Below are positions 1-32,842 of a stretch of DNA of 32,842 nt, piece by piece. The notes below the pieces were generated by a model that searched no databases, had not been told where the DNA came from, and was given only the letters and a program-made list of their open reading frames with translations. Both the position numbers and the translations under genes were made by a program. The stretch is from Algoriphagus sp. GTDB taxonomy: Bacteria; Bacteroidota; Bacteroidia; Cytophagales; Cyclobacteriaceae. Within the stretch, counting starts at the first letter, position 1. Every line of letters starts with the position of its first letter. The stretch spans positions 1-32,842 of the forward strand of contig JAHEBE010000007.1 of assembly GCA_024642365.1 (NCBI GenBank), given 5' to 3'.

Positions 1-344
1 ACATTCAAGATGGTGCAGTAATCCATTGTACCTTCAAAAAGGCAGGAACCTACATTGGAAACCAAGTTTCGATTGCTCATAACGCAGTGGTCCATGGATG
101 TACGATTCATGATCGAGTTTTAATTGGAATGGGAGCCATCGTGATGGATGGTGCAATCATCCATTCAGGATCAGTCATCGCAGCAGGCGCAGTGGTATTG
201 GCAAATACTATTGTAGAAGCGAATTCAATTTATGCAGGGATGCCAGCAAAAAAAGTAAAGGAAATTGGGCCAGAAATGGAAGAAGTAATTTTAAGGACAG
301 CCAAAAATTATCCCATGTATGCTAAGTGGTTTCCTAAAGAGTAA
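1..344 (+). CDS. Gamma-carbonic-anhydrase-like hexapeptide-repeat protein (5' truncated)
   Basis: The frame is open from the left edge (first full codon at base 3) to the stop at 342-344, so about 113 C-terminal residues are present and the true start lies outside the window. The visible protein is a left-handed beta-helix of imperfect hexapeptide repeats (for example VLIGMGAIVMDGAII), followed by an alpha-helical tail. Three histidines sit where gamma-class carbonic anhydrases of the PaaY/YrdA/CaiE group bind zinc: one in VIHC and two in AHNAVVH. A carbonic anhydrase-like or CoA-thioesterase-like role (PaaY) is known for the group; the actual substrate here is unknown. No neighbour upstream is visible, so a link to phenylacetate catabolism cannot be tested. 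Confidence 0.85.
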   Translation, partial: IQDGAVIHCTFKKAGTYIGNQVSIAHNAVVHGCTIHDRVLIGMGAIVMDGAIIHSGSVIAAGAVVLANTIVEANSIYAGMPAKKVKEIGPEMEEVILRTAKNYPMYAKWFPKE

Positions 345-425
345 TATTACATTCGTTTATACTAGTATTTTTGCCCTTTTAAGTAAAAATTATTGCTTTT
401 CAATTTATTTATATAAAATTTCCAA

Positions 426-433
426 TACTTTTG
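426..433 (+). promoter_or_regulatory. Possible Bacteroidota -7 element (TACTTTTG)
   Basis: TACTTTTG fits the Bacteroidota -7 consensus TAnnTTTG and lies 44 bases upstream of the membrane-protein start at 478, in an A+T-rich 133-base gap. No convincing -33 TTTG is found at the expected spacing. A second match, TATTTTTG, lies at 366-373. In such A+T-rich DNA chance matches are likely. Confidence 0.3.
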
Positions 434-477
434 TAAGGTAAAAAATTCATTTTTTTCCACTTATTTTTTCTTTTATC

Positions 478-981
478 ATGTTAAATAATTCCAACTTTCT
501 TCTAAAAGGTAGTAGTACCATTTTATTAGTTGTTCTTTTTATAGTCTTCAATTCCTTAATGAAGCAGACCATGCCTCCGGAACTGGTGCTTGATTTGAAG
601 TTTGCCTATTCTGCTCAAGAGGCCTACCAAAGCCTTCAAGAAATGGGTGAATCAAGGCGATCTGACTATATCACTTGCCTATTGATTTTTGATATCCCTT
701 ATATGGTCATCTATTCCTTACTTTTTATTCAACTTTTAAATTTCTTATGGAAAGACAACCGGTTTCAAATTATCTGTTTTGGTATACTTGGATTTGACCT
801 TTTAGAAAACGTAGCTGTTTTTATTTTAGTAAATATTTTCCCTGTCTATTCACCTGCTTTTGGCTTTGTCGCCTCCTTTTTTACCAGTGCAAAATGGATT
901 TGTGTTGGCATCCTAGTTTTAGTAGTTTTTGTAGGGGCTTTAAAAAGATTATTCTCAAAGGATCGGAGAGGTATTTTGTGA
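478..981 (+). CDS. Unknown four-helix integral membrane protein
   Basis: I do not recognise this 167-residue protein. It has about four hydrophobic segments (near residues 10-28, 65-87, 98-118 and 130-153), a polar loop between the first two (with the stretch YSAQEAYQSLQEMGESRRSDY) and a basic C-terminal end, so it is probably an inner-membrane protein with the loop on one face. A short acidic motif, GFDLLENV, starts the third helix. The ATG at 478 is the only start that gives a membrane segment right at the N-terminus. It is separated by 104 bases from the next operon and may or may not be co-transcribed. Its base composition resembles its neighbours. No function is proposed. Confidence 0.7.
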   Translation: MLNNSNFLLKGSSTILLVVLFIVFNSLMKQTMPPELVLDLKFAYSAQEAYQSLQEMGESRRSDYITCLLIFDIPYMVIYSLLFIQLLNFLWKDNRFQIICFGILGFDLLENVAVFILVNIFPVYSPAFGFVASFFTSAKWICVGILVLVVFVGALKRLFSKDRRGIL

Positions 982-1003
982 GTTTTAGGAATTGATGTAT
1001 TTG
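975..1003 (+). promoter_or_regulatory. Weak promoter candidate for the amidoligase operon
   Basis: TTTG (975-978) and TGTATTTG (996-1003, one mismatch to TAnnTTTG) are separated by 17 bases, two fewer than the usual 19. It is the best candidate in the gap before the esterase start at 1086 and would give a leader of roughly 75 bases. Confidence 0.22.
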
Positions 1004-1085
1004 ACATCTTCTTTGGCTTTCAAGTAAATAAGTAAGACCTTTGATGCTCAAATTTTAGGCATTATCCCCTTTATCATTCATTCCA

Positions 1086-1799
1086 ATGAAACAAGAATAC
1101 TTTAAGTGGTTTTCACCTCATTTACAGCGAGATGTTCAAATGCTTTGCTTTGGCCATGCAGGATATCCAGTTGTCTTGTTTCCTACTTCAAAGGGTTCCT
1201 TTCATGAAAACAGAGACATGGGTTTAATCGAATCTGCCAAATGGTATATCGAGCAGGGATTAATCCAGATCTATTGTCCTGAAAGTAACGATGCTGATAG
1301 CTTTTATAATAAAAATATCCACCCTCATCAGCGGATTCAAAATCATGTGGCATACGATAAAATGATTTGTCATGAAGTAGTCGAGCGAATTCGCCTCAAT
1401 ACCTCAATGGCAAAAGTGGTTATGGCAGGTTGTAGTTTTGGGGGGTATCATGCAGTTAATTTTGCTTTCAGGCATCCAGGTTATGTTAGCCATTGTTTTA
1501 GCATGTCTGGGGCTTTTGATATCCGGAGTTTTATGGATGGATACCAGCACGATGATATCTATTACAATAACCCATTGGAATACCTTCCAAATCTTCACGA
1601 TCAAGAATTGTGGCGAATGGACATCGTTTTGGGTACTTCTAATTGGGATATTTGTTTGGATGCTAATTTGAAAATGCATGAGACGCTTAAGTCTAAAAAT
1701 ATAAACCACTGGTTGGACGTCAGACAAAATCAAAATCATGATTGGCCAGTTTGGAAAACAATGTTTCCACACTACCTCAGTCGTATTAAATTTAATTAA
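1086..1799 (+). CDS. Alpha/beta-hydrolase esterase (COG4947-like), amidoligase operon gene 1
   Basis: This 237-residue protein looks like a cytoplasmic serine esterase: no signal peptide is visible. The nucleophile elbow is GCSFGG with Ser117. Likely partners are Asp188 in the NWDICLD segment after a beta strand (DIVLGTS) and His218 in NQNHDWPVW, in the order expected for an alpha/beta hydrolase. The N-terminal part (HAGYPVVLFPTSKG) supplies the oxyanion-hole loop. The family (putative esterases of the COG4947 kind) is known mainly from genome annotation. It is the first gene of a tight five-gene operon: the next start is 21 bases after its stop. In that context it may release, transfer or hydrolyse an acyl or peptidyl product of the ligases downstream. 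That role is inference; the hydrolase fold is well supported. Confidence 0.85.
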   Translation: MKQEYFKWFSPHLQRDVQMLCFGHAGYPVVLFPTSKGSFHENRDMGLIESAKWYIEQGLIQIYCPESNDADSFYNKNIHPHQRIQNHVAYDKMICHEVVERIRLNTSMAKVVMAGCSFGGYHAVNFAFRHPGYVSHCFSMSGAFDIRSFMDGYQHDDIYYNNPLEYLPNLHDQELWRMDIVLGTSNWDICLDANLKMHETLKSKNINHWLDVRQNQNHDWPVWKTMFPHYLSRIKFN

Positions 1800-1820
1800 C
1801 CGGGAATAATTCAACTAATT

Positions 1821-2777
1821 ATGAAAAAAATAGGAATACTATTCGGAATGGAGGACACATTTCCTCAGGCATTTATCGATCGGGTAAATCAAAAAGGAGA
1901 GAAAGGTATTATTGCTGAGGCTGTAATGATCGATAAAGTCATTCAAAATCAACTTTCTGAATATGCGGTAATTATTGATAGGATATCACAGGATGTGCCT
2001 TTTTACAGAGCTTTCTTAAAAAATGCCGCCCTAACAGGTACAGCTGTAATCAATAATCCATTTTGGTGGAGTGCAGATGATAAATTTTTCAATAATGCAC
2101 TTGCTGATCAGCTTGGAGTTCCACTTCCAAAAACGGTGATTTTGCCTTCTGCTAAGCATCCAGATGATACCACTGCCAAATCGTTTAGAAATTTGAAAGC
2201 ACCACTAGACTGGGAAGGAATATTTAATTATGTTGGATTTCCCGCTTATATGAAACCTTATGCAGGTGGTGGTTGGAAAAATGTGTACCGCTTGGAGGAT
2301 AAAGAGGAATTCTTCAAAACACATCCAGAAACTGGTCAATTGGTCATGCTTCTTCAGGAGGAAATAGTATTTGAAGAATACTTTAGAGTTTATTGTCTTG
2401 GTGGTAAGGCTGTCAAGATAATGCCGTATGAGCCGAGAAATCCCCATCACTTACGCTATGTGGTAGACCGTCCGCCTTCATCAAAGAAATTACTGGCTAC
2501 GGTAAAAGATTATACATTACGTCTTTGCAAAGGACTGGGGTATGATTTTAATACCGTTGAATTTGCCGTGAAAGATGGTGTTCCTTATGCGATTGACTTT
2601 GGAAATCCTGCCCCGGATGCAGATGTGAATTCAGTAGGTCAGGAGAATTTTGATTGGGTGGTAGAAGAAGCTGCAAAAATGGCGATCACTTATGCAAAAG
2701 CACAAAAGCCAGGTAAGACGAATTTGACTTGGGGTACTTTCATGCGAGATTCCGTTAATTCTGGGAAAAGATTTTAA
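1821..2777 (+). CDS. ATP-grasp ligase (RimK/D-Ala-D-Ala-ligase-like), amidoligase operon gene 2
   Basis: The 318-residue protein has the layout of a single-domain ATP-grasp carboxylate-amine ligase. Residues 1-85 form a pre-ATP-grasp Rossmann-like region beginning MKKIGILFG. The ATP-binding lysine is probably Lys145 in PAYMKPYAGGGWKNV, whose glycine-rich loop would close over the phosphates. LLQEEIVFEEYFRVYCLGG (177-195) provides the adenine-contact strand and the following Arg-bearing strand. Near the end, VEFAV (246-250) and AIDFGNPAPD (257-266) match the metal-binding strand, with Asp259 and Asn262 where other members have Glu and Asn. Such enzymes join a carboxylate to an amine through an acyl-phosphate. 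The substrate is unknown. It sits 21 bases after the esterase and 18 before the GCS2-type ligase, so the enzymes probably act in one pathway. Confidence 0.88.
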   Translation: MKKIGILFGMEDTFPQAFIDRVNQKGEKGIIAEAVMIDKVIQNQLSEYAVIIDRISQDVPFYRAFLKNAALTGTAVINNPFWWSADDKFFNNALADQLGVPLPKTVILPSAKHPDDTTAKSFRNLKAPLDWEGIFNYVGFPAYMKPYAGGGWKNVYRLEDKEEFFKTHPETGQLVMLLQEEIVFEEYFRVYCLGGKAVKIMPYEPRNPHHLRYVVDRPPSSKKLLATVKDYTLRLCKGLGYDFNTVEFAVKDGVPYAIDFGNPAPDADVNSVGQENFDWVVEEAAKMAITYAKAQKPGKTNLTWGTFMRDSVNSGKRF

Positions 2778-2795
2778 ATCTATATTAAAACTACA

Positions 2796-3914
2796 ATGGC
2801 TGCACTGTTGAAAAAACTTCCAAAATTCACTTTAGGAGTAGAGGAGGAGTACCAAATTATTGACCCGGTGACGAGAGACCTTCGTTCTCATATGTCAAAG
2901 ATTGTGGAGGGAGGTAAGATTTCCCTGCATGAACAGGTCAAAGCAGAAATGCACCAATCTGTAGTAGAAGTTGGGACAAATATTTGTCAAAATGTAGCAG
3001 AGGCTAGAAAAGAAGTCTCGTTTCTTCGAAATAAGATTTCTGAATTAGCTGGAAATCAAGGGTTACTTGTGGGTGCTGCAAGTACACACCCCTTCTCCAG
3101 ATGGCAAGATCAAGAGATTACCGATGATCCTCGCTACCACAATATCGTTGACGAGTTGAAAGACATCGCGCGATCTAACCTGATTTTTGGGTTGCATGTC
3201 CATGTAGGGATTGATAATCGGGATACTGCACTTCAACTAATGAATCAGGCCTGTTATTTTCTACCCCATATTTATGCTTTGACTACTAATTCTCCTTTTT
3301 GGGAAGGTAGAAATACAGGTTTCAAAGCTTTTCGCGCAAAGGTTTTTGCAAAATTCCCTCGAACAGGTCTTCCTGAATATTTTGATTCAGTTCAGTCTTA
3401 TGACAATTATTTGGAGACATTGGTTAAGACGAATTGTATTGATAATCCAAAGAAAATCTGGTGGGATCTTAGGATTCACCCCTTTTTCAGTACCATAGAA
3501 TTTCGGATTTGCGACATGTGTCTTACAGTAGATGAGACCATTTGTATCGTCGCAATTATTCAAGCTGTAGTAGCGAAATTGTATAAGCTTTTAATGAGTA
3601 ATACAAGTTTCAATATTTACCGAATAGCGCTAATCAGAGAGAATAAATTCAGAGCGGCAAGAAATGGAATTGAAGGGAAATTGATTGATTTTGGAAGAAA
3701 AATCGAAGTCCCTACACAGGAATTAATTCATGAGCTTTTGGAGTTTGTGGATGATGTGGTAGATGAATTGGGCAGTAGAAATGAAATTGATTATGTGCAT
3801 CAAATCTTCAAAAATGGAACAGGTGCAGATCAGCAACTTGCTGTTTTTGAAAAAACCCAAGATTTGACCAAAGTGGTGGATATGATCACTTCGAAATTTA
3901 CTGAAGGAATCTAA
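2796..3914 (+). CDS. GCS2/YbdK-family carboxylate-amine ligase, amidoligase operon gene 3
   Basis: At 372 residues this has the usual length for the YbdK/GCS2 family of glutamate-cysteine-ligase-like enzymes, which share the glutamine-synthetase fold. The N-terminal strand FTLGVEEEYQIIDP (11-24) carries the family's metal-binding glutamates; EMHQSVVEVGT (51-61) and LHVHVGID (133-140) are two further catalytic-site motifs. The chemistry is ATP-dependent condensation of a carboxylate (often the gamma-carboxyl of glutamate) with an amine. E. coli YbdK has only weak glutamate-cysteine ligase activity in vitro, so the name should not be read as proof of glutathione synthesis. Being beside an ATP-grasp enzyme it could act like a GshA/GshB pair, but two extra enzymes in the operon argue for a different end product. 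Confidence 0.92.
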   Translation: MAALLKKLPKFTLGVEEEYQIIDPVTRDLRSHMSKIVEGGKISLHEQVKAEMHQSVVEVGTNICQNVAEARKEVSFLRNKISELAGNQGLLVGAASTHPFSRWQDQEITDDPRYHNIVDELKDIARSNLIFGLHVHVGIDNRDTALQLMNQACYFLPHIYALTTNSPFWEGRNTGFKAFRAKVFAKFPRTGLPEYFDSVQSYDNYLETLVKTNCIDNPKKIWWDLRIHPFFSTIEFRICDMCLTVDETICIVAIIQAVVAKLYKLLMSNTSFNIYRIALIRENKFRAARNGIEGKLIDFGRKIEVPTQELIHELLEFVDDVVDELGSRNEIDYVHQIFKNGTGADQQLAVFEKTQDLTKVVDMITSKFTEGI

Positions 3915-3959
3915 AGAAGCTACAGGATTAGAGAATACGCTTAAAAATTTGATTTAAAA

Positions 3960-4790
3960 GTGGGAAAGAAAAAATTAAACCTGGCCATATTAGACATGAA
4001 CAACGGAGAGCCTAATCAAGGCATGCGTTGTATCAGGGAGATTGTGGAGCGATTCGAGGGCCAGATAAATTATAAAGTATTTGATGTCCGTCAAAAGGCG
4101 GAAATCCCAGAGGTTCGGGATTATGATATTTATATCTCTTCTGGAGGTCCAGGAAATCCACTGGAAGGGGATGGAAATTGGGATTTGAAATACTTCGATT
4201 TCATTGATCACTTGTGGATTTGGAATCAAAACCATCATCAAAAAAAGTACATCTTATTTATTTGTCATTCATTTCAGATGGCTTGTAGACATTTTGGGCT
4301 GGGGCAATTGACGCAGCGAAAGTCTACATCATTTGGTGTGATGTCTGTTCATAAAACAGCAGATGGGCAGCATGATCGGTTATTGCAAAACTTAGAAAAT
4401 CCATTTTGGGCGGTTGACTCGAGAGATTATCAGGTTGTTCAGCCGGATCATAAGAAATTTAAGTTCCTAGGCGCTAAGATTATTGCTTTGGAAAAGATCC
4501 GTGACCACGTAGAATATGAGCGTGCGATCATGGCTATTCGATTTTCGGATGAGATGGTAGGTACTCAATTTCACCCGGAAGCTGACCCAATAAGCTTTTT
4601 GAATCACCTTAAAAAGGCTGAAGTGAAGGATAAAGTTATCGCTGCTAAAGGAAAAGTGAAGTTCCGAGCAATGATCGAACACTTGGTCGACGATGATAAA
4701 ATTCTAAAGACAAATGAAACCTTTATCCCGGATTTTCTAGAAAACTCCATTCGAAAAGTAAAGGAATCACAACAGCTGAGTGTTTTATGA
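3960..4790 (+). CDS. Class I glutamine amidotransferase-like protein, amidoligase operon gene 4
   Basis: A 276-residue free-standing class I glutamine amidotransferase (GATase) domain. The GTG at 3960 is chosen because the first beta strand (KLNLAILDMNN) begins directly after it; the next ATG (3996) would delete that strand. SSGGPGNP (60-67) is the oxyanion loop, Cys102 in FICHSFQ the nucleophile, and His205 and Glu207 in TQFHPEAD complete the triad. The elbow is unusual: the normal C-x-G is C-H-S. After the GATase core there is a helical extension of about 65 residues. It could release ammonia for one of the ligases, or act as a gamma-glutamyl hydrolase, as PuuD does in putrescine degradation. 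There is no partner synthase domain. The stop overlaps the next start (ATGA), implying translational coupling. Confidence 0.88.
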   Translation: MGKKKLNLAILDMNNGEPNQGMRCIREIVERFEGQINYKVFDVRQKAEIPEVRDYDIYISSGGPGNPLEGDGNWDLKYFDFIDHLWIWNQNHHQKKYILFICHSFQMACRHFGLGQLTQRKSTSFGVMSVHKTADGQHDRLLQNLENPFWAVDSRDYQVVQPDHKKFKFLGAKIIALEKIRDHVEYERAIMAIRFSDEMVGTQFHPEADPISFLNHLKKAEVKDKVIAAKGKVKFRAMIEHLVDDDKILKTNETFIPDFLENSIRKVKESQQLSVL

Positions 4791-5977
4791 TCACCGATAT
4801 CAGAAGTCAGTTTAACAAGAACTTTACAGCCGAAAAATATGAGGCGTTTTTAAAAGATGTAGCTTCAGATTTTGGTTTTTCACCGACATTTCGAATTGCG
4901 GAGACTCCATTTTTTATTCCTGAAAAACTTAAGAATCAATTGTTGGAAGCTAGTAATCAGGTCGTCGATTTTATTAAAAGACCAGATTTTAAAGACATTA
5001 CTCAACGGGCAATTGATTTAAATACGGAGGTACCAAATGAAGATTTGCATACCGAATTTCTTGCGGTTGATTTTGGAATATGTGAAGAAAATGGTGAAAT
5101 AGTCCCCAAATTGATTGAAGTGCAGGGTTTCCCTTCCATCTTCAATTTTCAATTTGACCTATTCCAAAAGTTTAGATCACATTACCCATTTCTGGAAGAT
5201 TATACTCCTTTTTTTGATGGAATCGATGAGTCAAATTATTTCGATCTGTTGAAGAAAGTCATTTTGAATGGATATCAGGAATCAGAAGTAATATTACTTG
5301 AAATCGAGCCTGAGAAGCAAAACACCAAAATAGATTTCTACTATTGTCGAAGGGATATCGGGATTCCATTTATCTGTGTTACCAAAATTATCAAAGAAGG
5401 CAAGGCATTATTTTATCGAAATGATGCAGGGGAGAAAATTCGAATCAAGCGAATCTACAACCGTGTAATCTTTGATGAATTGGACTTGAGAAATGATCTT
5501 CAGTTGGAATTTAGTTTTCAGGAAGAATTGGATGTAGAGTGGGCCGGACATCCAAATTGGTACACCCGTATTTCAAAGTTCATTCTACCATACTTACAAG
5601 GTGACTATTTCATTGAGACAAAATTGCTAAGTGAATTGGACAAGATTCCAACTGACTTAGAGAATTATGTGTTGAAGCCGCTATTCTCCTTTTCTGGAAC
5701 AGGTGTTGTTTTTCATGTGACCCCAGAAGCAATTCAGTCGGTGAAAGAAAAAGATTTATATATCCTGCAAAAGAAAGTTCATTATAAGCCAGTTATTAAA
5801 GCGCCTGACGGAGAAATTAAAGTTGAGGTAAGAATGCTTGCACTTTGGCCAAAAGATCAAGAGAATCCTCAATTTGTCTGTAATCTATCCAGATTAAGTC
5901 GAGGAGAGATGATCGGTGTCAAATTCAATAAAGACAAAGATTGGGTCGGCGGTTCGATTGGACTATTTAAGAAATAA
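4787..5977 (+). CDS. Circularly permuted ATP-grasp-like ligase, amidoligase operon gene 5
   Basis: This 396-residue protein carries ATP-grasp motifs in permuted order. The strand that normally ends such enzymes comes first: AVDFGICEENGEIVPKLIEV (93-112) and then QGFPS, giving E111-x-Q113 where most members have E-x-N. The lysine-bearing strand and loop follow much later: YVLKPLFSFSGTGV (294-307, Lys297), the adenine strand LYILQKKV (324-331), IKVEVRMLALWP (344-355), and CNLSRLSRGEMIGVKFN (365-381) at the C-terminus. That order resembles the circularly permuted ATP-grasp proteins related to glutathionylspermidine synthase. Function is inferred to be ATP-dependent amide or peptide bond formation; substrate unknown. 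It starts inside the stop of the GATase gene and is the last gene before a strong terminator. Residues 20-92 form an N-terminal helical cap. Confidence 0.72.
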   Translation: MITDIRSQFNKNFTAEKYEAFLKDVASDFGFSPTFRIAETPFFIPEKLKNQLLEASNQVVDFIKRPDFKDITQRAIDLNTEVPNEDLHTEFLAVDFGICEENGEIVPKLIEVQGFPSIFNFQFDLFQKFRSHYPFLEDYTPFFDGIDESNYFDLLKKVILNGYQESEVILLEIEPEKQNTKIDFYYCRRDIGIPFICVTKIIKEGKALFYRNDAGEKIRIKRIYNRVIFDELDLRNDLQLEFSFQEELDVEWAGHPNWYTRISKFILPYLQGDYFIETKLLSELDKIPTDLENYVLKPLFSFSGTGVVFHVTPEAIQSVKEKDLYILQKKVHYKPVIKAPDGEIKVEVRMLALWPKDQENPQFVCNLSRLSRGEMIGVKFNKDKDWVGGSIGLFKK

Positions 5978-5999
5978 AAAAAGCGGCTCGCCGCTTTTT
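5978..5999. terminator. Bidirectional rho-independent terminator between the operon and pyrE
   Basis: A perfect 9-bp stem AAAAAGCGG (5978-5986) / CCGCTTTTT (5991-5999) with loop CTCG is flanked by A's on the left and T's on the right, so it can end transcripts in both directions. It starts directly after the stop of the last amidoligase-operon gene and lies 6 bases past the end of the convergent pyrE. Confidence 0.9.
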
Positions 6000-6005
6000 T
6001 TATTT

Positions 6006-6650
6006 TCAAGGTTGCCAGTTTGCAGGATCAGTTCGCCAAGCTGCCAAAGATTTAAGTGTGTCATCTTGGATATAATTTCTTCGCAGGGCCTGAGGAAGCA
6101 TGGCTTCGTAATGACTCAAGCAGACCAATTTTACAGCAGCCTCTTCAAAGTTTTTTAATGCGATATCAAATCCATAGCTGAAAATCGCAACCATACCCAA
6201 TACTTCAAAACCAGCATCTTTAAGATCTTGAGTTGCTTTCAAAGAACTCCCACCAGTCGATACGAGATCTTCTATGACAACTACTTTTTGACCGGGAACG
6301 ACTTTACCTTCAATCATATTTTCCATCCCATGTCCTTTTGGTTTTGATCTTACATAGATGAATGGAAGATCTAAGTCATTTGCTAAAAGCGCTCCCTGCG
6401 GAATTCCAGCTGTCGCTACTCCAGCGATTGCTTCAGCATTTGGGAAGTAATGTTGAATACTTTTGATTAAGTTTTCTTTGATCATTGATCGCACTTTAGG
6501 ATAGGAGAGTGCGAGTCTATTATCGCAATAGATGGGAGATTTCCAACCTGAGGCCCAAGTAAAGGGTTTGTTGGGTTGGAGTCTGATTGCTTCTATTTCC
6601 AATAATTTATCAGCGACTTCCGCTGCTACATTTTGATCTAAAATTTCCAT
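6006..6650 (-). CDS. pyrE: Orotate phosphoribosyltransferase
   Basis: PyrE transfers the phosphoribosyl group from PRPP to orotate to give OMP, the fifth step of de novo UMP synthesis, in the cytoplasm. The 214-residue protein has the PRPP-binding motif VVVIEDLVSTGGSS (123-136), the flexible catalytic loop SKPKGHG (102-108), and the N-terminal FTWASGWKSPIYCDNR segment (30-45) that contacts orotate. The length is normal for the family. The ATG at 6650 is the natural start. It stands alone on the - strand, convergent with the amidoligase operon and sharing its terminator, and divergent from a Nudix gene across about 97 bases. No attenuator-like hairpin is apparent in its short leader. Confidence 0.96.
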   Translation of the reverse strand: MEILDQNVAAEVADKLLEIEAIRLQPNKPFTWASGWKSPIYCDNRLALSYPKVRSMIKENLIKSIQHYFPNAEAIAGVATAGIPQGALLANDLDLPFIYVRSKPKGHGMENMIEGKVVPGQKVVVIEDLVSTGGSSLKATQDLKDAGFEVLGMVAIFSYGFDIALKNFEEAAVKLVCLSHYEAMLPQALRRNYIQDDTLKSLAAWRTDPANWQP

Positions 6651-6683
6651 GATTCAAAAATAAGCGATTAAGTTTGGCTAAGG

Positions 6684-6714
6684 TTGTGGCAACTGAAAAA
6701 AATATGCATTTTTG
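6684..6714 (+). promoter_or_regulatory. Candidate promoter for the Nudix gene at 6748
   Basis: TTG (6684-6686) and CATTTTTG (6707-6714, one mismatch to TAnnTTTG) are separated by 20 bases. Transcription would begin near 6720, downstream of the in-frame TTG at 6712, which supports the ATG at 6748 as the real start. Confidence 0.33.
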
Positions 6715-6747
6715 ATTTCATCCATTGAGCCGACCACTGAATCGAAC

Positions 6748-7434
6748 ATGAGAATTTTTGTGAATGACAAGCCGCTTGATCTGATTAGTTATGACGAATT
6801 AGATCCTAAGCGGAATTTTGAGTCTATTTATTTCCCGACGGATTCACTTCCTGCAAAGGTTTATTGGGAGGATGATGTACTCATTCATGAACCATCTCAT
6901 GATATTATTTTGAGCTTACTTTATACGCTTCGTACCAGAAAACTAAAAAAATTAGATTCAATCACCTTGGTTACCAAGGATAAGTCGGCATTAAAGAAGT
7001 TTGTCAAGAGCAGGTTTCTAACGATAAAGGCTGCTGGTGGAATTGTGACAAAAAAGGAAAAAATACTCTTAATCTACCGGCTTGGTAAATGGGATTTCCC
7101 AAAGGGGAAATTCGATAAAGGCGAAACCCCGATCCAATGTGCCCTTCGAGAAGTCGAAGAGGAATGTGCGATAAAGGTTAAAGCTGGAAAACCAATCGTA
7201 AAGACTTGGCATACCTATACCCAAAATCGGAAAAGTATCCTCAAAAAGACCTATTGGTTTGCAATGGATTGTGTCAATGATGAAAAGATGACTCCACAGC
7301 GGGAGGAAGGAATCGAGGATATTCGATGGTTTTTTGAAGCAGATGCAAAAATCGCTTTGGTAAACTCCTATCCCTCTATGCGCTATTTATTTAAGAATTT
7401 CCTGAAATCACATCTTAAAGCTCAAAGCTTGTAA
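6748..7434 (+). CDS. Nudix hydrolase with N-terminal extension
   Basis: The C-terminal half of this 228-residue protein is a Nudix domain, which cleaves nucleoside-diphosphate-linked compounds. The box runs from Gly120 to Ile142 (GKFDKGETPIQCALREVEEE, then CAI); the usual glycine near its end is alanine (Ala141). The preceding WDFPKG is typical. About 95 residues come before the Nudix core and form a mixed alpha/beta region I do not recognise. I chose the ATG at 6748 over the in-frame TTG at 6712 because MRIFVNDKPL starts a clean beta strand and the likely promoter overlaps the upstream codon. Substrate is unknown. The 3' end overlaps the convergent coaD by 13 bases. Confidence 0.85.
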   Translation: MRIFVNDKPLDLISYDELDPKRNFESIYFPTDSLPAKVYWEDDVLIHEPSHDIILSLLYTLRTRKLKKLDSITLVTKDKSALKKFVKSRFLTIKAAGGIVTKKEKILLIYRLGKWDFPKGKFDKGETPIQCALREVEEECAIKVKAGKPIVKTWHTYTQNRKSILKKTYWFAMDCVNDEKMTPQREEGIEDIRWFFEADAKIALVNSYPSMRYLFKNFLKSHLKAQSL

Positions 7435-7877
7435 GGTAGAAATTCACTTACATCTCCACCAAATTTATGAACTTCCCGAATTACGGTAGAACTGATAGCG
7501 GCGAATCTAGGTGAAGTGATTAAGAATACGGTTTCCAGTTCATCATTAAGGTAACGGTTCATTTGACTGATGGTATTCTCGTATTCAAAATCCGTCGTAT
7601 TCCGAAGTCCTCTAATTAAAAAATTCGCGTTGTGTTTTTTCGCTAGGGTGGATGTCAATTCATTATACACGATCACTTTCACTCGATTGGTATCTTGATA
7701 GACTTCTTCCATTTTTCCGACCATCATATCGATATCAAAATACCTGTTTTTCTTACTAGAGTTGTATCCAATACCAATGATCACTTCGTCAAAAAGTGCC
7801 AGACTTCGGATCACAATATCATGATGTCCAAGTGTATAGGGGTCAAATGATCCGGGAAAAATGGCGATCTTCTTCAT
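7422..7877 (-). CDS. coaD: Phosphopantetheine adenylyltransferase
   Basis: CoaD transfers AMP from ATP to 4'-phosphopantetheine, making dephospho-CoA, the penultimate step of coenzyme A synthesis. The 151-residue length is normal. Visible motifs are GSFDPYTLGHHD (9-20), with the T/HxGH nucleotidyltransferase signature, the LIRGLRNTTDFEYE loop that binds phosphopantetheine, and ISSTVIREV near the C-terminus (the S-S-T-x-[IL]-R signature). It begins 3 bases after the stop of the DUF3822 gene, so the two are probably translated from one message. This DUF3822-coaD neighbourhood is common in Bacteroidota; rsmD, often found there too, is absent here. Confidence 0.96.
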   Translation of the reverse strand: MKKIAIFPGSFDPYTLGHHDIVIRSLALFDEVIIGIGYNSSKKNRYFDIDMMVGKMEEVYQDTNRVKVIVYNELTSTLAKKHNANFLIRGLRNTTDFEYENTISQMNRYLNDELETVFLITSPRFAAISSTVIREVHKFGGDVSEFLPYKL

Positions 7878-7880
7878 AGC

Positions 7881-8699
7881 TTAGCAGTATTGCCAATTTA
7901 TTTCGAATAGATTCAATTGTTTAAGATTTTTAAATCCGTGCGTATAATTCTGATTTGCGGAAGCTTCTATTAATCTGAAATTTTTAAAATAAGATTTCCC
8001 CCAATCAGACCCGATTTCTTTTATTCCATTAGAGTTGAATACACTTACACGAACATGGTTTGAGTCAAATTCAAGCTGTTTGATTAAGATAAAGATGTAT
8101 TTAAGAATATCATCTAAACCTTCCACTTGAAACAAGTTGAAAACGCTTAATTCCTGATCTGTAAATGCTGCTGCGTACATCTTTTTTTCAAAAATGTAAA
8201 CCAATATTTCTTGTCCAAGTAAATTGAATCGCTCCTTAAATAAATAAGATAATATAGAAACAGACCCATGGTAATAGCTGAGTTCTGAGAACCTAGAGTT
8301 CAATGTTTTATTTAATTTTCCAGAAATAGAGGAAACAACTTGGAGGTTATTACTATCAAGGGCAGTGGTAAAATAAAATGGGTTTTCTTCTTTGGATCCG
8401 GCAAATTCCAAATAGACATCCTCTTTTCCTTGCTGGTAAAGCATCCCAGGGACTAGTGAGAAATTTGGTGAATGGACAAAAACCTGTGCAGGTAAATCTA
8501 GTCGTAAAAGTGGATCAGAGAGAATTAATTTCTCCAACTGTGAAGCATCAATGTCTTGATAGGAATGAATGCAGAGGTTAGACTCGTTTTTATCCTTGGC
8601 AAAAATTTGAATGGAATTGGGATATAAAAAAAGTGACAGATAAGATGCGTCTTGCAAATCAAATCTGTCACTTTTAAATACTGTAAGCTTGTTTTCCAA
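7881..8699 (-). CDS. DUF3822-family protein
   Basis: This 272-residue protein matches, by pattern and by position next to coaD, the DUF3822 family of Bacteroidota, whose function is unknown. No signal peptide or membrane segment is visible. The sequence alternates short beta strands and helices in two halves (YLSLFLYPNSIQIFAKD near the start; EILVYIFEKKMYAAAFTD in the middle), a layout reminiscent of actin/ASKHA-fold proteins such as PilM or the cytoplasmic part of GspL. That resemblance is my inference, not established. It lies 11 bases after the pilin-like gene and 3 bases before coaD, in one probable operon. Confidence 0.75.
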   Translation of the reverse strand: MENKLTVFKSDRFDLQDASYLSLFLYPNSIQIFAKDKNESNLCIHSYQDIDASQLEKLILSDPLLRLDLPAQVFVHSPNFSLVPGMLYQQGKEDVYLEFAGSKEENPFYFTTALDSNNLQVVSSISGKLNKTLNSRFSELSYYHGSVSILSYLFKERFNLLGQEILVYIFEKKMYAAAFTDQELSVFNLFQVEGLDDILKYIFILIKQLEFDSNHVRVSVFNSNGIKEIGSDWGKSYFKNFRLIEASANQNYTHGFKNLKQLNLFEINWQYC

Positions 8700-8710
8700 A
8701 ATTCTGGTTT

Positions 8711-9292
8711 TTATTTCCAGTTACCTTCAGTGGATGCGTCAGTTCTTGACCCAACTTTCAAAGCTTTTTCGTTATTATTTAATCTTCTATTTGGATTGAT
8801 TGGAGCAGGGTCTCTAATTTCAAATACGTTTACATCGTATTGATTTCGCTCAACCTTATCTGCGAAAAACTCAAACATTTTTCCTCCAGAACCTGGAACA
8901 ACTGCCAAAGCTTCCAAATTAAAATCTGGATACTTTCGGTCATTGAATAGAGAGTCGATCACAGTAACAGAACCAAGTGTGTCAAATTCTACCGTGATTT
9001 CTTCTTTTCCATATTCAAGAAGTTTAGTAGTTTCTGTTCGTTGTACAATCCAGATTTTCCCTTCTGAGATAAATTTCTTTAGGTCATTCCAGTTGTTTGC
9101 ATAAGCTCCATTAGAAGCTTGATAAGCCAATTGCGCATCTCTTAGCATTTGAAGCTTTTCGATTATAGCTGCCTCAAATAATGCAATTCTTTTCTCTTCC
9201 TCTACCACATCATCGACACCCTTCCATAGAAGGTATCCAAGACCAATTGCGACTACGAAGAACACTAAGGATAGTACTTTTGATAAATTCAT
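8711..9292 (-). CDS. Membrane-anchored pilin-like protein of unknown function
   Basis: The 193-residue protein has a single N-terminal transmembrane segment (about residues 5-24), then an amphipathic helix (EEKRIALFEAAIIEKLQMLR) leading into AQLAYQASNGAYANNWNDL. This helix followed by A-x-x-x-Y-x-x-x-x-G-x-Y-x-x-x-x-x-x-L is the pattern seen at the start of type IV pilin and pseudopilin globular domains. It lacks the classical Gly-Phe prepilin peptidase site, so processing as a normal pilin is doubtful. The C-terminal half is beta-rich with a polar tail. It is followed after 11 bases by the DUF3822 gene and then coaD. The function is unknown; location in the inner membrane with a periplasmic domain is inferred from the anchor. 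Confidence 0.65.
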   Translation of the reverse strand: MNLSKVLSLVFFVVAIGLGYLLWKGVDDVVEEEKRIALFEAAIIEKLQMLRDAQLAYQASNGAYANNWNDLKKFISEGKIWIVQRTETTKLLEYGKEEITVEFDTLGSVTVIDSLFNDRKYPDFNLEALAVVPGSGGKMFEFFADKVERNQYDVNVFEIRDPAPINPNRRLNNNEKALKVGSRTDASTEGNWK

Positions 9293-9341
9293 TTTGCTAA
9301 AATTTTAAAATCTGGGTAAGGTTGAAGGTTTTTAAAACGTG

Positions 9342-9851
9342 CTATTTTAGAGAATTATTTTCAAAATTAAAATATCCTCGCAACAATACTAGGTCATCGA
9401 GCGATTTAATTCTCCAAAAGATTTGATGAAGGGCTTCTTTTGGCAATGATTGGAGGTCTTCAATACTCATCCATTTCATTTCTGCCAAAATTTGATTTTC
9501 TAAAAGTAGCTCAGGATCAGTGCCTAATGATTCGAATCCACCATTTTTTTTGATTTCAAAAAAATGTTCCATGCCATGAAGTGGAGGATTTAAATATTCA
9601 TGAACAAATAAATATTTTTCTACGGTAATTTTTAATCCTGTCTCCTCAAAAAATTCCCGAACCAAGTTTTCTTCTGCTTTTTGACCATAAATCATTCCTC
9701 CACCAGGCACAGACCAAAATACTTTCTTATTCCCCATCAAATGTTTGATCATTAGGATTTTTTGATTCTCGATTAGGATACCATTTACTCTTACTCGTAG
9801 TTGATTTCCAAACTTTGATTCGATTTCCTTGCTGATTTTATCCTTTGCCAT
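9342..9851 (-). CDS. Nudix hydrolase (variant box)
   Basis: This 169-residue protein is essentially a single Nudix domain. The box starts at Gly51 in PGGGMIYG and ends VREFFEETGL (64-73). The first glutamate of the classical G-x5-E is glutamine (Gln57), while the catalytic R-E-x-x-E-E core is intact, so activity is still likely. WSVPGGG just before the box and the HEYLNPPLHGMEHFFEI strand pair after it are typical of Nudix folds. The substrate cannot be deduced. The start at 9851 is only 13 bases from the start of the divergent helicase gene; an internal Met (Met34) is not a credible alternative because it falls inside the first core strands. Confidence 0.86.
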   Translation of the reverse strand: MAKDKISKEIESKFGNQLRVRVNGILIENQKILMIKHLMGNKKVFWSVPGGGMIYGQKAEENLVREFFEETGLKITVEKYLFVHEYLNPPLHGMEHFFEIKKNGGFESLGTDPELLLENQILAEMKWMSIEDLQSLPKEALHQIFWRIKSLDDLVLLRGYFNFENNSLK

Positions 9852-9864
9852 TTACATTCGTGGT

Positions 9865-11316
9865 ATGACCAAAGATAAGGAGCCTTCCATTAAGCCCTCA
9901 CATTTACTTGCAGCTAATTTTCCTTTTACTCCAACGCTGGGTCAAGCAGATTTTTTTTCGAAAATGGACCATTATCTCGCATTACCTGCGGAATCAAAAC
10001 CAACTTTTGTTCTAAGGGGATATGCAGGAACAGGTAAAACCTCTGTGATTTCTGCTTTGGTCAAATCCCTTCCTAAACTTTCGATGCGTTCATTATTATT
10101 AGCGCCTACAGGAAGGGCTGCGAAAGTAATGAGCAATTACAGTGGAAGGGCAGCCTATACTATTCATAAGATCATATATAAACCAAAAGGAGAGGATGGC
10201 TCCTTGAGTGGAGGGTTTATCCTTCAAAAGAATTATTATAAAGACACAGTGTTCATTGTGGATGAGTCCTCGATGCTATCTGATGATGGTGGAATGGCTG
10301 GGAATTTATTGGGTGATTTAATAAGTTTTGTATTTCATGGTGCTGGCAATCGGTTGATTTTAGTAGGGGATACAGCACAGCTTCCACCTGTTGGGAGTGA
10401 GTTTAGTCCCGCTTTGGAAGCTAATTACCTATTAAGACACTTTAGATTAGATGCTGATCATATTGAACTGACAGAGGTAATGCGTCAGAAATTGGAGTCA
10501 GGGATTTTATACAATGCGACTAATCTTCGAGATCAATTGAAGCAAGAAAAGCCGGCAATCCAATTAGCAACCAAGAGTTTTCCGGATATTTTCAAAATGA
10601 CAGGAGAACGACTGGAGGATGGCTTGCGATATGCCTATGAAAAATATGGAACAGAAAATACCACGATTGTCACTCGTTCCAATAAATCTGCCGTCCAATA
10701 CAATCAATATATCCGTAGAGTCATCCATTTTTTTGATGACGAAATAAGCTCTGGAGATTTGCTCATGATTGTCAAAAACAATTACACCTACATGTCAGAA
10801 TCAGATCATGTGAATTTTTTGGCAAACGGCGATATGGCTGAAGTGATGAAGATTCGGAATTTCGAAGACTTCTATGGATTCAGATTTGCAACTTTAGAAC
10901 TGAGGTTATTGGATTATCCGGCTGAGCCACACTTTGAGGCCAAAGTGATTTTGGATACGCTTCATTCTCCAAGTCCCTCTTTGACTCGAGATCAATATCG
11001 CGAGCTTTACCGACAGGTTTCGGAAGATTATGCGGATGTAGCGAGTAAAGTAGAGCGGCAGGAATTAATAAAAAAGGATCCTTACTTAAATGCACTTCAA
11101 ATCAAATTTGCTTATGCTTTGACCTGTCATAAGGCACAAGGAGGGCAATGGAAAGCAGTTTTTGTAGACCAGGGATATCTTCCAGAAGATCAAATCGACA
11201 GAGATTTCGCACGATGGCTCTATACTGCGATTACGAGAGCTACGGAAGAATTGTATCTAGTTAACTTTGATCAACTATTCTTTTTCAAGCCAAAAAATGA
11301 GGATGATTTTAACTGA
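9865..11316 (+). CDS. RecD/Dda-like superfamily 1 DNA helicase
   Basis: A 483-residue SF1 helicase-type ATPase. Motif I (Walker A) is GYAGTGKTS (52-60), motif II (Walker B) VDESSM with Asp133-Glu134, motif III LVGDTAQLPPVGSEF. The C-terminal UvrD_C_2-like end has LTCHKAQGGQW and WLYTAITRATEELYLV, holding the motif V and VI residues that contact DNA and ATP. This architecture (AAA_30 plus short C-terminal domain, no RecB/RecC partners) resembles RecD2 cores and phage T4 Dda, which unwind DNA 5' to 3'. It probably works in DNA repair or restart. The ATG at 9865 is chosen over an in-frame TTG at 9829, which lies inside the divergent Nudix gene and adds a hydrophobic stretch unlike the family. 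Confidence 0.88.
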   Translation: MTKDKEPSIKPSHLLAANFPFTPTLGQADFFSKMDHYLALPAESKPTFVLRGYAGTGKTSVISALVKSLPKLSMRSLLLAPTGRAAKVMSNYSGRAAYTIHKIIYKPKGEDGSLSGGFILQKNYYKDTVFIVDESSMLSDDGGMAGNLLGDLISFVFHGAGNRLILVGDTAQLPPVGSEFSPALEANYLLRHFRLDADHIELTEVMRQKLESGILYNATNLRDQLKQEKPAIQLATKSFPDIFKMTGERLEDGLRYAYEKYGTENTTIVTRSNKSAVQYNQYIRRVIHFFDDEISSGDLLMIVKNNYTYMSESDHVNFLANGDMAEVMKIRNFEDFYGFRFATLELRLLDYPAEPHFEAKVILDTLHSPSPSLTRDQYRELYRQVSEDYADVASKVERQELIKKDPYLNALQIKFAYALTCHKAQGGQWKAVFVDQGYLPEDQIDRDFARWLYTAITRATEELYLVNFDQLFFFKPKNEDDFN

Positions 11317-11340
11317 TTTTAGCAAATGGGATGCGCCAAA

Positions 11341-11378
11341 GAGTTTAAAATTGGCATCATTTTCTCTTATTTAAACTC
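11341..11378. repeat. 9-bp inverted repeat in the helicase-DUF1573 gap
   Basis: GAGTTTAAA (11341-11349) and TTTAAACTC (11370-11378) are exact inverted copies separated by 20 bases. There is no T-run after it, so it is not a standard terminator; it could be a binding site or a weak hairpin in the upstream region of the DUF1573 gene. Confidence 0.4.
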
Positions 11379-11440
11379 AAAGCAGCGTATATTCGTTTGT
11401 TGATTTGAAAAAGAAAAAAAGATCTAAACATTCTATAATC

Positions 11441-11833
11441 ATGAAAAAGTTAAGCGTTTTATTTACTCTAGTTGCTCTAGTTTTTGCTTTTCAGGCAAAT
11501 GCTCAGGAATCTGGCGCATCGATTACATTCAAAGAGAAATCAATTGATTTTGGGGATATTACCCAAGGTGATAAAGTATCCCACACTTTTGAGTTTACAA
11601 ATTCAGGAACTAGTCCATTGATTATTTCCAATGTAGCGGTGACATGCGGATGTACAGCGACAAGCTGGCCAAAAGAGCCGATTGCTCCAGGTAAAACCTC
11701 AGAAATTACCGTTTCCTTTAATTCAGCAGGAAAAATGGGAAAGCAAAATTCAGTAATTCGAATTTATTCTAATGCCTCTGAGCCAATCGAGAAAGTATCA
11801 TTAATCTCGAATGTGATGCCAAAGACGAAGTAA
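11441..11833 (+). CDS. Exported DUF1573 (ASH/HYDIN-like Ig fold) protein
   Basis: A 130-residue secreted protein. It starts with a clear signal peptide (MKKLSVLFTLVALVFAF, ending in ANAQ), which is why I chose the ATG at 11441 rather than the in-frame TTG at 11405. The mature part is a single immunoglobulin-like domain of the DUF1573 family: FGDITQGDKVSHTFEFTNSG, then the hallmark VTCGCTATSWPKEPIAPG, then a run of strands ending at the C-terminus. These proteins are frequent in Bacteroidota and are thought to be periplasmic or surface-associated; no biochemical role is established. It is likely monocistronic, with a strong terminator 22 bases after the stop. Confidence 0.88.
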   Translation: MKKLSVLFTLVALVFAFQANAQESGASITFKEKSIDFGDITQGDKVSHTFEFTNSGTSPLIISNVAVTCGCTATSWPKEPIAPGKTSEITVSFNSAGKMGKQNSVIRIYSNASEPIEKVSLISNVMPKTK

Positions 11834-11854
11834 AAGAAGCAATTTCAACGATTT

Positions 11855-11882
11855 AAAAACCTCGATCATATTCGAGGTTTTT
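11855..11882. terminator. Rho-independent terminator after the DUF1573 gene
   Basis: A perfect 11-bp stem AAAAACCTCGA (11855-11865) / TCGAGGTTTTT (11872-11882), loop TCATAT, continues into further T's. It insulates the DUF1573 gene from the ABC exporter gene. Confidence 0.9.
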
Positions 11883-11943
11883 TTTATGTTTAAATCTCCA
11901 TAAGAACTTTATTTCATCAATTTGGTGTTGCCACCTAGCAACT

Positions 11944-13701
11944 ATGAAAAAATCAAAAACCACCCCAGCTGAAAAACGAGTCACAATGAGCTCGGTATTC
12001 AAAACGATTATTTGGCCTCGTCGCAAGCATTTATTTTTAGGACTTTTTCTGATCATTATCAGTAGGCTTGCCAGTTTGGTTCTTCCTGGCGCCTCTAAAA
12101 TCCTGATAGATGATGTGATCCCAAGTAATGATTTGAGTATGCTCAAATGGCTTATTGGAGGGGTTGTCGCAGCAATTGTAGTCCAATCTGTCACTTCTTA
12201 TGCCCTTACTCAAATTCTCAGTGTTGAAGCTCAAAATTTAATATCCAAACTTCGATCTCAAGTCCAAGCTCATATTATCAAGCTGCCAATTCGTTTTTTC
12301 GATAATACTAAAACAGGCGAATTGGTGTCTCGAATTATGACCGATGTCGAAGGTGTGCGGAATTTGGTGGGAACAGGTTTTGCGCAGATGATTGGAGGAA
12401 TTTTAACAGCTATTATTTCTCTGGTACTATTGATTCGAATAAGTCCAATGATGACCCTATACGTGCTAGTTCCAGTGGTTGTATTCGGATTGGTTTCATT
12501 GAAAGCTTTTGGGAAAATCAGACCGATCTTTAGAGAGCGAGGAAAAATAAATGCACAAGTTACAGGTAGACTGACCGAAACGCTCGGAGGGATCAGGGTG
12601 ATAAAGGGCTTTAACGCCGAAGAACAAGAAATTGGAACCTTTGCAAGAGGGGTAGATTTACTTTTTCAAAATGTGAAAGCAAGTTTGACTGCAACAAGTG
12701 TGGTTACATCGGCAGGAGCATTGCTTCTAGGGCTTGCTTCAGCCGGGATTATGGGGATTGGTGGATACATGATCATGGAAGGTCAAATGACCTTTGGTGA
12801 TTTCTTGGCTTTTACGCTTTATCTAGGTTTTATGATTGCTCCGATCGTGCAGATGTCAAATATTGGAAGCCAGTTGACAGAAGCATTTGCGGGACTGGAT
12901 CGAACTGAAGAAATCATGAACACTCCGTTGGAATCTGATGACCGAACCCGAACCCTTGCGATATCTGATTTTCGGGGTGATATGGTATTTGAAAATGTTT
13001 CCTTTGCCTATGAGGAAGAAAAAGATGTGATTAAAGGGGTGAGTTTTTCTGCTCCCACTGGTTCAGTTACTGCTTTGGTAGGAACCTCCGGTTCAGGAAA
13101 AACAACTATTGCAGGACTTGCCGCGACTTTTTTAAACCCCGATTCTGGTAAAATCACACTAGATGGAAATGACCTTCAAACGATCACCTTAGAATCGTTT
13201 AGATCTCGACTGGGTGTCGTACTTCAAGATGATTTTTTATTCGAAGGGACAATCCGTGAGAATATTTTATTTCCTAGGCCTGATGCCACTGAATCCAAAC
13301 TTTTGGAAGCGGTAAAGGCGGCCCATGTGCAAGAATTCACTGACCGTTTTGAAAATGGATTGGATACATTGATTGGTGAACGAGGAGTAAAATTGTCAGG
13401 TGGACAGCGACAACGAATTGCCATCGCTCGAGCAATTCTTGCTGACCCAAAAATTCTTATTTTGGATGAGGCGACTTCCAATCTCGATACAGAATCAGAA
13501 ACGCTTATTCAGGCTAGTTTGAAAGAATTAATGAAAGGGAGGACCACATTTGTGATTGCCCACCGATTGAGTACGATTCGTCAAGCAGATCAAATCCTCG
13601 TAGTGGAGCAAGGGGAAATCGTGGAGCGTGGTCGACATGAAGAACTTATCGCGCTTGAAGGCAGGTATTATCAGTTGTTCACCTACCAATCTAGAATTTA
13701 A
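11944..13701 (+). CDS. ABC exporter half-transporter (MsbA-like, TMD-NBD fusion)
   Basis: A 585-residue ABC exporter with an N-terminal membrane domain of about six helices (residues roughly 25-320) fused to an ATPase domain. In the ATPase the Walker A is GTSGSGKTT (380-388), signature LSGGQRQR (484-491), Walker B ILILDEATSNLD just after residue 500, and the switch histidine is in IAHRLSTI. It would function as a homodimer or with a partner half-transporter. Members move lipids, lipopolysaccharide precursors, drugs or peptides; the substrate here is unknown and MsbA should not be assumed. The metallophosphoesterase gene starts 6 bases after its stop, so the two are probably co-transcribed. 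Confidence 0.94.
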   Translation: MKKSKTTPAEKRVTMSSVFKTIIWPRRKHLFLGLFLIIISRLASLVLPGASKILIDDVIPSNDLSMLKWLIGGVVAAIVVQSVTSYALTQILSVEAQNLISKLRSQVQAHIIKLPIRFFDNTKTGELVSRIMTDVEGVRNLVGTGFAQMIGGILTAIISLVLLIRISPMMTLYVLVPVVVFGLVSLKAFGKIRPIFRERGKINAQVTGRLTETLGGIRVIKGFNAEEQEIGTFARGVDLLFQNVKASLTATSVVTSAGALLLGLASAGIMGIGGYMIMEGQMTFGDFLAFTLYLGFMIAPIVQMSNIGSQLTEAFAGLDRTEEIMNTPLESDDRTRTLAISDFRGDMVFENVSFAYEEEKDVIKGVSFSAPTGSVTALVGTSGSGKTTIAGLAATFLNPDSGKITLDGNDLQTITLESFRSRLGVVLQDDFLFEGTIRENILFPRPDATESKLLEAVKAAHVQEFTDRFENGLDTLIGERGVKLSGGQRQRIAIARAILADPKILILDEATSNLDTESETLIQASLKELMKGRTTFVIAHRLSTIRQADQILVVEQGEIVERGRHEELIALEGRYYQLFTYQSRI

Positions 13702-13706
13702 TTTTC

Positions 13707-14678
13707 ATGAAAGATTCCAGAAGAGATTTTCTAAAAGTGAGTTCCGTGTCCATGCTAAGTCTTGCGATTCCGGAGTCAGTTTTGAACCTCTTTTCAAAAG
13801 ATTCTAAAACATTGTCTTTTGGGGTTATTTCTGATTTGCACCAGGATATTATTCCAGATGGAAAAGAAAGATTGGAGTCTTTTCTTACGGAGATGACTGC
13901 CCAAAAACCAGTAGCATTGATTCAATTGGGGGATTTTGCTATTCCTACTCCTGAAAATCAATCCTTGATTGACCAAATTAATTCTTTTCCGACGAGTGTT
14001 TTTCATGTTGCTGGAAATCATGATATCGATGGAGGCTATTCTTGGGATGAATACTTGAAATCCTACGGAATGACTACTTCCTATTATTCAGAAATGAGTA
14101 ATGGGATTAAAATTATTGTACTCGACGGGAATGAAGCAGGATCTCCAACTTATAAAAGTGGATACTTTTCATACATCGGGGAAAAGCAGCAAAACTGGTT
14201 AATTGAAGAGCTGACATCTGCTCAAGTACCTGTTCTAATTGTATCTCATCAGCCAATTGCAGGGATTTATACGATCGATAATTCGGTAGAAATTCAACAA
14301 ATACTAAGTCGTTTTTCTGATAAAATCCTCCTTGCCATTAATGGTCACGCACATGTTGACCAACATATCGAAGTAGAAGGAGTGAATTACCTGCATTTCA
14401 ATTCGGCCTCATATTATTGGGTTGGAGAGAAACTGTCACATCCAAGTTACCCTGCAGAGGTTCATATAAAGTACCCACAACTTCAAAATACTTGTCCTTA
14501 TTCGGAGTCTTTGTTTGGTTTAATAACCATTGATCTGAAGAACAAGAAAATTCAAATCCATGGAAAAAAAGCGGAATGGATAGGTCCATCTCCTTTTGAG
14601 CTAGGCTATTCCATACTTTCGGAAGCGGAGCAAGGTTTGTATTTAAATCCAAAAATCAGCCCACGAAAAATTAATTGA
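13707..14678 (+). CDS. Tat-exported calcineurin-like metallophosphoesterase
   Basis: The 323-residue protein opens with SRRDFLKVSSVSMLSLAI, a twin-arginine signal (Arg5-Arg6) followed by a hydrophobic stretch, so it should be exported folded to the periplasm. The calcineurin-like catalytic residues follow in order: ISDLHQD (Asp43, His45), LGDF (Asp76), AGNHD (Asn104, His105), VSHQP and NGHAHVDQH. These bind two metal ions and hydrolyse phosphomonoesters or diesters. Tat export suits loading of metal in the cytoplasm. The substrate is unknown. It follows the ABC exporter by 5 bases and ends exactly where the convergent EamA gene ends (no bases between), leaving no room for a separate terminator. 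Confidence 0.9.
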   Translation: MKDSRRDFLKVSSVSMLSLAIPESVLNLFSKDSKTLSFGVISDLHQDIIPDGKERLESFLTEMTAQKPVALIQLGDFAIPTPENQSLIDQINSFPTSVFHVAGNHDIDGGYSWDEYLKSYGMTTSYYSEMSNGIKIIVLDGNEAGSPTYKSGYFSYIGEKQQNWLIEELTSAQVPVLIVSHQPIAGIYTIDNSVEIQQILSRFSDKILLAINGHAHVDQHIEVEGVNYLHFNSASYYWVGEKLSHPSYPAEVHIKYPQLQNTCPYSESLFGLITIDLKNKKIQIHGKKAEWIGPSPFELGYSILSEAEQGLYLNPKISPRKIN

Positions 14679-15611
14679 TTAATGATTTTTAGGCGTTTTT
14701 TCTTTTGCATTGATTGTCAAAAGGGTGACTGTTGTTAAAATAAAAATCATCCCTAACCAATCCAAGAATCCAAAGTAGACGCCAAGCCAAACTACTGCAG
14801 TACCAGCAGCAGCCAAGGGCTCGACACTACACAGCAAACTGGCGTAAGTTGCTCCAATGATACTGACTGAGCTAAGGAATAAATAGAAGGCAAGAACAGT
14901 CCCAAAAATGATGATGTACCCAAAAGAGAAAAAGGTTTCGAAATCCCAAATTCCTTGAATTTCCCATGGTTTCATAATTGGAACCATCAGCATCCCTCCC
15001 AAAAACATAGCCCAGCCCGTTACCGCGGCAGGGGAGAATTTACGCAAGAGCCCTTCAGGGAAAATAGTATAAAATGCCAAGGCAAGAGCTGAAAGTAATC
15101 CCCATACCAAGGCTTGGCTGCTGATCACTAAGGTTTGAAAACTCCCATGAGTTACTAAAAGAAAAGTTCCAGCCAATGCTAATCCAAGAGCGACGTATTC
15201 ACCAAATATCGGCCACCTACGGTTTTTAACAGCAAAAAAAGTAACCACGATTACTGGGCCTAAATATTGTAAAACCGTTGCTGTAGCGGCGTTAGAAAGG
15301 GAAATGCTATAGAAATAGGTGAATTGGACGGCTACCATTCCAAAAATGCTAAACAGAAATATCTGGATTACATCGATTGGTTTTTTCCAAATTTGGAAGG
15401 TGTCTTTTTCTTTCTGGAAAAGCGAATAAATCAACAAAAGCAATCCTCCAAGCACTAATCGCCAACAAACCAGCCAAGCAGGTTCAAGACCTTTCTCTTC
15501 AAAAAGAAATTGGGCGAAAGTACCGGAAACTCCCCAAAAGATCGCAGAGATGACCACCATGATCACTCCTGGAACTTTTTGATAGGCTGTGGGAATGTTT
15601 TTAAAAGTCAA
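14679..15611 (-). CDS. EamA/DMT-superfamily permease
   Basis: A 310-residue membrane protein with about ten hydrophobic helices in two repeated EamA halves (residues near 17-140 and 165-300), the standard layout of drug/metabolite transporters of the RhaT/YdcZ/RarD kind. The first half begins VIMVVISAIFWGVSGTFAQF and includes the EamA signature-like NAATATVLQYLGPVIV. Substrates for these proteins range from amino acids to sugars and cannot be read here. It is the last - strand gene of the fucose neighbourhood, 51 bases after the secreted esterase gene, so it may be co-transcribed, but membership of the fucose pathway is uncertain. Confidence 0.88.
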   Translation of the reverse strand: MTFKNIPTAYQKVPGVIMVVISAIFWGVSGTFAQFLFEEKGLEPAWLVCWRLVLGGLLLLIYSLFQKEKDTFQIWKKPIDVIQIFLFSIFGMVAVQFTYFYSISLSNAATATVLQYLGPVIVVTFFAVKNRRWPIFGEYVALGLALAGTFLLVTHGSFQTLVISSQALVWGLLSALALAFYTIFPEGLLRKFSPAAVTGWAMFLGGMLMVPIMKPWEIQGIWDFETFFSFGYIIIFGTVLAFYLFLSSVSIIGATYASLLCSVEPLAAAGTAVVWLGVYFGFLDWLGMIFILTTVTLLTINAKEKTPKNH

Positions 15612-15662
15612 GAATCGTTCCTTTCAAAGTTTTGGAAAATCTACAATTTAATATCAGGAATT

Positions 15663-16574
15663 CTAGAGCGCTTTCATCCAATCTAAGAGGACGGATCTCC
15701 AGTTCTCAACGGGACCTTTTCCAAGTCCAAAGGCAAACCCATGGCCACCATTCGGATAAACATGCAAAGAAGCAGAAACTCCTTTTTCCCTTAATGCAGC
15801 GTAGTAAAGCAATGAATTTTCTACTGGAACTCCGGTGTCATCTCCGGCATGAACCAAAAAGGTTGTAGGTGTTTCGGTAGTCACATTTAATTCTGCCGAG
15901 AAGCGCTTTTTCAACTCATCTGACGCATTTTCTCCCAAGAGTGCATTCATGGATCCTGAATGAATTGCCGGCGTAACAAAAGTGATTACAGGATAAACCA
16001 AAATCGAGAAATCGGGCCTGGCGGATAAATTGTCAATGGAATCTTTTGGACGATCGACTTCGTGTGAATATTGCGTGCTGAGTGTGGAAGCCAAGTGTCC
16101 CCCGGCTGAAAAGCCCATTATCCCAACTTTAGTAGGATCTATATTCCAACTCTCAGCATGTTGCCGGACAAGACGTACAGCTCGCTGAGCATCGAGTAGG
16201 GGTACTTCTTTTGGGTCTGTTAGAGATTTGGACCGAGGCAAGCGATATTTTACCACAATTCCCGCAATTCCTTGTGAATTAAGCCATTTGGCGAAGTCAG
16301 TTCCTTCCCAATCATAAGCCAAAATACTATATCCTCCTCCAGGAAAAATAACTACTGCTTGTCCAGTGGCCATTTGCTTTGCAGGAAGGTATACTTCAAT
16401 GGTGGGGACTTGGACATTCCCAATACGGATGATTCCTGAGGAGACCACTTCCTCTTTCAAATCCATCTCATTTTGAAGGGGTGGAGTGCCTTCCCAAAGT
16501 GGAAGCGTAACTTTTTGGGCTTGAATTGAAAGCGTGACCATTGCTAGACCAAGGAAAAGAGCTAAAGATTTCAT
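15663..16574 (-). CDS. Secreted alpha/beta-hydrolase esterase (BD-FAE/acetyl-esterase-like)
   Basis: The 303-residue protein has a signal peptide (MKSLALFLGLAMVTLSIQAQ) and an alpha/beta-hydrolase domain. The oxyanion loop is FPGGGY, the nucleophile Ser156 lies in GFSAGG, and Asp246 (HAGDDTGVP) with His278 (NGGHGF) complete the triad. It resembles secreted acetyl-xylan or other carbohydrate acetyl esterases. Placed 10 bases after the fucose permease gene, it may remove ester groups from fucose-containing polysaccharides before the sugar is taken up. This is inference from context; the fold and catalytic residues are clear. Confidence 0.9.
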   Translation of the reverse strand: MKSLALFLGLAMVTLSIQAQKVTLPLWEGTPPLQNEMDLKEEVVSSGIIRIGNVQVPTIEVYLPAKQMATGQAVVIFPGGGYSILAYDWEGTDFAKWLNSQGIAGIVVKYRLPRSKSLTDPKEVPLLDAQRAVRLVRQHAESWNIDPTKVGIMGFSAGGHLASTLSTQYSHEVDRPKDSIDNLSARPDFSILVYPVITFVTPAIHSGSMNALLGENASDELKKRFSAELNVTTETPTTFLVHAGDDTGVPVENSLLYYAALREKGVSASLHVYPNGGHGFAFGLGKGPVENWRSVLLDWMKAL

Positions 16575-16584
16575 GGGTTTGTGG

Positions 16585-17898
16585 TTAAGTTTTAATCAGA
16601 TTTTTTGCGCGTAGACTAAAAAGTAGAACCATAACGAAACAGGCCAAAGGTAAAATAAATGAAAAGTTGACCTCGGGGACTCCGAGGATCAGCATGTCAT
16701 TGTAATTTGATCCGCCAAGGTCGAGAATCATTCCTTGCAAGGTTGGCATAATTGCTCCGCCTACAATTGCCATCACTAAGAAAGCTGCTGCAAATTTAGA
16801 GTCTTCTCCTAATCCCTCTAGGGCAATCCCATATATCGTCGGAAACATAAGAGACATTGCAAATGAAATGGCGACTAAGCTATAAAGTCCTCCCATTCCA
16901 GAGATGAAAATTGCTCCGGCCGTAAATAAAATGGCTAAAACAGAAAATAGACTTAACAGCTTGCTAGGATTGACAAATCGAAGTAGAAATGTGCAAATCC
17001 ATCTGCCTATAAGAAAAACTACCAGAGCTGCATAGCCAAAATTTACCGCTTCTGCATTGGAGATACCAAGTACCTCTGCATATTGATAGATATAGGTCCA
17101 GACCATGATTTGTGCCCCGACATAAAACATTTGTGCTAAGGTCCCCTCGACAAAATTTCGGTTTTTCAAGAGTCGATTCATCGTGTTCTTAAAATCCACT
17201 TTGTTATTTGAGTCCTTGTTTTCAGGCATTTTGGCTAAGGAGATCACTACCAAGATTCCCAACACAACCAAGCCTAAAATCACATATGGATTCCGAATCA
17301 CCATTAAGTCAGCGGTTCGAATGACTGCTTTGGCAGATTCATCCAAAGAGTTAAAAATGATTATCCCATTTTCATCGCTGTTATTTGACTGAAGGCTGTT
17401 TAGGATAAACTCCTTTGCTACAAAAAGGCCAGCTAAAGCTCCCATTGGGTTAAATGCCTGGGCTAGATTTAGACGCTGTGTGGCAGTAGCTTCCGAACCC
17501 ATCGAAAGGATATAGGGGTTTGCAGTGGTCTCTAAAAATGCCAATCCAAATGTTAAAATGTACAGGGAAGCCAAAAAGAAACCATAGCTTTCCCATGCCG
17601 CGGCCGGGTAAAATAACATTGCTCCAAAGAAATATAGGCCCAGACCAAGTAAAATCCCCTTTTTGTACGAGTACTTTTTTATGAAAAAAGCCGCTGGCAA
17701 TGCCATAGTAAAGTAGCCTCCATAAAATGCCAACTGAACAAAGGATGCCTGTGTATTATTCAATTCTAACACCCGCTTGAAAGCTGCAACCATCGGGTTG
17801 GTGATGTCATTGGCAAAACCCCAAAGTGCAAACAGGGAAGTGATCAGGATAAAAGGAATCAGTAAATGCTTCGGGACAAGGGAAGGTTTTGAGTTCAT
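16585..17898 (-). CDS. fucP: FucP-type sugar:proton symporter
   Basis: A 437-residue MFS transporter with about twelve membrane helices. The N-terminal region (LFALWGFANDITNPMVAAFKRV) is the FucP-family hallmark, including the membrane-embedded acidic residue of the N-D-x-x-N/x-P type helix. E. coli FucP takes up L-fucose with a proton; related proteins take glucose, galactose or other sugars, so the specificity is taken from the surrounding fucose-oxidation genes. The gene's start overlaps the stop of the SDR gene by 4 bases (ATGA), showing tight coupling with the first enzyme of the pathway. Confidence 0.9.
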   Translation of the reverse strand: MNSKPSLVPKHLLIPFILITSLFALWGFANDITNPMVAAFKRVLELNNTQASFVQLAFYGGYFTMALPAAFFIKKYSYKKGILLGLGLYFFGAMLFYPAAAWESYGFFLASLYILTFGLAFLETTANPYILSMGSEATATQRLNLAQAFNPMGALAGLFVAKEFILNSLQSNNSDENGIIIFNSLDESAKAVIRTADLMVIRNPYVILGLVVLGILVVISLAKMPENKDSNNKVDFKNTMNRLLKNRNFVEGTLAQMFYVGAQIMVWTYIYQYAEVLGISNAEAVNFGYAALVVFLIGRWICTFLLRFVNPSKLLSLFSVLAILFTAGAIFISGMGGLYSLVAISFAMSLMFPTIYGIALEGLGEDSKFAAAFLVMAIVGGAIMPTLQGMILDLGGSNYNDMLILGVPEVNFSFILPLACFVMVLLFSLRAKNLIKT

Positions 17899-18659
17899 AG
17901 TGAGCGGTCAAGATGGGTATAGCCTCCATCGACAAAGATTTGTTGTCCTGTAACGTGGCTGGCTTTTTCGGAAAGCAAGAAAATGACCATTGCTGCTATT
18001 TCTTCAGGTCTTGTCATTCGATTTTCGAGCGGTATTTTTGAATTGATTGTATTAAGTTTTTCTGAAGGATTCTCGAATGATTGGATCCAATCCGCATACA
18101 TCGGAGTCATGACTTCTGCAGGAATTACAGCATTAACTCGGATCTGATAGGGCAGAAGTTCTACAGCCCACTCTCGGGTGAGTGCAAGGATGGCACCTTT
18201 AGAAGCGGTATAGCCTGAGGTATTCCCTTGACCAGTGATTGCGGTTTTGCTGCTGATATTTACAATATTTCCTTTACTGGATTTGAGAAAAGGCAAGGCA
18301 AAATGAACCAGATCGTAATAATGAAAAAGGTTTTTTGATATAGAGTCTGTAAATGCTTTGGGATTTCCTTTTTCTAACCCCACGCCATCATTGACTCCAG
18401 CATTATTAACGATTCCATCAATTCGCCCAAAAATATCAATCGCTTTCTCAACTGCCTTTTTTGAGTGTTCCTCCTGTGAAAGCAAAACAGGAATTTGAAG
18501 CCCGACTCCCTTTTCTAATATTTCCGCTCCTGATTTTTCGTCCGGATCTATTATTACCGGGATTGCACCTTCCTCCAAAAGCCCTTTTGTTATCGCTCCT
18601 CCAATTCCTTTTGCTCCTCCACTTATAAGAAATACTTTGTCCTTAAGATTTAAATTCAT
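17895..18659 (-). CDS. SDR-family dehydrogenase, probable L-fucose dehydrogenase
   Basis: A 254-residue classical short-chain dehydrogenase. The coenzyme-binding motif is SGGAKGIG (13-20), Asp38 at the end of the second strand favours NAD over NADP, NNAG lies at 85-88, and the active site is Ser137-Tyr150-Lys154 (YTASK). C-terminal residues form a VDGGYT end. In the non-phosphorylating L-fucose pathway an SDR of this kind oxidises L-fucose to L-fuconolactone. The assignment depends on context: it lies between the lactonase (28 bases upstream) and the fucose permease (4-base overlap). The exact substrate (fucose, galactose or arabinose) cannot be told from sequence. Confidence 0.78.
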   Translation of the reverse strand: MNLNLKDKVFLISGGAKGIGGAITKGLLEEGAIPVIIDPDEKSGAEILEKGVGLQIPVLLSQEEHSKKAVEKAIDIFGRIDGIVNNAGVNDGVGLEKGNPKAFTDSISKNLFHYYDLVHFALPFLKSSKGNIVNISSKTAITGQGNTSGYTASKGAILALTREWAVELLPYQIRVNAVIPAEVMTPMYADWIQSFENPSEKLNTINSKIPLENRMTRPEEIAAMVIFLLSEKASHVTGQQIFVDGGYTHLDRSL

Positions 18660-18687
18660 GGGATTTGGAGCTTATTCGATCAATAAT

Positions 18688-19518
18688 TTAAGACATTATT
18701 CGGTAAAACTCAGCAGCAGTTTTTCCCATGATCTGTGCTTTCTCGCTTGGAGAAAGCGATGAGATAAATTCTTCAATAATTTCAATTACCTGACTGTATT
18801 GCCCTGCTACGAGGCAGACAGGCCAGTCACTACCAAACATCAAACGTTTTGGGCCAAAGAGTTCAAGGGAAGTGTCCAGATAGACTTTTAGCGATTCTTT
18901 GGTCCAGTTTTTCCAATCAGCTTCGGTGATCAAACCGGAAAGCTTGCAATACATATAATCTCGCTCTGCGAGCAAGCTCATCTCTTTTTTCCATTCGCGC
19001 CAAATTCCCAGTTTTACATTTGGTTTGGCTAGGTGATCAATTACAAAAAGTTGCTCAGGTGCTTTTTTAACAAAATGGAAAGTTGCTTCCAATTGATTGG
19101 CAAACACCAAAATATCATAGCTGTATCCTCTTTTTCCTAGTTTGCTGATTCCTCGGATAAATTCAGGTCTCAGCATGTAGTCCTCATTTTTTGATTGGAG
19201 GACTTCGCGATAGCCTTTTAATTTCGATTGATTGGCGAATTGATCCAATTGCCCATCTAGATCATCTGCCCCAAGATCAACCCAACCGACGACTCCTTTT
19301 ATAAAATCATATTCGGCAGCTAAATCGCAAAGAAATGCAGTCTCCCGTATACTCTCATCTGCCTGTACGGCGATACATCCATCCATCGAATGCTCGGAAA
19401 GTAAAGGGCTTAAATCTTCCGGGAGGAAGTTTTTACGAATCGCCTTCATTTCTTGGGTGATCCATTCTTGTCTTTTGGGATCATATTTCCAAAAATGCTG
19501 ATGCGAATCTATTCTCAT
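18688..19518 (-). CDS. Amidohydrolase-2 family lactonase, probable L-fuconolactonase
   Basis: The 276-residue TIM-barrel amidohydrolase (COG3618 type) begins MRIDSHQHFWKYDP, with His6 and His8 of the metal site, and has the C-terminal FGSDWPVC motif with Asp231. L-fuconolactonases of this family open L-fuconolactone to L-fuconate. The internal strand LFVIDHLAKP supplies another histidine. Its start overlaps the stop of the FAH-family gene by 4 bases, and the SDR gene follows after 28 bases, so this is within a single operon. L-rhamnono-lactonases are close relatives and would also fit a deoxy-sugar pathway. Confidence 0.8.
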   Translation of the reverse strand: MRIDSHQHFWKYDPKRQEWITQEMKAIRKNFLPEDLSPLLSEHSMDGCIAVQADESIRETAFLCDLAAEYDFIKGVVGWVDLGADDLDGQLDQFANQSKLKGYREVLQSKNEDYMLRPEFIRGISKLGKRGYSYDILVFANQLEATFHFVKKAPEQLFVIDHLAKPNVKLGIWREWKKEMSLLAERDYMYCKLSGLITEADWKNWTKESLKVYLDTSLELFGPKRLMFGSDWPVCLVAGQYSQVIEIIEEFISSLSPSEKAQIMGKTAAEFYRIMS

Positions 19519-20378
19519 GCTTCAGGGTCATTCATCGCCACTTGGCGAGACCAACCCAGTCCCTCAATTCCCAATTCGACGACATCCCCGTTTTGTAGGT
19601 ATTTTGGTTCGGGTTTAAGCCCCATTCCCACTCCAGCTGGAGTGCCTGTGGAGATCACATCACCAGGAAGCAGAGTCATGTATTGACTGATATGAGAAAC
19701 GATCGTAGGTAAATCAAAAATAAGATCGGAAGTATTGCTGTCTTGAAGGATTTTACCGTTCAATTTGAGCCAAAGTCGCAGGTGATGTGGATCTACGATC
19801 TCGTCTTTTGTAGCCAAATAAGGCCCTAAGGGAGCGAAATTATCTGCGCTTTTTCCTTTTACCCATTGACCACCATGGCGAAGTTGGAAGTCACGTTCGC
19901 TGACATCGTTGTGAAGGCAATAGCCTGCTACGTAGTCCATCGCTTGTGCTACACTTACATATTTTGCACGCTTTCCGATTACAATTGCAAGCTCCACTTC
20001 CCAGTCTGTTTGGACTGAGTTTTTTGGAATTAAAATAGGATCAAATGGACCGCAAAGCGATGAGGTTGCTTTCATGAAAATAATTGGAACTTCGGGAACT
20101 GCCATTCCAGCCTCTTCGGCATGTTTTCGGTAGTTGAGCCCAACACAAATGATTTTTGAAGGTCGGGCAATTGGAGAACCTATTCTCGCATTAGTTGGGA
20201 TTTCCTTTAAGGATCCCTGCTTCTCAGAAAGCCAAGCTGAAAGTCGCTTTAATCCATCAGAAGCAAAGAACGCTTCATTCCAATCTTCTCCAAAACTGGA
20301 ACAATCCAGATTTCTTCCTTTTGCGTCTTGAATTCCAGACTTTTCTTTTCCGGCTTCGCCAAATCGTATCAGTTTCAT
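19515..20378 (-). CDS. FAH-family hydrolase, probable 2,4-diketo-3-deoxy-L-fuconate hydrolase
   Basis: A 287-residue fumarylacetoacetate-hydrolase-family protein. The family motif GLNYRKHAEE (80-89) precedes the metal ligands Glu127, Glu129 and Asp158 (WEVELAIVIG and HNDVSERDFQ). The later STGTPAGVGMG loop is also typical. Members cut C-C bonds of diketo acids. In the L-fucose pathway the substrate is 2,4-diketo-3-deoxy-L-fuconate, giving pyruvate and L-lactate; generic annotations often call it ureidoglycolate lyase. Its place between a keto-deoxy-sugar dehydrogenase and a lactonase supports the sugar-acid role. The downstream lactonase start overlaps its stop. Confidence 0.8.
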   Translation of the reverse strand: MKLIRFGEAGKEKSGIQDAKGRNLDCSSFGEDWNEAFFASDGLKRLSAWLSEKQGSLKEIPTNARIGSPIARPSKIICVGLNYRKHAEEAGMAVPEVPIIFMKATSSLCGPFDPILIPKNSVQTDWEVELAIVIGKRAKYVSVAQAMDYVAGYCLHNDVSERDFQLRHGGQWVKGKSADNFAPLGPYLATKDEIVDPHHLRLWLKLNGKILQDSNTSDLIFDLPTIVSHISQYMTLLPGDVISTGTPAGVGMGLKPEPKYLQNGDVVELGIEGLGWSRQVAMNDPEA

Positions 20379-20449
20379 AGGGCTGTTTTTATCAAATAGT
20401 GAATTGCAAGCTTTTTATAAGCAAGCCTTTTTTCGATTGTTGAAGAGGA

Positions 20450-21208
20450 TTACATTTTCAATCCCATAAATCCTCCATCAATGTTGTAATTACTTCCTGT
20501 AATAAATCCACCGGCTTCTGAGCTTATGAAGTAGGCCAGTTCTGCGATTTCTTCAGGTGTTCCCATTCTTCCGATGGGTTGGGTCGCTGCTAATTTTTCA
20601 AACATTTCTTTTTCCTGTCCAGGATAGGTTCTTGCGATAAATCCATCTACAAATGGCGTGTGAACCCTACCTGGAGAAATGCAATTGCATCGAATCCCCT
20701 CACTTACATAATCTCTTGCGATACTCAAAGTCATGGTATACATGGCACCTTTGGTCATGCTATAGGCAAATCGATCCGGGATTCCGATGGTCGCGGCTAC
20801 AGAAGCCATATTTAAAATCGAACCACCACCATCTTGCTTTAACTTCCCGAGAGCAGCTTGGATGCAAAGGAAGGATCCTTTGACATTAACTTGGAAAAGA
20901 CGTTCAAAATCAGCTTCACTCGTATTTTCTACTTTTCCAATATGGGAGATCCCAGCATTGTTGATTAAAGTGTCAATTTTTCCCGGAATGGCAGCAAATG
21001 TTGCATTAACAGCAGTTGATTGGGTAATGTCGCAAAGGAGAAATGCCGTCGAAAATCCCTGATTCTTCAGTTCTTTTTCCACTTTTTCACCCTCCGATTG
21101 GTTTGCATCAATAAAAAAAACGCTCCAATGCTCTTTGGCAAACTTTTTAACCATGGCTAATCCAATCCCGCTGGCACCCCCTGTTATTACAACTGTCTTG
21201 TTTTTCAT
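20450..21208 (-). CDS. SDR-family dehydrogenase, probable 2-keto-3-deoxy-L-fuconate dehydrogenase
   Basis: A 252-residue classical SDR with ITGGASGIG at the coenzyme site (8-16), Asp34 for NAD preference, NNAG at 83-86, and the catalytic Ser136-Tyr149-Lys153 (YSMTK). The C-terminus is IDGGFMGLKM. In the L-fucose oxidative route a dehydrogenase of this type oxidises C4 of 2-keto-3-deoxy-L-fuconate to the 2,4-diketo acid, the substrate of the FAH-family enzyme encoded next. The gap of 71 bases to that gene holds no terminator. The assignment among SDR enzymes is by context. Confidence 0.76.
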   Translation of the reverse strand: MKNKTVVITGGASGIGLAMVKKFAKEHWSVFFIDANQSEGEKVEKELKNQGFSTAFLLCDITQSTAVNATFAAIPGKIDTLINNAGISHIGKVENTSEADFERLFQVNVKGSFLCIQAALGKLKQDGGGSILNMASVAATIGIPDRFAYSMTKGAMYTMTLSIARDYVSEGIRCNCISPGRVHTPFVDGFIARTYPGQEKEMFEKLAATQPIGRMGTPEEIAELAYFISSEAGGFITGSNYNIDGGFMGLKM

Positions 21209-21223
21209 AGGCTTAGTAAAAAA

Positions 21224-21253
21224 GAAATATACAAATCAAAAAGGGTTGACAAA
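21224..21253 (-). promoter_or_regulatory. Candidate promoter for the fucose-oxidation genes
   Basis: On the - strand TTTG (21250-21253) is followed after 18 bases by TATATTTC (21224-21231), which differs from TAnnTTTG only in the last base. It would start transcription close to the SDR start codon at 21208, with a very short leader, and could separate the fucose genes from the Gfo/Idh/MocA gene upstream. Confidence 0.38.
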
Positions 21254-21269
21254 AGCAGATTTATAAGAC

Positions 21270-22349
21270 CTATAATTTTACCAGGTTACCCGTTTTCACA
21301 GATTCATCGCAGGCAAATGCGATTTTTAAACTGTTGATCGCGTCATCTAAATGCTCGGTCAAGTCTATATTTTCTGTTATTGCCTTGAGGAAATAAGCTT
21401 GCTCTCGATCGCAGAGACCTTGATGATCGGGTTCATCTGTCATATCTATCCATTCATCAGGTTGGATAAATTCGTTTTTCGTATCAATAGCTGCATGATG
21501 AACTCGGATGGATTCAGTTTTAGTGTGGCTGTCTACGTTGTCCGATTTACCACTGGATCCAGCGTCTTTTGCAGTTATTGAAACTGAGCCCTTTGGACCA
21601 AAAACATCTTTGACGAAGAATGCGGTTTCTGATACCATCGGTCCCCAAGCCGCCTCATACCAACCTACTGAACCATCTTCGAATCGGATTTGGAGTTGGC
21701 CATAATTGTAGTTGTCCTCAGCAATATCAGGAGTAAGCCTAGCACCGATCGCTGAAACTGAAATCGGCTTTGATCGAGTCATTTGACACATGACATCTAT
21801 GTAGTGAACTCCACAATCAACAATAGGACTTAGGCTTTTCATTAGGTTTCGATGAACATCCCACATGTAACCATGGCTTTGCTGGTTGAGATTCATTCGC
21901 ATGACTAGAGGCTTGCCCATTTTTTGTGCTTCTTCGATAAACCGAATCCAGGAAGGATGATGCCTGAGGATATAGCCTACCACCACTTTTTTACCGGTTT
22001 CTTTTGCTTTGTTGATGATGCGTTCGCAGCCTAAGACGGTATCTGCTAGGGGTTTTTCAATGAATACATGACAGGCTGCTTCCAAAGCTTTAAGTGCAAA
22101 TTCTTCATGAGTATCAGGATAAGTGGAAATGCAAACTGCATCTGGTCTTGAAGTTGCTAAAGCAGAATCAAAATCTTCAAAAAGGGGATAGGATGCTTGC
22201 AAAGATTGATTAAGCTTGGATTTACTTTCACCCCGAGCTACCAGGCCACAGATTTCAAATTCAGGCATATGATGGTAAGCAGTTGCATGAGAAGCACCCA
22301 TGTTTCCGCATCCAACTATCAGAATTCGGATTTTTTTATTTTCGCTCAT
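21270..22349 (-). CDS. Gfo/Idh/MocA-family sugar oxidoreductase
   Basis: A 359-residue NAD(P)-dependent oxidoreductase. The N-terminal Rossmann motif is VGCGNMG (12-18) and the conserved E-K-P is Glu98-Lys99-Pro100 (FIEKPLADT), followed by the DCGVHYIDVM segment holding Asp and His of the active site. Members oxidise or isomerise sugars, sugar nucleotides and inositols. The substrate is unknown; closeness to the fucose genes suggests a sugar role. The start overlaps the end of the AsmA-like gene by 14 bases, while 61 bases separate its stop from the SDR gene, so it may belong with either transcript. Confidence 0.88.
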   Translation of the reverse strand: MSENKKIRILIVGCGNMGASHATAYHHMPEFEICGLVARGESKSKLNQSLQASYPLFEDFDSALATSRPDAVCISTYPDTHEEFALKALEAACHVFIEKPLADTVLGCERIINKAKETGKKVVVGYILRHHPSWIRFIEEAQKMGKPLVMRMNLNQQSHGYMWDVHRNLMKSLSPIVDCGVHYIDVMCQMTRSKPISVSAIGARLTPDIAEDNYNYGQLQIRFEDGSVGWYEAAWGPMVSETAFFVKDVFGPKGSVSITAKDAGSSGKSDNVDSHTKTESIRVHHAAIDTKNEFIQPDEWIDMTDEPDHQGLCDREQAYFLKAITENIDLTEHLDDAINSLKIAFACDESVKTGNLVKL

Positions 22350-25300
22350 TTTCTTGACTTACAGTTTCATTAGGGGGATTTGAAGCATCATCTTCAATTT
22401 CATCCAACTCATCACTTTTGGTTATTTTACCAACTTTCATCTCATAGACTTCATAATTCCCGGTAATTTTCATCGGTATCCCCAAAATACCAAGCGGGGG
22501 CAAACCTAGCCGGATTCCGAGGCTCATATCTCCATCTAGACTAACCTGCCCCTCAATTCTTGGGCGAAATCCTGCGATTTTCATTTTGGTCCGCGGGATA
22601 GTTATTAGATTATTGTCAATCGAAGTAGTGATGAATACGTCACTTAATTCCGGATCGGTGAGCGCTTCATTCTCAGTTTCCTTCGCGATGGAATTCATCA
22701 ATTTGAATCCCATAAATTTCACTTTATTTAATCCCAATGTCCCACCCCCTTCAATCGAAGGCAAGATTGGGTACATATTGGCATCTAATCTTCCAGCCAG
22801 TTTGTAATCTAGGGATGCATCGCCATTGGCATATTCAGCAAAACTGACCATCTCTCTAAAGAGCTCGATTTCTTGATAGGCTTTTTGAATATTAAAACTA
22901 TTGGCCTTGATTTCGTATTCAAATTCCGCTTCAAAAGGATTGGTAGCCCTATAAACCGAATTCATTAGAATCCGTCCGTCTGCTATACCAAATGAGGTGT
23001 CTTTCAATCTGATTTCACCAGGAGCAGTGGACACCTCACCTTGAAAATCTAAAATTTTCATTGTTTTAAAAGAAAGCGAGTCTACTTGCGCAGTGAAGGA
23101 AATAGCCAGATTTTTTGGCGGTAAAATCACACCGCTCACTTCTGAGTTTGGGCTATCAGGATCAGTGCTGTCTTCAGCGAAAAACATGAAATCATCCAAG
23201 TTGATGTATTGAGACTTGAAATCTAACTTCCCTTGAATCAATCCATTCGGGTCAAAAAAGTAGTCCAGGTAATTAGTAACGAATCCATTAACCAACACTT
23301 GATTCCCTTCAAAGTCAACTAAGACATCGTTTAGGTTGATTTTTTCTTGGTTGAAATCAAGCGTCCCATTAGCTATCTTGAGGGGAGCCGGGAGAAAGTC
23401 TGTAAAGATATTAATCCCTTGAGCCTCAATTTTTCCTCGATTATTCAACCTGTTGAAATTTCCTGCAAGCGCATCTTTTTGACTTCCTTCAAGTTGCACA
23501 TCGGTCAATAAGTGTCCCTCTATTTCTATTCCTTCCACCCCAAAAAACGCATACAATTTTCCTAGGTCAAGCCTTCCATTTGATTCTATTTTATACTTCA
23601 GGTCTTCCAAGTTTTCAATGTTGGCAGTGAACAGAAATGGATGATCGACGAACTTGAATGAGACTGGTTGCAGATCGAGCTTGATATCACTAAAGCTTGT
23701 GCTCTCACTTTTTACTGCTAAAATCAGCGATAAATCTTCAATAGGCTCGGAATAATAGGGGGTCAGAATGTATCCATTGGAGATGGTAAACCTACTATCG
23801 ACAATTGGTACTTGTTTCTTTTCGGGGATATAGTTGCCTTTCGCTACTAAGTTGAGATCAAGCATACCGGCCAATTGGTATCCTGAATCCAGTGGGTAAA
23901 ACTTAGGAATATCGGCCAAATTGAATTTACTGGTCAAGTTTGCATCGACTTGGTTATTAGCTGGCCCATCAAAATCAAAATAACCCTGAGTGACTTGATC
24001 TAAAACTTTAAAATTGAAATCTCGAAGTTGGACTTTGGTATTCCCAATCAAACTATCAGCATTGGATAAGTTTAGATTAAAATTGATGTCTTTTATGGCT
24101 TCAGGCAATTCAGCCCATTTGATATAGCCTTCGGAATAGCTTGCAGTAAAAGTGAATGGGGGAATTGAGGTGAAATTTTGTGTTTTTTGGCTCGGTGATA
24201 AGTATCGTTCTTCATATGCCAAGTAGCCGTCAGCATTTAATGCAAGCGCTAATTCTCCCCGATATTCCAGGTTTTCAATTCCAAAAGCTTCATTAAAAAA
24301 TGAAAGATTCAATTCAGAAGTGACATTTGTCGATAGCTTCATTGGATTCAGTCCTTTCAAGCGTAAGGACCCATCAAAAAAACCATCGTTCAATTTAAAT
24401 GCTAAGGTATCTACATCTAATTCGAGTTGCTCTGGATCTAGTTTTGGGATGAGTAAGTTCAAACCCATTGAAATGCCCTCCACAGCATGAGGAGCCGAAT
24501 TGTGTTTGATTGATCCATCCCTCACTTGTACATTTAGCGCCAAAGCAGGCATTTCATTCAATTCCGGCGCATACAATCCTTGCAGTGAGCCAACAATATC
24601 CCCAGTTCCGCTGGTTTGGAGTTGGTCTAATTCTGGCAAATAAGCATCGGGTATGATAGATAATAATTGTCCAAGCTTCGCATCGAAAGATTCTAATACG
24701 AAATTCATATCATATCCTTCTGGGACGAATTCAAATTTGCCGATGAAATTTACTGGAAGCTCATTGAGGACCAGATCATTCCTAGTGAAATTCAAGGTTG
24801 TTGATTCGGTATTGATTTGGGTCAATAGATCGGCAGAAACGCGGTCACGATTTAAAATTGGAATTCCTTCATAAATCAACCGAAAATCAGATATAGTCAC
24901 CTGGCTGGATAGATCAATATTTTGATCAGCAAATTTCCCGCTACCCGAATAATCAATCCCAATAGCCTTGATTTCCATTCCTAAAGACGTGTCCAGATAC
25001 TCTATTCGGCTATCTTTAAAATAAACACCAGTAAGCTCCATTTCATATTCTTTGCTTGCTGTACTATCTGTGCTTTCTTCCGATGGCTTTAAAATATTAA
25101 AGTTTGAATCGCCTTTTCGGTCGCGCATGATTCGAATTAAGGCCTTGTTCAAATAAATTTCTTCGACACTTACTCGATCATTGAGAAGCGAAAAAAGCCC
25201 TATTCCTACAGATAAGTCTTCCACGAAAAAAAGAGTGTCTTGGGAAAACGGTGCTGAACCTCCCAAATAAAATTCATCCGCAGAAAGTGTCAGTGCTGGA

Positions 25301-25500
25301 AAATGTCTGAAAAAAGTAAGACGAGCTGAGGAAAAAGAGGCGTCCACTGTTAGCTGATCTCCCAAAGCCTTGCGGAATTTGTTTTCGATCTGCTTTTGAA
25401 AAATGATAGGAAAAAGCAATAAAAAGCCAAGGAACACCAAAAGGATTGCGATCCCAATCTTTACTATTTTCGATTTGAATAAGTCTTTTATCATCCCCAA
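22336..25500 (-). CDS. AsmA/TamB-like large membrane-anchored protein
   Basis: A 1054-residue protein with one N-terminal membrane helix (about residues 14-33, IVKIGIAILLVFLGFLLLFP) and a very long periplasmic part rich in beta strands. The N-terminal portion after the anchor (FRKALGDQLTVDASFSSARLTFFRHFPALTLSADEFYLGG) is the AsmA N-terminal domain pattern, and the end (around residues 900-1020, with ISNGYILTPYYS-like strands before it) fits the AsmA-like C-terminal region. AsmA-like proteins form long hydrophobic grooves and are thought to carry phospholipids between inner and outer membranes. The C-terminal tail is acidic and low-complexity. It lies 28 bases after the cyclophilin gene. Confidence 0.87.
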   Translation of the reverse strand: MGMIKDLFKSKIVKIGIAILLVFLGFLLLFPIIFQKQIENKFRKALGDQLTVDASFSSARLTFFRHFPALTLSADEFYLGGSAPFSQDTLFFVEDLSVGIGLFSLLNDRVSVEEIYLNKALIRIMRDRKGDSNFNILKPSEESTDSTASKEYEMELTGVYFKDSRIEYLDTSLGMEIKAIGIDYSGSGKFADQNIDLSSQVTISDFRLIYEGIPILNRDRVSADLLTQINTESTTLNFTRNDLVLNELPVNFIGKFEFVPEGYDMNFVLESFDAKLGQLLSIIPDAYLPELDQLQTSGTGDIVGSLQGLYAPELNEMPALALNVQVRDGSIKHNSAPHAVEGISMGLNLLIPKLDPEQLELDVDTLAFKLNDGFFDGSLRLKGLNPMKLSTNVTSELNLSFFNEAFGIENLEYRGELALALNADGYLAYEERYLSPSQKTQNFTSIPPFTFTASYSEGYIKWAELPEAIKDINFNLNLSNADSLIGNTKVQLRDFNFKVLDQVTQGYFDFDGPANNQVDANLTSKFNLADIPKFYPLDSGYQLAGMLDLNLVAKGNYIPEKKQVPIVDSRFTISNGYILTPYYSEPIEDLSLILAVKSESTSFSDIKLDLQPVSFKFVDHPFLFTANIENLEDLKYKIESNGRLDLGKLYAFFGVEGIEIEGHLLTDVQLEGSQKDALAGNFNRLNNRGKIEAQGINIFTDFLPAPLKIANGTLDFNQEKINLNDVLVDFEGNQVLVNGFVTNYLDYFFDPNGLIQGKLDFKSQYINLDDFMFFAEDSTDPDSPNSEVSGVILPPKNLAISFTAQVDSLSFKTMKILDFQGEVSTAPGEIRLKDTSFGIADGRILMNSVYRATNPFEAEFEYEIKANSFNIQKAYQEIELFREMVSFAEYANGDASLDYKLAGRLDANMYPILPSIEGGGTLGLNKVKFMGFKLMNSIAKETENEALTDPELSDVFITTSIDNNLITIPRTKMKIAGFRPRIEGQVSLDGDMSLGIRLGLPPLGILGIPMKITGNYEVYEMKVGKITKSDELDEIEDDASNPPNETVSQENERK

Positions 25501-25528
25501 GGCATTTAAATGAGAAAAATTTAGAAAA

Positions 25529-26098
25529 TCAATTCTTTAGGCTGGCAATTTCATCTGCAGTGAAATAGGTAATTGATACTTTTAAACTGATGGGTTTTAC
25601 GGGTTCATCTTTACTATCTCGCTTCACACGAACAATTTGCTCAATTACTTCCATTCCTTTAATTACTTGGCCAAAAATGGTATAATCGCCATCCAATCTT
25701 GGGATGCCGTCCGGATTTTGGACAATATAAAATTGACATCGAGCAGATAATTTTTCAGGATTCCCATCTCTGCCTGCCCCAATCGCTCCATAAACGTGTT
25801 TCAGTTCTGGTACAAATTCCGGTGCCAGCAGGTATTCCGGGTCATTAAATCCGGCCTCTGTATCCGGGCAGCCGCCTTGAGCTACAAAATTAGGAATGAC
25901 TCTATTGAAGGTCAGTGAATCCCAATAGCCTCCTTCTGCCAGTTCGATAAAACTTGCCTTATGATTAGGAGTCTGGTCAGACAGCTCTATCCAAATCGTA
26001 CCATAGGGAGTTTCGATAGTTCCTAAAGGAATTTTTTCCTGCGAAAAACAAAAACTGGCACTAAGGAATAATGTGATCAAAAAGGAGAGATGTTTCAT
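25529..26098 (-). CDS. Exported cyclophilin-type peptidyl-prolyl isomerase
   Basis: A 189-residue cyclophilin with a signal peptide (MKHLSFLITLFLSASFCFSQ), so it acts in the periplasm or as a surface protein, catalysing cis/trans isomerisation of prolyl bonds. The catalytic motif FNRVIPNFVAQGG is the FHRVI-x-x-FM-x-QGG signature with Asn for His, and RCQFYIVQNPDG and YTIFGQVIKGMEV are the later core motifs. The family member in Bacteroidota is normally a single-domain protein like this. Its start overlaps the stop of the acyltransferase gene by 4 bases (ATGA), indicating coupled translation. Confidence 0.94.
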   Translation of the reverse strand: MKHLSFLITLFLSASFCFSQEKIPLGTIETPYGTIWIELSDQTPNHKASFIELAEGGYWDSLTFNRVIPNFVAQGGCPDTEAGFNDPEYLLAPEFVPELKHVYGAIGAGRDGNPEKLSARCQFYIVQNPDGIPRLDGDYTIFGQVIKGMEVIEQIVRVKRDSKDEPVKPISLKVSITYFTADEIASLKN

Positions 26099-27237
26099 GT
26101 CAATTGATCGGAAAGAGCCTTTAATTGATTATTTACTGGGTTTGCATACATCGATAGAAAGCTGGAAACAAGAAATTCATTTTTGATATCTACTTTTTCG
26201 CGCAGTCGATTTTCAAAGTCTTCTTTTTCCTTCTGGGTGTATTTTTCTTTGAATTCCTCATCTCCATAAAGCAAATCATGCGCGATGTAGTTACTTGGCC
26301 AAAGTTTGTATCCTGCCCAAATTTTTTGATCAACGACGGCAGCTAGCTGACTTAGTTTTTCACCTGATCCTAATCCTGAATTTGAAATGTCTTTGATTTC
26401 ATTGGTGATAAGTCCGTTTACTTGGAGGTGGATTCTTTTTTTCGTCCCCATCAATCCACTCAACAGGTTTTGGAAATCCTCATTTTCAGTTTTCACATAT
26501 TTCTCATCTCTGGATTTTGCCAGGAGTTCAGGCATTTTCAAAACATCCGTTGGATCATATTCATAGGAAATCGAAATAGGAACGACATTGATTTTTTCAA
26601 AATAGGAGAATTGGTCTGGCCCATCTTCCGCCAAGGTTAACATTTTTAAGACTCCTTTATGAGTTGCATCATTTCCGTCTTTAGTTCTTCCTTCGCGCTG
26701 GGCAGTCCAGACTGATCTATTTTCATTCAACAGGCTTTTTTTGATAAATGCCGACGCGAGTTGCGAGCTTTCGAGCAATGCACGTCCCTGAAGTCCGCGT
26801 TTAATGGCGAAATTCCGGTTTAGTTTGGAAAGAATATGAAGAAAAGGTTTTTGTATTAGGTTGTCTCCAATTGCCGAAGTAGTCAGTACCAAACTATGCT
26901 CATAGAGACATGCATTGAGCAAGGAAGTGTCTAGAATTATATCTCGGTGATTCGAAATAAAAAGGTAAGCGGTATTTGGTTCTAATTGCTCAAAACCCCC
27001 TGTACTCAATCCATTTGAGCTTTTTTCAAGAACTTTTTTTACCCCAGGATAAATGAAGTTGATCTGAAAGTCTCGCAATGAATGCGTGTGAACCATTAAA
27101 TTTTTCCAGTTTTTTGCAGAATCCTCTGGAAACGTAAAAGCCATTATAGCTTCCATCATGGGATCATTTATAATCTGATGAATAGCTGAATTAGCTTCTG
27201 TCTCATAAAATGGTCGAATGGAATCGAACTTGGACAT
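26095..27237 (-). CDS. PlsC/PlsB-like acyltransferase
   Basis: A 380-residue acyltransferase of the glycerol-phosphate/lysophosphatidate type. The catalytic H-x4-D block is SNHRDIILD (95-103, His97 and Asp103), the region NFAIKRGL (142-149) and QREGRTKDG (180-188, Glu182-Gly183-Arg184) are the acceptor-binding motifs. It is longer than PlsC and has about 80 residues before the catalytic block. No clear membrane helix is seen, so it may be peripheral. The acceptor (lysophosphatidic acid, ornithine or amino lipid) is not evident. The 4-base overlap with the cyclophilin gene and 28-base gap to the AsmA-like gene place three envelope functions in one transcript. Confidence 0.85.
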   Translation of the reverse strand: MSKFDSIRPFYETEANSAIHQIINDPMMEAIMAFTFPEDSAKNWKNLMVHTHSLRDFQINFIYPGVKKVLEKSSNGLSTGGFEQLEPNTAYLFISNHRDIILDTSLLNACLYEHSLVLTTSAIGDNLIQKPFLHILSKLNRNFAIKRGLQGRALLESSQLASAFIKKSLLNENRSVWTAQREGRTKDGNDATHKGVLKMLTLAEDGPDQFSYFEKINVVPISISYEYDPTDVLKMPELLAKSRDEKYVKTENEDFQNLLSGLMGTKKRIHLQVNGLITNEIKDISNSGLGSGEKLSQLAAVVDQKIWAGYKLWPSNYIAHDLLYGDEEFKEKYTQKEKEDFENRLREKVDIKNEFLVSSFLSMYANPVNNQLKALSDQLT

Positions 27238-27296
27238 AGTATTGGGTAAGTGTATTAATTAATTGTGTGTAATTGAAAATGATTACTCATGGTCAT

Positions 27297-28142
27297 TTAC
27301 CTTTTTAAATGTTTGTTGATAAAATGAAGATGTACAGGTAATGCATCAGTCCAATATTCCCAAGTATGTGCTCCGGGTCTTTCAGTGTATTCGTGTGGGG
27401 TTTTATTGGAAAGTAGCAATTGGTGGAGCTGCCGATTGGTCGAAATCAGGAAATCTTCAGTTCCGCAATCAATAATCAAAGGAATTCCGTTTGCCTTTAT
27501 TTGATCGATTAGACCTACTGCTGTGAAGGTGGAGTAGGGGAAATCATACTCAATCTGGCCCAACATTTCTTTTTGGTTTTCCGCTCTTAATGCTCTAAAA
27601 GATTCTGGAACTTCCCACATCCGAGTATCTATATTCATTACGCCGCTCATGCTACCCGCGACTCCAAATAAATCTGGGTGTTTTGCACTAATTGTGATTG
27701 CTCCATGTCCCCCCATGGATAAACCTGTGATTCCTCGGGATTCTTTTTGAGCTAGCGTTCGGTATTTTTTATCTATTTCAGGAATTAATTCGGAGACCAT
27801 ATAGGTCTCATACCTAACCGAATCTAATAAAGGACTATCATAGTAATAGCTTGATGGACCGACTCCGGGATTTATAATGATCAAGTTGTATTCCTCTGCC
27901 AATCGGTTGACGAGGCCTGGTTCTGAGACCTTTTTAAGCCAGTCTGAAAATGCCCCACTTCCTCCATGTAATAAATAAAGTGTGGGGTAACGATCCTGAC
28001 CAGTTTGGTAACTACTCGGTGTAGTTACAGCAACTCGCAGGTTTTTTTTCATTGAAGCACTATAAACTTCGATAGTATCCACTTTGGCCTGGCCGAAAAT
28101 CAGGGTAGGGATGAAAAACAAAAGAAGGAGCAGATTTCGCAT
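27297..28142 (-). CDS. Secreted esterase of the esterase-D/Fes family
   Basis: A 281-residue exported protein with signal peptide MRNLLLLLFFIPTLIFGQ. Its domain is the esterase (PF00756-like) form of the alpha/beta hydrolase: LYLLHGGSGAFSDW supplies the oxyanion region, Ser142 is in GLSMGG, Asp230 in DCGTEDF and His259 in GAHTWEYW. Members include feruloyl esterases, S-formylglutathione hydrolase and mycolyltransferases; export argues for a carbohydrate ester or similar external substrate. It lies 59 bases before the acyltransferase gene on the same strand; no terminator is seen between them. Confidence 0.9.
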   Translation of the reverse strand: MRNLLLLLFFIPTLIFGQAKVDTIEVYSASMKKNLRVAVTTPSSYQTGQDRYPTLYLLHGGSGAFSDWLKKVSEPGLVNRLAEEYNLIIINPGVGPSSYYYDSPLLDSVRYETYMVSELIPEIDKKYRTLAQKESRGITGLSMGGHGAITISAKHPDLFGVAGSMSGVMNIDTRMWEVPESFRALRAENQKEMLGQIEYDFPYSTFTAVGLIDQIKANGIPLIIDCGTEDFLISTNRQLHQLLLSNKTPHEYTERPGAHTWEYWTDALPVHLHFINKHLKR

Positions 28143-28338
28143 TAATTATTTTAAGAAATGATTAGCTGATTTAGAAGGAAGATGGAAATTTCACTCGATT
28201 TGATTTTTTCTTTCACTTGAATGAAACCCCGGATTTTAAATTCTAAAATAGGCATTTTTATGGGTTTTTGTAAGCATTTGAAGTATCTTCAAGAGAATTG
28301 GATTGAGCTGGGAAGGATTAAAATTTTAATCAAGATTC

Positions 28339-29430
28339 ATGGAAAGTACTCGAATACAACAAATTGCTTATTTCTTAGTCACGATTGTTTTTGGTGCAAT
28401 ACTTTTGAAAGAAGGGGCTTTTCTTTTTGTCCCACTAGTTTGGGGAGTATTTTTTGCATTTGCGCTTCATCCGATTGCCAATTGGTTTGAGCTCAAAAGA
28501 ATTCCTAGAGGAATTGCGATTGCGATCAGCATACTGTTGGTAAGTTTGATTGCATTTGGAATCTTTTACCTATTGGTAAACCAAATGATTGGACTGTTAA
28601 ATGAAATCCCGCAAATTCAACTTACGCTTGATTCAAAGTTGAGTAGCTCTGTAAAAGAGATCAATGAGCTAGTTGGAACTGACGCTATAGACTTAGAAGG
28701 ATTGGGACTCTCAAGTCTCTTAAGTTCAGAAAACTTAAACAACACCATTTTTCAAACTGGGAAATCTTTGACATTGGCAGGAATTATCCCCTTGTACACG
28801 TTTTTGTTGATTTACTACAAGGATTTTTTTGTCGAATTTATTCTCAAACTATATGTGGATAAAAATGAGTCGATATTGACCTGGGCTTCGGCTTCCGGGC
28901 GTGTGATCCAGTCCTATCTTTCCGGGATGCTAAAAGTGACTCTTATTGTTTCAATACTTGCGGGTGTTTTCTTCTTTGCTATTGGAGTTAAGTATTTTGT
29001 ATTGTTTGCTGCATTTATTGCCATCATGAATTTGATTCCTTATGTCGGAGTTTTTATCAGTTCTGTTTTTGCTGTTTTATATATTTTTCTCACTACTGAC
29101 TCGGTTACCTATCCGATTATTGCAATTGCAGTATTGTGGGGGATACAGTTATTGGAAAATAATATCATAACCCCTTTGGTCGTAGGATCACAGGTGAAAG
29201 TAAATGCGCTAGCTGTTTTACTTGCTATTTTAATTGGAGGTTGGTTATGGGGGATTTCAGGAATGATTTTATTTATTCCATTTGTAGGGGTTTTGAAGAT
29301 TAGTCTTGAAAAATCCAGCACGATGTCAGCATTTGCTTATTTGCTAAGTGATGATGTTCCGGTTTCAGAAAAAAATGAAAACTATTGGAAAACTTTTCGG
29401 AGGAAAATGGCAAAGAAAAAGGGCAACTGA
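28339..29430 (+). CDS. AI-2E-family (PF01594) transporter
   Basis: A 363-residue integral membrane protein of the AI-2E (UPF0118/PerM) family. Two short hairpins of hydrophobic helices form the N-terminal third (about residues 10-80), a polar segment with helices follows (80-140), and four to five helices make up the conserved C-terminal core, including FIAIMNLIPYVGVFIS and LENNIITPLVVGSQVKVNALAV, both signature stretches. Family members export diverse substrates; E. coli TqsA is linked to AI-2, and others act as sodium/proton antiporters. The substrate here is unknown. The 3' end is the left arm of the shared terminator at 29412. The 196-base upstream gap is divergent with the secreted esterase gene and I see no strong promoter match in it. 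Confidence 0.92.
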   Translation: MESTRIQQIAYFLVTIVFGAILLKEGAFLFVPLVWGVFFAFALHPIANWFELKRIPRGIAIAISILLVSLIAFGIFYLLVNQMIGLLNEIPQIQLTLDSKLSSSVKEINELVGTDAIDLEGLGLSSLLSSENLNNTIFQTGKSLTLAGIIPLYTFLLIYYKDFFVEFILKLYVDKNESILTWASASGRVIQSYLSGMLKVTLIVSILAGVFFFAIGVKYFVLFAAFIAIMNLIPYVGVFISSVFAVLYIFLTTDSVTYPIIAIAVLWGIQLLENNIITPLVVGSQVKVNALAVLLAILIGGWLWGISGMILFIPFVGVLKISLEKSSTMSAFAYLLSDDVPVSEKNENYWKTFRRKMAKKKGN

Positions 29431-29448
29431 TTGTTGCCCTTTTTCTTT
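29412..29448. terminator. Bidirectional terminator overlapping both convergent genes
   Basis: A perfect 16-bp stem, left arm 29412-29427 and right arm 29433-29448 with loop TGATT, has GGGCAAC at its core and A/T-rich outer parts. It can terminate in both directions. The left arm encodes the last residues of the AI-2E-family protein (ending KKKGN), and its right end lies inside the stop codon of the convergent symporter gene. Confidence 0.92.
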
Positions 29449-30868
29449 ATTTCCAAAAATCTGCGTTTTCTATCCCAACTTCTTTTGACTTGAAAACAGG
29501 GTCTTTTCCTTCTTTTCGTTGCTTTTTGTAATCAGCGAGCGCTTTGAAAGCTGGTTTTCGAAGTAATAATATTGCTATTATGTTCAGCCAAGCCATCAGG
29601 CCAACACCAATGTCTCCCATCATCCAAGCTACTTCAGCTGTTTTAATAGAGCCATAAAATGTCGCTCCAAGGATTAAAACTCGAAGGACTGTCAAACTCC
29701 ATTTCGAGGACATGTGGCGAGTCAGATAGCTAAGATTGGTCTCAGCGATATAGTAGTAGGCCATGATTGTGGTGAATGCGAAGAACAAAAGTGAGATCGC
29801 AATAAACCCTTTGCCTAAATCAGGAAAATGGGTGGCAACAGCAAATTGAGTGTATTCAGGCCCATAAGCTACGCCGGGTAAATTTTCAACAATAAATCCA
29901 CCTTCCGGATTTAGGACATTGTATTGCCCAGTGAACAAAATCATAAGAGCAGTCGCTGTACAAACGAAAAGTGTATCTATATATACTGAAAAAGACTGCA
30001 CGAGTCCTTGCTTTACCGGATGGGAAACTTCCGCTGCAGCGGCAGCATGAGGAGCTGTTCCTTGTCCTGCTTCATTTGAATAGATTCCTCTTTTGACGCC
30101 CCAAGCGATCGCCATACCAAATACTCCGCTGAATGCAGCTTCTAAATTGAAAGCAGATTTAATAATCAAAGCAAAAATGGCTGGAACCTCTGTAATGTTC
30201 ATCGCAATAATGATTACTGCCATAGAAATGTATGCTGCAGCCATGATGGGAATCACCACTTCAGCTACTTTACTGATTCGTTTTACTCCTCCCAGAATAA
30301 TCAAAGCAAGAAGTCCTGTGATCACAGTTGCCGTATAATAAACTGGAATTCCAAATGCATTCTGCGCACTCAATGCAATGCTATTACTTTGCACGCCTGG
30401 CATAAATAAGGCAGTGGCGATTATTGTAGCAAATGCAAATGCAATCGCATACCACTTTACTCCCAAGCCTTTTTCGATGTAATAGGCTGGCCCACCTCTA
30501 TACTGTCCATTATTGACTTCCTTATAGATCTGACCTAAAGTGGCCTCAATAAAGGCAGATGATGCACCTAAAAATGCGATGACCCACATCCAAAATATTG
30601 CCCCAGGTCCTCCCATCGCAATAGCTGTGGCTACTCCAGCAATATTCCCTGTGCCGACTCTACCTGAAATTGCGATTGCGAAGGCTTGAAATGATGAAAC
30701 TCCTTTCTCGGATGATTCGCCTTTGAAAAGTAAGGAAACCATTTCCTTGAGGTATGTTACTTGCAAAAATCGAGTTGCTAAAGAAAAATATACTCCAGCC
30801 GCTAGACATAAAAAAATCAATGCATCACTCCATATCACGGCGTTTATCGCCTCAATTATTTCTTTCAT
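29447..30868 (-). CDS. AGCS-family sodium:alanine/glycine symporter
   Basis: A 473-residue transporter of the alanine-or-glycine:cation symporter family (like AgcS and DagA), taking up small neutral amino acids with sodium. Conserved stretches include FAIAISGRVGTGNIAGVATA (N-terminal unwound helix with substrate and sodium contacts), GGPAYYIEKGLG, and WGVKRGIYSNEAGQGTAPHA. About eleven hydrophobic helices are present. The protein is of normal length. It stands alone on the - strand, closed by the terminator it shares with the AI-2E-family gene. A hairpin at 30900-30921 lies 32 bases before its start. Confidence 0.95.
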   Translation of the reverse strand: MKEIIEAINAVIWSDALIFLCLAAGVYFSLATRFLQVTYLKEMVSLLFKGESSEKGVSSFQAFAIAISGRVGTGNIAGVATAIAMGGPGAIFWMWVIAFLGASSAFIEATLGQIYKEVNNGQYRGGPAYYIEKGLGVKWYAIAFAFATIIATALFMPGVQSNSIALSAQNAFGIPVYYTATVITGLLALIILGGVKRISKVAEVVIPIMAAAYISMAVIIIAMNITEVPAIFALIIKSAFNLEAAFSGVFGMAIAWGVKRGIYSNEAGQGTAPHAAAAAEVSHPVKQGLVQSFSVYIDTLFVCTATALMILFTGQYNVLNPEGGFIVENLPGVAYGPEYTQFAVATHFPDLGKGFIAISLLFFAFTTIMAYYYIAETNLSYLTRHMSSKWSLTVLRVLILGATFYGSIKTAEVAWMMGDIGVGLMAWLNIIAILLLRKPAFKALADYKKQRKEGKDPVFKSKEVGIENADFWK

Positions 30869-30899
30869 GTTGGTTTAATTTCCTTGCTTTAGGATTAAT

Positions 30900-30921
30900 A
30901 AGATTCAAAACATTGAATCTT
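30900..30921. repeat. 9-bp inverted repeat upstream of the AGCS gene
   Basis: AAGATTCAA (30900-30908) and TTGAATCTT (30913-30921) are exact inverted copies around a 4-base loop (AACA). The position, 32 bases before the symporter start, fits an operator or a leader hairpin. I see no clear TAnnTTTG element with it. Confidence 0.45.
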
Positions 30922-31001
30922 TCGAATCAGAAAGAAAAGAAAAATAAGGCAGAAAACTTAGGGGAATCTCATAAATGGCAGGATTAGGTCTTGCCTTGAA
31001 T

Positions 31002-31035
31002 AAAAAAAGCTCCTGAAAATTAATTCAAGAGCTTT
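31002..31035 (-). terminator. Terminator of the tRNA-Pro gene
   Basis: On the - strand the stem AAAGCTC/GAGCTTT (arms 31029-31035 and 31006-31012 on the + strand) with an inner TGAA/TTCA helix ends in seven T's (31002-31008). It follows the tRNA 3' end by only a few bases. Confidence 0.85.
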
Positions 31036-31040
31036 GAAAG

Positions 31041-31114
31041 TCGGGGTGGCAGGATTCGAACCTACGACCTCCACATCCCAAATGTGGCGCGATACCGGGC
31101 TACGCTACACCCCG
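31041..31114 (-). tRNA. tRNA-Pro (anticodon TGG)
   Basis: A 74-base tRNA reads on the - strand from CGGGGTG (5' acceptor arm, from 31114) to CACCCCG plus discriminator A (31041). The anticodon loop is TTTGGGA between arms CCACA and TGTGG, giving anticodon TGG. The T loop GTTCGAATC is present. The CCA end is not encoded. It decodes proline CCN codons. Confidence 0.97.
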
Positions 31115-31144
31115 AACGGTATCTGATTATCCCCTAAGGGAGTG

Positions 31145-31174
31145 CAAACATAAATAAATTTGTTTGTTGATCAA
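31145..31174 (-). promoter_or_regulatory. Promoter of tRNA-Pro (TTG-N19-TATGTTTG)
   Basis: On the - strand TTG (31172-31174) is followed after exactly 19 bases by TATGTTTG (31145-31152), a full match to the Bacteroidota TAnnTTTG -7 element at the standard spacing. The start would fall about 25 bases before the tRNA. The -33 end lies in a 10-bp palindrome, GTTGATCAAC (31166-31175). Confidence 0.75.
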
Positions 31175-31360
31175 CTCAAGAATCTAAAATCTTAGAACAA
31201 TTTTATTCCCATCTCATTTGATTTTTCTAATCCAACCCGAAAAGTTTTCCTGAATTACTTGATTTTGAGAAAATTGGCTTAAAAAGTCGTTAAAATAGTT
31301 TTCCAAGATAAACTATCTATTAATTCTAAAAGGGAAACTTTTTTTAAAGAAGACTAATAA

Positions 31361-31392
31361 AAAAGGGCTGCTTTCTAAAAAACAGCCCTTTT
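31361..31392 (-). terminator. Terminator of the tRNA-Ser gene
   Basis: A perfect 10-bp stem AAAAGGGCTG (31361-31370) / CAGCCCTTTT (31383-31392) with a 12-base loop. Read on the - strand it ends in T's and follows the tRNA-Ser 3' end by about 20 bases. Confidence 0.88.
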
Positions 31393-31411
31393 ACCTTATT
31401 GACTTAATTCG

Positions 31412-31500
31412 CAGAGAGTGGGGGATTCGAACCCCCGGTACGGTATGACCCGTACGACAGTTTAGCAAACTGCTGGTTTAAGCCACTCACCCAACTCTCT
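31412..31500 (-). tRNA. tRNA-Ser (anticodon GCT)
   Basis: An 89-base class II tRNA on the - strand with 5' acceptor arm AGAGAGT (from 31500) pairing ACTCTCT, and discriminator G at 31412. The anticodon loop TTGCTAA gives GCT, for serine AGC/AGT codons. A long variable arm (GTACGGG/CCGTAC region) is typical of tRNA-Ser. CCA is not encoded. Confidence 0.96.
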
Positions 31501-31552
31501 GTATAGTATGAATTCCACTGGAGAATCATTCGAGCAAATCGCTAAGGCGTTG

Positions 31553-31584
31553 CAAATATAATCCAATAGAATCAATTTTAGCAA
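31553..31584 (-). promoter_or_regulatory. Promoter candidate of tRNA-Ser
   Basis: On the - strand TTG (31582-31584) and TATATTTG (31553-31560, full TAnnTTTG match) are separated by 21 bases, two more than optimal. The -7 element lies about 53 bases before the mature tRNA 5' end. Confidence 0.5.
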
Positions 31585-31672
31585 GTGAATCTGAATTTGG
31601 AAGAGGTCAGATTTTAGATTAAACCTAAGAGACTGTAAATCACGAATTTTTATTTTTCATTTTTTCTGAAAA

Positions 31673-31690
31673 ATACCCTGTACAGGGTAT
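31673..31690. promoter_or_regulatory. Perfect 18-bp palindrome (candidate operator)
   Basis: ATACCCTGTACAGGGTAT is an exact inverted repeat with no spacer, 9 bp per half. It has no T-run after it, so a terminator is unlikely. It lies just upstream of the small ORF at 31740 and about 90 bases beyond the tRNA-Ser promoter. The size and symmetry suit a dimeric regulator; which one is unknown. Confidence 0.6.
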
Positions 31691-31739
31691 AAAATCCCAA
31701 GTGCTGACTTTTAAATTTACTTCTCAAACAAGCAAGGAA

Positions 31740-31994
31740 ATGCTCATTCAGACTTCAAATGCGAAATTTTTAATAGAATCCTGTCTTAATCGAAAGGATT
31801 GCGTCCAGATTAATTCTACATCTAAGGAGGAATTGGATCGATTTTTTGGATCGCTGGAAGTAATGAAAAGTGCCTCTTTTGAATTTCCTTATCAAATTAC
31901 GGCATGTAAACAAGAGTTTGCAAATGCGCTAATCATCATGGTAAAAGAGATCGATTATTCGGATTTTTCAAGCTTAGAACTGCATTCTGTGTAA
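31740..31994 (+). CDS. Small unknown protein
   Basis: I do not recognise this 84-residue product. From the ATG at 31740 it reads MLIQTSNAKFLIESCLNRKD and continues to FSSLELHSV, with three cysteines (one in ESCL, one in DCVQ, one in TACK), no signal peptide and no membrane helix. An in-frame GTG at 31701 would add 13 residues, but it lies only 10 bases from the palindrome, so I prefer the later ATG, which also has an AAGGA-like sequence 5 bases ahead. Predicted strands and helices alternate, and codon use resembles neighbours, so it may be a real small gene regulated through the palindrome. The alternative is a chance ORF. Confidence 0.5.
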   Translation: MLIQTSNAKFLIESCLNRKDCVQINSTSKEELDRFFGSLEVMKSASFEFPYQITACKQEFANALIIMVKEIDYSDFSSLELHSV

Positions 31995-32028
31995 AATCGA
32001 AAAAAAAATAATTTTTTTTTAATTCTGA

Positions 32029-32046
32029 GCTTTTGTGACGAAAAGC
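32029..32046 (+). terminator. Weak hairpin after the small gene
   Basis: GCTTTT (32029-32034) pairs AAAAGC (32041-32046) and is followed by ATTTTTCATTTT. It is weak, but the surrounding 213-base gap (31995-32207) has no gene; the rest of the gap is A+T-rich with no clear promoter match that I can see. Confidence 0.35.
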
Positions 32047-32207
32047 ATTTTTCATTTTAGTAGCTACTTTTTACCATCTTGGAAAGAATAATCTATTGAT
32101 TTTCACTGTTTTCAAGTATTTAATTCTAAGAAAGTGAAATTTTTTTATTAAAAATTTTTCTCAATATTTCGATTCAATAAAACCAGATTCACCCCCTGAT
32201 TTAAGAA

Positions 32208-32842
32208 TTGATAAGCACTACTGACATTGAAAGCTTAATACCTGACTTCCTTTTGGAGTCTGATCATTTCTTCACACTTCTATTAGATGTGGAGGGAAAT
32301 GTGCTAAGTGCTTCAGCTGCCTTGGGTATAACGGAGCCTTTCGATACTAATGGGAGCTTTTTGAATCAATTGGATCGGAACTCACAGCCTCTTTTTACAG
32401 AAGTAATTGAGGAATTGTTGGCATCGCCCAAAGAAAAAAAGCAAATTCTTTTAACTCCAAAATCTACCACATTTAAACCTTCAGAGCCGCTTTGGTGGGA
32501 ATTTTCGGTCATCACGAATTCTGAAATGGATATTCTTGGAATTGTTGGGGTTGGGGTTGGTTTGCGGTTTTTGGAAGAAGAAATGCCTTGGGTAAGCTTA
32601 GTGGATTTACTCAGATTTGGGAAAATTCGACTGAACCCGAATTTCACGGTTTATGATTTTGATGACAAAGTTGGGGATTGGTTAAAGATTGGTCAGTCTG
32701 AATCTTCAAGAAATGGAGAAAAGTTTTTGGCTGAAATCCCGGAAAAACTTAATTCTTTAAAAAATACTTCTAGGCCAGCTTGTTTGGTAATGAATGATTC
32801 AAATTCTGGAATAGAGTTTTCAACCATATTTTTACTTCTTTC
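32208..32842 (+). CDS. PAS-like sensory protein (3' truncated)
   Basis: The frame is open from TTG at 32208 to the right edge, giving about 211 residues. There is no in-frame ATG or GTG between the upstream stop (32202-32204) and the TTG, so a TTG start is the best choice. The product begins MISTTDIESLIPDFLLESDH and then FFTLLLDVEGNVLSASAAL, the strand-turn-strand of a PAS domain; a second similar unit follows after DLLRFGKIRLNPNFTVYDFD, near residue 140. The WWEFSVITNSEMDILGIVGVGVGL segment is the closing PAS sheet. Such tandem N-terminal PAS units are typical of histidine kinases and phosphatases, but the output domain is beyond the window. No signal peptide or membrane helix is seen. Confidence 0.7.
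   Translation, partial: MISTTDIESLIPDFLLESDHFFTLLLDVEGNVLSASAALGITEPFDTNGSFLNQLDRNSQPLFTEVIEELLASPKEKKQILLTPKSTTFKPSEPLWWEFSVITNSEMDILGIVGVGVGLRFLEEEMPWVSLVDLLRFGKIRLNPNFTVYDFDDKVGDWLKIGQSESSRNGEKFLAEIPEKLNSLKNTSRPACLVMNDSNSGIEFSTIFLLL

Follow-up and report, generated by a model that had tools for sequence, protein, structure and literature searches.

The window, the whole stretch of Algoriphagus sp. DNA analyzed here (32,842 nucleotides), carries five plus-strand open reading frames in a row between positions 1086 and 5977, spanning about 4.9 kb. The first (EST, 1086 to 1799, 237 amino acids) encodes an alpha/beta-hydrolase of the putative-esterase family, the second (GRASP, 1821 to 2777, 318 amino acids) a predicted ATP-grasp ligase, and the third (GCS2, 2796 to 3914, 372 amino acids) a YbdK-type carboxylate-amine ligase. 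They are followed by a protein with a class I glutamine amidotransferase domain (GAT, 3960 to 4790, 276 amino acids, GTG start) and by a predicted circularly permuted ATP-grasp ligase (CPG, 4787 to 5977, 396 amino acids). From EST to GAT the genes are separated by 21, 18, and 45 bases, and GAT and CPG overlap by 4 bases. A terminator-like hairpin flanked by A and T tracts lies at 5975 to 6005, 3' of the CPG stop; folding of positions 5968 to 6006 gave -17.4 kcal/mol (z -5.15), and 0 of 200 shuffles were as stable. The hairpin is absent from the list of a consensus terminator scan, probably because its loop or tail lies outside the scan rules. Since it sits ahead of a convergent gene at 6006 to 6650, a phosphoribosyltransferase (PF00156), it may terminate both.

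The first-pass annotation had described five same-strand genes with these gaps, a 4-base overlap, and a terminator, which matches the open reading frame coordinates and the hairpin folding. Its remark that the operon holds no NRPS, carrier protein, or transporter also stands, as Pfam and NCBIfam searches found none among the five genes. The upstream gene at 478 to 981 was rejected as an operon member because relatives occurred in only 3/91 loci, all from the same genus. Other neighbors turned up in just a few loci and were set aside: a thioredoxin-like protein, GH97, an alpha-amylase, and a glycosyltransferase (one representative of each identified), and a cluster (c38) that by eye is tryptophanyl-tRNA synthetase-like.

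Families and folds of the five proteins

Three of the proteins belong to curated families. EST scored 30.7 bits against PF00756 (cutoff 22) and GAT scored 37.6 bits against the class I family PF00117 (cutoff 22.8). GCS2 scored 194.4 bits against PF04107 (cutoff 21) and 525 bits over residues 8 to 371 against the carboxylate-amine ligase model NF010039 (cutoff 371), which places it in YbdK/PRK13515; it also matched YbdK (1r8g) with an E value of 3.5e-50. The GxSxG serine of EST is Ser117, in AGCSFGG, and is kept in 33 of 36 aligned sequences and lost in the other 3, while His218 is kept in 34 of 36 (window included). The Cys102, His205, and Glu207 triad of GAT is invariant in 39/39 aligned sequences, also counting the window. 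We take the conserved residues of GAT, CPG, and GRASP to be the catalytic ones.

The two remaining ligases are assigned as ATP-grasp enzymes mainly from predicted structures. GRASP had no match in Pfam, and its structure model has the fold shared by D-Ala-D-Ala ligase, ArgX-LysX, PsnB, and RimK. The earlier call of an ATP-grasp ligase for the second gene holds at the level of the modeled fold; the curated cutoff does not place GRASP in RimK (32.7 bits against TIGR00768, cutoff 143.4). The GRASP alignment was made without one locus (L118) that has a stop codon.

The window CPG protein had no match in Pfam or NCBIfam. Its structure model (pLDDT 94.6) returned glutathione synthetases as the top Foldseek matches (1m0w, E value 9.3e-16), and the PDB entries matched with E<=0.001, 29 in all, comprised glutathione and homoglutathione synthetases or like effectors, glutathionylspermidine and trypanothione synthetases, YgiC/YjfC, and Cp1B; the model also matched 3n6x. 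Residues E111 and Q113, by our own motif assignment the acidic metal-ligand motif, stand N-terminal to K297, G304, and G306, which we assign to the glycine-rich loop. All are invariant in 78 aligned sequences (less than 80% mutual identity, drawn from 91 rows with the window included); the split CPG gene of one genome (G066, locus L076) fell under the coverage limit and was left out. Judged by modeled fold and motif order, CPG is a permuted ATP-grasp enzyme with a glutathione synthetase fold, and the structure model and fold matches thereby bear out what had been proposed for the fifth gene.

CPG shares its fold and permuted motif order with eukaryotic-type glutathione synthetase, glutathionylspermidine synthase, and Escherichia coli YgiC/YjfC (Foldseek E values of 9.3e-16 to about 1e-11), but identity to these enzymes is 10 to 16% and CPG lacks a curated family match. 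Unlike them, it also has two further ligases, a GATase, and an esterase as neighbors. YbdK is known as a stand-alone enzyme, whereas GCS2, a member of its family by the NCBIfam cutoff, is here tied to two ATP-grasp enzymes. Cp1B of the E-64 pathway resembles CPG in being a permuted ATP-grasp enzyme that serves a small pseudopeptide made without an NRPS, and according to the available excerpts of PMC12568646 it couples free amino acids through an amide bond. The pathway described there comes from fungi, and cyanobacteria are mentioned as having low-identity homologues. It differs from the operon in relying on an ANL-family enzyme for the second amide bond, and no GATase is mentioned in those excerpts (PMC12568646).

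Distribution, linkage, and possible transfer in Bacteroidota

Relatives of four of the five genes were found in 70 to 109 of the 296 Bacteroidota genomes sampled: GRASP in 109, GCS2 in 103, CPG in 92, and GAT in 70, with 69 of the GAT genomes also having GRASP. Five genomes (G007, G087, G127, G160, and G287) have a GRASP match without CPG or GAT, and their loci were left out of the reading; the weak match in G127 was also dropped from the linkage count, which therefore rests on 108 GRASP genomes instead of 109. The EST family (E<=1e-10) was present in 88/92 CPG genomes vs 1/53 genomes lacking both CPG and GAT, the latter being chosen by listing order rather than randomly, with one genome that has a distant GCS2 (G004) and one that has a distant GRASP (G007) among them. 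EST was likewise present in all 15 genomes that have GAT and GRASP but no CPG. The Pfam family of GCS2 is broad and was present in 5/14 control genomes.

The first-pass annotation had expected the five genes to stay together in related genomes. As physical linkage this often fails, since the genes are frequently dispersed, but as co-occurrence it holds: 84 of the 92 CPG genomes also have GRASP and GCS2, and in 25 of these 84 no two of the three genes lie within 4 kb of each other on one strand. The co-occurrence statistics are not corrected for shared ancestry, and the number of unlinked genes is raised by contig ends in draft assemblies. The complete set, in the same order and on one strand, is seen again in 25/91 and 61/80 relative loci. 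The association of the five genes is not due to chance, as relatives are widespread and the order is recurrent. The gene set is a co-inherited module, also where its genes are unlinked, and it occurs in about one-third of the sampled genomes.

Not every component is equally constant. GAT had no match in 37 of the 92 CPG genomes; where both genes are present, they form a same-strand pair within 6 kb in 40/55 genomes and are separated in 15/55, and among the 40 close pairs overlapping hit coordinates are confined to two, those of the window and of G234 (one base in the latter). Channeling of ammonia from GAT to CPG is therefore not general. GCS2 is absent from 5/92 CPG genomes and from 8/15 genomes with GRASP and GAT but without CPG, so a gamma-glutamyl product, which had been suggested as possible for the operon, is not needed in every version.

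CPG itself has an apparent substitute. GRASP loci were read in 10 of the 15 GAT genomes that lack CPG, and every one of them (10/10) has a second permuted ATP-grasp protein (d3) in the CPG slot. Likeness between the two proteins is claimed at fold level only, resting on the d3 side on matches to CP_ATPgrasp_2 and to 3n6x (2.8e-8); direct comparison by hhalign was weak (probability 3.4%). Conservation of the slot despite a different protein points to the reaction, not the protein, as the thing conserved. In deep families, CPG adjoins other genes, such as an amidohydrolase.

Gene trees for two of the five genes, and the protein identities for all five, are consistent with transfer as one unit; the two trees suggest that the operon moved as such between Cyclobacteriaceae and Flavobacterium. 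Plasmid spread was considered and rejected: neither CPG nor GRASP matched plasmid records, and the GCS2 relatives on 71 plasmid records were all below 60% identity.

Predicted pathway and competing explanations

We propose that the operon probably encodes an NRPS-independent, cytoplasmic amide-ligase pathway that builds a predicted small peptide-like metabolite from free amino acids or amines. GCS2 and the unpermuted ATP-grasp enzyme GRASP would each activate a carboxylate as an acyl-phosphate and couple it to an amine; the carboxylate may be that of a glutamate side chain. CPG would complete the growing carboxyl end with a final amino acid or amine, or with ammonia. GAT could hand ammonia from glutamine to CPG, yielding an amide, or could remove a gamma-glutamyl group, and EST would hydrolyze an intermediate, or the product, at an ester or thioester bond. 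The core of such a pathway would consist of EST, GRASP, and one permuted ATP-grasp enzyme, with GCS2 as an accessory step that some versions do without. GAT is present in 70/107 genomes having CPG or the apparent substitute context.

Two known thiol pathways were weighed as explanations for these genes. The first-pass annotation had named bacillithiol as something that might explain them, and we rejected it: BshA is over the cutoff in 288/296 genomes and BshC in 291/296, so these near-universal genes do not track the module, and in the Algoriphagus sp. genome the bsh genes lie on contigs other than that of the operon. Glutathione as an explanation is weakened. No GshA-type gene (PF04262) was found in the Algoriphagus sp. 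genome (83% complete), and the type occurred in 1 of 22 genomes examined, yet the Algoriphagus sp. genome has a match over the cutoff to the GshB domain PF02955 (GSH-S_ATP; 66.7 bits, cutoff 23). Several other ATP-grasp proteins in the set reach this level too, and scores of 228 to 231 bits were reached only in two same-genus genomes (G076 and G194) among the 22.

A thiol or gamma-glutamyl peptide made beside bacillithiol would have GCS2 form gamma-Glu-Cys or gamma-Glu-X, CPG add a third residue like eukaryotic glutathione synthetase, and EST act as an S-acyl-thiol hydrolase. The glutamate-cysteine-ligase-like family of GCS2 and the glutathione synthetase fold of CPG are in keeping with this, as is the position of GCS2 directly downstream of bshA on the same strand in 4/5 GCS2 loci, read from 5 of the 7 CPG-less genomes carrying GRASP and GCS2 (BshA identity of this neighbor cluster is taken from locus L225, 543 bits). 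However, a single genus supplies three of these four loci, the remaining locus (L235) lacks the bshA neighbor, GCS2 is dispensable in several versions, no cysteine-specific feature was found, and the near-universal bacillithiol genes do not follow the module. We consider this explanation unlikely.

Comparably improbable is a peptidyl-polyamine or other amine conjugate, in which CPG would be a peptide-spermidine-type ligase like YgiC/YjfC (termed peptidylpolyamine synthetases in the available excerpts of PMC12568646) or glutathionylspermidine synthase, and GAT, or an M29 peptidase in its place, would trim or recycle the conjugate. Weak matches to PF03738 (GSP_synth) in 27/78 CPG proteins (best 5.2e-5), YgiC at 0.0096 in a CPG profile search, the d3 match to 3n6x, and an M29-type protein in the GAT slot of five loci (L034 by Pfam, four by clustering with L034) all argue in its favor. 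Against it, the window CPG had no GSP_synth match at E<=1 and is not a member by the Pfam cutoff, and the best fold matches of CPG are glutathione synthetases. Modification of a protein or ribosomal peptide by a GRASP working like RimK, ArgX, or PsnB is very unlikely: the GRASP model matches these three about as well as D-Ala-D-Ala ligase, but the protein stays under the RimK cutoff and the gaps within the operon are too small for a precursor peptide or carrier gene. A precursor gene of the kind found in graspetide (RiPP) clusters may still lie beside the operon.

Returning to the NRPS-independent amide-ligase pathway, a search of open-license literature by title found nothing on this five-gene set. 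Iyer et al., in 2009, reportedly predicted ATP-grasp/GCS2 amidoligase clusters that make peptides, and may list this or a related set. They are also said to have described a circularly permuted tagging system with an NTN-hydrolase and an alpha-helical domain; the five genes differ from that system, showing neither domain in Pfam and NCBIfam searches. More tentatively, and with odds we would place against it, the product may be a cofactor of Bacteroidota not recognized before, e.g., a gamma-glutamyl or amidated tripeptide thiol or amine. In that view, about one-third of the phylum would have a dedicated pathway for it in parallel to bacillithiol, the pathway would spread horizontally as one operon, and its terminal ligase would have been swapped for another permuted ATP-grasp family.

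CPG represents a permuted ATP-grasp family, as assigned from its model, whose window member is missed by Pfam and NCBIfam models. The whole gene set fits on one 4.9-kb piece and, if the proposal is true, can be tried in a laboratory host. About one-third of the genomes sampled from a large phylum would then produce a dedicated small molecule for which our searches turned up no name.

Layout and protein families of the operon

Family, fold and conserved residues could be established for the products of the five + strand genes at 1086-5977. The layout given by the first-pass annotation was borne out in its coordinates, gaps of 21, 18 and 45 bases, and 4-base overlap. The strong terminator it had claimed is also present as a hairpin beyond the final stop codon (-17.4 kcal/mol, z -5.15); a consensus terminator scan of the window did not return this hairpin. 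The source draft assembly (3.4 Mb, 483 contigs, 83% complete) has the window as its contig C192; by the circularly permuted ATP-grasp ligase (CPG), the nearest named relatives are Algoriphagus species, at best 75% identical. Upstream lies a 167-aa ORF (478-981), a membrane protein by eye with no Pfam match, whose relatives precede the operon in only 3 of 91 loci, all of the same genus. The window also carries tRNA-Pro(TGG) at 31040-31114 and tRNA-Ser(GCT) at 31411-31500, both on the - strand.

In Pfam, the putative esterase (EST) matches PF00756 (30.7 bits), the YbdK-type carboxylate-amine ligase (GCS2) matches PF04107 (194 bits), and the class I glutamine amidotransferase domain protein (GAT) matches PF00117 (37.6 bits); GCS2 also scores 525 bits against NF010039 (cut-off, 371). 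Neither the ATP-grasp ligase (GRASP) nor CPG had a Pfam match at 0.001, nor CPG an NCBIfam match at 0.01, and GRASP reached 32.7 bits against TIGR00768, under the cut-off of 143.4. Among aligned relatives and the window, Cys102, His205, and Glu207 are kept in 39/39 GAT sequences and Ser117 in 33/36 EST sequences. The catalytic-type EST serine is lost in the operon copies of three loci (L039, L056, and L064), and their genomes (G224, G124, and G031, respectively) hold a second EST match elsewhere.

Twenty-seven residues are invariant in 78 aligned CPG sequences. Those of the N-terminal third include E111 and Q113, and those of the C-terminal third include K297, G304, and G306; we read these named residues as a putative metal-ligand motif and glycine-rich loop in permuted order. 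At E 9.3e-16, the CPG structure model (mean pLDDT 94.6) matched 1m0w, the glutathione synthetase of yeast; it also matched 3n6x, a putative glutathionylspermidine synthase (3.2e-14), YgiC and YjfC (E about 1e-11), and Cp1B, a ligase of fungal origin (9cjn, 4.7e-10). Because TM-scores were about 0.45-0.61 by query length at 10-16% identity, CPG is a distant relative of these structures. Its sequence profile reached just 0.0096 against YgiC, and 27 of the 78 members matched PF03738 at E<=1 (best, 5.2e-5). According to an excerpt of PMC12568646, Cp1B couples an epoxysuccinate carboxyl with free L-amino acids, forming ADP, and YgiC and YjfC are termed peptidylpolyamine synthetases. The GRASP model (pLDDT 86.9) matched D-Ala-D-Ala ligase, ArgX/LysX, PsnB, and RimK with similar strength, which makes its fold clear but not its substrate.

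Co-inheritance and gene order across Bacteroidota

The five-family survey suggested by the first-pass annotation upheld co-inheritance but not a strict five-gene set. Among 296 genomes from a single draw spread evenly over the phylum, CPG was present in 92, GRASP in 109, GCS2 in 103, and GAT in 70. The 92 CPG genomes included 89 with GRASP, 87 with GCS2, 84 with both, and 55 with GAT; GRASP was present in 69/70 GAT genomes. Hypergeometric log10 P values (-50.8 for CPG with GRASP, -50.7 for CPG with GCS2) overstate this co-occurrence since they ignore shared ancestry. EST (E<=1e-10) was found in 76/80 and 12/12 CPG genomes, in 15/15 CPG-less genomes that carry GAT and GRASP, and in 1/53 with neither CPG nor GAT. 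Many of the EST matches from deep families share just 28-35% identity and could belong to a sister subfamily. A strict set is contradicted by CPG genomes in which GAT (37), GCS2 (5; G037, G064, G158, and G178, all of one family, and G212), or GRASP (3) was not found, and by 20 genomes with a GRASP match but no CPG, 15 of them with GAT.

When clusters were defined as same-strand neighbors within 4 kb, the 84 three-ligase genomes comprised 45 with a single cluster, 11 with only GRASP and GCS2 together, 3 with only CPG and GCS2 together, and 25 with all apart, a count raised by draft contig ends. The five genes run EST-GRASP-GCS2-GAT-CPG on a single strand within 6.5 kb in 25/91 phylum-draw loci and in 61/80 loci of named genomes, the latter biased to close relatives because they were chosen as best matches. 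CPG lacks all four partners nearby in 36/91 and 5/80 loci, respectively. GAT lies elsewhere with the three ligases still together in 9/50 four-gene genomes, and an M29-type metallopeptidase (one scanned by Pfam) occupies its slot in five loci.

Several other arrangements were observed. An Amidohydro_3-cluster gene, identified in L070, often precedes a CPG separated from the other ligases (L070, L072, L075, L077, L083, L086, L087, L090, L091, L092, and L093). Tandem CPG-like ORF pairs occur in L036, L040, and L046, in L040 as a single 867-aa ORF. In L203, hutH follows GRASP (3203-5682) and a serine-carboxypeptidase-type (PF00450) gene follows GCS2 (16170-19138); both clusters are represented again in L204-L207.

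Exchange of the ligase in the CPG slot and apparent transfer between lineages

GCS2 is missing in 8 of the 15 CPG-less genomes with GAT and GRASP. GRASP loci were read for 10 of the 15, and in all 10 (L223, L224, L226, L227, L229, L231, L233, L234, L236, and L237) GRASP adjoins d3, a protein of ~450-480 aa from a further permuted ATP-grasp family, with GAT beside it in 9 and EST in 8. No d3 was found in the 171 loci around CPG (L032-L202). Three scanned d3 proteins match CP_ATPgrasp_2 (2.8e-5 to 2.1e-9), and the d3 profile matches 3n6x (2.8e-8); compared with the CPG profile, it gives a weak match (3.4% probability) that aligns the glycine-loop region. Position and matches together indicate that the slot was kept while the protein was exchanged.

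Trees were built for two of the five genes, CPG (36 rows) and GRASP (34 rows). Both place the window in a 16-row clade (100/100 support) together with eight named Cyclobacteriaceae and seven Flavobacterium species. Gelidibacter, Polaribacter, and Subsaxibacter (Flavobacteriaceae) fall outside it, as do two further genera from the same family as the window. A shared drop in identity to the window is seen in all five proteins; GRASP, for example, is 82-86% identical in Flavobacterium versus 70-73% in those two genera. The two trees and these identities suggest that the operon moved as a single unit, in either direction, although older copies may instead have been lost.

Known thiol pathways and a candidate assembly line

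Seven genomes hold GRASP and GCS2 without CPG. GCS2 loci were read for five of them. Four (L225, L228, L230, and L232) have GCS2 directly downstream of a d16-cluster gene on the same strand; L235 lacks this arrangement. The L225 gene is BshA (543 bits; cut-off, 273.7), the others being assigned by the same BLAST cluster, and bshA and GCS2 there span 5638-8014 on one strand. Since three of the four loci come from one genus, the pairing amounts to at most two independent cases. BshA exceeds its cut-off in 288/296 genomes and BshC in 291/296; both are in the window's genome, on other contigs. The 31% of bacillithiol-positive Bacteroidetes with nmbA, given in an excerpt of the N-methyl-bacillithiol paper (PMC6282198), resembles the CPG share (92/296), a likeness of proportions.

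Of 22 genomes checked for GshA (PF04262), one has it: G238, in which BshC had no match. PF02955 (GshB) exceeds its cut-off in 18/22, including the window's genome (66.7 bits), so the window's organism may still make glutathione. Scores of 228-231 bits, in keeping with a true GshB, were seen among the 22 only in G076 (contig C1, 1495524-1496045) and G194 (contig C46, 12975-13496), of the same genus. No PF04262 gshA was found in either, and GCS2 could be their gamma-glutamylcysteine source.

We propose a ligase assembly line, of which all substrates, the step order, and the product are inferred. GRASP, plus GCS2 where present, would form amide bonds via acyl-phosphates, and CPG or d3 would attach an amino acid, an amine, or ammonia to close the chain. 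GAT may supply ammonia to the CPG/d3 ligase or cleave a gamma-glutamyl bond, and EST would cleave an ester or thioester. The 4-base overlap of GAT and CPG in the window suggests that the two are partners, as do close same-strand pairs (within 6 kb) in 40/55 genomes with both genes. Such a partnership cannot be general, because by hit coordinates only the window and G234 (one base) overlap among the 40 pairs and GAT was not matched in 37 CPG genomes.

Among open-licence papers listed in literature searches, no title dealt with the five-gene set, which may already be predicted in Iyer et al. 2009, the likeliest place. Movement as one unit would suggest that the five genes suffice for a function, and the operon product is directly testable.
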